Assembly (NCBI GenBank): GCA_903911355.1
Contig: CAIWDD010000114.1
Location: 1 to 64,000 of the forward strand
DNA from: an uncultured Nodularia sp.
GTDB lineage: Bacteria; Cyanobacteriota; Cyanobacteriia; Cyanobacteriales; Nostocaceae
Direction of reading: 5' to 3'
Length of the DNA: 64,000 bases
Positions 1-64,000 of the stretch are shown piece by piece. Within the stretch, counting starts at the first letter, position 1. Each line of letters begins with the position of its first letter. The notes below the pieces were generated by a model, which did no database searches, was not told where the DNA came from, and saw only the letters and a list, made by a program, of their open reading frames with translations. The position numbers and the translations under genes are program-made.

Positions 1-192
1 ATGGATGTGAACGAAGCGTACACATCAAAAACAGTCAGTTGGACTGGTGAAATCATCCCCAACCTTGGTGGTGCTAAATTCGTTAAGTCTCCATCTGACG
101 GGCTGGTAATGAGCCGGGATATAAATGGTGCGCGAGGGATTTTCCTACGTGCATTGGTTGATACGCCCTCTCTTAAAGAGTGTATTTGTTAG
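1..192 (+). pseudogene. 3' end of a TnpB (OrfB) transposase gene, cut by the window edge
   Basis: The 63 visible codons resemble the C-terminus of TnpB proteins of IS200/IS605- or IS607-type elements. They contain EAYTSKT, which follows the zinc ribbon, and RDINGARGI, which carries the third RuvC-like catalytic Asp. TnpB is an RNA-guided nuclease that helps keep the transposon in place. The ATG at base 1 is probably internal, because the family is normally 350-450 residues long and the rest would lie upstream. Whether the full gene is intact cannot be seen. The stop codon lies only 65 bp before thrC, so this element forms the upstream border of thrC. No obvious transposon right end or reRNA hairpin was recognised in the gap. 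Confidence 0.75.
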
Positions 193-257
193 TGAATGTT
201 AGCAAAAAAGTATCGGCTTACCCATCCCCAATCCTTAGTTAAAAACTTTTAAAACCT

Positions 258-1349
258 GTGACTGTGAGTTTGTCTGTTGTTAAATCTACTCGCCAACCTT
301 GGCCCGGACTGATAGAAGCCTATCGCGAATATTTACCTGTAAGCGAGAAAACGCCGGTTGTTACCTTACTAGAGGGTAATACTCCCTTAATTCCAGTACC
401 GGCCATCGCCGAACGCATTGGCAGACAGGTAAAAGTATTTGTCAAATACGATGGTCTTAACCCCACTGGTAGCTTCAAAGATCGGGGGATGACCATGGCA
501 ATCACCAAGGCTAAGGAAGCTGGGGCTAAGGCAGTAATTTGTGCTAGTACAGGGAACACCTCAGCGGCGGCGGCAGCTTATGCTAAACGTGGCGGGATGA
601 AGCCTTTTGTGTTGATACCCGATGGCTATGTAGCCTTGGGTAAGTTAGCACAGGCTTTGTTATACGGTGCGGAAGTTTTAGCAATTAAAGGCAATTTTGA
701 CCGCGCCCTGGAAATTGTGCGGGAAATGTCCGAAAGCTATCCCATTACTTTAGTTAATTCTGTGAATCCCTACCGTTTGGAAGGACAAAAAACCGGAGCA
801 TTTGAAGTGGTAGATGCTTTGGGTAATGCTCCAGACTGGTTGTGTATCCCAGTGGGTAATGCGGGAAATATCACAGCATATTGGATGGGTTTTTGTCAAT
901 ATCACCAAGGCGGAAAATGCGATCGCCTACCGCGGATGATGGGATTCCAAGCTGCAGGGGCTGCTCCCCTGGTAAATGGGCATCCTGTCACCCATCCCGA
1001 AACCATCGCCACAGCTATACGTATTGGTAACCCTGCTAGTTGGGATAAAGCCATGGCTGCCCAATCTGCCAGCCAAGGTAGTTTCAAAGCCGTTACCGAT
1101 GAGGAAATTCTGGATGCTTATAGACTTTTAGCATCATCAGAAGGAATTTTCTGTGAACCTGCCAGCGCTGCATCTGTAGCCGGTTTGTTGCAGGTTAAAG
1201 ACCAAGTTCCCACAGGGGCGACAGTGGTTTGTGTCCTCACCGGGAATGGTTTAAAAGACCCAGATACAGCTATTAAACACAGTCACAGCCAATTTAAACA
1301 AGGCATTGATGCTGAAGTAGGGGCAGTAGCCCAAGCAATGGGATTTTAA
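258..1349 (+). CDS. thrC: Threonine synthase
   Basis: This PLP enzyme converts O-phosphohomoserine to threonine in the cytoplasm. The 363 residues match the short bacterial/cyanobacterial class. The PLP-binding lysine is K74 in PTGSFKDRG, preceded by the substrate-loop sequence LLEGNTPL (38-45). [13 protein letters not shown] and the glycine-rich VLTGNG near the C-terminus form the phosphate-binding elements. The start is GTG at 258, which gives the usual N-terminus before [16 protein letters not shown]. No strong ribosome binding site is visible. The gene stands alone: a transposase tail lies 65 bp upstream and a hairpin lies downstream. Confidence 0.95.
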
Positions 1350-1362
1350 TTATTTGGTATCA

Positions 1363-1414
1363 GCTGACTGTCAGTAGGGGCTACACCAACTTTTTCTGGG
1401 ACAGGTAGCCCCTA
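1363..1414 (+). terminator. Hairpin downstream of thrC
   Basis: A 10-bp perfect stem, TAGGGGCTAC (1375-1384) with GTAGCCCCTA (1405-1414), encloses a 20-nt loop. A small palindrome, CTGACTGTCAG, precedes it at 1363-1373. There is no T-run, so it may be a 3' stabilising hairpin or a copy of an intergenic repeat rather than a strict intrinsic terminator. Confidence 0.45.
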
Positions 1415-1549
1415 AATTCATGTACGGGGGATTTTGGTGATGTGGTGAAGATTTTCTGTTAAAGTTTTTTACCTAGCGATCAAATATGAACCAAAAGAGG
1501 GATAAATAAGAATAGTCTTATCTAAGTGATTCCTCCCCTTAGTCCTTCT

Positions 1550-2281
1550 ATGACTTATTGCCTCAGAATTGCCGATATTCCCACTAATGAGCGTCCACGC
1601 GAGCGTTTAATTAGCCACGGTGCTAAAACTTTGGCTACAGCTGAGTTAATTGCAATTCTTTTAGGTACTGGTCAGGGACCGGGAAAACTTTCGGCTGTAG
1701 GATTAGGACAATATATATTACAAGAACTAAGTAAACATCAACGTGACCCCCTAGCAGTTCTGCGAGAGATTAACCCAGCGGAATTAATGCAAATTCCTGG
1801 TATTGGCCCAGCCAAAGCCACCACTATCTTAGCGGCAATTGAATTGGGGAAACGTACCTTTCAATTTCGCCCCTCAGACAGTACACCCATTGATAACCCC
1901 GTTGTGGCTGCGGCTGCACTTAGTCAAGATTTAATGTGGCAAACACAAGAACGTTTTGCAGTGTTGCTGTTAGATGTGAAAAATCGGTTATTGGGAACCC
2001 AAGTAATTACTATTGGTACCGCCACGGAAACCTTAGCATCCCCGCGAGAAATTTTCCGAGAAGTCATTCGTCAAGGTGCAACCCGGGCAATTATTGCTCA
2101 TAATCATCCTTCAGGTAATGTGGAACCTAGCCCAGAAGATATAGAATTAACCCGTCAATTATTAGCAGGGGCGCGACTTTTAGGCATTCCATTATTAGAT
2201 CACTTGATTTTAGGTAATGGTAATCACCAAAGTTTACGTGAAATTACGACACTGTGGAATGAATACCCCCAAGGTGATTAA
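1550..2281 (+). CDS. radC: RadC family JAB/MPN-domain protein
   Basis: The protein has 243 residues from the ATG at 1550. An in-frame GTG at 1526 would add eight residues but lacks support. The N-terminal half holds a helix-hairpin-helix ([21 protein letters not shown] region, about 82-102). The C-terminal half is a JAB1/MPN metalloprotease-like domain with the zinc-binding HNHPSGN at 184-190 and the downstream acidic residue D197. The family is called DNA repair protein RadC, but its role in repair is doubtful and its biochemical activity is not established. The gene converges on the EF-G-like gene, and a short hairpin sits between them. Confidence 0.93.
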
Positions 2282-2290
2282 TAGAAAATG

Positions 2291-2313
2291 GGAGTGACTG
2301 TTATTGCCACTCC
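2291..2313. terminator. Hairpin between convergent radC and EF-G-like genes
   Basis: GGAGTG (2291-2296) pairs with CACTCC (2308-2313) around an 11-nt loop in the 62-bp gap between two convergent stop codons. It could serve both strands. There is no strong T-run on either side. Confidence 0.4.
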
Positions 2314-2343
2314 TAGAGCCACGGATCAAGAAACTTGAAAATA

Positions 2344-4389
2344 TTACTTACTGTTACCCTTGCTACCATTCCCATTCCGCATTAGCACACGTTCAGCAAG
2401 TTTATCTGGTACTTCCTGGAAATGGTCATGTTCCCAGTGGAAAAACCCAACACCCAGGGTGAGCGATCGCAACTCTATAATAAAGTTTTGCATCTCAGCT
2501 TGGGGCAAGTATGCAGATACATGATCCCAGTTTTGCCAATCATCTTTGCCCTCATATCCCAAAATCTGCCCTCTTCTACCACTCAATAATTGCAGTACCT
2601 TAGAGGTAAATTCCCTGGGTGTTGTCACTCGCACCCGCAGAATCGGTTCTAGCAGAGTCGGTTTAGCCTGGGGTACTCCCGTTTGCATTGCCAATCGTGC
2701 AGCCTGTTTAAAAGCTTGTTCAGAACTATCAACGCTGTGATAAGAACCATTAGTGAGAGTGACCGCCACATCTACCATGGGAAACCCCAAAGGCCCATGT
2801 GTTAAAAACTCCCGCACACCCATTTCTACACCGGGAATATACTGTTTAGGAACTACACCCCCAACTATAGTTTCATCGAAGTTAAAACCTTTTCCCCGTG
2901 CTAGGGGTTTGATATCCAGGAAAACATCACCAAATTGGCCGTGACCACCACTTTGATGCTTGTAGCGTCCATGAACCGCAGCCACAGTTTTACTGATGGT
3001 TTCTTTATATGGTACTTGCGGCTGATGAGTTGTCATCGGTAAGTGATATTTGCGCCGCAGTCTGTCTAGGGCGACTTGTAAATGAATTTCACCTTGACCC
3101 CAGAGAATGACCTCATGAGTGTCCCCGTGTTGCTCCCAAGCCAAGGAAGGATCTTCTTCTAACAACTTGCTCAGGGAACTGCTGAGTTTTACTTCATCAT
3201 TGTGTCTTTCCGGTGTAATCGCCAAAGCATAGACTGGCCTTAACTGTTCGGCTTTGGCTAATTCCTTCGCCGGGGTTTGTGTAGAAATTGTCTCTCCTGT
3301 GTTGATACCCTCTAAACGGCTCAAAGCGACAATTTCACCCGCACCGACTTGATTAACTAAATGCTGTTGTTGTCCCATGATGCGGTAAATTCCCCCAGTC
3401 CGAACACCATTTAGGACAATACCATCAGTTAATTCACCTCGCCACACACGCACTAAGGAAAGTTTGCCACCTTGGGGCGTATAGTAAGTTTTTAATATCT
3501 GGGCTAAGGGGTGATTCCCTTTGATATTTCTTAAACGACGTTCTGCTGTGGTTTCTGATTCCGGCGCTTCTCGTTGTAGTGCTTCTAACAGAGGTCTGAC
3601 ACCATAATCTTTTTCTGCTATACCAAAGAACACCGGAACTACTAAATCTGCCCCTAATTCTAGTTTTAAGTCTTGGATAATTTCTTCTTGGGGTGGTTCA
3701 ATGTCTTCTAAAAGTTCTTCGAGTAGGTGGTCGTCAAAATTTGCCAAAGCTTCGAGCATTTCCGACCGGGCGATTTGTTCTTCTGCTTTTAAATTTTCAG
3801 GAAAAGGAATCAAATCAGCAGGTGCGCCTGGGTGATATTGATATGCTTGTTCACTCACCATGTCGATAAATCCGGTGAGTTGTTCCCCTTGCATGATTGG
3901 GTATTGGTGGGCTACCAGAGGACGACTAGAAACTGCTTTGAGTGCGTGTAATGTTTCTAAAACGTGAATATTTGCCCTATCCATTTTATTCACAAACACC
4001 AGATGGGGAATTTCCCAATCATCCAGGAATTTAAATAAGGGCGCTAGGGTCAGAACCCGTTCGCTGATGGGTTCACAAACGACAATTGCCGCGTCAACTC
4101 CTATTAAAGTATTGTAGGTTTCTTGGGCAAATTCTACCGAACCCGGACAATCAATAAAGGTAAAACGAGTGTCTTTAAACTCTGTACTGGCGGCGGTGAC
4201 TTCCACACTCATATGGCGATCGCGCGATTCTGGCGCACTATCCCCCACTGTGTTACCATCCTTCACATTACCCGGGCGCGAAATTGCCCCACTGACAAAT
4301 AATAAGCTTTCTAGTAGTGTGGTTTTTCCACTTAAATAAGGTCCAACAATTGCAACGTTCCGCGAACCCGATTTTACTTTTTCGTTCAT
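2344..4389 (-). CDS. EF-G-like translational GTPase paralogue
   Basis: This 681-residue protein has the EF-G/TetM domain order: a GTP-binding domain followed by domains II-V. From the ATG at 4389, which is preceded by GAGGGG, the P-loop is GPYLSGKTT (16-24), G3 is DCPGS (80-84) and G4 is NKMD (134-137). The catalytic His that follows PG in G3 of housekeeping EF-G (DTPGH) is Ser84 here, and the switch I RGITI-like segment is altered to RHMSV. It therefore belongs to the divergent EF-G paralogues found beside the canonical fusA in cyanobacteria and actinobacteria. Whether it hydrolyses GTP on the ribosome is unknown. An upstream GTG at 4425 would add twelve residues and is less likely. Confidence 0.88.
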   Translation of the reverse strand: MNEKVKSGSRNVAIVGPYLSGKTTLLESLLFVSGAISRPGNVKDGNTVGDSAPESRDRHMSVEVTAASTEFKDTRFTFIDCPGSVEFAQETYNTLIGVDAAIVVCEPISERVLTLAPLFKFLDDWEIPHLVFVNKMDRANIHVLETLHALKAVSSRPLVAHQYPIMQGEQLTGFIDMVSEQAYQYHPGAPADLIPFPENLKAEEQIARSEMLEALANFDDHLLEELLEDIEPPQEEIIQDLKLELGADLVVPVFFGIAEKDYGVRPLLEALQREAPESETTAERRLRNIKGNHPLAQILKTYYTPQGGKLSLVRVWRGELTDGIVLNGVRTGGIYRIMGQQQHLVNQVGAGEIVALSRLEGINTGETISTQTPAKELAKAEQLRPVYALAITPERHNDEVKLSSSLSKLLEEDPSLAWEQHGDTHEVILWGQGEIHLQVALDRLRRKYHLPMTTHQPQVPYKETISKTVAAVHGRYKHQSGGHGQFGDVFLDIKPLARGKGFNFDETIVGGVVPKQYIPGVEMGVREFLTHGPLGFPMVDVAVTLTNGSYHSVDSSEQAFKQAARLAMQTGVPQAKPTLLEPILRVRVTTPREFTSKVLQLLSGRRGQILGYEGKDDWQNWDHVSAYLPQAEMQNFIIELRSLTLGVGFFHWEHDHFQEVPDKLAERVLMRNGNGSKGNSK

Positions 4390-4947
4390 AAAACCCCTCT
4401 TGCGGTAAGTCAGTCTTACCTGCATGATTCTTGTTCAGGAGTATCAAATACTTTTCTGACAGAAAAATAATTCCTTCCTTAACTTGTCATTATCCTGCCT
4501 TTAACCACAATTGCCAAAAATTGTATTTTATCGTAAGGTTCACCTTGATTTTTTTAAAGATAAAAATAACTTTAATATACAATATTAAAGATTTGTAAAT
4601 ATTTGATAATTACCAACTCTTATTATAGCATTTGTTAGGGCTGTTATACCACTTGTATCCACCAAGATACAAGTGATTTTATATGATTATTCACAGTATT
4701 TACCCAGGGCAGGCAGGAGTTATACTGAGCATGTGGATAGCTTGCTTCGCCTAGCCATAGTATGCACAACCAACAAGATTTGTGACATTAAAATGTGACT
4801 TGATTTATTTGAAAAGTGCTGTGTACATACAGGTAAAATTAAGGTGTGAACCTCTTTGAGACGTATCTTTTTGTACCCTTATAGATAGATGAATCATTCC
4901 TTGAGCATGAGTAAAAATCAAATAGTCACCTCAAGGAGAATCAATCT
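4390..4947. other. AT-rich intergenic region between divergent genes
   Basis: These 558 bp must hold the promoters of the minus-strand GTPase and the plus-strand small gene at 4948. The only structure seen is a perfect inverted repeat at 4650-4675. No coding frame was recognised. Confidence 0.6.
4650..4675. repeat. Perfect 10-bp inverted repeat
   Basis: CACTTGTATC (4650-4659) and GATACAAGTG (4666-4675) are separated by 6 bp. The repeat could be an operator or a weak hairpin. Neither neighbouring gene ends here, so it is not an obvious terminator. Confidence 0.5.
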
Positions 4948-5187
4948 ATGACTACGGGTAACGGTCAATCTCAACAACCCATTAGCAACCTAGAGTATGA
5001 CTTCCTCACCGTGCTGCATAATAAAGCTGAAGCAGTAAAGGCTTATGATTGCTACATCAAAGATGCACAGGAAATGAACTCTCAGCCCTGTGTAGAATTA
5101 TTTCAAAAGTTGCGACAGTTGGAAATAGAACAAACCCAAGAAGTTCGCCACCATTTGCAACAAGTGATGCAGCACGGCAAGATGTAA
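4948..5187 (+). CDS. Small conserved hypothetical protein, 79 aa
   Basis: A strong Shine-Dalgarno sequence, AAGGAGA at 4933-4939, lies eight bases before the ATG, and a terminator-like hairpin follows the stop, so this is very likely a real single-gene transcript. The protein is soluble and acidic to neutral, with two predicted amphipathic helices rich in Glu and Gln (YDFLTVLHNKAEAVKAY and FQKLRQLEIEQTQEVRHHL). No catalytic motif, signal peptide or membrane segment is visible. It resembles small cyanobacterial proteins of unknown function. I assign no role. Confidence 0.75.
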   Translation: MTTGNGQSQQPISNLEYDFLTVLHNKAEAVKAYDCYIKDAQEMNSQPCVELFQKLRQLEIEQTQEVRHHLQQVMQHGKM

Positions 5188-5214
5188 TAACATTGGACAT
5201 ACAAAAGTCTATTG

Positions 5215-5245
5215 ACAATCCCTGCTCTAAAGAGACGGGGATTGT
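5215..5245 (+). terminator. Terminator-like hairpin after the 79-aa gene
   Basis: ACAATCCC (5215-5222) pairs with GGGATTGT (5238-5245), and an inner CTCT/AGAG pair lengthens the stem. It starts 27 bp after the stop codon. It lies beyond the 3' end of ndhD on the other strand and may act in both directions. Confidence 0.6.
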
Positions 5246-5345
5246 TGATCTGTGAATAATTTCCTGCTACTTAGCATCTTAGTAAAAAAAAGCGGGTACT
5301 CGACCCGCCAGCAGAGAAATATAAAATTCAACTATCAATCGGTAC

Positions 5346-6920
5346 TTAGAGGGAAATTTCTGGCGCGCGCAAAGAAATCTGTGATGCTTCTTTCTCCTGT
5401 GCTAAAGTCGGTACAGAATGACGTAATCTTGTCGTTAACTGTACTGTTGTGGCATCATACATCTGGGTCAGTAACTTAGGATAAAACCCAATACCAATAA
5501 TTGGCACTAACAAACAAGCAATGATAAACACTTCCCGGGGTTCAGCATCTATTAGAGCTTGGTGGGAAACTAACTCTTCGTTTTCTTGACCATAGAAAAT
5601 TTCCCGTAACATAGACAGCAAATAAATTGGAGTTAAAATTACCCCCACAGCCATCAGGAACACCACGATAACTTTAAAAGTGGAGCTATAAGCATCACTG
5701 GTGGCAAAACCCACAAACACCATTAATTCAGCCACAAAACCGCTCATTCCTGGTAATGCTAAAGAAGCCATGGAACAAGTGGTAAACATAGCAAAAATCT
5801 TTTTCATCCTCTTACCGACACCACCCATTTCATCTAACATCAGGGTGTGTGTCCGGTCATAAGTTGCGCCCACAAGGAAGAACAAACTCGCCCCAATTAA
5901 ACCGTGGGAAACCATTTGTAAAACCGCCCCACTCAGTCCCAAATCGGTAAAGGAAGCAATACCAATGAGGACAAAACCCATGTGAGAAATTGAAGAGTAG
6001 GCAATTTTCCGCTTCAGGTTGCGCTGGGCGAAAGATGTTAGGGCGGCGTAGATGATATTAACCACCCCCAAAACCACCAACACAGGGGCAAAATAAGCGT
6101 GAGCATCGGGGAGCATTTGGGCATTCATGCGAATTAAGGCATAACCGCCCATTTTCAGCAGAATACCTGCCAATAACATATGTACCGGCGCTGTAGCTTC
6201 ACCGTGGGCATCTGGTAGCCAAGTATGTAAGGGAATAATTGGCAACTTGACAGCGTAGGCAATGAGAAACCCAGCATAAAGTAAAAGCTGGAAATTAAGA
6301 GCGAAATCCTTCAAAGCCAGCGATCGCATATCGAAGGTGACGGTATCGCCGTAAAATCCCATTGTCAGGGCAGACAGCAAAATAAACAACGATCCACCAG
6401 CGGTGTATAGAATAAACTTAGTCGCTGCATATTGTCGCTTTTTGCCTCCCCAAATGGACAGGAGAAAGTAGATAGGTACGAGTTCCAGTTCCCACACCAA
6501 GAAAAATAACAGCATATCCTGAACAGCGAACACGGCGATTTGACCGCCATACATCGCCAGAATCAAGAAATAAAAGAGCCTGGGCTTGAGCGTCACAGGC
6601 CAAGCTGCTAAAATTGCCAATGTAGTAATAAACCCAGTCAAAATAATCAGAGGCATAGACAAGCCATCTGCCCCTACTGACCAATTCAAATCAAGTTGAG
6701 GTAACCAGGGGTAACTCTCCACCATTTGCAAATCTGGATTCGAGAAGTCGTAACCAGTATAAAAAGCGTAAACAATTAGTGCAAAATCAATTAGTCCCAC
6801 AATCAGGGAATACCAGCGCACTGTTTTGCCGTCTTTATCTGGGATGATGGGAATCAGTAGCGACGCGGCTATAGGTAACAAAATAATTGTCGTCAGCCAC
6901 GGAAAATTAACTGTATTCAT
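5346..6920 (-). CDS. ndhD: NAD(P)H-quinone oxidoreductase chain 4 (NdhD1-type)
   Basis: NdhD is a proton-pumping membrane subunit of the thylakoid NDH-1 complex, homologous to NuoM and Mrp antiporters. It takes part in respiration and cyclic electron flow around photosystem I. The 524-residue protein is a polytopic membrane protein. It carries [10 protein letters not shown] (the conserved Glu of TM5), [22 protein letters not shown] (the TM7 Lys and the loop after it) and the SSISHMGFV segment. Length and N-terminus fit the D1/D2 group used in respiratory/cyclic NDH-1 rather than the CO2-uptake D3/D4 forms, but this subtype call is by eye. ndhF lies upstream on the same strand, 766 bp away. 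Confidence 0.93.
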
Positions 6921-7686
6921 CGCAATTAATCTGCAAACAGAATCATGTTGGGCAAAAAGTCACTAGCTATTAACTAACAGCTTTTTGGCAGTTTTCCTTT
7001 CATTGTTAGGTTGATTTAATCAAATTGACAATCCCCCACCCTCCCGGATGACCTAAACCACATCTACAAAGCAGCCCTAACCGCCAGTCTGTATATTACA
7101 GGTAAACCCCCCGCCAATTGCCTCATAATGAGCAATTAAGGCATCTGTTGTCCATTAAATGGCAAATTTAATGAAAATATGAGAATCAGGTATTCTTAGA
7201 TGATTATTGAGTTGTTAGTCAAATATTTGGACAAACCTCTTGATAAATAGTCACAATATTTCCACGTTTGTAACTTTGGCAATGTTTCCCACTTACACCT
7301 TCTGTAAAATACTATGCTGGTGTCATTTCTTGATGTTCGCTATCTGACCATTCAAAGTTAATAATCTTAATCATGTTGATTCAGCTATATTTAATAAAGC
7401 AGACGGGTAAAGTTTAAAAGGAAAATTTTATTATGTGCTCAACGTGCTAAAAGAGAGATTGCAGAAGGACTTGCGAAACCAATGAATTAGGACAATTTAT
7501 AAATTCAGGATTTGGCTTTGGCTTTGAGAAAATAGAGTTTATCAACACCCTGAGAGCAAATAAAGGTACATGACTTGTAGTCAAAAATCTTGTCATCTTT
7601 TGCAATGCAACTCTGTGCGCCTACTGGGTCTGGTGGGTGAAACAAAAAGTCATGTAGGGGCGGACAGCAGTCCACCCCTGTAACAA
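6921..7686. other. Long noncoding gap between ndhF and ndhD
   Basis: The gap is 766 bp of AT-rich sequence. It holds the ndhF terminator-like hairpin at 7656-7679 and presumably an ndhD promoter. I see no coding frame I can defend. The size is unusual because ndhF and ndhD are close neighbours in related genomes. Confidence 0.55.
7656..7679 (-). terminator. Terminator of ndhF
   Basis: On the minus strand a 10-bp stem (AGGGGTGGAC with GTCCGCCCCT, one mismatched or wobble position, 4-nt loop) starts 8 bp after the ndhF stop. It is followed by ACATGACTTTTTG, a short T-run. It would separate ndhF from ndhD transcription. Confidence 0.6.
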
Positions 7687-9768
<2,082 letters not shown>

Positions 9769-10100
9769 CACTGATGCTTACTTTTAGAATTCTAATTTGG
9801 GGGAACTGTTAATAATTGTGACACACACCCTTGAGGATAAAATACCCCACCCGAAGCTAATTAGGCCGGGTAATTAAGCATGGTTTTATATTTTATAAAT
9901 TGGGTAGTAAGGAACAGAAAATATTTAGTGGTATTACACATAACCAGTAACTAATCATGAAAACCTGATCAGGTTAGGCCATAGGGACAAAACCCCTGAG
10001 TATGTGGCTGACTCAGGAACCCACATACGTCTTTAAGCTAGGAGATGTAGTGCCAACGGTCTGTTGAATAAACGGTTATGGTCAATGATTGTAGCTGTAA
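9769..10100. other. Intergenic region upstream of ndhF and downstream of polA
   Basis: These 332 bp contain a perfect 14-bp palindrome, AACCTGATCAGGTT, at 9962-9975. They also contain an 8-bp inverted repeat, GTATGTGG (10000-10007) with CCACATAC (10021-10028). On the minus strand that repeat is followed by TCAGGGGTTTTG and could end the polA transcript. The palindrome lies about 195 bp upstream of the ndhF start and could be a regulator site. No gene is seen. Confidence 0.5.
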
Positions 10101-12998
10101 TTACTTGGTCTCCATCCAATTATCACCCGTACTCACATCAACCACTAAGGGGACACTTAAATGTACAGCATCTTCCATGAGTGACTTGATTTGTGGTTGC
10201 AATTCTTCCCACTCTGGAGGAGGAACTTCAAATACTAATTCATCGTGAACTTGTAATAACAACCGCGCTTGATACTTCTGCAAAACTTTATGCAGTCGCA
10301 CCATGGCAATTTTGATAATATCAGCGCTAGAACCTTGAATTGGGGCATTAGCAGCAGAACGTAATAATCCCGCATCGGTAGCAGCTAATTTTTTTAATTT
10401 ACTCAAGTCAATGTTGTCTGGGTTGCTACCTTTTAATTGGCGTAAACTATTATTGGTAAACTCAAAATACCGCCGCCTACCTAGAATAGTTTCTACATAA
10501 CCTTGAGCGATCGCTTGTTTTTTTAACCCCTCTAAATAAGCAAATACACATGGATAACGTTCATTAAATCGCTGGATAAACTCATTAGCAATAGTTTTAT
10601 CTATCCCCGTAGAACGGGAAAATTTTAGTGAACCCATACCATATATTACACCAAAATTAATAGTTTTCGCAATCCTGCGTTCTTCTGATGTAATATTTTC
10701 CTTGTCAAATACTAAACGTGCGGTTACTGTGTGAATATCTTCATTTTGCTGATATGCTTGTAATAGTATCGGCTCCTGACTCAAATGAGCTAATATGCGT
10801 AACTCGATTTGAGAGTAATCCGCAGACACCATTAACCAATCTGATTTCGGTAAAAAAGCCTTACGAATTTGGCGACTAAAAGCTGTACGAATGGGGATAT
10901 TTTGTAAGTTGGGATTGGAGGAAGATAACCGACCCGTAGAAGTTGCAGTTTGATTAAAATCAGTATGTATCCGTTGGGTATCTGGACGGACTAAAGCCGG
11001 TAAAGCATCTACATAGGTAGACTTTAATTTCGATAAAGTACGATATTCAATAATGGCATTAACAAAGCCAGTTGTATCAACTTCCTGGAGTTTTTCTAAA
11101 GTCCCTGCATCAGTAGAGTAACCGGTTTGAATTTTCCGGGAGTATTTGGTACTTAAGCCCAATTTTTCAAATAAGATTTGACCTAATTGTTTAGGAGAAC
11201 CCAAATTAAATTTTTCTCCAGCTACGGTAATTGCTGTGTCCTGTAATTTAGCTAAAGTTATCTCTAATTCCTGGGAGAGTTCTTGCAAGTAAACAGAATT
11301 AATCGAAATACCCGTATATTCCATCTCCGCTAAAACTGCTTCTAGGGGTTGTTCCACTTGTAGCAATAACTTATGTAAAGCTGGAGTTTTTTCTAATTCC
11401 TCACGGAGCTTAGGCACAAGTTGCCATGTGGCGTAAACTTGTAAACAGCAATAATTAGCTACAGCAGTGATGTCTAGATCCCCAATATTTTTACCTTTGG
11501 GAACTAAATCATTATAGTTAGTTAAGATTAATCCCAAATGACGCAACGCTAAATCAGTGAGGTTATGGCTAGTATCTGGATTTAAAACATAACTAGCTAA
11601 CATGGGATCAAATACTACTCCCGCCAAGTTAATTCCTTGGTTGCGAAAAACTAAGCGGTCAAATTTAGTATTTTGGAAGGTCTTGGGATATTCTGCACTT
11701 GATAATATCGGATTTAGTGCGGTGAGTGCAATATCTTTAGGTAAATTCTCCCCTTCTCTATGACCCAGGGGAATATAAGCTGACTCATCAGGAGCAATTC
11801 CCCAACAGCAACCAATACCCACTAGTTGAGCATCTCTTGGTTCTAATCCAGTGGTTTCAGTGTCCCAAGCAACAGGATGTTTGGGGTCAGTAAATTGTTG
11901 TAATAAGTTGACTAACTCAGTCAGTTGGGATGAGGTCTTAATTATCCGTGGTTGAATGGGTGAGTTAATTTTTGGTGACATTGCTGCTGTGTCCGCAGCA
12001 CTAAAAAACCACACATCATCATCTTCATCGGGTGTGGTGGCTGAGTTCTGGGTAATTTCCCCACCGAAACGTTGCTGGAGTTCGTTAAATTTACCTAAAA
12101 AGCTTTTGAATTCTAATTTCTCTAAAATGGGAGTGAGAGTACTGGTATCAAATCCCGTTAATTTGCAATCTTCTAAATTAATTTCTAGAGGAACATCTAA
12201 AACAATTTTGGCTAAGTATTGGGACTTTTGCGCGTCTTCTCTACCTGTTAATAGTTTTGTCTGTGTTGCGCCTTTAATTTCATCTAGTGCTGCATAAATC
12301 TGATCTAGAGAACCGTAAGTACTAAGTAGCTGTACTGCGGTTTTTTCGCCAATTCCCTTGACACCGGGAATATTATCTGATTTATCACCACAGAGGGCTT
12401 TAAAATCGACAATTTGTGCAGGTAATACACCTAATTTGGCTTGAACTTCTGCTGTACTAAATTCAGTGATGCTGTTTGTAGAACGTTTGAGAGCATCAGG
12501 GCTAAAATTTAAAACGGTGATTTCTTTGGCTGGGTCGATGAGTTGAAATAAATCGCGATCGCCTGTTAAGATTTTCACTCCATACCCAGCAGCAGTAGCT
12601 TTTTGTGCTATGGTTCCCAAAACATCATCCGCTTCATAACCAGGTGCGGTGAAAATTGGCAGATTTAACCCTGCTAGCAATTCGTGCAGATTTTTTAAAT
12701 CAGGAACAAAATCTTCTGGTGTTCCTGGACGGTCAGCTTTATAAGTATCATCAGCTTCATGGCGAAAAGTTGGTAAACCCAAATCAAAAGCCACAGCTAT
12801 GGCTTCTGGTTGTTGTGTCGCCATAACTTCTAATAGACATTTGAGAAACCCAAAACATACACTAGTAGGAATTCCTGTTTTAGTCCGCAGTCCGCCATCT
12901 TTTCCTTTGGCGAAGGCGAAATAAGAACGAAAAGCTAGGGAATGTCCATCTACGAGGATGAAGGTGGGACGACGTGTGGTGTTTGCAGTTTGAGACAT
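10101..12998 (-). CDS. polA: DNA polymerase I
   Basis: The 965-residue enzyme fills gaps and removes RNA primers. The N-terminal 5'-3' exonuclease domain spans about 10-310, with YEADDVLGT, TGDRDLFQL and the helix-hairpin-helix GVKGIGEKTA (212-221). The 3'-5' exonuclease domain spans about 365-560. It keeps D379 and E381 (WDTETTG, Exo I) and D447 (NTKFDRLVF, Exo II), but its Exo III motif reads YCCLQ (516-520), with Gln where family members have Asp. The polymerase domain carries DYSQIELRILAHLS and QVHDELVFEV. Proofreading may therefore be weak or absent, while polymerase and 5' nuclease residues look intact. The ATG at 12998 gives the normal N-terminus. Confidence 0.96.
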   Translation of the reverse strand: MSQTANTTRRPTFILVDGHSLAFRSYFAFAKGKDGGLRTKTGIPTSVCFGFLKCLLEVMATQQPEAIAVAFDLGLPTFRHEADDTYKADRPGTPEDFVPDLKNLHELLAGLNLPIFTAPGYEADDVLGTIAQKATAAGYGVKILTGDRDLFQLIDPAKEITVLNFSPDALKRSTNSITEFSTAEVQAKLGVLPAQIVDFKALCGDKSDNIPGVKGIGEKTAVQLLSTYGSLDQIYAALDEIKGATQTKLLTGREDAQKSQYLAKIVLDVPLEINLEDCKLTGFDTSTLTPILEKLEFKSFLGKFNELQQRFGGEITQNSATTPDEDDDVWFFSAADTAAMSPKINSPIQPRIIKTSSQLTELVNLLQQFTDPKHPVAWDTETTGLEPRDAQLVGIGCCWGIAPDESAYIPLGHREGENLPKDIALTALNPILSSAEYPKTFQNTKFDRLVFRNQGINLAGVVFDPMLASYVLNPDTSHNLTDLALRHLGLILTNYNDLVPKGKNIGDLDITAVANYCCLQVYATWQLVPKLREELEKTPALHKLLLQVEQPLEAVLAEMEYTGISINSVYLQELSQELEITLAKLQDTAITVAGEKFNLGSPKQLGQILFEKLGLSTKYSRKIQTGYSTDAGTLEKLQEVDTTGFVNAIIEYRTLSKLKSTYVDALPALVRPDTQRIHTDFNQTATSTGRLSSSNPNLQNIPIRTAFSRQIRKAFLPKSDWLMVSADYSQIELRILAHLSQEPILLQAYQQNEDIHTVTARLVFDKENITSEERRIAKTINFGVIYGMGSLKFSRSTGIDKTIANEFIQRFNERYPCVFAYLEGLKKQAIAQGYVETILGRRRYFEFTNNSLRQLKGSNPDNIDLSKLKKLAATDAGLLRSAANAPIQGSSADIIKIAMVRLHKVLQKYQARLLLQVHDELVFEVPPPEWEELQPQIKSLMEDAVHLSVPLVVDVSTGDNWMETK

Positions 12999-13078
12999 AG
13001 CTATATTATTTTACCTCCCCATGAAGTGCTAGAGCCTGCTAACCTCATACTGGGAGTTTTAACCTGAATGGGGAATTT

Positions 13079-13954
13079 ATGCACAAAGCACCTACCTCTG
13101 ATTTAACATCCGCTGGTAATCAGGCTCTGGCTACACAAGACATTAAGTTACTGGTTTTAGATATAGATGGTACGATTTCTGGAGAGTCTAACACCTTAAG
13201 TGTACCCGTAAAGCAAGCGATCGCAGCGGTACAAGCCAAAGGAATTCACGTAGCCATCGCCACTGGTCGGATGTATTGTTCAGCTTTACGCTTCCACCAA
13301 GAAATTAACTGTCTCCTACCATTGATGGCTTATCAAGGCGCTTGGATTCAGGACCCAGCTAGTCAGAAAATTCATCGCCATTGGTCTGTTTCCACAGAAA
13401 TCGCACACCAACTACTAGATTATTTTGAACAACCGCAACTGCGATCGCATTTATCTGTCCATTTCTATATTAATGACCAGCTGTACGTGCGAGACTTGAG
13501 CCAAGAAACTCAAACCTATGCAAAACGTTCTGGTATTACACCAATTCCTGTGGGCGACCTACGCCGAGTTCTGAGCAATGAACCCACAAAAATACTAGCA
13601 CTATGCGACGACACACAGGTAATTAATCAGCTACTAGGTGATTTACGCCGTCAATACACACCTGCTGAACTTTACCTGACAACTTCGATTGCTACCTTCT
13701 TTGAAGCAACTAACCCCTTAGTTAATAAGGGAACTGCTGTGCGTTACCTAGCAGAAGAATTACTAGGCTTACAAAGCAACAACGTCATGACTATTGGTGA
13801 TAACTTTAATGATTTGGAAATGCTGCAATATGCTGGTGTCGGTGTAGCTATGGGTAACGCCCCAGCAGGTGTAAAAGCTGTCGCCCAATGGGTAGCCCCT
13901 ACTGTAGAGGAAGATGGGGTAGTAAGTGCGATCGAGAAATTTTTACTCTCTTAA
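13079..13954 (+). CDS. HAD-superfamily Cof-type hydrolase
   Basis: This 291-residue protein belongs to the Cof/IIB branch of HAD phosphatases. Motif I is VLDIDGTIS (about 23-31, nucleophile Asp in DIDGT), motif II is IATGR, motif III uses the conserved Lys in LVNKGTAV, and motif IV is TIGDNFNDLEML. The cap domain lies between motifs II and III. Substrates of the family are sugar phosphates, FMN and similar phosphoesters, and the true substrate cannot be read from the sequence. The gene diverges from polA, with 80 bp between the starts, and is followed by a GC-rich hairpin. Confidence 0.9.
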   Translation: MHKAPTSDLTSAGNQALATQDIKLLVLDIDGTISGESNTLSVPVKQAIAAVQAKGIHVAIATGRMYCSALRFHQEINCLLPLMAYQGAWIQDPASQKIHRHWSVSTEIAHQLLDYFEQPQLRSHLSVHFYINDQLYVRDLSQETQTYAKRSGITPIPVGDLRRVLSNEPTKILALCDDTQVINQLLGDLRRQYTPAELYLTTSIATFFEATNPLVNKGTAVRYLAEELLGLQSNNVMTIGDNFNDLEMLQYAGVGVAMGNAPAGVKAVAQWVAPTVEEDGVVSAIEKFLLS

Positions 13955-13973
13955 AACTGCTTAACATCAGAAA

Positions 13974-14010
13974 AGACACCGACGACTGGCCGTGTTTCGT
14001 CTCGGTGCCT
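13974..14010 (+). terminator. Hairpin after the Cof-type hydrolase
   Basis: ACACCGACGAC (from 13976) pairs imperfectly with GTCTCGGTGCC (to 14009) around a loop of about 12 nt. It begins about 20 bp after the stop, with AAAAG before and CTTTA after, as in bidirectional terminators between convergent genes. Confidence 0.55.
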
Positions 14011-14077
14011 TTACTGGTTCGCTCCTCACACACCTGTAAATATAACCGAGGCGACTACATCAGTCAATAGTTTCCAG

Positions 14078-14093
14078 AAAAATCGCGATTTTT
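14078..14093. repeat. 16-bp perfect palindrome
   Basis: AAAAATCGCGATTTTT lies between the convergent ends of the Cof-type and DALR genes. It may add to termination on both strands or be a DNA-binding site. Its TCGCGA core resembles, but is not, HIP1. Confidence 0.45.
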
Positions 14094-14140
14094 ACCGGTA
14101 ATTATAAAGATTTGGTAAAGAATCTTTTGATCGCAAATAA

Positions 14141-15139
14141 TCATAACTCCAGAGGAGCAAAAACTGCCAGTTTATCTACAAGTAAACACCTCAACACAGA
14201 CTGAGTAGCCATGATCAATCCCACCCTGGCTTGGGCCAATTCTAGTGAAGTAATTTTCACCTCCCCCAAAATCCGACACCTGCACCAGAAAGCCTCAAAA
14301 GCTCGACTTAAATCCAAGGCAACTTTTTCCCAGTTCACTGTACTATTACACTCTAAGTTATCTACAGCCTCTACTAACTCAGTAATCAGACGACCCTCTG
14401 CTGGGTGAGTGAAGCGGAGTTTTTGCTCATCGTTGAGCCAGGGTATTTTCTCTACCGATGCCAAACTAGTCAGGTTGGGCTGATGTACTTCCTTGAGTTT
14501 AATCAATCCTTCATGGTGAGCTAGCCGCACCAGTGAGCAGCAACGTGCATGAGCATATTGAATCATAAACAAGCTAGAGGGATTTAACATGGTAATTTTG
14601 GCTTTTTCCCTCTCCCCATCTTCACCCACACTCTTAACTACAAGGTTTTGCAACCAAGCAGCTAAAAAAGCATGAGTTAACTCTAAATGAATCCAACCCG
14701 GGGGAACTACTTCCACCTGAAAAACACCGTCACCCATTGCTGATAAGTGAGAGACAATTCCATTGGCGATGTCCATCGTTTTGTCATGATCAGATTTTGC
14801 CAACTGGAGCGCCAAACCTGAAATATATAAAACTCGACTATCATCTGTACCCTTATAGAGAGGAAACTTTCTACTTGCTATGGGGACAAATTCACCACTA
14901 AAATTACAAAAACTGAGTACATATAATATGTAACGATATATTAACCCTTTAATTGCTATTTCTTGGCTCACTAGTAAATTTGAACTATATACACTTGTAC
15001 TCACAGGGTATCCATAACATATTTGTATATTTTCGTCATCTACCTTAAGATATAAATCTGAACTTGATGCAAAAAAATGAGAGTAGCATAAAATTTGATG
15101 AATTTTCGATGAACTGTCAGTAAACTTTACTACAATCAT
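14141..15139 (-). CDS. Orphan DALR anticodon-binding-domain protein
   Basis: The 332-residue protein has no class I synthetase catalytic core (no HIGH or KMSKS). Its C-terminal half, from about residue 185, looks like the helical DALR anticodon-binding domain of arginyl- and cysteinyl-tRNA synthetases, including the typical IQYAHAR segment. The N-terminal half is poorly conserved and resembles no domain I recognise. Related cyanobacterial proteins are sometimes misannotated as glutamate acetyltransferase. It may bind tRNA or an unrelated ligand. The ATG at 15139 lies 164 bp from the divergent Crp-family gene start, suggesting a shared promoter region. Confidence 0.75.
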   Translation of the reverse strand: MIVVKFTDSSSKIHQILCYSHFFASSSDLYLKVDDENIQICYGYPVSTSVYSSNLLVSQEIAIKGLIYRYILYVLSFCNFSGEFVPIASRKFPLYKGTDDSRVLYISGLALQLAKSDHDKTMDIANGIVSHLSAMGDGVFQVEVVPPGWIHLELTHAFLAAWLQNLVVKSVGEDGEREKAKITMLNPSSLFMIQYAHARCCSLVRLAHHEGLIKLKEVHQPNLTSLASVEKIPWLNDEQKLRFTHPAEGRLITELVEAVDNLECNSTVNWEKVALDLSRAFEAFWCRCRILGEVKITSLELAQARVGLIMATQSVLRCLLVDKLAVFAPLEL

Positions 15140-15303
15140 TGTACAGTAGGAAGTATAACAAAAGAGTAGAGGGCAAACTAACTGCTTTTCTGCTCTTTGT
15201 ATGGCTGACGCTGTTAGGCGTTAAGCCTACTCTGCCGACACAAAGACACTCCTTGCACCTTTTTATTACGTCTTTGTATTCAGCCAAACGCTCTTTGTTA
15301 CCT

Positions 15304-16023
15304 ATGCAATCTCCATCTTCTTTTTCTGAGGCATCACGGCCTTTTTTAACTTGGCAACGGATTCTTGACTGGGCTCAAGAACACTACCGCTGCCGCACCT
15401 TTAGCAAGGATGAACGTATTCCAGCCCGACCTGGATTATTGTACTTAGTGCAAAGGGGCGCAATTCGCATGGTGGGAACAGCACAAGTTAGTGCCACCGC
15501 CAGTCAGCTCACTTCTCGACGCATTAATAGGACTCCAGAAGAAGCCTTCTTGGGTTTTATCGGCGCGGGACAACCGTTTGAAATTGTGGCTCAGTCACCA
15601 TTCACCCTCCAAGCATACGCCCATGTTGACCAAACAGCGGTGCTGTGGATGTACTGGCACGATTTAGACAACTGGCCTCACTTCCGCCGTGAAGTCATGG
15701 ATGCCTTTAGGTATCAGCACCAACGTAAATTACTGTGGCTGAGTGCCTTGGGACAACGCCGCACCATTGACCGGCTCTTAGGATTCCTGACACTATTGAT
15801 TGAGGAATACGGAGAACCGGCTATGAGTGAGACTGACCCCGATGTGATTCGTGGCTATTGTCTGCCCTTCCCCCTCACCCATGCCCAAATTGGTAGCGCC
15901 ATCGGTTCCACTCGTGTAACTGTGACTCGCTTGATGGGTAAGTTGCGTCAACGCGGCTTAATCCTCACCCAGGGAGATAATCTCATTTGCTTACCAGCAG
16001 AGTCGATTAATCGAGCCAACTGA
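15304..16023 (+). CDS. Crp/Fnr-family transcriptional regulator
   Basis: From the ATG at 15304 this is a 239-residue protein with an N-terminal cyclic-nucleotide-binding-like beta-roll (about 25-130, RPGLLYLVQRGAIRMVG, LGFIGAGQPFEIV). The C-terminal winged helix has a recognition region reading LTHAQIGSAIGSTRVTVTRL, which is very similar to NtcA in that helix and suggests a related DNA target. The effector domain differs from NtcA and lacks the cAMP-phosphate-binding Arg of true CRP as far as I can see. A TTG at 15139 would extend the frame, but the extra 55 residues look non-coding. No ribosome binding site is apparent. Confidence 0.85.
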   Translation: MQSPSSFSEASRPFLTWQRILDWAQEHYRCRTFSKDERIPARPGLLYLVQRGAIRMVGTAQVSATASQLTSRRINRTPEEAFLGFIGAGQPFEIVAQSPFTLQAYAHVDQTAVLWMYWHDLDNWPHFRREVMDAFRYQHQRKLLWLSALGQRRTIDRLLGFLTLLIEEYGEPAMSETDPDVIRGYCLPFPLTHAQIGSAIGSTRVTVTRLMGKLRQRGLILTQGDNLICLPAESINRAN

Positions 16024-16095
16024 AACCAATTTCACAGCTGATGAAGAAAAGCCACAGCAAGTTAGAGTCGGCAACATCTACTTCCTGGGTTTGAG

Positions 16096-16124
16096 CAATC
16101 TGTTTGACAACCACAAACAGATTG
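16096..16124. repeat. Perfect 11-bp stem-loop
   Basis: CAATCTGTTTG (16096-16106) and CAAACAGATTG (16114-16124) flank a 7-nt loop, 75 bp after the Crp-family stop. There is no T-run. It may be a 3' end hairpin or a small mobile palindromic repeat. Confidence 0.55.
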
Positions 16125-16171
16125 TGATCAATTGGGTAATGTGAAAATCAATGTTCTTGGTAATGAGCAAT

Positions 16172-16207
16172 CTATTGCCCTTGCTTCCCAATAGCAAGGG
16201 TCAATAG
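16172..16207. repeat. Long stem-loop, second of a tandem pair
   Basis: CTATTGCCCTTGCT (16172-16185) pairs with AGCAAGGG-T-CAATAG (16193-16207), with one extra base in the right arm and a 7-nt loop. The bases AGCAATCT precede both this hairpin and the one at 16096, so the two may be related repeat units. Confidence 0.55.
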
Positions 16208-16356
16208 CACAAATGTATTATATATTACCTATGATGTTCAGTTAATTCAGACTGGGCTTGGGTGGTCGTGGCTGTACAAACCACATTAAGACCACTCAAC
16301 TCGCCTGGGGAAGAATTTCTGCCGTGGAAAACGTTTTCCCCATCTTCTCTGATGGT

Positions 16357-17742
16357 TCACCGTACCGGTTCAAAGTCATAGCCAGTCCGGGAACGGTTAC
16401 CGGTAACTACTTTTACTAGTTGCACAGGCGCAGAGCGATCGCCTGAAGGTAAAAATCGAATCGCACCAGAAGCCCCAGTAGGAGAAAAATCAGACGCGGT
16501 CAGTGCTTGTTGTATCCCCGAACGTGTAGGATTTCTTTCTAATGCGGCAATCAGGGCTACAGTGGCATCATAAGCCATGGCAGTTCGCCAACTAACATCA
16601 GCACCCCACAAATCCCTCGACTTTTGGGGAAAATCTGACTGGCGATCGCCTAAAATATGCCAGGGAACTGCTACCACCATCCCCAAGGCTGCTTCTCCCA
16701 CCACTTCTAATGTTTTAATACTATAAACATCATCTCCTCCCAGTACATTTAACCGTTTCTGGTTAAGTTGAACCACTTGCAGTGCTTTATCTAAACTTTC
16801 AGTGTCAGTTGCTAGCATCAACACTTCTGCACCTTCCCCAGTAGCCTGTTCTAGGCTTTTAGCAGCACTAAAATTTCCCTGGGACAGGTCAAACTCACCT
16901 AATACTCGTCCACCCTCCAACAACACAGATGATACAAACTCCGACTTTAAAGACTGGCTGTAATTACTCCGGGAATTAAAGAAAACCGCAGCTTGTCTTT
17001 TCTGCAAGTTTTTGACCATATAATTAGCCAAGCTCCTAGCTGCGATAAAATCACTAGGTACTGTGCGGAAAATATAGGGGCTAAAGTTAGAAATTTTCAC
17101 CGAAGTGCTAATAGGACTAATGGCTACCAGTTTCCCCGAATCATAAATAGTACCTGCGGCTAAGGTAGTGTCACTGCTATAAGGACCAACTACCCCCAAG
17201 ACCTCGGGATTTTTAACTAGGCTAGCAGCAATTTGTTGAGCAATCTCAGGATTGTTATCATCATTAGCTATCCCTACCTTTAAAGGTACGCCTTTAATAC
17301 CCCCGGAGGTATTCACCTCCTTTTGGGCTTGGGCGATACCGCGTAGAATCTCCAGGGAAACATTAGGATTATTACCTATAGGTACTGAGGCGACAACACT
17401 ATAGCTTTTAGCAGCACCAATGCGGGCATTATTTAAATAGATCAGTGCCTGGGGGTCATTACGCTTCAGTTTTAAGGATCTTTCTAAACTAGCAATAGCT
17501 TGGGTATAATTTTTCTCACTTATTGCTTGTACTCCCGCTTTTTTGTCAGGAGTCACTTCGCCAGTGTTCAAAATTCTTTCTCCAAAACTAATCCGCTCTG
17601 CACCAGGTTGATTTTTCCGCTCTGCACCGGGTTGATTTTGGGGAAATCTGATTATGTCAAAAAACCACAAAATACCACCTAATAAGCCCAATGTGATCAG
17701 CAGGGAAAAAACAAGTAGGGTAGTTTCATTTTTCTGGGACAT
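16357..17742 (-). CDS. Membrane-anchored ABC-type periplasmic binding protein
   Basis: The 461-residue protein belongs to the branched-chain amino-acid/urea-type receptor family (Peripla_BP_6, type I periplasmic fold), about residues 112-455. It starts with an uncleaved-looking membrane helix (LLVFSLLITLGLLGGILWFF). A linker with a tandem NQPGAER duplication follows, then a short TPR-like segment (AISEKNYTQAIASLERSLKLKRNDPQALIYLNNARIG region, about 72-108). No permease or ATPase gene is nearby. The partner is the Ser/Thr kinase 85 bp upstream on the same strand, so the protein may be a sensor rather than a transporter subunit. That role is inference. Confidence 0.85.
   Translation of the reverse strand: MSQKNETTLLVFSLLITLGLLGGILWFFDIIRFPQNQPGAERKNQPGAERISFGERILNTGEVTPDKKAGVQAISEKNYTQAIASLERSLKLKRNDPQALIYLNNARIGAAKSYSVVASVPIGNNPNVSLEILRGIAQAQKEVNTSGGIKGVPLKVGIANDDNNPEIAQQIAASLVKNPEVLGVVGPYSSDTTLAAGTIYDSGKLVAISPISTSVKISNFSPYIFRTVPSDFIAARSLANYMVKNLQKRQAAVFFNSRSNYSQSLKSEFVSSVLLEGGRVLGEFDLSQGNFSAAKSLEQATGEGAEVLMLATDTESLDKALQVVQLNQKRLNVLGGDDVYSIKTLEVVGEAALGMVVAVPWHILGDRQSDFPQKSRDLWGADVSWRTAMAYDATVALIAALERNPTRSGIQQALTASDFSPTGASGAIRFLPSGDRSAPVQLVKVVTGNRSRTGYDFEPVR
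17593..17640. repeat. 24-bp in-frame tandem duplication in the binding-protein gene
   Basis: Two adjacent 24-bp units (17593-17616 and 17617-17640) differ at only a couple of positions. They encode NQPGAER followed by K or I, in the linker just after the membrane helix. The near-identity implies a recent slippage duplication. Confidence 0.8.
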
Positions 17743-17827
17743 AATTAAGAATTGGGATTGATTTATAAATAAACTTATTTATGCGTGGCGGTGAGTAATG
17801 CTGAAAGAAACTAGATGTGTAGGTCTT

Positions 17828-19189
17828 TTAATTCTTGTTAAATATTAAAGATAATATTTGATAAATAATTCGATATATGGATGTAACTGCAATAGTTGCT
17901 AAACCACCAGCAACCGCTAGCAAGATTATTTGTGAAATTGCAATTCCCCCTTGTAAAAAGGGAACAAAAAGAATCACTGCTAAGGTAATTACCGGAATCA
18001 ATAATAAATCAAACTTTTCAATCCACCGTCTAGTTTGGGCGAATATTATTATACCTAAGATCAAAGCACAAATCACCCCAGTGATTATAGGACTGCCCAA
18101 GAAACTATTCAGAGCGATCGCTATTAATGCACCCTCAAAGCCGCTAAAAGCTGCTCCAGCCAATAATTCCCAGGTAGAAAAACTGGGCTGAGGTTTTGTT
18201 TTGGCTGGTTGAGATTGGGGTGTAACAGTTGGGGGAATTGATGGTTGAGAAAGAGCTATAATTACTTCATTGGCCGAATGAAAGCGTTGATTAGCAGCAG
18301 GTAAGAGCATTTTATCTAAAATATCAGCCAGGCGAGGACTGACCTTAACTAAAGAGCGCCATTGCCACTGATTAGTATAGGTATCAAACAGTTGATTTGC
18401 TTCTTTACCTGTCAGCAAGTTCAGGATAGTGACAGCCAAAGCGTATAAATCTGTAGACGGGAAGACCTGGTTACCGGCCATTTGCTCAGGTGGTGCAAAT
18501 CCCATGGAATAAATACCAGTGGAAGCGCTGGAGCCTCCTGTAGCATTTGTTACCTGCTTTACAGCCCCAAAATCCAGCAGAAAGAGTTTACCATCACGAC
18601 GACGCATGATATTAGAAGGTTTAATATCTCTGTGAATGATACTTCTATCATGTACGAACTGTAAAACCTTGAGAATTTCTTGCAGTATTTCTAAAACTTC
18701 TGGTTCAGAAAATTTACCCTTCTGATCCAATTCTTCTTCTAGATTTTGTCCATCAATGTATTCTTGTACCAAGTAAAAAAACTGCTCTTGATGTCCTCCT
18801 TGCCAACTATTAACTATCACCGGAAAAAAAGCAAATAAACCAGGTATTTGCTCGTGTCCACTACCTATTTGGGCTAGAACTTCTGCTTCTCTCTCAAATA
18901 ACTTTTGTGCTTTTTGCAATTGAGTAGGTGATAAACTTCCCGCGGGCTGGAACTGCTTGACTACGCATTGACGCATTCCTGGTATGCGGCGATCTATTGC
19001 TAAAAATGCTGTACCAAATCCCCCTCTTCCCAGTAACTTAACTGGCACATATCGACCATCTAGGAGTAAGGGCATACCGCAGGTAGTACAATATTTTTGT
19101 TGCGTTGTTTTCAGGGTGTTAATATCGTCTAAATCCGCAAAATAGTTTTGTGGGCGAGGGCAAGTCGGACGAGTACAGTAAACTTTCAT
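17828..19189 (-). CDS. Serine/threonine protein kinase with N-terminal zinc ribbon and C-terminal membrane helices
   Basis: From the ATG at 19189 the protein has 453 residues. The N-terminal 45 residues hold four cysteines (CTRPTCPRPQNYF and CTTCG), typical of the cyanobacterial 4-Cys kinases. The Hanks-type kinase domain (about 45-300) shows LLGRGGFGTAF, the ATP-binding Lys in CVVKQF, the catalytic loop HRDIKPSNIM, DFGAVK and the APPEQ activation/APE-like segment. A Pro/Gln-rich linker and about four hydrophobic helices follow (from about 330). The kinase is thus membrane-bound with a cytoplasmic catalytic domain. It lies upstream of the anchored binding protein in the same orientation. An upstream ATG at 19204 is possible. 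Confidence 0.92.
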   Translation of the reverse strand: MKVYCTRPTCPRPQNYFADLDDINTLKTTQQKYCTTCGMPLLLDGRYVPVKLLGRGGFGTAFLAIDRRIPGMRQCVVKQFQPAGSLSPTQLQKAQKLFEREAEVLAQIGSGHEQIPGLFAFFPVIVNSWQGGHQEQFFYLVQEYIDGQNLEEELDQKGKFSEPEVLEILQEILKVLQFVHDRSIIHRDIKPSNIMRRRDGKLFLLDFGAVKQVTNATGGSSASTGIYSMGFAPPEQMAGNQVFPSTDLYALAVTILNLLTGKEANQLFDTYTNQWQWRSLVKVSPRLADILDKMLLPAANQRFHSANEVIIALSQPSIPPTVTPQSQPAKTKPQPSFSTWELLAGAAFSGFEGALIAIALNSFLGSPIITGVICALILGIIIFAQTRRWIEKFDLLLIPVITLAVILFVPFLQGGIAISQIILLAVAGGLATIAVTSIYRIIYQILSLIFNKN

Positions 19190-19323
19190 TTTTATCATTG
19201 TCATGCCATCAATAAATCGATTTACTTGCTCTCAACCATAAATTATAATTTCCCCACGAATAGATTGAAGAAAATTACATCCCCAAACTAAAAATACTGA
19301 TGACAAGAGACTAATACTAGATT

Positions 19324-20352
19324 TTAAACTGGTTCAGAAGAGTTAATATTAACTTCGTTAATATTAACTCCATCCAGTGTATTTACATTTAACTTGGGTT
19401 GTGATATTTTCAACATCTCTTTATTCCATTCTGGAGTAGCAAACTGAGGTAAAATTTCTTGACTAAATGCTTCTGCAGCCTTGGAACGATAGCGATTAGG
19501 ATTAAAAATCAACCAGAGGTTTCGCTTGACGACGACACCTTCAATGCAGGTAGATTTTAATACACCCATTTGTAATTCTTTGGCGATGGCTGAGGTGGAG
19601 ACAAAGGCAGCACCCAAGCCTGATTGCACGGCATTTTTGATGGCTTCTATGGAATTTAGTTCCATTTCAAACTTAAACCGTCTGGTATCAATATCACACC
19701 TTACCAGTACCTGATCAATCACCTTGCGAATAGTTGATTGGGAGTCTAGAGTAATGAATTGTAGTTTATATAGGTCTTCTTTTTGAATTTTTTCCAGTTT
19801 AGCAAAGGGATGAAATATCGGTAAAATCAGTGCTAGTTCATCCTCAGCGTAGGGCATAATTACCAAAGATTCTGCTAACTCAGCCGGAACTTCACCACCA
19901 ATAATCGCTAGATCAATTTGTCCATTAGCGACACTCCAAGCGGTGCGCCGGGTAGAGTGGACATGTAATTGCACTGATACATCTGGATATTTTTGGCGGA
20001 ACATACCGATCATTTTTGGTAAAAGATAAGTTCCGGTGGTTTGAGAAGCGCCAACAATTAAAGTACCGCCTTGGAGGTTTTGTAAATCTTCCACAGCGCG
20101 GCAGGTTTCTTGACACAAACTCAGGATTTTCTCGCCATAGCTCAAGAGTAGATGTCCAGCTTCGGTTAATTGTGCGCGACGACCTCCACGGTCAAATAAA
20201 GGTACATCCAGCTGTCGTTCTAAATTTTGGACTTGTAAACTCACCGCAGGTTGCGAGACGTAAAGACTATCAGCAGCACGCTTAAAGCTCCCTTCTGCGG
20301 CGATCGCTTTCAGGATACGTAACTGATCTAAAGTGAAAGGAAGGTCAGACAT
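19324..20352 (-). CDS. rbcR: LysR-type regulator, RbcR (RuBisCO operon regulator, Ycf30-like)
   Basis: The 342-residue protein starts [18 protein letters not shown] and carries the LysR winged helix ([21 protein letters not shown], about 22-42) followed by a periplasmic-binding-protein-like effector domain. The sequence closely matches what I know of cyanobacterial and red-lineage plastid RbcR, which activates carbon-fixation genes. CmpR, NdhR and NtcB have different N-termini. The C-terminal tail is extended and contains a VNIN repeat encoded by tandem palindromes. The ATG at 20352 is preferred over a TTG nine bases upstream. It is divergent from the Z-ISO-like gene, as in other Nostocales. 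Confidence 0.88.
19341..19369. repeat. Tandem palindromes inside the rbcR 3' end
   Basis: The 12-bp palindrome GTTAATATTAAC occurs twice, within 19341-19354 and 19357-19369, separated by 2 bp. In the rbcR frame these encode VNIN-type residues of the C-terminal tail. Confidence 0.75.
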
Positions 20353-20549
20353 AAGGCTCAACCCACAATTTTAAAAGGAGCGGCTTGGAGAACAAAGCAA
20401 ACTGCTACGTAGTTTTTCTGCCCACTAGGGGCGTGATCTGTAGCAGAAATAAATAATTGGTGACAATTGACTAGTGAATCAAGTTTTCCAGCTTTTCACC
20501 CTCCCTTGTTTTGTTACATCTTCAAGAAGGCTTGACTCGAAAAAGACAG

Positions 20550-20595
20550 TACCACAACACCCTGAGTAAAGTCTCCTGTGGAAAATTTTGTGGTA
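20550..20595. promoter_or_regulatory. Inverted repeat in the rbcR/Z-ISO divergent promoter region
   Basis: TACCACAA (20550-20557) and TTGTGGTA (20588-20595) are 30 bp apart in the 284-bp region between the two divergent starts. It could be an operator half-site pair, possibly for RbcR itself. This is inference from position only. Confidence 0.3.
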
Positions 20596-20636
20596 TTGGT
20601 TGTACTGAGTTAACTTTTTGTTAAATTACTTCACCT

Positions 20637-21359
20637 ATGTATACAATGCTCAATTCTTGGCTTACTCCCAGTCATTTGGTCATGTTGGGATTACAATTAG
20701 CTTTCGCGATCGCTCACAGTGGGGGAGCGGCCCTCCGTCCTTGGGCAGAAAAACACATCGGACCGAGGCTTTATCGCATTTGTTTTGCATTAATTAGTTT
20801 ACCCTTAGCTGTAATCTTAATTATTTACTTTTTCAATCATCGGTATGACGGTTTGCAACTGTGGCTAGTACAGGCAGTACCGGGAGTGAGGTTAGGAGTT
20901 TGGGTATTATCAGCGATTTCCTTTTTCTTTTTGTATCCTGCTACCTTCAATTTACTAGAAATCGCTGCCATTCAAAAGCCCCAAGTTCACCTTTACGAGA
21001 CAGGAATTATTCGTATTACCCGCCATCCCCAGATGGTAGGGCAAATTATCTGGTGTTTAGCCCATACCCTCTGGCTAGGAACTAGCTTTACCTTGGTTAC
21101 TTCCCTGGGCTTAATCTTGCATCACTTGTTTGGTGTTTGGCATGGCGATCGCCGGCTGGCGGCACGCTATGGTGAAGCCTTTGAAATCGTCAAACAACGG
21201 ACATCTATTATTCCTTTCCGAGCAATTATTGATGGTCGTCAATCTATCAAATGGCAGGAGTTTCTCCGCCCTGCCTACTTAGGAGTAGCAATTTTTATAG
21301 CTCTGCTCTCTTGGGCTCACCCCCTGTTACTGGTAGCAACTAGTAGGATAGAATGGTAG
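20637..21359 (+). CDS. NnrU-domain membrane protein, Z-ISO (15-cis-zeta-carotene isomerase)-like
   Basis: The 240-residue polytopic membrane protein contains IAHSGGAALRPWAEKHIG near the N-terminus. Further in are the highly conserved blocks FFFLYPATFNLLEIAA and TGIIRITRHPQMVGQIIWCL, then HHLFGVWHGDRRLA. These blocks match plant Z-ISO, a haem-b enzyme that isomerises the 15-cis bond of zeta-carotene in carotenoid synthesis. The His residues expected as haem ligands are present in HSG and HHLFG or HPQ, but their assignment is by eye. Bacterial relatives are often annotated only as NnrU. The gene is divergent from rbcR and upstream of a thioredoxin-like gene. Confidence 0.82.
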   Translation: MYTMLNSWLTPSHLVMLGLQLAFAIAHSGGAALRPWAEKHIGPRLYRICFALISLPLAVILIIYFFNHRYDGLQLWLVQAVPGVRLGVWVLSAISFFFLYPATFNLLEIAAIQKPQVHLYETGIIRITRHPQMVGQIIWCLAHTLWLGTSFTLVTSLGLILHHLFGVWHGDRRLAARYGEAFEIVKQRTSIIPFRAIIDGRQSIKWQEFLRPAYLGVAIFIALLSWAHPLLLVATSRIEW

Positions 21360-21728
21360 TTAGAGACGATTCCCACTATCAAAAGAAAATACCAGTTAAT
21401 GGCAATTTCTGCCGATCAACCGCTGCCAAATCAATGTAGTATGAATTTTAATAGCTTTCAGCAGGGGTATCTCTTCGTCAGTTTGATATTTTCTCTAGGT
21501 CTTTGACAAGTTAAATGCTTGTACTAGGGAAGTAATAACACAGCAGTCCAATTTCCTGGGAACAGGAAACATGGCCAGTGGATAAGTGAAAACAGCGACA
21601 GTATCTCTGCCCTGGCTGGTGGTTACAGTGTATGTTTTTCCTAAAGCTGCTTGAGGAAATAACTGCGTTGGCAATTCTTGCTCCTGATAGCTAGTTTAAT
21701 ATCAAAACCTTATAATTTTAGAGGCGTC
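21360..21728. other. Noncoding gap between the Z-ISO-like and thioredoxin-like genes
   Basis: These 369 bp carry the promoter region of the thioredoxin-like gene. A 65-codon minus-strand open frame without a start codon crosses the region, but I do not consider it a supported gene. No repeat stands out. Confidence 0.4.
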
Positions 21729-22115
21729 ATGGTGTTGTCGGTTAGTGAGCGGACATTTACACAAGAAGTTTTACAATCTCCCATTCCTGTTTTAGTGAAT
21801 TTTGAAGCACCGTGGTGCAGCTTGTGTCGCCTGATTCACCCTCTGTTGTTGCAGTTTAATGCTCAATGTGGTGAGCAAATCAAGTTAGTGGGGGTTAACG
21901 CTGATAATAATTTTAAACTGGCTAATACTTATAGACTAAGGACACTGCCAACTTTGCTGTTAGTGGAAAATGGCATAATTCGGCATCGTCTAGAAGGTTT
22001 TAGTAGTAAAGAGGATTTACGTCTGGCTTTAGAAGAAATTAAGCTCACCTATAACCACCGTTCTAGAACATACCATGCTGTAACCACAGCAGACATGGAA
22101 TGTCGCTCGGCTTGA
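21729..22115 (+). CDS. Thioredoxin-like protein
   Basis: From the ATG at 21729 the protein has 128 residues and a single thioredoxin fold. The active site is WCSLC (C30 and C33) instead of the classical WCGPC, followed by the cis-Pro region LRTLPTLLLV. The lack of Gly-Pro in the active site suggests an altered redox potential or partner choice. No signal peptide is seen, so it acts in the cytoplasm. An upstream in-frame ATG at 21678 would add 17 unsupported residues. The gene is probably monocistronic, because a hairpin lies about 100 bp after the stop. Confidence 0.88.
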   Translation: MVLSVSERTFTQEVLQSPIPVLVNFEAPWCSLCRLIHPLLLQFNAQCGEQIKLVGVNADNNFKLANTYRLRTLPTLLLVENGIIRHRLEGFSSKEDLRLALEEIKLTYNHRSRTYHAVTTADMECRSA

Positions 22116-22124
22116 CGCTCTACC

Positions 22125-22301
22125 CTAGAAGCCGGGATATTCACCACCAGGTACTCTAGTACCATTGTTGTTATCTTGGAACAACAGATCCAACTGAGTT
22201 TCCAAGTTCCCAGGCGCACCACGTTTGCTCTCAAGAGCGTGGTGTTGTCTGCTCACAAACCCTGTTGATTTAGGGTTGGGCGTTTGAAACAGTAATAGCG
22301 C
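22125..22301 (-). pseudogene. Open frame of coding character, possibly a gene remnant
   Basis: On the minus strand, 58 codons stay open up to a TAG at 22125-22127 and read like protein (segments SKRGAPGNLETQLDLLFQ and NNNGTRVPGGEYPGF). There is no ATG; a GTG at 22256 would give 43 residues. The frame overlaps a strong hairpin. Bases just beyond the stop loosely recall the 3' end of TnpB-type reRNAs. I do not recognise a product, and the frame could be chance. Confidence 0.3.
22217..22244. terminator. Strong stem-loop downstream of the thioredoxin-like gene
   Basis: CACCAC pairs with GTGGTG, and an inner GCTCT (22227-22231) pairs with AGAGC around a 2-nt loop, with a small bulge on one side. 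It lies about 100 bp after the stop codon and lacks a T-run. Confidence 0.45.
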
Positions 22302-22437
22302 CTAGGTTTCCCTGGCCAGAATTTCAGTCATCTGTGGCTCAAAATCCTAAAATTAAGAAAAATGGTAATTAGCTAAATTCAACAAATTTTTAGATAAACA
22401 AGGTAGAGGATAAATAGATCAGTAATCCAAACACTCT

Positions 22438-22669
22438 ATGATTGTCGAAGAATTTGATAAACAAGGACATTCCATCGTTAATTGGGACTTTTAGGGCAAA
22501 TATACCCTTTAGGTTACCTCGAATGTCAAAAATCTGTGGATTATCTGCATTTACGTAGTTTCAGCCAGGCTAATTATCTGCTAACTGCGTAAGTGTTCCT
22601 AAAGTTGAAGAAAATAATATTACAATTTCTTATGTTTTAGATGAGAATATTTACTGTTTGTCAGGTTGA
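22438..22669 (+). pseudogene. Possible decayed gene in three frames
   Basis: Three consecutive open stretches of coding character follow one another in different frames: 18 codons from ATG 22438 (MIVEEFDKQGHSIVNWDF), about 30 codons from 22497 (PLGYLECQKSVDYL region) and 24 codons from 22595 (VPKVEENNITISYVLDEN region). This pattern fits a small gene broken by two frameshifts. No family is recognised, and chance cannot be excluded. Confidence 0.3.
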
Positions 22670-22717
22670 TCAGAAGGAGTTGACAGACAAAACACTGTTG
22701 TAAAATAGACATAAGTA

Positions 22718-24499
22718 ATGATTTGGGGGGCCATTTACTGGTCAGGAACGCCTATAGAAACTATTTTTGGAAACCTTCAAGGTCTAAAATCCAGTCAGCT
22801 GAAGCAACTACAGCGACTGTACCACCAGCGCATCCCAGGCGATCGCATTACCACGCCTGAATTTTCCCAGCGTCTGGCCGCTATCAGCACAGAAATCAAT
22901 CAGCCTGTATGTGCTTACCTCAACCGTCGGGGACAAGTGATGCGTGTAGGGGTAGGTACACCCCGTCAAACGCAAATCCCACCGTTAGAATTACCCCGGT
23001 ACGGTGCAGAGCGTCTGAGCGGTATTCGTTGTATCGCCACCCATCTCAAGGCAGAACCCCCGAATGAGTCGGCTTTGACGGCTCTGGCATTGCAACGCTT
23101 AGATGCTCTTATAGTGCTAAATATCACTGGTACAGGATTTACAAAGCGCGGAGGCGGCTCCACTGGGTACGTCAAGGAAAGTTATTTAGCTCATTTAGTA
23201 TCCAATACTAAACAGCTAGTCTCAACTCAGCTGGGGACAAAGGTAAAATTAGTGGCTCCCGAGTCGGGACTTTACTCTAGCGTATCCCCACCTATGAGTT
23301 TAGATATGCTGTCAGAGCAGGATTTTATCGACTTAGTGGACAGTGTGGAAGCTGAATTCCAACGGGAATTTGTGTCCACGGAAGTAGCTGCTGACCATGA
23401 TCGCGTCGTCATAGTTGGTATTATTACTGACACAGAAAGTAGTCAAAGATTCCAAGATACCATAATGGAATTAGCCAGGTTAGTAGATACAGCAGGGGGA
23501 GAAGTATTACAGACACTACAACAAAAGCGATCGCGGATTCATCCACAAACAGTAGTGGGTGAGGGCAAAGTAGAAGAAATCGCCCTTACCGCCCAAACCC
23601 TGGGAGCTAATCTGATTGTTTTTGACCGTGACCTCTCACCCGCCCAAGTGCGTAACTTGGAAAGGAAAATAGGTGTCCGGGTCATTGACCGCACAGAAGT
23701 AATTTTAGATATCTTTGCCCAACGCGCCCAGTCCCGTGCTGGTAAACTACAAGTCGAACTCGCACAGTTAGGGTATATGATGCCTAGACTCAGTGGTAGA
23801 GGTCTGGCTATGTCGCGGTTAGGTGGTGGGATTGGCACCCGTGGACCCGGTGAAACTAAACTGGAAACAGAACGCCGCGCTATTCAAAAACGGATTTCTC
23901 GACTGCAACAGGAAGTCAACCAGTTACAAGCCCATCGCTCCCGGTTACGCCTAAGACGGCAAAATCAGGAAGTTCCCTCTGTGGCTTTAGTGGGCTATAC
24001 CAACGCCGGTAAATCCACTTTGCTTAATGCTCTCACCAACGCGGAAGTTTACACCGCAGACCAGCTGTTTGCTACTCTTGACCCCACCACTCGCCGCTTA
24101 GTAATTTCTGATGGTGACATTGGTGGAACTCAAGAGATATTACTTACAGATACAGTAGGTTTTATACATGAACTACCCGCATCTTTAATGGATGCCTTTC
24201 GTGCCACTTTAGAAGAAGTCACGGAAGCCGATGCTCTACTGCATTTGGTAGATTTATCTCATCCTGCTTGGTTGAGCCATATTCGCTCAGTTAGGGAAAT
24301 TTTGGCACAAATGCCAGTTACTCCGGGTCCAGCACTGGTTGTTTTTAACAAAATTGACCAAGCAGATAGCGCCACATTAGCTTTAGCTCGAGAGGAGTTT
24401 CCCCTGGCTGTGTTTATTTCCGCAAGTCAGCGATTAGGTTTAGAAACCCTGCGTCAACGTCTGACCCAACTGGTTCAATATGTTGTTGACACTCGGTGA
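22718..24499 (+). CDS. hflX: Ribosome-associated GTPase HflX
   Basis: The 593-residue protein is longer than E. coli HflX because of the N-terminal extension typical of cyanobacterial members (METIFGNLQGLKSSQLK-like start). The HflX domain carries the Gly-rich LSGRGLAMSRLGGGIGTRGPGE loop. The GTPase domain has GYTNAGKST (about 425-433), DPTTR in switch I, DTVGF, and NKID as G4. HflX splits stalled or hibernating ribosomes under stress. The start ATG at 22718 has no clear ribosome binding site. A GC-rich hairpin follows the stop. Confidence 0.94.
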   Translation: MIWGAIYWSGTPIETIFGNLQGLKSSQLKQLQRLYHQRIPGDRITTPEFSQRLAAISTEINQPVCAYLNRRGQVMRVGVGTPRQTQIPPLELPRYGAERLSGIRCIATHLKAEPPNESALTALALQRLDALIVLNITGTGFTKRGGGSTGYVKESYLAHLVSNTKQLVSTQLGTKVKLVAPESGLYSSVSPPMSLDMLSEQDFIDLVDSVEAEFQREFVSTEVAADHDRVVIVGIITDTESSQRFQDTIMELARLVDTAGGEVLQTLQQKRSRIHPQTVVGEGKVEEIALTAQTLGANLIVFDRDLSPAQVRNLERKIGVRVIDRTEVILDIFAQRAQSRAGKLQVELAQLGYMMPRLSGRGLAMSRLGGGIGTRGPGETKLETERRAIQKRISRLQQEVNQLQAHRSRLRLRRQNQEVPSVALVGYTNAGKSTLLNALTNAEVYTADQLFATLDPTTRRLVISDGDIGGTQEILLTDTVGFIHELPASLMDAFRATLEEVTEADALLHLVDLSHPAWLSHIRSVREILAQMPVTPGPALVVFNKIDQADSATLALAREEFPLAVFISASQRLGLETLRQRLTQLVQYVVDTR

Positions 24500-24526
24500 C
24501 TTGAATCGCCGTGATTGCTCTAAGAA

Positions 24527-24548
24527 CCCCCCGGATAGAAGCGGGGGG
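24527..24548 (+). terminator. GC-rich hairpin between hflX and grxC
   Basis: CCCCCC (24527-24532) pairs with GGGGGG (24543-24548) around 10 nt, 27 bp after the hflX stop. A short direct repeat of AAAGGCATTAA follows. There is no T-run. Confidence 0.5.
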
Positions 24549-24606
24549 ATTAAAGGCATTAAAAAGGCATTAAAATTAAGAAGTATTAAATTTAATTGAG
24601 GATTTT

Positions 24607-24873
24607 ATGGCTGCCAAAGTTGAAATTTACACTTGGAGCACCTGCCCATTTTGCATCCGTGCTAAGAGTTTGTTGACTAAAAAAGGTGTTGATTTTGCTG
24701 AATATTGCATTGATGGAGATGAACAAGCACGGTCTCAAATGTCAGTAAGAGCTCAGGGGAGACGCTCAGTACCACAAATTTTTATTAATGATTCCCATGT
24801 TGGTGGTTGTGATGATATTCACGCTTTAGAACGTCAAGGTAAGCTGGATGAATTATTAGCTTCTGATGTCTAG
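24607..24873 (+). CDS. grxC: Glutaredoxin 3
   Basis: The 88-residue protein is a dithiol glutaredoxin with the active site CPFC (C13, C16). The glutathione-binding elements are SVPQIFIN (cis-Pro) and VGGCDD. It reduces glutathione-mixed disulfides and supports ribonucleotide reductase-type reactions in the cytoplasm. In many cyanobacteria grxC precedes gshB, but here no gshB follows. Instead a palindromic repeat and a transposon-like remnant occupy the downstream 330 bp, suggesting local rearrangement. Confidence 0.93.
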   Translation: MAAKVEIYTWSTCPFCIRAKSLLTKKGVDFAEYCIDGDEQARSQMSVRAQGRRSVPQIFINDSHVGGCDDIHALERQGKLDELLASDV

Positions 24874-24920
24874 ATTAACCCAATATTGAGATTAAGATTA
24901 GACATATCTAACAAGTCACC

Positions 24921-24946
24921 TAGAGACGTGAGACCTCACGTCTCTA
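24921..24946. repeat. Palindromic intergenic repeat of Nostoc type
   Basis: TAGAGACGTGAG and CTCACGTCTCTA form a perfect 12-bp stem with a 2-bp centre. Palindromes beginning GTAGAGACGT and ending ACGTCTCTAC are, to my knowledge, abundant in Nostoc and Anabaena genomes. It may also serve as the 3' end of grxC. Confidence 0.7.
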
Positions 24947-25039
24947 CAGGTCTGGGGGAAAAAAGTATATTTACCGGCTTAGTTTGCTGAATAATTTAAC
25001 TCTAAATGCGGACAAAAACTGGAAAAATCCCTTTCATGG

Positions 25040-25165
25040 TTAACTATCACGGCGAATCAAGCCGTTGGCACTTCCTCCACTGTCTAAAGCCGATTGGCTT
25101 CCGTCGCTTTCGGGGATTTTCTTGTGAATCATGTCAGATATTGCACATTTTTTGATATCAGGCAT
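25040..25165 (-). mobile_element. Remnant of a TnpB 3' end with reRNA-like scaffold
   Basis: On the minus strand a 41-codon frame (ATG at 25165) ends at TAA 25040-25042 and contains KKIPESDGSQSALDSGGSAN, a tail seen on some cyanobacterial TnpB proteins. The same DNA reads GAAGCC-AATC-GGCTTTAG and then GTGGAGG-AAGTGCCAAC. This matches the hairpin-TTTAG-GGAG-GTCAA pattern at the 3' end of IS200/IS605 TnpB guide RNAs. The rest of the transposase is gone. It lies between grxC and the 3' end of the pst operon. The comparison is from memory. Confidence 0.45.
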
Positions 25166-25203
25166 ACTACTATATATGGCCAGTTGCTCCAGATATGGTA
25201 TAT

Positions 25204-26007
25204 TTAACCAAACCTGCCACTGACATAATTTCGGGTATCTTCTTGTTGGGGGTCATTGAAGATGGCTTCTGTAGAACTATATTCTACTAGATAACCACTG
25301 CGACCACCTTCCACAACCTGAACGTTGAAAAAAGCTGTCTTATCAGACACCCGTGCTGCCTGTTGCATATTATGGGTGACGATGACAATGGTATATTTTT
25401 CTTTGAGTTGGTGAATTAGTTCTTCCACCCGCAATGTAGAAACTGGGTCTAAGGCAGAACAGGGTTCATCCATGAGAATGATTTCCGGTTGCACTGCGAT
25501 CGCTCTAGCGATACACAAGCGTTGCTGTTGTCCGCCGGATAAAGATGTGCCACTTTGTCGCAGTTTATCTTTGACCTCATCCCACAAAGCAGCTTGTCTG
25601 AGACTGCGTTCGACTAATTCATCCATATTCCCTTGATAGCCATTGATTTTGGCTCCAAAAGTAATATTCTCATAAATTGATTTAGGAAAGGGATTTGGTC
25701 GTTGAAATACCATCCCAATTCGGCGGCGCACCTGTACAGGGTCGATGTTGGGTGCATACAAATTGTGATCGTAAAAATAAACTTTGCCTTCTGCTCGAAA
25801 GGAATCGATGACATCATTGAGACGGTTATAGCATCGCAGCAATGTACTTTTACCGCAGCCAGACGGACCAATAAAAGCTGTCACCCGATTTTTCGGGATG
25901 TCCAGCCAAATATTTCGCAAAGCCAAAAAATTACCGTAGTACACATTCAGATTCTCTGTGCGTAAAACAGTTTCAGTGTCATTCACTGTAGTAGTGTTAG
26001 TAGGCAT
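25204..26007 (-). CDS. pstB: Phosphate ABC transporter ATP-binding protein PstB (copy 2)
   Basis: The 267-residue cytoplasmic ATPase energises phosphate import. Walker A is GPSGCGKST, the signature is LSGGQQQRL, Walker B is [13 protein letters not shown] and the switch His is in VTHNMQQ. The C-terminus VSGRFG is typical of PstB. It is the last gene of the pst cluster, 53 bp after the first pstB copy, and is similar to it throughout except at the N-terminus. Tandem pstB paralogues are common in cyanobacteria. Confidence 0.95.
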
Positions 26008-26060
26008 AATAATAGTGTATTGTAGATTTTTGCCCCAGAGAATCTTTCTCTGGTGGTTCC

Positions 26061-26873
26061 TTAGCCAAAACGACCACTCACATAATCGCGAGTACGCTGA
26101 TCCTGGGGACTGGAAAAAATTCTCTCGGTGGTATCTACCTCTACCAGATACCCGACGCGACTTCCCCCTTCCAGGGCTTCGGCATTAAAGAAAGCAGTAT
26201 AATCTGCCACCCTAGAAGCCTGCTGCATATTATGGGTGACAATGACAATAGTGTAATGCTGTTTGAGATCAAGCATTAACTCCTCAATCCGCATCGTCGA
26301 TATAGGATCAAGAGCCGAGCAAGGTTCATCCATCAAAATCACATCCGGCTGAACCGCAATAGCGCGAGCAATACACAAACGCTGCTGTTGTCCCCCTGAA
26401 AGAGAAGTCCCCAACTTGTGGAGATTGTCTTTAACCTCATCCCAGAGGGCTGCACGGCGGAGGGAATTTTCCACAATCTCATCCATATTGCCCTTAATGC
26501 CATTCACCCGCAAACCATAGGCTACATTGTCATAAATCGTCTTCGGGAAAGGATTAGGCTGCTGAAATACCATACCCACCCTGCGGCGGACGACCACCGG
26601 GTCAACTGTAGCACCATAGAGATTTTGTCCCCGGTAAGTAAGGTATCCCTTCACCTTAGCACCCGGAATCAAGGCGTTAGTCCGATTGAAACAACGCAGG
26701 AGAGTACTTTTACCACAACCCGAAGGACCAATTAAAGCGGTAATTTTGCCCTCCAGAATATCCATTGTCACATACTGAAGGGCGATCGCACCCCCATAGT
26801 AAACCGATAAATCCTTGACCTCAAAAATGCGCCTACTATCAACGGGACTGCTATTACTAATTTTCTTTTCCAT
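26061..26873 (-). CDS. pstB: Phosphate ABC transporter ATP-binding protein PstB (copy 1)
   Basis: From the ATG at 26873 the protein has 270 residues. It carries Walker [10 protein letters not shown], the Q-loop segment [19 protein letters not shown], the signature LSGGQQQRL, Walker [14 protein letters not shown] and the VTHNMQQ His switch. An upstream frame start at 26921 would add 16 unlikely residues. It sits between pstA and the second pstB in the same orientation. The two copies could form a heterodimer or be differentially used; which of these holds is unknown. Confidence 0.95.
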
Positions 26874-26941
26874 AGTATTCTCAATGTAAACTGTATAGAA
26901 ATTGGCTGAGTTTGCAGCCAAAAGAATTGAATTCCCTGATC

Positions 26942-27871
26942 TTATAACTTCTTCTGCCGACTCAAGTACCGAGCCAAAATACTAAACAACAGCACAATTG
27001 ACAATAACATCAAGGCGGCCGCCCAAGCCAAACTCTGGGAAGCCTTATAGGGAATAATCGAGAAAAAGTAAATTAACACTGGTAAGGTTGCCACAGGTTC
27101 CCAAACATTAGTGTCCCAGAAATTATTGTTAAAAGAGGTGAACAGCAAGGGAGCCGCTTCTCCGGCAGCCCGGGCAACAGATAAAACTATACCAGTAATA
27201 ATTGAAGTCAGAGCTGCTGGTAACACAATCTGCACAATGGTTTCAAATTTTGTCGCCCCAATACCCATTGCAGCCAAACGCAACTCATTAGGCACTAATA
27301 ACAAAGCCTCTTCTGTAGACCGAATAATAATAGGCAGCATTAACACCGCCAAAGCCACCCCACCGGAAAAAGCCGAAAATGACCCTAATGGCATCACCAC
27401 AATTGCATAGGCGAATAAGCCACACAAAATAGCGGGGACACCGGTGAGTACATTACAGGAAAACTTCACCAAGTAGGCCAACCGAGTTCCCCGGCCAAAC
27501 TCAGCCAAGTAAATAGCCGCAATTACACCAAAAGGAACTGAAATCAATGTACCAATACCCAGAGTCATTAAAGTTCCAATAATGGCATGACCAAAGCCAC
27601 CCTCAGATAAACCAGGGGGCGGGGGGAGCTTAGTAAAAATATCTGGAAATATGAGGGAATTAATCCCCTTTTGAAACACACTCACCAGCACCCAAATTAG
27701 AGGGATAATTACCGCGGCAGCAAACACCATAGTTAAAATGGTCAACACCCGCCCCATAATCCGGCGATGGGGTGCCATGGTTTTCTCACTGATATCAAAA
27801 CCACTGTCGGTGGACGATGCCACGCTATCGCTATCATAGCCAAAGGAATACTGATTATCTGGAGTACCCAT
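26942..27871 (-). CDS. pstA: Phosphate ABC transporter permease PstA
   Basis: The 309-residue inner-membrane permease has about six helices. The cytoplasmic coupling loop contains [31 protein letters not shown] (the EAA-like loop, around residues 187-217). The first 40 residues form a polar Ser/Asp-rich cytoplasmic extension before the first helix. It pairs with PstC to form the channel. The gene is in the pst cluster, 72 bp after pstC. Confidence 0.94.
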
Positions 27872-27943
27872 AATTTAATTGATATTTCGTAAACTTAATC
27901 TTGCATACACTCGTACTCAAAACTGGGGAAAAGGCGTGATATT

Positions 27944-28909
27944 TTACTCAATATTTTGGAATCGACGAATAATCATCTCAGCTAAAATATTCACTACTAA
28001 AGATAAAAGCATTAGCACTACGCCAGCGTACATTAAAGCCGCAACTTGAGTGCGTCCCGCCTCTCCAAATTGGGAAGCAATCAAACCTGTGATCGTCGAT
28101 CCGGGTTGCAGCCATGATATGTTAATGCGGTTGGCGTTACCAACCAGCATAGCGGCCACCATGGTTTCCCCCATGGCTCGACCCATAGCCAACATCACAG
28201 AACTAATAATGCCAGATAACCCTGCGGGAATCAGCACTCTGAGAATTGTTTCCCAACGGGTTGCTCCCAAAGCTAAGGAACCATTGCGGAGATTACTGGG
28301 TAGGACTTCAAAGGTGCTCCGGGTAATAGATATGATAATTGGCACAATCATAATTGCTAGTACCAAGCCCACAATCAGTAGACTATTGCCAAAAACAGAA
28401 TCGCCACTGAAAAAAGGAATCCAGCCGAAGTACGTGTTAAGGAAGGTAAAAATAGGTCTGATAGCAGGAATGAGGACAAAAATACCCCAAATTCCCAAGA
28501 CCACGCTGGGAATAGCGACGATAAGTTCAATGGCAAAAGCAATGGGCGTTGTGACCCATTTAGGCGCAAATCCTTCTGTTAAAAAGATGGCGACTCCGAC
28601 GCCCAACGGGATAGCAATTGACAGGGCAATCAACGCAGTGACTAAAGTTCCATATATCTGAGGTAGTACCCCATAGACGTTGGTAACAGGGTTCCAGGTT
28701 GTGCCGACCAAAAAACCCAGCCCAAATTTTTCAATGGCTGGTGTAGCTGCTATAGCGGTCTGTATGATTACCCATAGTAAAACTGCTCCGGCACTGATGG
28801 CTAGTATCAGGGTTAGTCCCCAAAATCCTACATCGAGAACCCTAGCTGGACTGATTTGCTTTTCCAGGCTATTCCCGGTTAATTGAGTTGATTTATCTGC
28901 CGACATCAT
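27944..28909 (-). CDS. pstC: Phosphate ABC transporter permease PstC
   Basis: The 321-residue permease has six predicted helices and the EAA-like loop STFEVLPSNLRNGSLALGATRWETILRVLIPA (about 208-239). The large periplasmic loop between the early helices (FLVGTTWNPVTNVYGVLPQIYGT) is characteristic of PstC. The start is one of two adjacent ATGs at 28909 and 28906. It lies downstream of pstS, from which it is separated by an intercistronic hairpin. Confidence 0.94.
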   Translation of the reverse strand: MMSADKSTQLTGNSLEKQISPARVLDVGFWGLTLILAISAGAVLLWVIIQTAIAATPAIEKFGLGFLVGTTWNPVTNVYGVLPQIYGTLVTALIALSIAIPLGVGVAIFLTEGFAPKWVTTPIAFAIELIVAIPSVVLGIWGIFVLIPAIRPIFTFLNTYFGWIPFFSGDSVFGNSLLIVGLVLAIMIVPIIISITRSTFEVLPSNLRNGSLALGATRWETILRVLIPAGLSGIISSVMLAMGRAMGETMVAAMLVGNANRINISWLQPGSTITGLIASQFGEAGRTQVAALMYAGVVLMLLSLVVNILAEMIIRRFQNIE

Positions 28910-28979
28910 GACTTGATTTTTGCTCTATAAGTGGTTATTGTGACATGGTGATGTCCCAACTCAGGTATCGGGATGAATT

Positions 28980-29011
28980 TTGGGAGTGTTAGATGTCAAA
29001 GACACTCCCAA
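28980..29011 (-). terminator. Intercistronic hairpin between pstS and pstC
   Basis: A perfect 10-bp stem, TTGGGAGTGT (28980-28989) with ACACTCCCAA (29002-29011), has a 12-nt loop and starts 14 bp after the pstS stop. There is no T-run downstream on the minus strand. It is therefore more likely a partial terminator or 3' stabiliser that raises pstS mRNA over the distal genes. Confidence 0.55.
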
Positions 29012-29024
29012 TTATCTCGGATTA

Positions 29025-30095
29025 TTACTTGGCGTTCACCGTGTCAAATACTGCTTTAATTCTCTGCACTAGAGGGTCAGGAATGGGGACATAAAGAAGT
29101 TCCTCCGCAAGTGCCTTGCCTTCGGGTCCCAAAGACCATTCCAGGACATTACGCATGGCTTGCCATTTAGCATCGTCCTCATACTGTCGATAGATCATCA
29201 CCCAAGCTAGACCGACTATAGGGTAGGAATCAACACCCGAAGGGTCTGGAACTAGGAGCGCGAAATCATCGGGTACCGGCTCATCTAGTAGAGCTTTGGC
29301 TGCTGCTTCTGGAGATGGGGCTATAAAGTTTCCAGCTTTGTTTTCAATTAAGGCGGAATTGATTTTGTTTAGGGCAGCATAGGCGTAGGATAAGTAACCA
29401 ATGGCTCCCTCATTCTGCTGAATGGCTGCCGCTACGCCTTCGTTACCTTGTCCGCCAATTCCCACAGGCCAGTCTACTGAAGTTCCCGCCCCAGCTGTCC
29501 AGTCTGGGCAGACAGTTTTAATGTGGTTGGTAAATACGAAGGTAGTACCACTCCCATCAGACCGGTGCGCAAAGGTAATGGGTAGGTCGGGAATCTTTAA
29601 ACCAGGGTTATCTGCGGCGATGGCTGGATCAGTCCATCGAGTAATTTTTCCGGTTACGATATCACAATAACTTTTGCGGGAGAGTCTCAGTTCGAGATCT
29701 TTAACTCCTGGTAAGTTATAGGAGAAGGATAAAAAGCCTCCGGTCATGGGAACTTGGATCGGATCGTAATTATGAGCTTCTTTGAAGGACTTGAGCCGAC
29801 TTGCAGAGTCGGTGATGGGTGCTTCGCTGGCCCCAAAGTCTACGGTTTTATTGATGTACTGCTCCAAACCTGCCCCACTTCCTACGGACTGATAGCTCAC
29901 CTGGACATTGGAGTTGACTTGGCGATTATAGGCATCAAACCACCTCTGAAAAAGAGGTGCGGGGAATGTTGCCCCGGCTCCGGTAATAGCTATTTTCTGC
30001 CCACCACCACCATCCGCTCCTGGGCTACAGGCTGTTGCTACCAACATGATTGGTAGTGAAGCGATGGCTAACACAACTTTGCGATTAAGAACCAT
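29025..30095 (-). CDS. pstS: Periplasmic phosphate-binding lipoprotein PstS
   Basis: From the ATG at 30095 the protein has 356 residues and begins with a lipoprotein signal peptide ending in the lipobox LVATAC (Cys about 23). The phosphate-binding fold shows ITGAGATFPAPLFQRW, SVGSGAGLEQ and the HRSDGSGTTFVFTNH block that contacts phosphate. It captures phosphate for PstC/PstA. It is first in the pst cluster, with a Pho box about 280 bp upstream, so induction by phosphate starvation through the PhoB/SphR regulator is expected. Confidence 0.95.
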   Translation of the reverse strand: MVLNRKVVLAIASLPIMLVATACSPGADGGGGQKIAITGAGATFPAPLFQRWFDAYNRQVNSNVQVSYQSVGSGAGLEQYINKTVDFGASEAPITDSASRLKSFKEAHNYDPIQVPMTGGFLSFSYNLPGVKDLELRLSRKSYCDIVTGKITRWTDPAIAADNPGLKIPDLPITFAHRSDGSGTTFVFTNHIKTVCPDWTAGAGTSVDWPVGIGGQGNEGVAAAIQQNEGAIGYLSYAYAALNKINSALIENKAGNFIAPSPEAAAKALLDEPVPDDFALLVPDPSGVDSYPIVGLAWVMIYRQYEDDAKWQAMRNVLEWSLGPEGKALAEELLYVPIPDPLVQRIKAVFDTVNAK

Positions 30096-30375
30096 GAAAA
30101 ATACGTCCACTTTGCGAAAGTACTACGGAGTTATATCAAAAAGACCTTGCTTCATTGATCATGACAACATCACCGGCATCACAGTCTAGGGTTATGGCGG
30201 TAGCAATGGGTTATCTGAGTCTTGCCCCGCGCCACAAGCCCCTAAGCTAAATTACATATCTAACAGCGATGTTTTAGCTGCTAGGCGAATCTTGTTGATT
30301 AGATGTAGACCTGTGAATTTTTAGTTAATTTATCCAGATGAGCGATATTAGAATACCTCTAAAAGATACGTCTGA

Positions 30376-30404
30376 AGGTAAACAAAAGGTTAACAAAGGC
30401 AAAA
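30376..30404 (-). promoter_or_regulatory. Pho box upstream of pstS
   Basis: Read on the minus strand, GTTAACCT and GTTTACCT form two 8-bp direct repeats spaced by 3 bp (plus-strand AGGTAAAC 30376-30383 and AGGTTAAC 30387-30394). A third, poorer repeat (TTTTGCCT) lies next to them. This matches the cyanobacterial PhoB/SphR-binding consensus of CTTAACCT-type octamers at 11-bp spacing. It lies about 280 bp before the pstS start, upstream of an AT-rich putative promoter. Confidence 0.8.
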
Positions 30405-30741
30405 TAATATATTTTTCTGATCTATTTGCTACATTTAAAATTAAAAAGAAAGTAAGTAATTTATTGAATTTTCTGGTATAAATTAGAAGTTCTTAGGGAA
30501 AACCAAACTGTCCAGTATGATTTTCAGGTTCAAACATGATTTTTCCCCAATTTTTTTGAGCGATCGCCATTTATTCAGAAGCTAATCACCCAAAGCCTCA
30601 AACCACAGAATTCCCTTAAGAATGTCCCGCTCACCTAACGGCGTAGCGGGTTAATATCAAAAATATTACTTATTAGCAGAGGAAGTGGGGTATAACTTTT
30701 ATCCCCAAATCATATTTGGGATATTTTTCATTGAGAATTGT
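30405..30741. other. Intergenic region between pstS and the response-regulator gene
   Basis: This is AT-rich noncoding sequence with a hairpin CCCGCT (30626-30631) / AGCGGG (30645-30650). The hairpin is flanked by ATT/AAT and lies about 90 bp beyond the stop of the minus-strand response regulator, so it may end that transcript. Nothing else is recognised. Confidence 0.45.
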
Positions 30742-31575
30742 CTAATTACTAAGTTCGACTTTGAAACACCCAACTTGATGTTCCTTACGCCAAGCATGAG
30801 GTGGTAACCCATGATGTTGACGAAACTGGCGGGAGAAATGGGAAACATCTTGATAACCCAATGCTCTGGCAATTTGCTCAACTGTTTGGTAATCATTTTG
30901 CAGTAAAAAACGCGCTCCTTGCATCCGGCGTTTAACAATCCAGCTATTGACAGTTTCTCCTGTCTGCTTTCCCACCTGGTTAGTCAAGTAAGCAGGTGAG
31001 TAACCAACTGCTTCAGCTACATCACACAGTGTAATTCCTTCGTGATAATGGGCTTCAATAAATTCAAAAACTTTTTTTAATTGGGGAACACAGGGAAATA
31101 TTGATTGAGGTGAGTTCAAAGCTGTGGTCTTATCTGCGGATCCTGATTTTTGAGCTTCCTGGAATTTAGCAGCACACCAACTTTTGAGCACAGCTTGTCT
31201 TTGCAACTGGGTATTAATTGCTCTGAGTAATTCTTCTAGTGAAAAGGGTTTAGTAACATAGTCATCTGCACCTAACTCCATACCTTTGCGAATAGCCTCT
31301 CTGGTAGAGCTACCCGTGATAAAAATAAAGGGAATAATTGCTGTAACAGGATCTTGACGTAGCATGGTGAGGACAGTGTAACCATCTATATCCGCCATTG
31401 TCAGATCACAAAGCACTAAATCAGGTACATACTCCTGTGCTTGTTGGATACCAGCTAAACCATTTTGGGCGCTTATAATATGAAACCCTTTAGCTTCAAG
31501 ACCCTGTACATAAAGATGGCGGGTAACATGATCATCTTCAATTACCAGAATTTTTTTGACCGATTCGTACTTCAT
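30742..31575 (-). CDS. Response regulator with AraC-type DNA-binding domain
   Basis: The 277-residue protein has an N-terminal receiver domain with the acidic pair in VIEDDH, phosphoacceptor D57 (LVLCDLTM) and the conserved Lys in YVTKPF. A linker at 130-160 leads to a C-terminal AraC pair of helix-turn-helix motifs (about 165-262; DVAEAVGYSPAYLTNQV and QIARALGYQDVSHFSRQFRQ regions). REC-AraC is less common than OmpR or NarL types. It lies 105 bp downstream of the PAS histidine kinase on the same strand, so the two probably form a two-component pair. The target genes are unknown. Confidence 0.92.
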   Translation of the reverse strand: MKYESVKKILVIEDDHVTRHLYVQGLEAKGFHIISAQNGLAGIQQAQEYVPDLVLCDLTMADIDGYTVLTMLRQDPVTAIIPFIFITGSSTREAIRKGMELGADDYVTKPFSLEELLRAINTQLQRQAVLKSWCAAKFQEAQKSGSADKTTALNSPQSIFPCVPQLKKVFEFIEAHYHEGITLCDVAEAVGYSPAYLTNQVGKQTGETVNSWIVKRRMQGARFLLQNDYQTVEQIARALGYQDVSHFSRQFRQHHGLPPHAWRKEHQVGCFKVELSN

Positions 31576-31680
31576 TTTATAACAACCAAAATTATAATAT
31601 TAAATGGAACATGGGGATTTTTAAATTGACAAATCTTAAATACTCAATTAACACTTATAGTAATCAAAACATTATAATTA

Positions 31681-33162
31681 TCAGATAAAAGAGGCTTCTT
31701 TAAATGGCAACATCACAGTAATGGTAGTACCTTTATCTACTTGGCTTTCCAGATTCACTTGACCACCATGTAAATCTACTAGCGTTTTAATAATCGATAA
31801 TCCTAGTCCATTACCGGGTATATTCCCAATATTACTTCCCCGGTAGAATGCTTCAAATAATCTTTGTTTATCTCTGGTTGAAATGCCAATTCCTTGGTCT
31901 TTTACCTGAAAAATAATATATTTTTCTTGGTAAGTAAGAATCAAATCAATCATCCTATTATTAGGAGAATATTTAATGGCATTTTCCAGGAGATTCTTCA
32001 ATATATAATCTAATAATTTTGCATCAAAAGAAGCATTGATAACTTCAAAATTAGTCACAAAATTTATTCTTTTATCGCTTAAACTCATGTGCATTTCCGC
32101 CACTAAATTATGACAAAATTTCACTAATTCCAGTGGTTTAGGGTCAAAATTTATTCTGTCTGATTCTGCTTGAGCAAACAACAAGGTATCATCTAACATC
32201 TGGCTGATTTGTGAGATGGCTTTTTCTATATTTTCCAACAATGATTCTATTTTTTCCTTGCTATGCTTGTCTATTTCTTCTGCAAATAAGCTATTACAAA
32301 ATGAAATAATATTTAGTGGAGTACGAATTTGATGACAGACCATAGAAAGAAACTGCGCTCTCAGTTCGCTTAGTTGTTTAGCTTGTTCCAAATTTTTGTA
32401 ATTTGTAATATCAACAGCTATAATTAATTCTTGTGGTTTTCCAGGTAAATTTAACATTCCATCAAGCTTAGTGACCACCTCAATTAGCGAGCGTTCTGTA
32501 CCATCTTGTGTGAGGATATTTATCTTCTGGTATTCAAAGTCAGGTACTTCTTTTTGCAAGGATAAATTTATAGGTTTTTTAGTCTTAATTATTCCGTTAA
32601 AATCAAATTTATTTACTAGTTCCTCTTTACTATATACAGTAATTTTTTTTACTGCAGAATCTACATAATGTATTCTGTTTCCCTGAATCAGAAAAATGTT
32701 GGCTTCTATTGTTTCTGCTAAGGTGAATAATGTATTGATATTCAACGGTTTTATGCTCAAATCTATGACTTCATCGCTTAGAGGTCGAACAACAGCACAA
32801 GCAAAACTTTGACCTTTCTTTTTCATGTATATAATAGAAGTTTCAACCGTAAATATGCGCTCTTGCTTATGACGATAGCGAGATTTAAAGGTAAAATAAT
32901 CTTCTGATTTTATTTTTGAGAATCTATGGATATCAAAATCTATATCTAGATGATCAAGCCTCATTAAAAGTAATTCTTCACGGGAATAGCCAGTCATTTT
33001 GCAAATTGCATCATTGACAAAAATAAACTGGTAATTTTCTCCTAAGCAGAAAGCTGGCTCTACAGCTTGATATATCAGGAAATAAGCAAATTTTAAATCT
33101 ATTTCTGCCTGTATATTTCTGGGACAATTGGCAAAAAATAACCTATTTTCGCTATAATCCAT
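31681..33162 (-). CDS. PAS-domain sensor histidine kinase
   Basis: The 493-residue soluble kinase has an N-terminal PAS domain (about 25-130, FVNDAICKMTGYSREELLLM). A second PAS-like region (about 145-250) follows. The HisKA dimerisation helix carries the phosphoacceptor H277 in MVCHQIRTPLN. The HATPase domain has the N-box LLENAIKYSPNN, G1 VKDQGIGI, the F-box FEAFYRGS and G2 GNGLGLSI. There are no membrane helices, so it senses a cytoplasmic signal. The ligand is not evident. It is transcribed with the REC-AraC regulator. Confidence 0.92.
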   Translation of the reverse strand: MDYSENRLFFANCPRNIQAEIDLKFAYFLIYQAVEPAFCLGENYQFIFVNDAICKMTGYSREELLLMRLDHLDIDFDIHRFSKIKSEDYFTFKSRYRHKQERIFTVETSIIYMKKKGQSFACAVVRPLSDEVIDLSIKPLNINTLFTLAETIEANIFLIQGNRIHYVDSAVKKITVYSKEELVNKFDFNGIIKTKKPINLSLQKEVPDFEYQKINILTQDGTERSLIEVVTKLDGMLNLPGKPQELIIAVDITNYKNLEQAKQLSELRAQFLSMVCHQIRTPLNIISFCNSLFAEEIDKHSKEKIESLLENIEKAISQISQMLDDTLLFAQAESDRINFDPKPLELVKFCHNLVAEMHMSLSDKRINFVTNFEVINASFDAKLLDYILKNLLENAIKYSPNNRMIDLILTYQEKYIIFQVKDQGIGISTRDKQRLFEAFYRGSNIGNIPGNGLGLSIIKTLVDLHGGQVNLESQVDKGTTITVMLPFKEASFI

Positions 33163-34297
33163 AAGCTTAATCTCTCCCTTTCATAAGTCAGAAAAATAGG
33201 CATTAAAAATCAAGATGATGGCTATTAAAAAAACATATATTTATTGTTTATCTTGCTAATAATAATTTATGTATTAATTCACAAAATGTGCTATTTAAAT
33301 TTTAATAACAGCATAAAAAACTTACGAAAATAAAGTTAACAATTATGTAATTTATCAAATATGAAATCTTATAACGCCACCTTGATCCATACTTTGACAA
33401 TGAATGTATTATGGTTTTTAATTTCCATTACTCAATATCAAATACAAAATTATCTGCACTAGAAGTTTAAAACCCACTGCTTTTATAAAAATATCAGTGA
33501 TGTTCTACCTGAATTTAGAATTAATGTAAAGATGCTAAATTTATAAGTAAGAGGTTGTTTGTCAAATATTAAACAGGTAATTTTTATATTAGGGAACAGG
33601 GAATACCGAAGGATTGGGATAGTTAACATCTAATTTTCACACAATAAGCAATCTAAAAGATAAGGTATATATTGAGATTAGGGTTTGAATGTGTATTTAG
33701 AAATATGGGCATAGAGAGTTAACTTAATTCATAAAACCTCTGATATATGATTTACATGATTAAAGATTTAACTATATTTAAGATTATTTATTCATCTACC
33801 ATGAGGAACATATCTGACGAGCAAACAATATCCTAATATGAATTCATTTGTGATATTCCAGAGTATATTTACTCCAATAGAGTGAAAATTTATAGATTCA
33901 TCTATCTAAAGAAATAGGAAATGAGAATATGTGTTTTAATTAAGCTGATAAGAATTAGTGATATTTTATATTGATATTGTCGCCCCGTCAGCTATGAACC
34001 ACTCTTTGGTGTTGTTGTTCACTTTCTCCCGATAATTCAATTCTGGGGCTGAGAATTTTCAGCTGAAACAAAAATAAATTCCCTGCTCACTTCCCGGTTA
34101 GTCTGTGGAGTGACTCACAAAAATACACATCTAATACTTTTTTCTGATACCTTGACTAAGGAAATCAGGAGGATAATGTTTGTCATAATAAAACATAACC
34201 ACTGACTCAGTATATTTATGTATAAGTTATTACTTTATTAAAAGTAGAACACATAAATAACTGATAAAAACATTGTTTGAGTATTTGTGCAAATAAA
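33163..34297. other. Long AT-rich noncoding region
   Basis: These 1.1 kb separate the divergent histidine-kinase and bioY genes. The sequence is very AT-rich with no coding frame I can support. One perfect 12-bp palindrome, TTTCAGCTGAAA, lies at 34057-34068. A small RNA or long leader is possible but not shown. Confidence 0.5.
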
Positions 34298-34900
34298 ATG
34301 GCTGGAAGTGTAGAAAATGTGGGAACTATTCAATTACTATGGTCTATGGTTGGTTTGCTCCTCACCATGGGTGGTACTTTCCTAGAAGCCTATAGTATTG
34401 CCTTACCTTGGAGTGGGAATAATCAAGGAACTGAGATTTTTTCTTTGGGTGTTACCTGTCAAGTTGGTGCGGTACTGTTAGTAGGTTGTTTAGGAGGTAA
34501 AAATGCTGGCGCACTATCGCAAATCGCCTATTTAGTCATGGGTTTAACCTTGTTACCTGTATTTGCCGATGGTGGCGGTATTGGATATGTTAAACTATCT
34601 CAGTTCGGTTATCTGTTAGGTTTTATCCCTGGAGCGTGGATTTGTGGATCTTTGGCGTTTCAAGCTAGACCTAAGCTGGAAACCCTGGCTTTCAGTTGTT
34701 TGAGTGGCTTGTTAACTGTCCACTTCTGCGGTATTACTTATTTAATCATCAGTTATATTTTTCAGTGGAAAGGTACGGAAAATTTGCCTCTAATGCAAGC
34801 AATCCTTAAATATTCTTGGTTTGCACTGCCGGGTCAACTAGCTGTAGTGTGTGGTGTTACCGTAATAGCATACGTATTACGTCATTTAATGTTTTATTAG
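34298..34900 (+). CDS. bioY: Biotin transporter BioY (substrate-binding subunit)
   Basis: The protein has 200 residues from the ATG at 34298 (a TTG at 34277 is a weaker alternative). It has about six membrane helices and reads like the S-component of energy-coupling-factor transporters. The conserved ADGGGIGYVKLSQFGYLLGF region (about 89-108) is typical of cyanobacterial BioY. BioY imports biotin alone or with EcfAT, and no ecf genes are here. It lies upstream of lspA, with which it is often paired in cyanobacteria. Confidence 0.82.
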   Translation: MAGSVENVGTIQLLWSMVGLLLTMGGTFLEAYSIALPWSGNNQGTEIFSLGVTCQVGAVLLVGCLGGKNAGALSQIAYLVMGLTLLPVFADGGGIGYVKLSQFGYLLGFIPGAWICGSLAFQARPKLETLAFSCLSGLLTVHFCGITYLIISYIFQWKGTENLPLMQAILKYSWFALPGQLAVVCGVTVIAYVLRHLMFY

Positions 34901-35117
34901 TTATGGCGGAGCTAGTACCACAGTCAAGTCAAAATCGAAAAATTCATTTATAGGCTTTTGACCAATTGGAAATGATTGGGACTAATTGTACATTTTCTCG
35001 GTAATTATATGTATTTTCATAGACAAAGAGGAGATGGTGATTGTGAGATCCATTTAGTAAATGCTATTTTTATTGACATTAACCTCTACTATCTCTCACG
35101 CCCTAGTTTCTAGTTTC

Positions 35118-35588
35118 ATGCGTTTAAAAAATCATCTCTTTTGGATTACTGCCTTCATTGGTTTTTTCTTAGATCAACTAACAAAATATTGGATAGTGCA
35201 GACCTTTAGCCTGGAACAAACATTACCAATTATACCAGGTGTATTCCATTTCACTTATGTTACTAATACTGGGGCAGCTTTTAGTCTGTTCAGCGGGAAA
35301 GTAGAGTGGTTAAGATGGCTATCGTTGGTCGTGAGTTTGCTATTGATAGCACTAGCATGGTTTGGTCAAAATTTAAGTCGTTGGAATCAGTTAGGCTATG
35401 GTTTGATTTTAGGCGGAGCTATGGGGAATGGTATTGATCGGTTCGCTTTGGGGTATGTGGTTGATTTCCTGGATTTTCGCTTGATTAATTTTGCCGTATT
35501 TAATATGGCAGATTCATTTATTACTATTGGTATTATTTGTCTATTAATTGCTTCTTGGGAAAAAGCACCCAGTCATAGTGACAGTTAA
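35118..35588 (+). CDS. lspA: Lipoprotein signal peptidase (signal peptidase II)
   Basis: From the ATG at 35118 the enzyme has 156 residues with four membrane helices. It cleaves the signal peptide of prolipoproteins at the lipid-modified Cys. The conserved blocks are DQLTKYW, VTNTGAAFS, GGAMGNGIDR (first catalytic Asp in the GNGIDR region) and FNMADSFITIG (second catalytic Asp). An upstream ATG at 35061 would add a 19-residue hydrophobic extension without support. Confidence 0.93.
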   Translation: MRLKNHLFWITAFIGFFLDQLTKYWIVQTFSLEQTLPIIPGVFHFTYVTNTGAAFSLFSGKVEWLRWLSLVVSLLLIALAWFGQNLSRWNQLGYGLILGGAMGNGIDRFALGYVVDFLDFRLINFAVFNMADSFITIGIICLLIASWEKAPSHSDS

Positions 35589-35929
35589 AGCTACTCTGAA
35601 CACTTGATAAATGAAAATCAAAGTATCCCCTCAACTTCCCATGTCAAAGAGAATTTTAATGTCAATTAATCCCTAAAGATATTACCCTAATATTTTCAGA
35701 AATTATAGATAGTCAGGGAGTGTGGACTCACAGTCTTGTATGCTTGGAAAGAGTAATAAACCCGACTTAGTAGGTTTTATGAGTCGATATTTTCTTGGTG
35801 TAAGATTGAATTAGTAAAAACTACCTATAGCTAATTTCTGCTGTGACTGATGTGTACAATGGTGGAATATCTGTATCGAGATTGTCAAATCGACCGAATG
35901 TTTGCCAATAATTCTGATGTAAATAGCCT
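35589..35929. other. Noncoding gap between lspA and the penicillin-binding protein
   Basis: These 341 bp of AT-rich sequence hold the promoter region of the downstream gene. I see no repeat or coding frame. Confidence 0.4.
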
Positions 35930-38194
35930 ATGAGTTCCCCCCAACCTCCTCATAAGCCACAAACTGTACTTGGTCAACTGACTCAAGCAGTACAGACACT
36001 TCAAGCGAGAGTTGACTTTTCCAAGTTGGCGCTGAAGCCTAATGCTAAAGTACCAGAGATATGGGTGCAGGATACGGGGGACGAACGTGAGGTATATCCC
36101 TTGTTAGGCGATCGCTATATACTAGGTCGTAGTTCAAAATCCTGTGATATAGTCATTCGCAATCCGGTTGTCAGCCAAATTCACCTATCACTCTCACGGG
36201 ATTCAACTCAACGCAGCCCTGTTTTTGTCATCAAAGATGAAAACTCCACTAATGGTATTTATCTGGGGAAACGCCGAATTAATCGCTTAGAACTGCGTCA
36301 CGGTGACATTTTTACTTTAGGACCACCAGAACTCGCAGCTTCAGTGCGGCTACAATACTTTGACCCAGCACCCTTGCATATTAAAGCAGCAACTTGGGCA
36401 GCCTACAGCATAGCAGGTGTGAGCGCCTTAGTGGGGTTAGTCATAGGGGTGGAATGGCTAAAATTTTCCGTCAGACCCTTACCCACTGCTAGCAGCGCCC
36501 CTATAGTGATTTATGCTCGCGATGGCTCGACACCCTTGCGCGAGCCTCGGAGTACCTCTCATGTAGACCTCAAGAGTTTAGAGGACTTTGGCTATTTACC
36601 CGCAGCTATAGTGGCCTCAGAAGATAGTCGTTACTATTGGCACTTTGGCGTTGACCCTTTAGGGATTTTGCGAGCTGTGTTAGTCAATACGCGCAGTGGA
36701 GATCTACAGCAGGGGGCTAGCACCATTACCCAGCAAGTGGCCAGAAGTTTGTTCCGGGACTATGTAGGCGCTCAAGACTCCTTGGGACGCAAACTGCGGG
36801 AAGCTATTGTTTCCTTGAAGCTAGAAACTTTTTACAGTAAAGATCAAATATTACTCATTTACTTAAATCGAGTATTTTTGGGGGTGGATACATCCGGTTT
36901 TGAGGATGCGGCTCGTTATTACTTTGATAAGTCAGCCAGAGAATTAACTCTTTCAGAAGCTGCAACATTAGTGGGAATTTTACCTGCTCCCAACGCTTTT
37001 AATTTTTGTGGAAATAACCCCAATAGGCTACAACTAGTTGACTATCGCAATCGCGTCATTAGGCGAATGTTGGACATGGGGAAAATTTCCGCAGAACAGG
37101 CCAATCGAGCTAGGCGTTCCCCAGTCCAGATTAACCCCAAAGTTTGCGAACGGCAAGCCAGCACCATTGCTCCTTACTTTTACCAGTATGTGTTCCAGGA
37201 ATTGGAATCAATCTTGGGGGTAGGAGTTGCCAGAGAAGGAAATTTTATCATTGAAACCCATCTCGATCCGAGAATGCAAGCAGAGGCGGAAACAGCTTTG
37301 CGTAATCAAATCAATAAAGCTGGTTCTACCTTTGGCTTTTCTCAAGGAGCGATCGTTACCCTAGACAATAGAACTGGTAGTATTTTGTCGATGGTAGGCG
37401 GAACTGATTTTGGAAAAAGCCAGTTTAACCGTGCTGTTCAAGCCCAAAGACAACCAGGTTCTACCTTCAAAGTTTTCGCTTTTGCAGCTGCCCTAGAGAG
37501 GGGAATACCAGCCTCTAAAACTTATTCTTGCGCGGCTCTACCCTGGCAAGGCTTTACCTATAGGCCTTGTAGAACCGGTGCCCAGAATTCCTTAGATATG
37601 AGGACTGGCTTCGCCCTGTCAGAAAATCCCATTGCTCTGCGAATTGCCAGGGAGGTGGGGCTAGATAGAGTCGTATCCACCGCCAGACGTTTAGGAGTCA
37701 AGTCATCACTCGAAGCAGTTCCCGGCTTAGTACTTGGTCAAAGTGTAGTCAATGTGTTAGAAATGACTGGTGCTTTTGGCGCTATTGGCAATGGTGGTGT
37801 CTGGAATCCACCCCACGCAATTAGCAGGATTATAGACAGTAGTGATTGTCAAAATAGTCAGGATTTAAAAACTTGTCGTGTTGTCTATTCCTTTGACGAA
37901 AATCCGGACGCTAACCAGCGAGTTTTACCCACAGGTGTAGCCGATGAAATCAACCAGATGATGCGCCAAGCAGTAACTAGCGGCACCGGACGCGCTGCGG
38001 CTATCGGACTGGGGGAAGGCGGGAAAACCGGCACCACTGATAAAAATGTTGATCTCTGGTTTATTGGTTCAATCCCCAGTCGCCGGCTTGTAACTGGTAT
38101 TTGGTTGGGTAATGACAATAATTCTCCCACATCCGGCAGCAGCGGGCAAGCAGCCCAACTTTGGGGCAATTATATGAGACAAATTACCAGATAA
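35930..38194 (+). CDS. FHA-domain class A penicillin-binding protein
   Basis: The 754-residue bifunctional peptidoglycan synthase carries an N-terminal cytoplasmic FHA domain (about 60-130; GRSSKSCDIVIRNPVVSQIH and NSTNGIYLG, the phosphothreonine-binding residues). One membrane helix follows (about 155-175). The GT51 glycosyltransferase has its catalytic Glu in EDSRYYWHFG (E231) and the QGASTITQQVARSLF block. The transpeptidase has S511-TFK, S564-EN and K699-TG. FHA fused to a PBP links cell-wall synthesis to Ser/Thr phosphorylation. The architecture recurs in cyanobacteria. The gene stands alone, convergent with the DUF4335 gene. Confidence 0.92.
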   Translation: MSSPQPPHKPQTVLGQLTQAVQTLQARVDFSKLALKPNAKVPEIWVQDTGDEREVYPLLGDRYILGRSSKSCDIVIRNPVVSQIHLSLSRDSTQRSPVFVIKDENSTNGIYLGKRRINRLELRHGDIFTLGPPELAASVRLQYFDPAPLHIKAATWAAYSIAGVSALVGLVIGVEWLKFSVRPLPTASSAPIVIYARDGSTPLREPRSTSHVDLKSLEDFGYLPAAIVASEDSRYYWHFGVDPLGILRAVLVNTRSGDLQQGASTITQQVARSLFRDYVGAQDSLGRKLREAIVSLKLETFYSKDQILLIYLNRVFLGVDTSGFEDAARYYFDKSARELTLSEAATLVGILPAPNAFNFCGNNPNRLQLVDYRNRVIRRMLDMGKISAEQANRARRSPVQINPKVCERQASTIAPYFYQYVFQELESILGVGVAREGNFIIETHLDPRMQAEAETALRNQINKAGSTFGFSQGAIVTLDNRTGSILSMVGGTDFGKSQFNRAVQAQRQPGSTFKVFAFAAALERGIPASKTYSCAALPWQGFTYRPCRTGAQNSLDMRTGFALSENPIALRIAREVGLDRVVSTARRLGVKSSLEAVPGLVLGQSVVNVLEMTGAFGAIGNGGVWNPPHAISRIIDSSDCQNSQDLKTCRVVYSFDENPDANQRVLPTGVADEINQMMRQAVTSGTGRAAAIGLGEGGKTGTTDKNVDLWFIGSIPSRRLVTGIWLGNDNNSPTSGSSGQAAQLWGNYMRQITR

Positions 38195-38219
38195 GGGGCG
38201 GTGAATAATCACTGAATAA

Positions 38220-39332
38220 TCACTGATATCCCCGCCAAGGGCTAACTTGCAGAATACCACCCCTGGTAAAAACTACTTTAAATTGGGCTATTGGTTCATT
38301 GGCTGTGAGAGAACCATTAGCGGGAGTGTGCAGCAATTTGGGTAGAGGAGTTGATTCTATGCCCTCATTTGCTCCTTGATTTACCGCTTTATAACCAATG
38401 ATCGCACCATCAGGATTTACACCTACCCGATAGACTAAATCTTCTTTTAATTCTGATCGACTAGTCCAACCTCGATCAATTTGGTTATAAATTTTTTCAT
38501 TCAGAAGACGTAGTTGGGATGAATTAGTAATTTCTGTAGCTGAATTTAAGAGTGCTTGTAAATCTCTGATTTTGGGGGCTGTATCCACGATGGGAGTGGC
38601 TACATTCAGGTCAGTTGCTGGGGAACTCTCTGGAGTTTGTATATTTGGGGGTGTTATGTTCTCTGATGCAGCCGAATTGGGGGTGGGTGCTATGGATACA
38701 GTCTCTTCTTCCTCCTGGGTTTCTGGTGGGCGCGTCTCAGGGGCAGGAATTAGGCTCAAAGCGATGGCGGCAACTGCTACAGTTGAAATTCCTATACTTG
38801 CCGCTACTCCCTGCTTGAGTAGAAATTCATTAGGACTACCGTAACTTCTGGGCACGGGCTGTAATTCTAATGACAACTCTGGTAGGGTTTGGCTGTCAGC
38901 AAAAAATTGATCCACAGCTTCAACCAGGTCAAATAACTGCACTGTATTCAAATCCATTTGAATGGGCGGTTGATTATAGTTAGGCTGAGACTGAAAAACA
39001 TCTACAGCTATTTCAGAATGCACAATTAACCGGTGCCGATTAGTGTAAATTTTTTGTAACTCCACTAATTCTGAGTCTTGATTATGTGCTTGGGGGTTTG
39101 ACACATTACTCAAAAATTCTTGAGCATAGCCACTGACAGCCCGGACTAGACTCTCAAAAAACTCTCGTCCGCCTACTAGGGGCTGACTATAGCCAGATAT
39201 ATAGCATTCTGCATTTACCAATATGGATAATTCTGGACGCATACCTTGATAGTATGCTGCTTTAGCTACATCACTGAAACCCTCTAACAGCAGTGTACAA
39301 TTAGGTAGACTGTACTTACGTTGAATATTCAT
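38220..39332 (-). CDS. DUF4335 domain protein
   Basis: The 370-residue cyanobacterial protein has an N-terminal conserved region starting MNIQRKYSLPNCTLLLEGFSD. A single membrane helix lies around 180-197 (AASIGISTVAVAAIALSLIP), then a Pro/Thr/Glu-rich linker, then a C-terminal region (about 265-370). Its function is unknown. Its start codon overlaps the stop of the DUF3038 gene by four bases (ATGA), so the two are translationally coupled, and the pair is conserved in cyanobacteria to my knowledge. Confidence 0.85.
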   Translation of the reverse strand: MNIQRKYSLPNCTLLLEGFSDVAKAAYYQGMRPELSILVNAECYISGYSQPLVGGREFFESLVRAVSGYAQEFLSNVSNPQAHNQDSELVELQKIYTNRHRLIVHSEIAVDVFQSQPNYNQPPIQMDLNTVQLFDLVEAVDQFFADSQTLPELSLELQPVPRSYGSPNEFLLKQGVAASIGISTVAVAAIALSLIPAPETRPPETQEEEETVSIAPTPNSAASENITPPNIQTPESSPATDLNVATPIVDTAPKIRDLQALLNSATEITNSSQLRLLNEKIYNQIDRGWTSRSELKEDLVYRVGVNPDGAIIGYKAVNQGANEGIESTPLPKLLHTPANGSLTANEPIAQFKVVFTRGGILQVSPWRGYQ

Positions 39333-39976
39333 TCTACTTCACCGTCAAAAAGACTAATCCAAAATCGCTGCATTCCAGCTGTACCAGTACAAAATAGTAA
39401 TTGTCCCAACAAATTGATTGCTAGTTCATCTAATTTCTCGTCAGAATCTAATGCCATTACGGTAGAACGTCGGGGATTCATTCTACTTCTGAAATGTACT
39501 CGAAATCGCTCTAGGTAATTCGATAGCCGCAAATTCTGTACCAAAGGTATCTGCTTTTCACTCATTTGCTGATATGTCATCAACATTTGGCGAATGACAA
39601 CGGTTAAACGCCGCGCGATGTAGCTGGCAATAACTACTAAAGCTTTTGCCTCCATGATTGTCAAGGGACGGCGAATATGAGCTCTTCGCAGTGGGTTAGA
39701 GCTCCGCATTCGCCATAGATTTACTCGGTTTTTAATAATTCCTTTCAGTTCTAACTCATCAGCAAAAGCCAGAATAGCTTCGGAGCTACCAAGTTCTAAA
39801 GCTTCAATTGCCAGTAAAATTAGATCAACTTGCAGTCGGGTTCTAGCCGGACAACCCTGTGCTGCCTTGGCGAAGCTTACTATAGGCATCGCAGGGTCTG
39901 GTAAAGTATCCAGAATCATCGGCAAGGATGGGGGGGGTGGACTATTCAATGGCGTTAAGCTGGCTGAGACATTCAT
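39329..39976 (-). CDS. DUF3038 domain protein
   Basis: From the ATG at 39976 the protein has 215 residues. An upstream in-frame start at 40066 would add a hydrophobic 30-residue segment that looks unlike the family. The protein is predicted to be mostly helical, with conserved QVDLILLAIEALELGSSEAI and a basic middle part (NPLRRAHIRRPLTIMEAKALV). No catalytic motif is seen and the function is unknown. It is the first gene of an overlapping pair with DUF4335. Confidence 0.83.
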   Translation of the reverse strand: MNVSASLTPLNSPPPPSLPMILDTLPDPAMPIVSFAKAAQGCPARTRLQVDLILLAIEALELGSSEAILAFADELELKGIIKNRVNLWRMRSSNPLRRAHIRRPLTIMEAKALVVIASYIARRLTVVIRQMLMTYQQMSEKQIPLVQNLRLSNYLERFRVHFRSRMNPRRSTVMALDSDEKLDELAINLLGQLLFCTGTAGMQRFWISLFDGEVE

Positions 39977-40076
39977 TCTATAAATTACCTTGTGCAGAGC
40001 TAATAGGCAGAATAAAACTAGTACAACTAATTTAAAGGAGCTAGAACAGGCTTGAACCTGTTTCAAACTTGCTTGT

Positions 40077-40090
40077 AATGCTTAAGCATT
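40077..40090. repeat. 14-bp palindrome upstream of DUF3038
   Basis: AATGCTTAAGCATT is a perfect palindrome about 100 bp upstream of the DUF3038 start. It could be a regulator site or a weak hairpin. Confidence 0.35.
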
Positions 40091-40221
40091 GATTACTTTT
40101 TCTGCTGTCCAAAGTTCGGTAAAAATTAGGTAAATAAATCTCTTATTGTCAGTCAGAAACTGATTTACCGATTTTTTTGTCGGAGGTAGTTCTCTTGGAG
40201 ACCGTGGCTTTGTAGAAGTCT

Positions 40222-40305
40222 TTATGTAAGTGAGAGTGGTATTACAGTTGCAGTATCTACCTGCTTTGTGCGGTACAGATGCCAAGTTGCTCTAAGTAAC
40301 GCCAT
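40222..40305 (-). CDS. Candidate 27-aa small protein with perfect Shine-Dalgarno
   Basis: On the minus strand the nonamer GGAGGTGAT (plus-strand 40311-40319), fully complementary to the 16S rRNA 3' end, lies five bases before the ATG at 40305. The frame runs 27 codons (MALLRATWHLYRTKQ, then a hydrophobic-polar tail ending PLSLT) to TAA. Such a perfect site is rare in this window, where most genes have weak ones. It could be a leader peptide, a microprotein or the start of a broken gene. No homologue is recognised. Confidence 0.4.
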   Translation of the reverse strand: MALLRATWHLYRTKQVDTATVIPLSLT

Positions 40306-40512
40306 CAAAAATCACCTCCGATTTAGTTGTTTTGAGTATAGTAAAAGAATATATCAAAAATCAGGAAACCCCCAAAGGCTAATATATTATTGTGGATTAT
40401 TGTCGCTTACCTTCCCAGTCTGTATTACCGTGTAAAATTAGCTAATCTGCCTAAATTAGAGCGTCAATGATCAGGGGATGAGATTATAGTGTAGGATTTT
40501 CCAGGGACTAGT

Positions 40513-40533
40513 CATGAGTCATTGGTCATTAAT
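40513..40533. repeat. Heptameric tandem repeat upstream of apt
   Basis: Three consecutive 7-bp units, CATGAGT, CATTGGT and CATTAAT, form a short tandemly repeated repetitive element of the kind known from heterocystous cyanobacteria. A C-rich stretch follows, and apt starts 31 bp later. Confidence 0.6.
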
Positions 40534-40563
40534 CCCCCCACTACCCCCTCATAACTGAATTTT

Positions 40564-41082
40564 ATGGATTTAAAGTCTCTAATTCGCGATATCCCAGATT
40601 TTCCTAAACCGGGAATTTTATTTCGCGATATCACTACTTTACTGCGCGACCCAGAGGGATTGCGCTACACTATTGACTTTTTTACGGAAAAATGCCTGGG
40701 TTTAGGCTTAAGAGCTGATTATGTTGTGGGTATGGAGTCCCGTGGGTTTATTTTTGGACCTCCTCTAGCTTACAAATTAGGAGCGGGTTTTATTCCCGTA
40801 CGGAAGCCGGGAAAGTTACCAGGAGCAGTTCACTCAATTGAATATGAATTAGAATATGGTACAGACTGCCTGGAAATGCATCAAGACGCTTTGCATCCAA
40901 ATAGTCGCGTTTTAATTGTAGATGACTTGATTGCCACAGGTGGTACGGCTAGTGCAACGGCTAAGTTGGTGCAGAAGATTGGCTGCGAATTGGTAGGGTT
41001 TGGCTTTATCATCGAGCTACAGGATTTACAAGGACGTCAACATTTACCAGATGTGCCGATTGTCTCCCTAATTGAATACTAA
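40564..41082 (+). CDS. apt: Adenine phosphoribosyltransferase
   Basis: The 172-residue enzyme salvages adenine to AMP using PRPP. The N-terminal [26 protein letters not shown] and the PRPP loop [16 protein letters not shown] (about 118-133) are diagnostic, as is [13 protein letters not shown]. It acts in the cytoplasm as a dimer. The ATG at 40564 is the family start. The next gene, a permease, follows after 59 bp and is functionally unrelated. Confidence 0.95.
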
Positions 41083-41141
41083 TCACTGGTAATCTCTCCT
41101 ATATCCTGAGAAATTGACTAATAAACAATGACTAAATTGCT

Positions 41142-42182
41142 ATGACTTCTCAGAAAATTTCCTGGAAGACCTGTCAGGAGGGCTTTATAGGGCTAGTCAC
41201 GAACGAAACATTTGTTTATGTGGTGAAACGGATATTGCAAGCACTGTTCACTTTGTTATTGGCAACGGCGCTGTCGTTTGTGATCATGAAACTATCCCCG
41301 GGGGATTATGTGGATACCCTGCGCCAAAATCCGACAATTTCGCCAGAACGCATTGAGGAATTAAGGCAACAGTTTGGTTTAAATAAATCTTGGCCAGAAC
41401 AGTTTGGACTATGGTTATGGCGAATTTTCACCCAAGGAGATTTCGGTACTAGTTTTGTTTACCAACGCTCAGTAGCTTCTCTGTTGTGGGAAAGGATACC
41501 AGCAACTTTACTTTTAGCGATCGCTTCTTTATTTTGTACCTGGGCGATCGCAATTCCCTTTGGGATTCTCGCAGCTGTGAAACAAAATCAAGCCACTGAT
41601 CGGATTTTACAACTGATTAGCTACACAGGACAAGGGTTTCCTAGTTTCATCACTGCTTTGTTTCTGCTCATATTTGCTCAAATCACCTCACCTTTATTTC
41701 CCGTGGGTGGTATGACTAGCATCAATCATGCTGATTTGTCTTGGTTTGGCAAAATCATTGATATTGGCTGGCACATGATTTTACCCACCATTGCCTTAAG
41801 TATCACTAGTTTTGCCGGGTTGCAAAGAATCACTCGCGGTGAATTGTTGGATGTTCTACGTCAAGATTATATCCAAACGGCTCGCGCCAAGGGACTACCA
41901 GAAAATCGGGTGATTTATGTTCATGCTCTTCGCAATGCCATAAATCCTTTAATTACTTTGTTAGGCTTTGAATTGGCTGGTTTATTAGGTGGTGCATTTA
42001 TTGCCGAACAATTCTTTAACTGGCCCGGTTTAGGGAGATTGACTTTACAGGCGGTAATGGCGAAAGACCAGTATTTAGTCATGGCTAGCCTCGTCATGAG
42101 TGCCGTATTACTGAATATAGGCAATTTAATGGCGGATTTGCTATTAAAGGTAGCCGACCCCCGGATTCGTTTGGAATCTTAA
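41142..42182 (+). CDS. DppB/OppB-type ABC transporter permease
   Basis: The 346-residue inner-membrane permease belongs to the peptide/nickel class. It has a first helix (YVVKRILQALFTLLLATALSF region), the periplasmic SPGDYVDTLRQNPTISPERIEELRQQFGL segment and the cytoplasmic EAA loop (YIQTARAKGLPENRVIYVHALRNA). These transporters import peptides, nickel or other solutes. No partner permease, ATPase or binding protein lies nearby, so the substrate and partners must be encoded elsewhere. A small conserved gene begins at its stop codon. Confidence 0.9.
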   Translation: MTSQKISWKTCQEGFIGLVTNETFVYVVKRILQALFTLLLATALSFVIMKLSPGDYVDTLRQNPTISPERIEELRQQFGLNKSWPEQFGLWLWRIFTQGDFGTSFVYQRSVASLLWERIPATLLLAIASLFCTWAIAIPFGILAAVKQNQATDRILQLISYTGQGFPSFITALFLLIFAQITSPLFPVGGMTSINHADLSWFGKIIDIGWHMILPTIALSITSFAGLQRITRGELLDVLRQDYIQTARAKGLPENRVIYVHALRNAINPLITLLGFELAGLLGGAFIAEQFFNWPGLGRLTLQAVMAKDQYLVMASLVMSAVLLNIGNLMADLLLKVADPRIRLES

Positions 42183-42188
42183 TTGAGT

Positions 42189-42470
42189 ATGTTTTCTGAA
42201 ATTTATTATATATTGCGTTCCTCGACTGATGGTCGTTATCTCGTAGCCCATCCCGATGCTGAAAGTTCCGGCTATTTATTACTGTTTCGGGAAAACTTTG
42301 ATGCTTTAAGCTATCTCAATACCCATGCAGGTCAATTAGCTAACCGCTTTGCCGTAGAATCTGTTCTTGCTACACAGTTGGGTAATTTGCTCAAACGTTG
42401 GGGTTTTAGCGGGGTGGGAATTGTCATAGATCCGTTATTGCCGAAAGTAGATTTTATGCAGCATCGTTAA
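42189..42470 (+). CDS. Small conserved cyanobacterial hypothetical protein, 93 aa
   Basis: The ATG at 42189 lies six bases after the permease stop; a TTG at 42183 abuts it. The protein is about 93 residues and soluble, with IYYILRSSTDGRYLVAHP and YLLLFRENFDALSYLNTHA. It looks like a compact alpha/beta fold with no catalytic motif. The tight spacing suggests co-transcription with the permease, but no function can be given. Confidence 0.7.
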   Translation: MFSEIYYILRSSTDGRYLVAHPDAESSGYLLLFRENFDALSYLNTHAGQLANRFAVESVLATQLGNLLKRWGFSGVGIVIDPLLPKVDFMQHR

Positions 42471-42523
42471 ATATAGTAGTTGGCAGGTAGATAAGTACTA
42501 TATGAATGATAAAACTCTTGTGG

Positions 42524-42542
42524 AGTGGGCATTCTGCCCACT
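42524..42542. repeat. Palindromic repeat AGTGGGCA/TGCCCACT
   Basis: An 8-bp perfect stem with a 3-nt loop lies 54 bp after the small gene's stop. Hairpins built on GTGGGCA/TGCCCAC are common in cyanobacterial intergenic DNA to my knowledge, and this one may act as a 3' end. Confidence 0.5.
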
Positions 42543-42630
42543 AGGGTGTAATGCAGTATAATGAGATACGCTGTAAATAATCCACAGAGGCACAGAGAAA
42601 AAGGAGAAAGAAATAGAGAATTTCACTTCA

Positions 42631-42652
42631 GGGCTGGACATTTTGTCCGCCC
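42631..42652 (-). terminator. Hairpin downstream of purF
   Basis: GGGC-T-GGAC pairs with GTCC-GCCC around ATTTT, beginning 6 bp after the purF stop on the minus strand. It closely resembles the hairpin after ndhF (GGGGCGGAC core), suggesting a shared terminator-like repeat family. Confidence 0.5.
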
Positions 42653-42658
42653 CATTAT

Positions 42659-44179
42659 TTAAACCACGACTTTTTCTAACATCAATTTAGAACGTTTGAC
42701 TTGCTCAGGAATAGCTACGGGATAATCTCCAGTAAAGCAAGCTGAACAGAAACTATTAGTATCTTCCCGGGTTGCTTCCAGCATTCCCTCCCAACTCAGA
42801 TAAGCCAGGCTATCTACTCCCAACTGCTCGGCAATTTCTGACACTGACTTGGTAGCAGCAATCAACTGATCCTGACTATCAGTATCAATACCGTAAAAAC
42901 ATGGATGTGTGACTGGTGGGGAAGAAATGCGCATATGTACCTCCCTAGCACCTGCTTCACGTAATGCTTTAACCAGTTTCCGGCTCGTTGTCCCCCGAAC
43001 AATGGAATCATCCACAATAATTACTCGTTTACCCACCAATACATCTTTGAGTGGGTTAAGTTTCATGCGAATCCCGGACTCGCGCATAGATTGTGTGGGC
43101 TGAATAAAAGTTCGACCCACATAGCGATTTTTAATCAGTCCTTCGGCGTAGGGGACACCAGAGGCTTGGGAAAATCCAATAGCCGCAGGTATTCCTGAAT
43201 CAGGAACACCAAAGACAATATCAGCATCTACAGCGGATTCTGCCGCTATTTGTCGCCCCAACCTCATGCGATAGGTGTACAAACTTTCGTTGTGCATGAT
43301 GCTATCAGGACGGGCAAAGTAAATCATCTCAAAGATACATAACTTACGAGCAGGTTTTTGACTCCAATGGTAGGAAGCTAAACCTGCTTCAGTAATCCAA
43401 ACTAATTCCCCCGGTTCCACATCTCGTAAGTATTCGGCTCCAATGATATCTAAACCACAAGTTTCCGAAGCCAAGACATAACGGACTGGTAACCCGGGTA
43501 AAGTTCCAATTACTAAGGGGCGGATACCATTGGGATCCCGCGCACCCATGACACCAACGGGAGTCCCAATCACCAAACTAAAAGCGCCTTGGCAACGCTG
43601 AAATGCCCTACTTGCTCCTTCTACCCAATCGGCACCAGCGTTGACGGCTTGAGCGATCGCCAAAGCGATCATTTCCGAGTCTGTTGTTGTGACTAAACTC
43701 ACTTGGGTCTTGACTAACTCTGACCGCAGCTGCACAGTGTTGACTAAATTACCATTATGTGCTAAAGCTAATGAACCTAGTCTGGTTTCCACCACAGCCG
43801 GTTGGGCATTATCCTTGCGGCTAGAACCAGTAGTGGAATAACGAGTGTGACCAATAGCCAGGTTTCCGGGTAACTGATCCAAAATGGACTCATTAAAGAC
43901 CTGAGAAACTAAGCCCATGTCTTTGTGTAGGTGTACTTTTGCATCTTCAAACGTTGCAATCCCAGCTGATTCTTGACCCCTATGTTGCAGGGCATATAAT
44001 CCAAAGTAGGTCATTTTGGCAACATCTTCTTCTGGAGCGTAAATGCCAAAAACACCACAAGCTTCTTCTGGTTTGTCAGGTCGATGCTCTTGACTATTAA
44101 TTGGGTCTATTTCCTGATTGTGGTATTCATCCGATAGCTTGTGCGGTGTAGCCATAGTGACGGAATGGATGGGAATCAT
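42659..44179 (-). CDS. purF: Amidophosphoribosyltransferase
   Basis: The 506-residue enzyme makes phosphoribosylamine from PRPP and glutamine, the first step of purine synthesis. A 40-residue leader precedes the catalytic nucleophile C41 in EEACGVFG, as in Bacillus-type enzymes that process a propeptide and carry an iron-sulfur cluster. The C-terminal SFCSACFTGDYP fits two of the cluster cysteines. The PRPP loop is VIIVDDSIVRGTTS. It lies 277 bp downstream of purL on the same strand. Confidence 0.96.
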   Translation of the reverse strand: MIPIHSVTMATPHKLSDEYHNQEIDPINSQEHRPDKPEEACGVFGIYAPEEDVAKMTYFGLYALQHRGQESAGIATFEDAKVHLHKDMGLVSQVFNESILDQLPGNLAIGHTRYSTTGSSRKDNAQPAVVETRLGSLALAHNGNLVNTVQLRSELVKTQVSLVTTTDSEMIALAIAQAVNAGADWVEGASRAFQRCQGAFSLVIGTPVGVMGARDPNGIRPLVIGTLPGLPVRYVLASETCGLDIIGAEYLRDVEPGELVWITEAGLASYHWSQKPARKLCIFEMIYFARPDSIMHNESLYTYRMRLGRQIAAESAVDADIVFGVPDSGIPAAIGFSQASGVPYAEGLIKNRYVGRTFIQPTQSMRESGIRMKLNPLKDVLVGKRVIIVDDSIVRGTTSRKLVKALREAGAREVHMRISSPPVTHPCFYGIDTDSQDQLIAATKSVSEIAEQLGVDSLAYLSWEGMLEATREDTNSFCSACFTGDYPVAIPEQVKRSKLMLEKVVV

Positions 44180-44456
44180 TAGCTATTGCTCCTGGTTTGG
44201 GTGTCAAGTCGGAATAATCGGTAATTGATAATTTTTAATTCGCAATTACTACCCCACCAATAAATGGAGTGAGTTATGCTGGATTTTGTTCTGGAATTAA
44301 TTACGAATTGCAAACTACGAATTAGTAATTATTTAGTCCCTGGGATTATGTCGCTGGATAGTTGCCAAATCCTTAACGAATCTTTAACCATCTATTAAAA
44401 CAGTACCGTAATTCTGCTCACAGAAGTTAATTATCCCCATATAGGGGATAGAAAAA

Positions 44457-46838
44457 TTAATTGGGAGTATTACCTAGGCGAGCAAGACGGTTAGAGATAG
44501 CCCGGAAATAGCGATCTTTCATCTGTTCCATAGAAAGTTTGATTAAGATTTGGTTATCATTGGTTAAAATCCTCAAACCTAGTTCAGAATCACCCAAATT
44601 ACCTACTGTACCAAGTTTTTGCCAATTAGCTCCCAAATGTTCATCTAAGTAATATTCCCATGTCTCTTGTTGTGATTTTGTTACAGAAACTACTATCCTT
44701 GCCCCACCTTCACCAAACAGCACTTCATCCAGACGTTTTAACTGATGTTCAGGAATTTCTATCTGGATTTGGGCACCTAAGTTACCAGAAAGGCAACATT
44801 CAGCCAAAGCAACAGCCACACCCCCCTCAGATGAATCATGGGCCGAACATATCCAACCAGCACGAATACCTAAGCGGCAAACTTGCTGTACACGACGTTC
44901 CAAATCAAAATCTATCCTTGGCGGCTGGCCAGCAACAGTATTATGAATAGTAGCTAAATACTCAGATGCACCCAAACTAACAGAGGATGTCAGAGGTAAT
45001 CCCAAAAGATAAATTAAATCACCATTACCTTGCCAACCTTGACCACAAATCCTTGTTAAGTCAGGAATTAACCCCACCATACCCACCACAGGAGTAGGAT
45101 AAATGGGTTGGGGATTACCTTGAGAATCAAAGGTTTCATTGTACAGAGAGACATTCCCGCCTGTAACTGGTGTTGCCAATTCTAGACAACCTTCAGACAA
45201 ACCGCGACAAGCCTGGGATAATTGCCAGTAACCAACGGGTTTTTCTGGACTACCAAAATTGAGATTATCTGTCACCGCCAGAGGTTCGGCACCCACACAG
45301 CTGAGATTACGAGCTGCTTCTGCCACCACGGCCTTAGCTCCCTCATAGGGGTCAAGATAAACATAACGAGGATTACAGTCTACAGTTGCCGCCACACCTG
45401 ATCTAAAACTTTCAGGTTCTAATTCTTCATTTTTCCTTGTTTCTAGGGGACGTAAGCGCACCACAGCAGCATCAGCACCACCAGGCAGAATCACAGTATT
45501 ATTTTGGACTTGATGGTCATACTGACGATAAACCCAATTTTTAGAAGCGATGGTTGGCGTACCGAGCAAAGTTAACAGAATATTATCCCAGGATTGGAGT
45601 TTACCTTCAATGCCAATCCCCGCAATTGTACAAGCTGGTAAGGAATCAGGTGACCATTTCCAAGCTTCCAGAACATACTCTGGTGGTTCTGCTAACAATT
45701 CCCGTTCATAAAGTGGGGTATTTTCCGCCAGCGCCTCAGCCGGAATTTCTGCTGCGACTTTACCCTGAAAGAAAATCCGCACAATGGGGTCAGCAATCAC
45801 AGTACCCGCAACCACAGCATGAAGTCCCCAACGGTGGAAAATATCAATTAGCTCTTGTTCTCGACCCTTGTGGGCTACAAATAGCATTCTTTCTTGAGAT
45901 TCAGACAGCAGGTATTCATAGGGAACCATCCCCAACTCCCGCACAGGAATTTTATCTAAATCAAATTCAATACCCACACCACCTTTAGCCGCCATCTCTG
46001 AAGTAGAACAGGTAATACCCGCAGCACCCATATCTTGGGCGGCGACAACAGCACCAGTTTTAAATGCTTCCAGACAAGCTTCAATTAAAGACTTTTCTAT
46101 AAAGGGGTCACCTACTTGTACTGCGGGACGGTTATCCATTGATTCATCTGTTAATTCCGCACTGGCAAAACTGGCACCCCCCATACCGTCTCTTCCCGTG
46201 GTAGAACCGACATATAACACAGGATTACCAATACCAGCAGCACCGGATTTAACGATTTCTGGTGTTTCCATTAATCCCAGTGCCATGACGTTAACTAAGG
46301 GATTACCCGAATAAGCCGGGTCAAAATATACTTCACCCCCAACAGTCGGCACTCCAACGGAATTACCATAATGTGAAATACCCGCTACAACACCTGTAAA
46401 TAACCTTTGGGTTTTGGGATCATCTAGAGAACCGAAACGTAAAGAGTTTAATAAGGCAATGGGACGCGCCCCCATTGTAAATATATCTCTTAATATACCG
46501 CCTACACCTGTGGCTGCACCTTGGAAGGGTTCGACGGCTGATGGGTGGTTATGAGATTCAATTTTAAATGCTAATTGCAGTCCACCGCCTAAGTCTACAA
46601 CTCCGGCATTTTCACCAGGTCCAACCAGGATGCGCGCTCCTGTGGTGGGAAACTGCTTAAGTAAAGGACGGGAATTTTTATAACAGCAATGCTCAGACCA
46701 CATCACTCCAAACATTCCCAGTTCAGCTTTGTTAGGATGTCGTCCTAAGCGTCTGACAATTTCTGCATATTCTTCTGGTTTTAATCCTTCGGCGGCGATT
46801 TCTTGAGGGGAAAAGGGAGTAGAGGAAGTGGCGGTCAT
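44457..46838 (-). CDS. purL: Phosphoribosylformylglycinamidine synthase subunit PurL
   Basis: The 793-residue ATP-dependent enzyme converts FGAR to FGAM with ammonia supplied by PurQ. The length is that of small PurL, which needs PurS and PurQ encoded elsewhere. Diagnostic blocks are [63 protein letters not shown] and [14 protein letters not shown]. It precedes purF on the same strand, giving a small purine-synthesis cluster. Confidence 0.96.
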
Positions 46839-47102
46839 GGAAATAATGCACCAAGAGTACAGAGAATTATTGTATCCATTTAGTTACCCTATATGCACTT
46901 TGCAACCACTAATTAAGACTTTTTTGCATATTTCCCCTTCAAATAGTGGCGACTATCTGCTAAAATTTCCCCACATCTGGTTAATAACTTGACAGATTTT
47001 TTGCCACAGCCATGACCAAATGTGAGGAGGTTATGATCAAATGAGAAATCTTATGGGTCTAATACCTTAACATTCACAATCCTAGAACCAACACCAGTTT
47101 GA

Positions 47103-47588
47103 TCAAGACATAGCTTGAATGATGTAATCAAAGTAGGGTGCTGCTTCGGTTGCATCTTCCACACTTAGTAAGTCAAGAGAGGCAGTTTTCAAGGCGCTAA
47201 TAGCTTCTACCATCCCTGGTACAGGAACACCTAAAGAATTGTACATTTCTCGCACGCCGATTAAACCAATTTTTTCGATTGGTTCTTTGTCGCCAGCAAG
47301 TACGCCATAGGTAATCAGGCGCAAATACCAACCAAAGTCACGGATACATAGGGAACGCTGACGTTCGCCGTAAGCATTACCGCCGGGGGCGATAAAGTCA
47401 GGGCGCTTTTTCCACAGATTTTTGGTTGCTTCCTGAACAATCTTTTTTTCGTTCTCCGCTAAGGTCGCAGCAATGCGTGTCCTTTGTTCTCCGGTTTGGA
47501 GAAATTCTTTGATGCTTTTGAGTTCGCCACTGCTCGGATAACGCAGTTGGTCGTCGGCTTGGAGAATAACTTGGCTAATTACGGTCAT
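47103..47588 (-). CDS. apcD: Allophycocyanin alpha-B subunit (terminal emitter)
   Basis: The 161-residue phycobiliprotein binds one phycocyanobilin at C81 ([22 protein letters not shown]). The N-terminus [19 protein letters not shown] and C-terminus [13 protein letters not shown] match ApcD rather than ApcA. ApcD is a minor phycobilisome core subunit that passes energy mainly to photosystem I. It is monocistronic here, as is usual for apcD. Confidence 0.93.
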
Positions 47589-47702
47589 AATTATACGCTC
47601 TTGTGTGCGAAATATTATTTGCTAGTTTAGCGAGTCTGAGGTACACAAAGAAAGGAAAATTAGGAAGATGATGGGAGTGAGCACAAGGATTGTGATTTTC
47701 TC

Positions 47703-47737
47703 ATGACCAATGACCAATGACTAATAACTAATGACTA
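47703..47737. repeat. Heptameric tandem repeat containing the rlmD-like start codon
   Basis: Five 7-bp units run without a gap: ATGACCA twice, ATGACTA, ATAACTA and ATGACTA. The last unit supplies the ATG (47731) of the methyltransferase gene. Units of this type belong to the short tandemly repeated repetitive (STRR) sequences of heterocystous cyanobacteria. Confidence 0.8.
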
Positions 47738-49089
47738 AACACCAGGGTGAGTTAATTGAAATTGTCATCGCCGACTTGAGTAGTACAGGTGATGGTGTGG
47801 GACGTTTTGAGGAAATTGTGGTTTTTGTCCCCGATACTGTTCCAGGCGATCGCGCTATAGTTCGCTTAGTACAAGTTAAACCTCAATACGCTCATGCTCA
47901 ACTTCATCACCTCTTGCAAGCATCTCCTCATCGGGTCAGAGCAAGTTGTATTGTGGCTGACAAGTGTGGTGGTTGTCAGTGGCAACATATTGATTATGAA
48001 TATCAGCTAGTAGCGAAGCATGATCAAGTTATCCAAGCTCTACAGCGTATTGGTGGTTTTGTCAATCCACCAGTCGATCCGGTGTTAACCACAGATGCAC
48101 CTTTGGGCTATCGCAATAAGGCCACTTATCCTCTAGGAATTTCCGCCACAGGTCAGGTACAAGCTGGTTACTACCAAAAAGGTAGCCATCGATTAGTGAA
48201 TTTAAATCAATGTCCTGTTCAAGATCCGAGATTCAATCCTTTACTGGTACAAGTGAAGCAGGACATCCAACAGCGCGGTTGGCAAATTTACGATGAACGA
48301 AAACACCAAGGACAAATCCGCCATTTGGGTTTACGTATTGGACGGCGGACTGGCGAAATGTTATTGACTTTGGTAGTGAAGGAGTGGAATTTACCAGGAA
48401 TTGAACAGCAAGCCCAGGAATGGTTAAAGCGCTATCCCCAATTGGTGGGTGTGTCTTTAAATCGCAATCATCATCGCACAAATACCATTTTTGGGGCTGA
48501 AACTCGTTGCGTTGGTGGTGTTTCTCACCTGCGAGAAGTCTTTGCTGATTTAGAATTTCAAGTCCGTCCAGATACGTTTTTCCAGGTTTATACAGAAACC
48601 GCAGAAGCACTGTTGCAGATAATTCAGTCAGAACTCAATCTTCAAGGACAGGAGTTGCTAATTGATGCTTATTGTGGTATTGGTACTTTAACTTTACCTT
48701 TAGCCAAACAAGTTCGGCAAGCCATAGGATTAGAATTACAACCTGAAGCTGTGGAGCAAGCCGTTTTCAATGCCCAGCACAATGGAATTAATAATGTTAC
48801 ATTCCAAGTAGGCGCAGTAGAGAATTTGCTGCCGGAAATGGGCATAATACCAGATGTGGTGTTACTTGATCCGCCCCGCAAAGGGTGCGATCGCGCCGTG
48901 ATTAATTCTTTATTAGAACTGAAACCTCCACGCATAGTTTACGTCAGTTGTAAAGTAGCTACTCTGGCTCGCGATCTAAAATTGTTATGCCAAGATGGGC
49001 TATATCACATGACACGCATACAACCTGCTGATTTCTTCCCCCAAACAGCTCATGTAGAAGCGGTTGCTTTTATGGTGTTATCACATTAG
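47731..49089 (+). CDS. rlmD: 23S rRNA (uracil-5-)-methyltransferase, RlmD/RumA type
   Basis: The 452-residue SAM-dependent enzyme methylates a uridine C5 of 23S rRNA. It has an N-terminal TRAM domain (about 5-60). Four iron-sulfur cysteines are present: C73, C79 and C82 in CIVADKCGGCQWQH, and C161 in NQCPVQ. The methyltransferase core includes DAYCGIGTLTLPLA, LLDPPRKGCD and the nucleophile Cys in YVSCKVATLARDL. Cyanobacterial homologues may modify U747, U1939 or both, so the exact site is uncertain. The start codon lies inside a heptamer repeat array and has no ribosome binding site. Confidence 0.9.
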   Translation: MTKHQGELIEIVIADLSSTGDGVGRFEEIVVFVPDTVPGDRAIVRLVQVKPQYAHAQLHHLLQASPHRVRASCIVADKCGGCQWQHIDYEYQLVAKHDQVIQALQRIGGFVNPPVDPVLTTDAPLGYRNKATYPLGISATGQVQAGYYQKGSHRLVNLNQCPVQDPRFNPLLVQVKQDIQQRGWQIYDERKHQGQIRHLGLRIGRRTGEMLLTLVVKEWNLPGIEQQAQEWLKRYPQLVGVSLNRNHHRTNTIFGAETRCVGGVSHLREVFADLEFQVRPDTFFQVYTETAEALLQIIQSELNLQGQELLIDAYCGIGTLTLPLAKQVRQAIGLELQPEAVEQAVFNAQHNGINNVTFQVGAVENLLPEMGIIPDVVLLDPPRKGCDRAVINSLLELKPPRIVYVSCKVATLARDLKLLCQDGLYHMTRIQPADFFPQTAHVEAVAFMVLSH

Positions 49090-49519
49090 TATCAGTAATA
49101 CTGAGTGTGGAAGAAAAACTTACATTTCAAATTTGTAGTCTAATGCATACTAAAAATGCTAAAATCTAATTAAGCTAAAAAAAACTATTTTGTTACAGAG
49201 ATTAAATTCCCATCCACCCCAAGCAACATGAATAAGCTTTGGTAAAGCAACAATCGGCAATACCAAGATTATCCTCATACTCTTGAATATTACCAATAAT
49301 TTTCTTTGCTAACTGCACCAGCAGTTGTCTTTATAGGCGTTATATGTATCAACAATCTCATCTCATAAACAGAGTCAATTCTCCCTAGGATTTCCAAAAT
49401 TTAGTGTTTAAAGACGCAAGTTTGAAGGCAGCGTGACCACCTCACTTTTTTATCAGGGTGCCTGTAATCAATAGCAAACTAATGTCTAGCTAACTGAAAG
49501 CTGCGGGGTTTCTCTTGTG
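49090..49519. other. Noncoding gap upstream of the anti-sigma-type gene
   Basis: These 430 bp are AT-rich with no repeat or coding frame that stands out. Confidence 0.4.
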
Positions 49520-49981
49520 ATGACCATTTCTCTTCGTCCAGTTGGACGTTATTGGGGCACAATTAGTTTTGCCTCAACTCTTTACCTATGCCCAATTTTA
49601 GATTTACTCCTAGCTGAGATTCCAGGGAAACTGCAAGCAGAATTGCGACTAGGACTCCAAGAAGCCCTAGTAAATGCCGCAAAACATGGTAATAATCTTG
49701 ATCCTAGTAAAACAGTTGTAGTCCGTTTTTCCCTAATCAACAATCAATATTGGTGGGTAATCTCAGACCAGGGTCAAGGCTTTGTTCCTGTATCGGCTGA
49801 TGATGAAAACCCCACAAATTATTTACCACCAGATGAATCAGAAAATGGTCGTGGTTTATGTCTTCTGCATCAAATTTTTGATCAAGTAGAGTGGAATCGT
49901 AAAGGTACAGAATTGAGGCTGTGTAAAGAAATGGAAAATAGCCCCCGTTTGTATTTGAGACGACAGGGGAGCGGTCATTAG
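49520..49981 (+). CDS. Anti-sigma regulatory factor-type ATPase (RsbW-like HATPase)
   Basis: The 153-residue protein is a stand-alone GHKL ATPase domain with the N-box LQEALVNAAKHGNN (about 53-66), G1 ISDQGQGF and G2 GRGLCLLHQIFD. It resembles RsbW/SpoIIAB serine kinases that bind sigma factors or phosphorylate STAS anti-anti-sigma proteins in partner switching. No STAS or PP2C partner is adjacent. The ATG at 49520 directly follows a GTG at 49517. Its target in this organism is unknown. Confidence 0.85.
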   Translation: MTISLRPVGRYWGTISFASTLYLCPILDLLLAEIPGKLQAELRLGLQEALVNAAKHGNNLDPSKTVVVRFSLINNQYWWVISDQGQGFVPVSADDENPTNYLPPDESENGRGLCLLHQIFDQVEWNRKGTELRLCKEMENSPRLYLRRQGSGH

Positions 49982-50007
49982 TCACTGGTATTGGGAAAAC
50001 AACTACT

Positions 50008-50289
50008 TTACCCCTGATTTCCATGGCTGGGACAGGGAGGTGCAGAAATTGAGCGGTCTAACCAACCAACAGCTTGCTGTAATCTCACTATGGCTTCTTC
50101 GGGCTGATTTTGAACAAGGTACAAAAGGGCGGCCGCAGCTTGTTCGCTAGCGCGAGAATTGCGGTTAGACTTCAGGCGATGCCAATCGTTAGGCGAGATA
50201 CTGAGCCTTTCCATTAAGGCTTGGGCTAGTTCTAGAGTGCTAAGTTCATTCAATGGATTGGTTGGAGAAAGCTGAGTAGGTTGAGACAT
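50008..50289 (-). CDS. Small conserved cyanobacterial protein (DUF6439-like), 93 aa
   Basis: The 93-residue soluble protein is mostly helical, with LELAQALMERLSISPNDW, a basic KSNRNSRASEQAAAALLY helix and a C-terminal RLQQAVGWLDRSISAPPCP. This layout is familiar from a cyanobacterial family I believe is DUF6439. The function is unknown. It is convergent with the anti-sigma-type gene (27 bp between stops) and divergent from the next small gene. Confidence 0.72.
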   Translation of the reverse strand: MSQPTQLSPTNPLNELSTLELAQALMERLSISPNDWHRLKSNRNSRASEQAAAALLYLVQNQPEEAIVRLQQAVGWLDRSISAPPCPSHGNQG

Positions 50290-50385
50290 GATTCTAAGTG
50301 CTAAGTGATGCCTAGAGAGAAGATAAATTACTTATTCAAGATTTTGGGTATTGACCAGCATTTAATCATAGTTTACTACCTGAAA

Positions 50386-50598
50386 ATGAACCCGCGTCAA
50401 GAATCACCATCGCCTGGGGAAAGTCAAGAAACCGATTTGGAGGAAGAATTGGAAAATATAGATCGATGGTTCTACTCCTTCAAGAAACGTTACAATCAGG
50501 TACAAAGCCATCGACAAAAACAGGCACAATGGCAACAGCATCACCACGAATTAGCACAAGATAAACACCAGACAGCAGAAATATCAGCCGGCCATTAA
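50386..50598 (+). CDS. Small hypothetical coiled-coil-like protein, 70 aa
   Basis: From the ATG at 50386 the protein is about 70 residues, charged and Gln-rich, with ETDLEEELENIDRWFYSFK and a following QKQAQWQQHHHELAQ. It is probably one or two long helices. An upstream ATG at 50305 would add 27 residues that look non-coding. I do not recognise the family. Its small size and position between conserved genes leave moderate doubt. Confidence 0.5.
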   Translation: MNPRQESPSPGESQETDLEEELENIDRWFYSFKKRYNQVQSHRQKQAQWQQHHHELAQDKHQTAEISAGH

Positions 50599-50657
50599 AT
50601 TAAACAGCAGTTAAAACTACTAGAAATTGAGAAAGCCACTTATTTTCTGGGACTAGT

Positions 50658-50762
50658 TTGACAAAACCTTTCTGTCCAGCCGTCCGCTTGAGTGGAATGG
50701 TATTTATTGTAGGCTGGATATTGTGGTGGGTAATCCCGATTTTGGCTTGGGGAGCAAGTTAA
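50658..50762 (+). CDS. Candidate small single-helix membrane peptide
   Basis: A TTG-initiated frame of 34 codons (ATG alternative at 50697, 21 codons) encodes a strongly hydrophobic, Trp-rich helix (VFIVGWILWWVIPILAW) ending just 54 bp before asnS. The composition resembles single-helix photosynthetic or NDH microproteins, but no family is recognised. No clear ribosome binding site is seen, so this is tentative. Confidence 0.3.
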   Translation: MTKPFCPAVRLSGMVFIVGWILWWVIPILAWGAS

Positions 50763-50815
50763 ATGTTAATATTGTTTAATATCTGTCTTAGTTGACAAAA
50801 TAGAAGTTATATAGT

Positions 50816-52207
50816 ATGTCAAATCGAAGAATTGCAGAAGTATTACGCAGTGGTCAACCTGATGATTCTCTCGTGGTTCAAGGCTGGGTGAGAACAAAAC
50901 GGGAGTTAAAAGGATTTGCGTTTATAGAAGTCAATGACGGCTCCTCACTAGCTAATCTGCAAGTGGTGATCAATCAGGATTTACCAGACTACGAAGCCAT
51001 TATTAAAAAGCTGAATACAGGTGCTTCGGTGGAGGTGAGTGGGCTACTAGTGGCTTCTCAAGGGAAGGGACAGCGCATTGAATTAGCAGCCGCAGCAGTG
51101 AAAGTTTATGGAGAAGCTGATCCCGAAACCTACCCTCTGCAAAAGAAACGCCACTCATTTGAATTTTTACGCACCATAGGACACTTGCGATCGCGGACTA
51201 ACTCCTTTGGTGCAGTTTTCCGGGTGAGAAACGCCTGTTCTACAGCCATTCACCAATTTTTCCAAGAGAGGGGCTTTTTATGGGTACATACACCTGTAAT
51301 TACAGCTAACGATTGCGAAGGCGCGGGTGAACTATTCAGCGTCACCAGCTTCGACCTCAAAAACGTACCCCGCACACAAACTCAAACAGTAGATTACACC
51401 CAGGACTTTTTTAGTAAACCCACCTATTTAACAGTTAGCGGTCAGTTAGAAGCCGAGGTCATGGCTATGGCCTTTACTAACGTCTACACATTTGGCCCCA
51501 CATTCCGGGCGGAAAATTCCAATACCTCGCGCCACCTTGCCGAATTTTGGATGGTGGAACCAGAAATGGCCTTCTGCGACCTAGATAGTAATATGGATTT
51601 AGCCGAAGCATTTCTCAAACAGGTTTTTGGATATGTGTTAGAGAAATGTCCAGAAGACATGGAATTTTTCAATCAACGCATTGATAATACTGTTTTAGCC
51701 ACAGCCGACAATATTATTAATAATCAATTTGAGCGATTAACTTATACAGAAGCAGTCAAATTATTAGAAAAAGCCAATGTCAAATTTGAATATCCAGTGA
51801 GTTGGGGCTTAGATTTACAATCAGAACATGAAAGATATTTAGCAGAACAGCTGTTTAAAAAGCCTGTAATTGTCACAGATTATCCAGCCCAAATTAAAGC
51901 ATTTTATATGCGTTTGAATGAGGATGAAAAAACCGTTCGGGCCATGGACATTCTTGCACCTAAAATTGGGGAAATTATCGGCGGTTCTCAAAGAGAAGAA
52001 AGGTTAGATGTATTGGAACGCCGGATTTTAGCCCAGGGAATGCAACCGGAAGATTTATGGTGGTACATGGATTTACGCCGTTATGGTACTGTTCCCCATG
52101 CTGGTTTCGGCTTAGGCTTTGAAAGACTGGTGCAATTTATCACAGGTATGGGAAACATCCGGGATGTGATTCCCTTCCCTCGCACACCACAAAGCGCCGA
52201 TTTCTAG
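50816..52207 (+). CDS. asnS: Asparaginyl-tRNA synthetase
   Basis: The 463-residue class IIb synthetase charges tRNA-Asn. The N-terminal OB-fold anticodon-binding domain (about 1-110) is followed by the catalytic core: motif 2 [25 protein letters not shown] and motif 3 [26 protein letters not shown] near the end is typical of AsnRS. Its presence suggests direct Asn-tRNA charging rather than reliance on the amidotransferase route only. The ATG at 50816 is the family start. Confidence 0.96.
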
Positions 52208-52604
52208 TAGCCTAAGCGATCATATAAATCTCTTGCAGCCTTAACCCACACTAAAACACCACAAAAAACTTAGGGTGGGTGAGGTACACAGGGTCATATT
52301 GTAGCGATAAATATTTGTAATTTTGAGACGTAACTCACTCTATGGTTATTTCCAGTTGGGAAGACGGGGAATTTAGGTGGAGTGATGTAGTGATAATTTT
52401 AGGTGATATCCGGGTTGGAACATAGCAGTTGAGGACTGTATTATGAATTATGAATTATGAAGTTTGAATTAAAAAAACCCAAATTTAGCTTCACAATTCA
52501 TAATTTGTTAGCCGTCAAACTAAAGTCAGGATGCCAAAACAAGCTTGAGTTTTGAGCTATTCTGTGTAACTCAAAACTCAGAACTTGGGAAATCAGCACA
52601 GAGA
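52208..52604. other. Repeat-rich gap between asnS and the NarL-type regulator
   Basis: The gap contains three ATTATGA heptamers at 52440-52460, followed by AGTTTGA. An inverted copy, AATTCATAATT, lies downstream near 52495 and could form a hairpin with the array. The regulator's terminator-like hairpin is at 52547-52579. No gene is seen. Confidence 0.55.
52547..52579 (-). terminator. Terminator-like hairpin of the NarL-type regulator gene
   Basis: A perfect 10-bp stem, GAGTTTTGAG (52547-52556) with CTCAAAACTC (52570-52579), has a 13-nt loop and lies 25 bp past the stop on the minus strand. It is followed there by AAGCTTGTTTTGG. Confidence 0.55.
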
Positions 52605-53252
52605 TTAAGCCATTTGATTTTCAATCGCCCAACGCGCTAGTTCAGTACGGTTGTGGAGATTAGTTTTACCCAACATATTGGACACATGGCTTTCAACTGT
52701 ACGCTGACTCACATTTAGTTCTTCGGCAATTTCCCGATTAGCTAGGCCCCTAGCGACAAACTGTACCACTTTCAGTTCAGTTGGGGTTAACTGTACATCA
52801 AAGGGAACCTGAATTCGGGAACCGTTTTCTCCTCCTTTAGCTTGGTGTTCTTTCCAACGAGTAGTTTGCTTCAGCGAAGATTCTACTTGTGCTACGAGTT
52901 CTTCTGGTTCAAAGGGCTTGACCATATAAACATCAGCCCCTTTGTTCAGACCTTTGACTCGCTCTGCACTTTGGCCCTTCGCTGATAGGAAAAGCACGGG
53001 AATCCAGGCGGTGCGTTCATTTTGTCGGAGTTGTTCTACAAAAGTATATCCGTCCATCTCCGGCATGATGACGTCACAGATGATCATATCTGGAATATCT
53101 TGTTGAAGAATTCCCAGGGCTTGTCCTCCGTTTTCGGAAGTGTTAACTTCATAGCCTCTAAATTCCAGGTAGTCCTTCACCAGCAAGATGAGGTTAGGGT
53201 CATCGTCAATCAGTAGCAGTCTTTTGTGATCTTTCATGCTGGGCTCTTTCAT
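52605..53252 (-). CDS. NarL/LuxR-type response regulator, Rre1 (Ycf29)-like
   Basis: The protein has about 215 residues from the ATG at 53252; starts at 53237 or 53282 are also possible. The receiver domain has LLLIDDDPN, phosphoacceptor Asp in MIICDVIMPEMDG and Lys in MVKPFEPEELVAQVESSLKQ. The LuxR-type helix-turn-helix is LTPTELKVVQFVARGLANREIAEELNVSQRTVESHVSNML. The sequence is close to what I know of cyanobacterial Rre1 and plastid Ycf29. Rre1 works with the Hik2 kinase in stress and controls chaperone genes. It lies divergent from groES-groEL, with about 1 kb between starts. The name is from memory of the family. Confidence 0.82.
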   Translation of the reverse strand: MKEPSMKDHKRLLLIDDDPNLILLVKDYLEFRGYEVNTSENGGQALGILQQDIPDMIICDVIMPEMDGYTFVEQLRQNERTAWIPVLFLSAKGQSAERVKGLNKGADVYMVKPFEPEELVAQVESSLKQTTRWKEHQAKGGENGSRIQVPFDVQLTPTELKVVQFVARGLANREIAEELNVSQRTVESHVSNMLGKTNLHNRTELARWAIENQMA

Positions 53253-53557
53253 AGCATTGGCACTTTTCGCGCTTCGGTCCATCAAGGTGTTGAGTGGTTA
53301 TCCTTTATGGTGGATCATTGAGGTGTTGTCCTTTTTCTACTTAACTTGCCTTTGCCTTCTGGAAGTCTTAAAAGTGGTGATTACTTTTGATAAGACGACG
53401 AGATCATGGGCAAACTTCCGGTAAGGATACGTAGAGCAGTAGTATTTATAATGCGTTATTATATATCGCTTTGAAAGTGGCGGGTGAAAAAAACACTGAT
53501 TAAATAATCATGCTTCTAATTCACGAGGTACATATTGGCTGAAGATGACCCTAACTT

Positions 53558-53581
53558 AAAAAAAACCGCCCTTTCAGAGGC
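53558..53581 (-). terminator. Orphan intrinsic terminator upstream of the Rre1-like gene
   Basis: On the minus strand GCCTCTGAAAGGGCGG is followed by eight T (plus-strand A-run 53558-53565). This is a classical hairpin plus T-run with a GCCT/AGG-GC stem and one bulge. No annotated gene ends here. It would terminate a minus-strand transcript starting between groES and this point: a small RNA or an attenuated leader of the regulator gene about 300 bp downstream. Confidence 0.5.
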
Positions 53582-54213
53582 TTACTGCCTTACTATATCC
53601 TGGTGATGTTCAGCCTTGACAAATGTTCGCAAGCAAGTAGAGGAGTTATCGGCACAAGATGGGTCAAAATGCATATTCTTGCACCATCATTATGCCTATC
53701 GAGTGTTTTGGGATGACTGGCTCAATAACTTCTGGTTTTGCTCGGCAATACCAGGAACCATATGGGTAGACCACCATTATCGGTCTACAGCAACAAACCC
53801 GCAAGAGATAGGCTGTAGTCTTATAGGATATAGGTGGGAGACTTGCTGTTTAATTCACCCTTGGGCTTTAGTCAGTGTTCCCAATATCCAAGACTAACTT
53901 GTTTTGCACAGAAGTGAGTAACTGTCTGGTCAGCACAGATAAAATTCTCTGGCTGAATTTCTGCCATTGCTCAGATTTTTAGACAATTACTTAGGGCTTT
54001 GTCATCAAGAAACTGAGTAATTTTGGCGAGTTAACGGCGTCACCCTACCAGTGTAGTCTTACTCATCGAGCGGCACCCTGATTACAGTTTTATAACAATT
54101 TCCCGGTTTTGCACATAAATTTATCTATATAAAAATATTCGTAACTTACCCAGCAAAACCCGATATATCCAAATGATGCAGTATTTATACTTAAGTACTC
54201 CAGCCATATGCTG

Positions 54214-54229
54214 GTGCGGGAACCCGTAC
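54214..54229. promoter_or_regulatory. Imperfect palindrome upstream of CIRCE
   Basis: GTGCGGG-AA-CCCGTAC has one mismatch in a 7-bp arm and lies 40 bp upstream of the CIRCE element in the groES promoter region. It may bind a second regulator of groESL. Cyanobacterial groESL promoters are known to carry additional elements. Confidence 0.4.
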
Positions 54230-54268
54230 TCAATTAATTATTGCCATTTTATGCTGCTTTTAGGTAGA

Positions 54269-54295
54269 TTAGCACTCAGGAGTTGAGAGTGCTAA
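54269..54295. promoter_or_regulatory. CIRCE operator (HrcA-binding site) of groESL
   Basis: TTAGCACTC-N9-GAGTGCTAA is an exact match to the CIRCE consensus and ends 19 bp before the groES ATG. HrcA binds it to repress chaperonin genes until heat or stress relieves repression. Its position inside the untranslated leader is typical. Confidence 0.96.
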
Positions 54296-54314
54296 CTCTG
54301 GAGAAAAAATATTT

Positions 54315-54626
54315 ATGGCAGCTGTAACTTTAAGCGTTTCTACAGTTAAACCCCTAGGCGATCGCGTTTTCGTAAAAGTGAGCGCCCCGGAAGAAAAAAC
54401 CGCAGGTGGACTGTTTTTACCCGACAACGCCCAGGAAAAACCCCAAGTAGGCGAAGTAGTAGCCCTTGGACCTGGCAAGCGTAACGATGACGGTAGCCGT
54501 CAGACATTAGACATTAAAGTCGGCGATAAAGTGCTGTACTCCAAGTATGCTGGCACTGATATCAAGCTCGGCACAGAAGAATACGTACTGCTTTCTGAAA
54601 AAGATATCTTAGCAGTCGTCAACTAA
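54315..54626 (+). CDS. groES: Co-chaperonin GroES
   Basis: The 103-residue protein caps GroEL as a heptamer. It has the conserved [31 protein letters not shown] start and the mobile loop (about 20-36), and ends [12 protein letters not shown] at 54300-54303 provides a weak ribosome binding site. It is first in the CIRCE-controlled operon; groEL follows after 101 bp. Confidence 0.97.
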
Positions 54627-54644
54627 TGGGGAATGGGTACAGAC

Positions 54645-54665
54645 GCGAGGGGGCCAACCCCACGC
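54645..54665 (+). other. Intercistronic hairpin between groES and groEL
   Basis: GCG-A-GGGG pairs with CCCC-A-CGC around GCCAA, with opposed A residues. It may influence mRNA processing or the groES to groEL ratio. There is no T-run. Confidence 0.45.
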
Positions 54666-54715
54666 CCAAAGCCCAACCCCTAAAGTCCAATTAAAAATCT
54701 TGACTTACTCCCTGA

Positions 54716-56365
<1,650 letters not shown>

Positions 56366-56387
56366 TACTCTCTAAGTCACATAAGTT

Positions 56388-56427
56388 AAAAAACAGCTAC
56401 TTCTCGCGTGGAGGTGGCTGTTTTTTT
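56388..56427 (+). terminator. Intrinsic terminator of groESL
   Basis: AAAAAACAGC (56388-56397) pairs with GCTGTTTTTT (56417-56426). Some inner pairing (TAC/GTGG region) precedes a T-rich tail. It starts about 22 bp after the groEL stop and insulates the following operon. Confidence 0.8.
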
Positions 56428-56544
56428 GTTTCATGCAAAGGGAAGCAGATCCGGGGGTGGAAAGTCGGTTGGATATTGCTTTATGTTAAAAAAATCCTGG
56501 TTTAATAATATACTGATCAAGCTTCAACTTTAACTTTAATAAGT

Positions 56545-56937
56545 ATGGAAGATTACCAGGCAGCTTTTCTTGATCGCCATCTTGATACTGAAACACTAGA
56601 CCCCATAAGGAAAATTGGGGCTATGCACTTTGGTGGTATAACCATTGAGTGTCTGATAAAAGCAATTATTTGTAACACTCTACCAGAAGTTACAGGTCAG
56701 AACTTGAGGACACATAGTTATACAGAACTTCTGAAACAACATAATAAACTTAAATCTAAAATTGATAATTTTTCAGAAGTCAGAAGATGGCTTGATCAAG
56801 TTGAGAATCCAATGGGACAACACTTCATAGATATGCGTTATTGTGGACTTGAGCCTGATGAATTAAATTACAAACGCTGGTTACACGCATACAAAAGTGT
56901 AAGAAGTTGGTTATTGAAACAAGCTACTCAACTTTAA
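56545..56937 (+). CDS. HEPN-like small protein, partner of the downstream double ATPase
   Basis: The 130-residue all-helical protein has the hallmark layout of HEPN domains. One helix contains AMHFGGITIECLIKAII, corresponding to the H-x-GY-x2-EC-x-KA helix of HEPN proteins. It is followed by THSYTELLKQHNKL (the HdL-x2-LL element) and a C-terminal pair of helices with MRYCG and WLHAYKSVRSWLLKQ. HEPN proteins are often RNases using an R-x4-6-H motif in the C-terminal part. I see no such motif there, only R22-x5-H28 in an early helix, so catalytic activity is doubtful. It lies 12 bp upstream of the large ATPase gene with a good ribosome binding site between, so the two form an operon. Confidence 0.72.
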   Translation: MEDYQAAFLDRHLDTETLDPIRKIGAMHFGGITIECLIKAIICNTLPEVTGQNLRTHSYTELLKQHNKLKSKIDNFSEVRRWLDQVENPMGQHFIDMRYCGLEPDELNYKRWLHAYKSVRSWLLKQATQL

Positions 56938-56949
56938 AAAGGTGGGAAA

Positions 56950-59634
56950 ATGCAGGAAAATTGGCAATCTTTACTCAAGCAGCACATTACAAGCCAATAT
57001 GTGCAGAATCCACAGGAGTGGGTTGATGTAAATATTTCTACATCCGGCTTGATCAATCTGACTATTGTTAGCGATCGCTTTATTAATTTATCTACCCCTC
57101 AGCGTAAAGAACAAATATCAAGCTTACTTAAATCTGAGGTTCCTCATTTATCTCCTGGATTTCTTTCCTTATATACGGTTCAACAAGGAGATTCACTGAA
57201 CATTTCACCACCACCGATTATCAATGCTGCATCAGTAAATACTTGGCAAGATTTAGCTATCCAAGCAGCAAATCCTCAAAATCAATCACCCCCACCCCAT
57301 CGCGAACTGACTTTACCCAGGACAGTGACATTCTATTCCTTTAAAGGAGGAGTAGGACGCACTACAGCATTAACTCATGTTGCTTGGATTTTAGCAATGC
57401 GGGGACATAAAGTTGTAGCTGTTGATTTAGATTTAGAAGCACCGGGTTTAAGTACAGCATTTAACCTCAAACCACAACCAAAATATGGAATTGTTGATTA
57501 TTTTTATGAGCGTTCCTACTTACCAGAGGGAATAGATCCTAAGATTTCAATTACTCAGATATTTGGTGAAGTGAAAATATCTAATGCCACAGGTAGATTA
57601 TTTGTTGTTCCTGCTGGTTATCTTAATCTTGATTATATTTCTAAGGTTGACGATCTCCGTGCTACTACTGTTATTGATGGAAATCAAAGTCTTTGGTCTG
57701 TTTTCAAGGGTGAAATTTACGAACATTTAAAACCGGATATTATCTTAATTGATTCCAGAACTGGAATTAATCAATGGGGAGCTTTATCATTAATTCAAGC
57801 TGCTGACGAAGCGATTATTTTTCTTTTTCCTAATGAACAAAATAAACAAGGAATACAATTACTTTTACAATCACTTCAAAATATCAAAAAATTAGCAATT
57901 AAGTTTGTTTTTTCTCCCGTATTGGATATTAATCATGAAGATGTTTCCTCAAAAATAAACCATATTTTTAATTCATTGCTAAATAGGATAAATACAGCAA
58001 CAAATGAAAATTTTGAAGCAGATGAAGATGAATCGGATTTAGATAATTACCAAGATACAATAATAGAGAAACCTTTAGTAATTCCATACTTTACAGCAAT
58101 TGCTATAGCTGATAATTATCCTGTACAAGCTTTTATAAATTACTATAATAAAATTGCCAACTGGATTGATGAAGAAACTGATGAACTTCAACGCAGAAAT
58201 ATTTTAAGTAATTCAGATCAACGTTGGAAAATTATTGAAAGCTTGCAATTTCCTGAAGCAAATGCTGCTGATACAAACAATTGGAGTTTACTATTTCAGC
58301 GTACCACTGATTTTGAAAAATTTTTAGATGATACTACCTGTTTGATAAGAGGACGAAAAGGAACAGGTAAAACTGCTTTGTATTCGCTTTTTCTTAAACA
58401 CGAAAGTGTTGCTCGAAAATTAGCTCATGGACGTTTGGATAATAGTGTATTTTTTTCAGCTCATGGTCGCTTTAAAGAAAGCCGTCCCTCTCGTGATGAA
58501 TTCCAAAGCATCCATACAAGTTTGAAACATAATGATGGTTCATGGGAAGCTTTTTGGAGGGCTTATTTACTGCTTAGGTGTCATCAAGAAGATTTATTTA
58601 AATTCCCTAGAAGTACAAAGTTTACCGGATTGAAAGAAATTATTAAAAAGTTGCCTAAAGAAGGATGGCCTTCTGAAACTACACAAGCCTTACTAAAATT
58701 ATCTACTGATTCTGATCTGCGACTTATCGTCAAAGATGTCATAGATATCATTAATCAAACAGCGACAAATAACTCTCAAAAACTGTGGTTTCTTTATGAT
58801 GATTTAGATGAAGACTTTCGTGAAGCAGGAGAATTAAGACAGCAAGCGCTCACTGGCTTATTTCAATTAGTTCAGTCTTGTGATGCCAACAGATTAACAG
58901 CAATTAGGTTTAAAATTTTCTTGAGAGAAGATATATGGAATCGCTTAATTTTTGACAACAGAAGTCATTTCAACGGACGTGATATTCTTTTACAGTGGAC
59001 CAGGGTGGATTTTTTACGATTAGCACTCCGCCAAGTAATACAATCTAAAGATTTCAAAAACTTGGTTGATAAATTCTCTCCTGTTGCTGTGGAAAGTATT
59101 GATCAAGCTAGTGAAGAAGTAATTGATAAAGCCTTAGAATTACTTTGGGGAAGTCGTCGCAGAACAGGAGACAAAGCTAAATATGTATCCAGATGGGTTT
59201 ATGAAAGATTAACAGATTCAAGTGGTACCACTTTTCCTCGAAGTCTCAGTATATTATTAGAAGGAGCAAAAGACCAAGAATTAAGCTATAAAGGAAAATC
59301 ATCGATTCAACCACCAAGTGACCGTTTACTGCGAAGTAAATCTTTAGAAATTGGTTTGAAGAAAGCATCGGAAAAACGCTGTGATGAAATAAAAGAAGAA
59401 TATCCTCATTTGGATAAATTTTTTGGCTCCCTCAAACAGAAATCAGCCTTTTTAACCGAAGAAGAATTACATACTATATGGCGAGAATCAGCCCATGATA
59501 TATCAGAATTTAAAGAGTTCACTTCTTTTTTAAGTGAAATTGGTATTATTGAATGGCGAGAAAAAAAGAAAACCTATAAAGTTGCTGATATATATGTGTA
59601 TGGTTTTGACATGATTCGTCAAGGCGCAGTATAA
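56950..59634 (+). CDS. BolA-like/KGGVGR ParA-type/STAND-like double ATPase
   Basis: The 894-residue protein has four parts. Residues 20-85 (LINLTIVSDRF and QRKEQISSLL) resemble a BolA-type fold. Residues 122-410 form a ParA/MinD-type domain with deviant P-loop F131-KGGVGRTT (signature K132, R137 replacing the P-loop Lys), VVAVDLDLEAPGLS and DIILIDSRTG (263-272). Residues 445-770 hold a second P-loop ATPase with RGRKGTGKT (467-475), Walker B WFLYDDLDED (613-622) and sensor FLRED (657-661). It is similar to the Sll1717 ATPase family and STAND NTPases. Residues 838-894 look like a winged helix ending VADIYVYGFDMIRQG. AAGGTGG precedes the ATG. The AT-rich gene sits with its HEPN-like partner between groEL and ureD. 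A conflict or defence role is inference. Confidence 0.8.
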   Translation: MQENWQSLLKQHITSQYVQNPQEWVDVNISTSGLINLTIVSDRFINLSTPQRKEQISSLLKSEVPHLSPGFLSLYTVQQGDSLNISPPPIINAASVNTWQDLAIQAANPQNQSPPPHRELTLPRTVTFYSFKGGVGRTTALTHVAWILAMRGHKVVAVDLDLEAPGLSTAFNLKPQPKYGIVDYFYERSYLPEGIDPKISITQIFGEVKISNATGRLFVVPAGYLNLDYISKVDDLRATTVIDGNQSLWSVFKGEIYEHLKPDIILIDSRTGINQWGALSLIQAADEAIIFLFPNEQNKQGIQLLLQSLQNIKKLAIKFVFSPVLDINHEDVSSKINHIFNSLLNRINTATNENFEADEDESDLDNYQDTIIEKPLVIPYFTAIAIADNYPVQAFINYYNKIANWIDEETDELQRRNILSNSDQRWKIIESLQFPEANAADTNNWSLLFQRTTDFEKFLDDTTCLIRGRKGTGKTALYSLFLKHESVARKLAHGRLDNSVFFSAHGRFKESRPSRDEFQSIHTSLKHNDGSWEAFWRAYLLLRCHQEDLFKFPRSTKFTGLKEIIKKLPKEGWPSETTQALLKLSTDSDLRLIVKDVIDIINQTATNNSQKLWFLYDDLDEDFREAGELRQQALTGLFQLVQSCDANRLTAIRFKIFLREDIWNRLIFDNRSHFNGRDILLQWTRVDFLRLALRQVIQSKDFKNLVDKFSPVAVESIDQASEEVIDKALELLWGSRRRTGDKAKYVSRWVYERLTDSSGTTFPRSLSILLEGAKDQELSYKGKSSIQPPSDRLLRSKSLEIGLKKASEKRCDEIKEEYPHLDKFFGSLKQKSAFLTEEELHTIWRESAHDISEFKEFTSFLSEIGIIEWREKKKTYKVADIYVYGFDMIRQGAV

Positions 59635-59719
59635 CAAAAAAATTTGTATTTCTATCCAGTTTGGTTCGACAATTTTTACGGGAGTATATTATAAAACAGT
59701 GTGTAATTTAATAATTTTT

Positions 59720-59741
59720 AGAGGCGTTACGTAGAACCTCT
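59720..59741 (+). terminator. Weak hairpin between the double-ATPase gene and ureD
   Basis: AGAGG (59720-59724) pairs with CCTCT (59737-59741) around CGTTACGTAGAA, with AT-rich flanks. It lies 86 bp after the stop and 70 bp before ureD. It could end the operon or be part of a small repeat. Confidence 0.35.
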
Positions 59742-59810
59742 CTAAATATTTCATAATCTTTATATCTTGAATGATAAAGTTACAATGAGACAAACTTTAT
59801 CAATTTATAA

Positions 59811-60650
59811 ATGATTGTTAACAATCCAACAGATAAAGGTTGGCATGGCAAACTTAATCTAGTATATGCCGATCGACTGAATAATACCGAGTTAATTCAC
59901 AGTCACCAGCAAGCACCCCTGAAGGTACAACGGCCTTTCTATCCAGAGGGGGCAAAAATTTGTCATAGTGTGATATTACACACTGCTGGAGGTGTAGTAG
60001 GGGGCGATCGCCTATCCTATAACCTCCACCTCCAACCCCAATCAGAAGCATTAATTACCACAGCAGCGGCCAGTAAAATATACAGAAGTAACGGACTACA
60101 AGCCAGGCAAAATATAAACATCCAAATTGATGCAGGTGCTTGTTTAGAATGGCTACCCCAGGAAACGATAATATTTAACGGAGCAATTTATCGCCAAGAT
60201 TTACGGGTAGAATTAGCACCAGGAGCCAGTTGGTTAGGTTGGGAAATTACCCGATTTGGTAGGACAGCCAGAGGTGAAAAATTTGTACAGGGAGAATGGC
60301 GATCGCACACAGAAATTTGGCGGGAAGGCCTTCCCCTGTGGATTGATCGCCAATGGTTACCAGGTAGGGAAGAGGTTTTCCACAGTCCTCATGGTTTAGC
60401 GGGACAACCAATAGTAGGTAGTCTGGTTTGGGTAGGAAACCCTATTTCTGGGGAAACCTTAGCAAAAATGCGGAATTTATGGGTGGGTACTGGGGAGATC
60501 GGTATGACACAGTTACAAAATGGATTTTTGTGTCGATACCGTGGTAGTTCCACATCAGAAGTGAGAAACTGGTTTACAGTTATTTGGCAATTACTACGAG
60601 TATCCGTTTTAAATCGTAGTAGCTGCGTACCCAGAGTATGGCAGGTTTGA
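59811..60650 (+). CDS. ureD: Urease accessory protein UreD
   Basis: The 279-residue chaperone binds urease apoprotein and helps nickel insertion together with UreF and UreG. It shows [37 protein letters not shown], the [12 protein letters not shown] block and the [13 protein letters not shown] block, all typical of UreD. The start ATG at 59811 gives a slightly variable N-terminus. It is the first gene of the cluster ureD-A-B-C. Confidence 0.95.
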
Positions 60651-60672
60651 ACAAAGCATAGAGGATAAGAGA

Positions 60673-60975
60673 ATGCAACTGACACCCCAGGAAAAAGATA
60701 AACTGCTGATTTTCACCGCCGCCTTATTAGCAGAGAGACGTAAAAATAGGGGTTTAAAATTAAACTATCCAGAAGCAGTCGCCTATATTTCCGCTGCTAT
60801 TTTAGAAGGAGCAAGAGATGGGCAAACTGTAGCAGAACTAATGACTTATGGGACAACCGTATTAACAAAAGATGATGTTATGCCAGGTATACCCGAAATG
60901 GTACAAGAAGTCCAGATAGAAGCAACCTTTCCTGATGGTACTAAGTTAGTAACTGTACATAATCCCATTAGATAA
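60673..60975 (+). CDS. ureA: Urease subunit gamma
   Basis: The 100-residue structural subunit has the family start [23 protein letters not shown] and end [10 protein letters not shown]. It assembles with UreB and UreC. It begins 22 bp after ureD and ends 21 bp before ureB. The spacing fits an operon. Confidence 0.97.
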
Positions 60976-60996
60976 TTATTAGGTAAAAGTAAAACC

Positions 60997-61302
60997 ATGA
61001 TTCCAGGGGAAATTATTACACCAGATGGCGACATAGAATTAAATGCAGGTCGTCCTACCATTAAACTACAAGTTGCAAATACAGGCGATCGACCGATTCA
61101 AGTGGGTTCCCATTTTCACTTTTATGAAGTGAATCCAGCATTAGATTTTCACCGGGAACAAGCGCGGGGAATGCGACTTGATATTCCCGCAGGAACAGCA
61201 GTAAGATTTGAACCGGGAGACCAGAAAGAAGTTACCCTAATACCCTTAGTAGGGAGTCGTCAAGTTTACGGGTTTAATAGCAAAGTTAATGGAAGTCTTT
61301 AA
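60997..61302 (+). CDS. ureB: Urease subunit beta
   Basis: The 101-residue subunit has [19 protein letters not shown] at the start and the [20 protein letters not shown] core, ending [14 protein letters not shown]. It forms the cap around the UreC active site. It is 21 bp before ureC. Confidence 0.97.
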
Positions 61303-61323
61303 TATAATTAGGAGTAATTTACT

Positions 61324-63030
61324 ATGCCTTATAGAATCTCTCGTCAAGCCTATGCAGAAACCTATGGTCCTACAGTAGGCGATCGCATTAGACTAGCTGA
61401 CACAGAATTATTTATTGAAGTAGAACAAGATTTTACCACCTATGGCGATGAAGTGAAATTTGGTGGCGGTAAAGTTATTAGAGATGGAATGGGACAATCC
61501 CCCATTTCTAACGCCGATGGCGCGGTAGATTTAGTGATTACAAACGCCTTAATTCTCGACTGGTGGGGTGTGGTCAAGGCAGATATTGGCATTAAAGACG
61601 GTAAAATTTTCAAAATCGGTAAGGCGGGAAATCCTTATATTCAAGACAATATAGATATTATTATTGGGCCGGGTACGGAAGCTTTAGCCGGGGAGGGAAT
61701 GATTCTCACTGCTGGGGGTATTGATAGTCATATTCATTTTATTTGTCCTCAGCAAATTGAGGTGGCGATCGCTTCTGGGATTACTACTATGTTGGGTGGT
61801 GGTACTGGACCTGCTACGGGAACAAACGCTACCACCTGCACCCCTGGACCTTGGAATATGCACCGGATGTTACAAGCTGCTGATGCGTTCCCCATGAATT
61901 TAGGCTTTTTGGGTAAAGGTAACACCAGTCAACCCCAAGGAATAGTAGAACAAATTTTAGCAGGTGCGATGGGGTTAAAACTCCATGAAGACTGGGGAAC
62001 TACCCCCGCCACTATTGATACTTGTTTGGGTGTAGCTGATGAATATGATGTACAAGTAGCAATTCACACAGACACTCTCAACGAAGCCGGATTTGTAGAA
62101 GATACCATCGCCGCTTTTAAACATCGTGCTATCCACACTTACCATACTGAAGGTGCAGGGGGTGGACACGCTCCAGATATTATTAAGGTTTGCGGACAAG
62201 CCAATGTTTTACCATCTTCTACCAACCCCACACGCCCTTACACTGTCAACACCCTAGAGGAACATCTAGATATGTTGATGGTATGTCATCACCTGGACCC
62301 TAGTATTCCTGAAGATGTGGCTTTTGCTGAGTCCCGTATCCGTCGAGAAACCATCGCCGCTGAGGACATTTTACATGACTTAGGCGCGTTTAGTATGATT
62401 GCTTCCGATTCTCAAGCTATGGGTAGGGTAGGAGAAGTAATAATTCGTACCTGGCAAACAGCCCATAAAATGAAGGTACAACGGGGAAGCCTTGTAGGGG
62501 ATGGACTGGCGGATAATAATCGCGCCAAGAGATATATTGCAAAATATACGATTAATCCCGCAATTACTCATGGTATTTCCCAGTATGTCGGTTCTGTGGA
62601 ACCAGGGAAACTAGCAGATTTGTGCTTGTGGCGACCAGCGTTTTTTGGTGTGAAACCAGAAATTGTGATTAAAGGAGGGATGATTGCGTGGTCACAGATG
62701 GGTGATGCTAATGCTAGCATTCCCACACCCCAACCAGTACATATGCGCCCTATGTTTGCTAGTTTTGCGGGTGCGTGTCACGCTACATCTTTAATTTTTG
62801 TTTCCCAAGCTGCGGCGCAAAGGGAAATTAACAGCCAATTGGGTTTACAAAAGTCCATAGTTCCTGTTTCGGGGACACGTCAAATCAGTAAAGGAGATAT
62901 GAGGCTAAATGATGCGCTCCCACGCATTGAAGTTGACCCAGAAACCTATGAGGTGAGAGCTGATGGTGAATTGTTGACTTGTGAACCCGCCAAGGTTTTA
63001 CCAATGGCGCAAAGATATTTTCTGTTTTAG
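61324..63030 (+). CDS. ureC: Urease subunit alpha
   Basis: The 568-residue nickel metalloenzyme hydrolyses urea to ammonia and carbamate, a nitrogen source for the cell. Nickel ligands include H136 and H138 ([10 protein letters not shown]), the carbamylated K219 ([12 protein letters not shown]), the His of [12 protein letters not shown] and the later [15 protein letters not shown]. The mobile flap carries MVCHHL, and [11 protein letters not shown] is present. AGGAG lies shortly before the ATG. ureE, F and G are not in this window. Confidence 0.97.
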
Positions 63031-63059
63031 ATCATCTAACTACTGGAGAATAAATTTAA

Positions 63060-64000
63060 ATGCCTGGACAAATAGTTAAAAATATGTTAGTGGAAAATTT
63101 AATCAATATTCCTGAGATTCTCTATAGACAACGGGAATTTTTTCAAACTGGTAAAACAAAAGATATTAGTTTTCGCCTGGAACAACTGAAAATTCTTAAA
63201 CAAGCAATACTTGAGAATGAACAAGCAATCATTCAAGCACTACAAGCAGACTTACATAAACCGGAATTTGAAACTTATGCTACAGAAATTGGTGTAGTCA
63301 CTGAAATAGATTACGCTATCAAACATCTCAAGAGTTGGACTAAACCGAAACAAGCACCGGTTCCCTGGAAGTTTTTCACCTACTCGGCTAAAATTTATCC
63401 AGAACCCCTAGGGGTTGTTTTAATTATCGGTCCTTGGAACTATCCTTTACAGCTAATTATTTCTCCTTTAGTGGGTGCGATCGCAGCGGGGAATTGTGCT
63501 GTTATCAAGCCTTCAGAAATTGCGCCCCATACTTCTAATTTATTAGCTGAAATCATTCGTGAGTATTTTTCGTCAGAGTATATCGCCGTAGTAGAAGGAG
63601 GTATCGAAACCAGTGAAAAACTCCTAGCAGAAAAGTTTGATCATATCTTTTTCACTGGTGGGACAAAAGTTGGCAAAATTATCATGGCCGCCGCAGCTAA
63701 ACATCTCACACCAGTTACTTTAGAATTAGGCGGTAAAAGTCCCTGTATTGTAGATACTGATATTAATCTTGAACATACCGTTAAACGCATAACTTGGGGA
63801 AAATTTATCAATGCAGGACAAACTTGTATTGCACCTGATTATCTGTTAGTTCATCAAAAAATCAAACAAGATTTAGTAGATGGTCTGAAAAAATGCCTCA
63901 AAGAATTTTATGGAGATAATCCGGCAAATAGTCCAGATTATGCCAGGATAATCAGTAAAAAGCAATTTGACAGATTGGTTAATCTGATTCAAGAGGGGCA
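63060..64000 (+). CDS. Aldehyde dehydrogenase, 5' part
   Basis: The frame starts at ATG 63060, with GGAGA about ten bases upstream, and stays open to the window end, giving about 313 residues. It is an NAD(P)-dependent aldehyde dehydrogenase of the class 3-like branch, with GVVLIIGPWNYPLQL, FFTGGTKVGK, the general base Glu in TLELGGKSP and the nucleophile Cys in NAGQTC. Cyanobacterial members oxidise fatty or apocarotenoid aldehydes, and the substrate here is unknown. It follows ureC by 29 bp, where ureE or other accessory genes might have been expected. Confidence 0.93.
   Translation, partial: MPGQIVKNMLVENLINIPEILYRQREFFQTGKTKDISFRLEQLKILKQAILENEQAIIQALQADLHKPEFETYATEIGVVTEIDYAIKHLKSWTKPKQAPVPWKFFTYSAKIYPEPLGVVLIIGPWNYPLQLIISPLVGAIAAGNCAVIKPSEIAPHTSNLLAEIIREYFSSEYIAVVEGGIETSEKLLAEKFDHIFFTGGTKVGKIIMAAAAKHLTPVTLELGGKSPCIVDTDINLEHTVKRITWGKFINAGQTCIAPDYLLVHQKIKQDLVDGLKKCLKEFYGDNPANSPDYARIISKKQFDRLVNLIQEG

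Follow-up and report, generated by a model that had tools for sequence, protein, structure and literature searches.

A HEPN-fold protein and its double-ATPase partner between groEL and ureD of Nodularia: a fused form of the candidate system PDC-M28 with a predicted role in defence

The window, a 64,000-nucleotide stretch of DNA from an uncultured Nodularia sp., includes two plus-strand genes arranged head to tail: (i) a HEPN-type ORF of 130 aa (56545-56937) and (ii) an ATPase ORF of 894 aa (56950-59634). The first-pass annotation had placed these ORFs, with a 12-bp gap between them, between the groEL terminator and the urease cluster, and this arrangement is confirmed: groES-groEL lie upstream, ureD, ureA, ureB and ureC lie downstream, and a strong terminator stands between groEL and the HEPN-ATPase pair. 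With groEL and ureDABC as its neighbours, the pair is adjoined by no defence gene in the window and is not inside a BREX or restriction-modification (RM) operon. Both ORFs are considered real genes because their frames are kept full-length and uninterrupted in other genera and the partner is adjacent in 27 of 27 cyanobacterial fused loci. Promoter-like sites are no more frequent in the accessory segment than in shuffled sequence. The features of the locus are as follows.

56388..56426, + strand: intrinsic terminator of groEL (17-pair stem and T-run), left edge of the accessory segment
56425..59809, no strand: accessory segment, missing where groEL runs directly into ureD (genomes G017 and G008)
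56545..56937, + strand: small gene for a HEPN-fold, PDC-M28A-like protein, the predicted effector (AlphaFold2 pLDDT 93.4; HEPN structures rank first in VIA, Z 11.7-9.8; PDC-M28A, 1.2e-4)
56647..56649, + strand: codon of E35, invariant acidic residue of helix 2 (81/82 relatives)
56713..56715, + strand: codon of H57, candidate alternative active-site His between helices 2 and 3 (82/82; PMC3710099)
56836..56841, + strand: codons of R98-Y99, end of the penultimate helix (82/82)
56950..59634, + strand: large gene for the 894-aa double NTPase, a fusion of PDC-M28B and PDC-M28C (NCBIfam, PADLOC)
56950..57303, + strand: N-terminal alpha/beta domain, aa 1-118 (AlphaFold2 secondary structure; BolA label unsupported)
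57310..58200, + strand: MinD/ParA (SIMIBI) NTPase domain, aa 121-417 (NF047398; FleN/MinD/Soj, Z 21)
57343-57360, + strand: KGGVGR P-loop with Arg for the P-loop Lys (GVGR[ST] in 74/74 aligned proteins)
58264..59595, + strand: Sll1717-family AAA+ domain, aa 439-882 (NF047389; Foldseek Cdc6/Orc 1fnn, 7e-6, and 1w5t, 1e-4)
58351-58374, + strand: Walker A GRKGTGKT of the AAA+ domain (Walker A Lys conserved)
58786-58812, + strand: Walker B of the AAA+ domain

The large protein carries two NTPase modules, as first annotated, and both score above the curated NCBIfam cutoffs: NF047398 (KGGVGR-motif ATPase) matches aa 123-310 with 172.9 bits (cutoff 90), and NF047389 (Sll1717 P-loop ATPase) matches aa 439-882 with 144.4 bits (cutoff 75). 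The first module has the MinD/ParA/Soj fold (FleN and MinD, Z 21), and its P-loop Lys is replaced by Arg in 74 of 74 aligned fused proteins, such that the MinD/ParA-like half is probably nucleotide-locked or slow. In the fused proteins displayed from the same alignment, the second P-loop reads KGTGK or KGSGK. The fold of the C-terminal ATPase is assigned from Foldseek matches of the whole-protein model (pLDDT 77.7), by which this half resembles Cdc6/Orc (1fnn, 7e-6; 1w5t, 1e-4). The earlier label STAND can be used only loosely, for an Orc/Cdc6-like AAA+ module; the STAND-type profiles AAA_16, NACHT and nSTAND fall below their cutoffs. The BolA-like label for the N-terminal domain is rejected (Pfam BolA, 15.1 bits versus a cutoff of 25.7).

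The HEPN-like label of the small protein is right. The window protein scores 17.4 bits against Pfam PF05168 (HEPN), below the cutoff of 22, but this family is matched by 28 of 39 relatives (best 4.8e-9); in the same set, four relatives weakly match AbiV-HEPN. A PDB sequence search with the small protein matches no HEPN directly, and a PDB profile search gives one marginal HEPN match (1wol, E 0.02). The AlphaFold2 model is confident (pLDDT 93.4). Foldseek gives it weak E-values, 0.2 at best, but the VIA list for this model is headed by HEPN structures, with sacsin (3o10; 119 residues, Z 11.7) followed by AF0298 (2hsb, 11.2), TM0613 (1o3u, 11.0) and ST0689 (10.7), all above the unrelated helical bundles of the list at about 6, with the caveat that helical bundles may by chance attain Z values like those of the HEPN matches. 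The modelled HEPN fold is secure when these Z scores are combined with the sequence matches of the relatives.

The classical Rx4-6H RNase motif is absent from the small HEPN and is found at the homologous position in 2 of 82 relatives. H57, R98 and Y99 are identical in 82/82 relatives and E35 is conserved in 81/82 (the remaining one is truncated), a count that includes the split copies of prophages and a third, strongly diverged group; this E-H-R-Y set is near invariant although overall identity among the HEPN relatives is very low. A further HEPN copy, L024, which is not among the 82, has Pro in place of R98. The AF0298-type HEPN-T and AbiV proteins are also without motif H and have instead a conserved His between helices 2 and 3, the Arg of the motif and a helix-2 acid (PMC3710099). 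The window family shares this fold (2hsb, Z 11.2) and layout, with the alternative upstream His in 82/82, the Arg in 82/82 and the helix-2 acid in 81/82, but differs in its obligate partner ATPase. Because the conserved residues follow this alternative layout, activity of the small HEPN is plausible: E35-H57-R98-Y99 fits the alternative active site proposed for the AF0298/AbiV HEPNs, and RNase activity is predicted.

The three parts of the PADLOC candidate PDC-M28 are matched in order in the window: M28A (HEPN; 1.2e-4), M28B (KGGVGR ATPase; 1.9e-40) and M28C (Sll1717 ATPase; 4.7e-27). While the components and their order are the same, the PDC-M28 models have separate B and C genes, whereas the window has one 894-aa ORF in which B and C are fused, and the window HEPN resembles M28A weakly. 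Cyanobacteria have both fused and split B/C forms. Judged by sequence, the window pair is the fused form of PDC-M28, a known but uncharacterised candidate. The first-pass annotation had spoken of an undescribed conflict system; the conflict-system part of this idea is well supported, but the components are already listed by PADLOC. A full-text search of the literature for PDC-M28, KGGVGR and Sll1717 found no paper. The PADLOC PDCs are unpublished candidates, some of which derive from guilt-by-embedding (PMC12988326, PMC11811056), and two others that were assayed, PDC-M63AB and PDC-S04, had no activity (PMC12409345).

The pairing of the two genes is near-obligatory. Of 292 evenly sampled cyanobacterial genomes, 27 have the fused ATPase, whole and truncated copies both being counted, and comparison of positions places a HEPN gene directly upstream in 27/27. 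Among the best 80 loci of GTDB representatives, which span Cyanobacteria, Chloroflexota, Bacillota, Actinomycetota, Proteobacteria and Bacteroidota, a HEPN partner is detected in 74, and two of the six loci without one have no upstream sequence. In many pairs the HEPN and ATPase genes overlap by 4 bp. Genome G036 carries a split A-B-C trio and, roughly 3 kb away, a fused copy; the same genome has a family HEPN without an ATPase (L175:6350-7128), which overlaps a 129-aa ORF. A diverged third form, in which a HEPN is paired with an ATPase of about 900-950 aa and E-H-R-Y is kept, is present in G001, the nearest relative of the window. Third-form loci (L179:3742-7100, L181:4514-7772 and L182:3990-7135) encode a HEPN-like protein of 144-168 aa and a KGGVGR ATPase of 904-952 aa; their HEPN is not recognised by PADLOC despite the E, H, R and Y residues. 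A search of plasmids gives a single full-length copy, and INPHARED phage genomes give short ParA-domain matches and nothing longer.

As a unit, 56425-59809 is cleanly present or absent, since homology of G017 to the window (flank aligned over 56162-56424) stops at 56424 and restarts at 59810; in G017 and G008, groEL is followed directly by ureD. A decayed HEPN relic lies in the groEL-ureD gap of G007. More generally, this gap (window 56425-59809, loci L127-L131) is variable in Nostocaceae, with the HEPN relic and hicAB-like, ParA-like, TnpB-like and methyltransferase-like ORFs. At about 20 loci of Nostocaceae, groEL lies no more than a few kb from the pair, which suggests long vertical retention at this site with repeated loss in the lineage. 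Elsewhere the pair is found beside other genes, such as atpC in Fischerella and Westiellopsis. A universal housekeeping gene is rejected by the patchy distribution and the empty sites, and the universal synteny across Nostocales that would have spoken against a conflict system is not seen (the pair is in 27/292 cyanobacterial genomes), though the pair is groEL-linked in much of Nostocaceae. In Calothrix NIES-3974 the large gene (L031:8265-12052, the same as L069) is split into three pieces and holds an inserted transposase-like ORF.

Between the window and its sister G001, 88% of the ATPase is shared but only 63% of the HEPN, and the HEPN and ATPase trees conflict with strong support; this disagreement indicates that HEPN alleles are exchanged between related loci. 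Two HEPN allele types, of about 130 and 144 aa, swap among closely related ATPase genes (window 56545-56937 versus L022:9731-10180).

Unlike the window copy, relatives of the pair are nested in defence operons of several kinds. In type 3 BREX of two Chloroflexota and Lamprocystis, the pair separates pglXI from brxHII, with pglZ next on contigs that reach far enough, and the Lamprocystis locus has a BrxC match at E=0. A type 1 locus of the same Lamprocystis genome reads brxA-brxB-brxC ... HEPN-ATPase-pglX-pglZ. The pair is within an Hma/DUF499 operon of Halomonas (HmaC-HmaB-HEPN-ATPase-PLD helicase), follows hsdR-hsdM-hsdS in a deltaproteobacterium and adjoins hsdR and a recombinase on a Nostoc plasmid. 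The split trio is found in viral/prophage contigs near integrase, replication or terminase genes (PDC-M28 E-values 1e-21 to 1e-137), a position comparable to the defence hot spot between the replication and packaging genes of P2-like phages (PMC9122126). Among the neighbours of 40 loci, 60 PADLOC families are matched at 1e-25 in 119 proteins versus 6 in 103 control proteins taken from the same genomes at distant positions (ten strong neighbour proteins were scanned apart), a small comparison that counts overlapping families and not independent loci and thus gives a direction, not a test statistic. Together with the near-obligatory pairing, patchiness, empty sites and relics, the embedding in operons for BREX, Hma and type I RM and the carriage by prophages support the conflict-system idea well.

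A function of the pair in defence generally is quite probable and well supported by context; the mechanism is what we infer, including complex formation, sensing, RNase activity and abortive infection. The fused PDC-M28 is proposed to be an accessory anti-phage module in which an ATPase-gated HEPN effector acts in an abortive-infection-like manner, a reading by analogy that is given a probability of about 0.55. The large protein would be a nucleotide-controlled switch, with its MinD/ParA-like and Orc/Cdc6-like AAA+ halves holding and gating the small HEPN. The ATPase halves may detect infection itself, or that a resident restriction or BREX system has been inhibited, upon which the activated HEPN would cleave or block RNA via E35-H57-R98-Y99; translation would stop, and the infected cell would become dormant or die. 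Against this reading count the missing Rx4-6H motif, by which the HEPN may be a non-catalytic RNA binder or adaptor, the window setting with no defence gene next to the pair, the long stay beside groEL in much of Nostocaceae, and the inactivity of the two assayed PDCs. PrrC/RloC and PARIS are RNA-directed backup effectors with an ATPase that are nested in restriction or BREX operons. An ATPase-gated effector is proposed here because of the analogy with PrrC, RloC, PARIS and the BREX backup effectors. Among the latter are the HEPN-DUF499 proteins (BREX-related type 1/Hma), backup effectors within BREX and BREX-related systems (PMC12839542). The window family shares with PrrC/RloC, PARIS and HEPN-DUF499 an RNA-directed (here predicted) backup effector, an ATPase and, in relatives, the restriction/BREX nesting, but differs in that the ATPases of those systems are of the ABC or DUF499 type and those of the pair are MinD-like and Orc-like.

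Other readings of the pair are less probable. A chromosomal toxin-antitoxin module, with the HEPN as toxin and the ParA/MinD-like ATPase as antitoxin, would work in stress response or in maintaining an element, rather than in sensing phage as such. This prediction was made for a different dyad, HEPN (MAE_18760) with a ParA/Soj-like ATPase (Anantharaman et al. 2013, PMC3710099), which likewise joins a small HEPN and a SIMIBI ATPase in one operon but belongs to another HEPN family with Rx4-6H conserved, and for which no second AAA+ module is described. The HEPN-MNT (HepT-MntA) toxin-antitoxin systems also share the HEPN fold and a two-gene operon, but the window pair has a double ATPase in place of the nucleotidyltransferase and is without Rx4-6H. 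While the small gene comes first, the ORFs are tightly coupled and TA-like genes (hicAB-like and vapBC-like, by sequence reading) occur in the groEL-ureD gap of relatives, an 894-aa antitoxin with two ATPases would be unusually large, and the BREX/Hma/RM nesting and prophage carriage are better explained by immunity, making a toxin-antitoxin rather unlikely. A non-defence role tied to the chaperonin locus, such as a stress regulator, draws on the nearness of groEL (a few kb at most) at about 20 loci of Nostocaceae; it is highly improbable, as the pair is missing from most relatives, clean groEL-ureD sites exist, the pair adjoins other genes elsewhere and a strong terminator separates it from groEL.

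Orc/Cdc6 and ParA relatives bind DNA. With both folds present in the large protein, the double ATPase could itself be the effector, acting on invader DNA via its Orc-like AAA+ module, and the HEPN could be an adaptor or a sensor of RNA or nucleotides. A non-catalytic, RNA-binding HEPN is suggested by the absence of Rx4-6H, and motif-less HEPNs were proposed as possibly RNA-binding (PMC3710099). By contrast, E, H, R and Y are near invariant while little else is conserved, which is more in keeping with a catalytic site than with a binding surface, and this division of labour is judged unlikely.

The proposal of an ATPase-gated HEPN effector can be extended, tentatively, to a transferable effector that backs up restriction systems, in which the E-H-R-Y HEPN ribonuclease is gated by a tandem MinD-like (Lys to Arg) and Orc-like switch and fires once BREX, Hma or type I RM has been disabled by a phage; its forms would be split (in prophages), fused (in cyanobacteria and BREX) and strongly diverged. 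Should the proposed module hold, the MinD/ParA-like module coupled to an Orc-like module would be an added type of ATPase controlling HEPN effectors, the family would allow the alternative HEPN active site, put forward in 2013, to be tested, and the pair would be among the few candidate immune modules of cyanobacteria that form blooms. That relatives are nested in no fewer than four different defence operons suggests a general layer of backup for BREX and restriction. The Lamprocystis genome (G353) has three copies, located in the type 3 BREX operon (L160), the type 1 BREX-like operon (L161) and a short contig (L174). In two purple sulfur bacteria (L161:2162-18110, in the type 1 BREX-like operon, and L105:1878-8265), the pair seemingly splits the N-terminal methyltransferase part of PglX from its C-terminal part.
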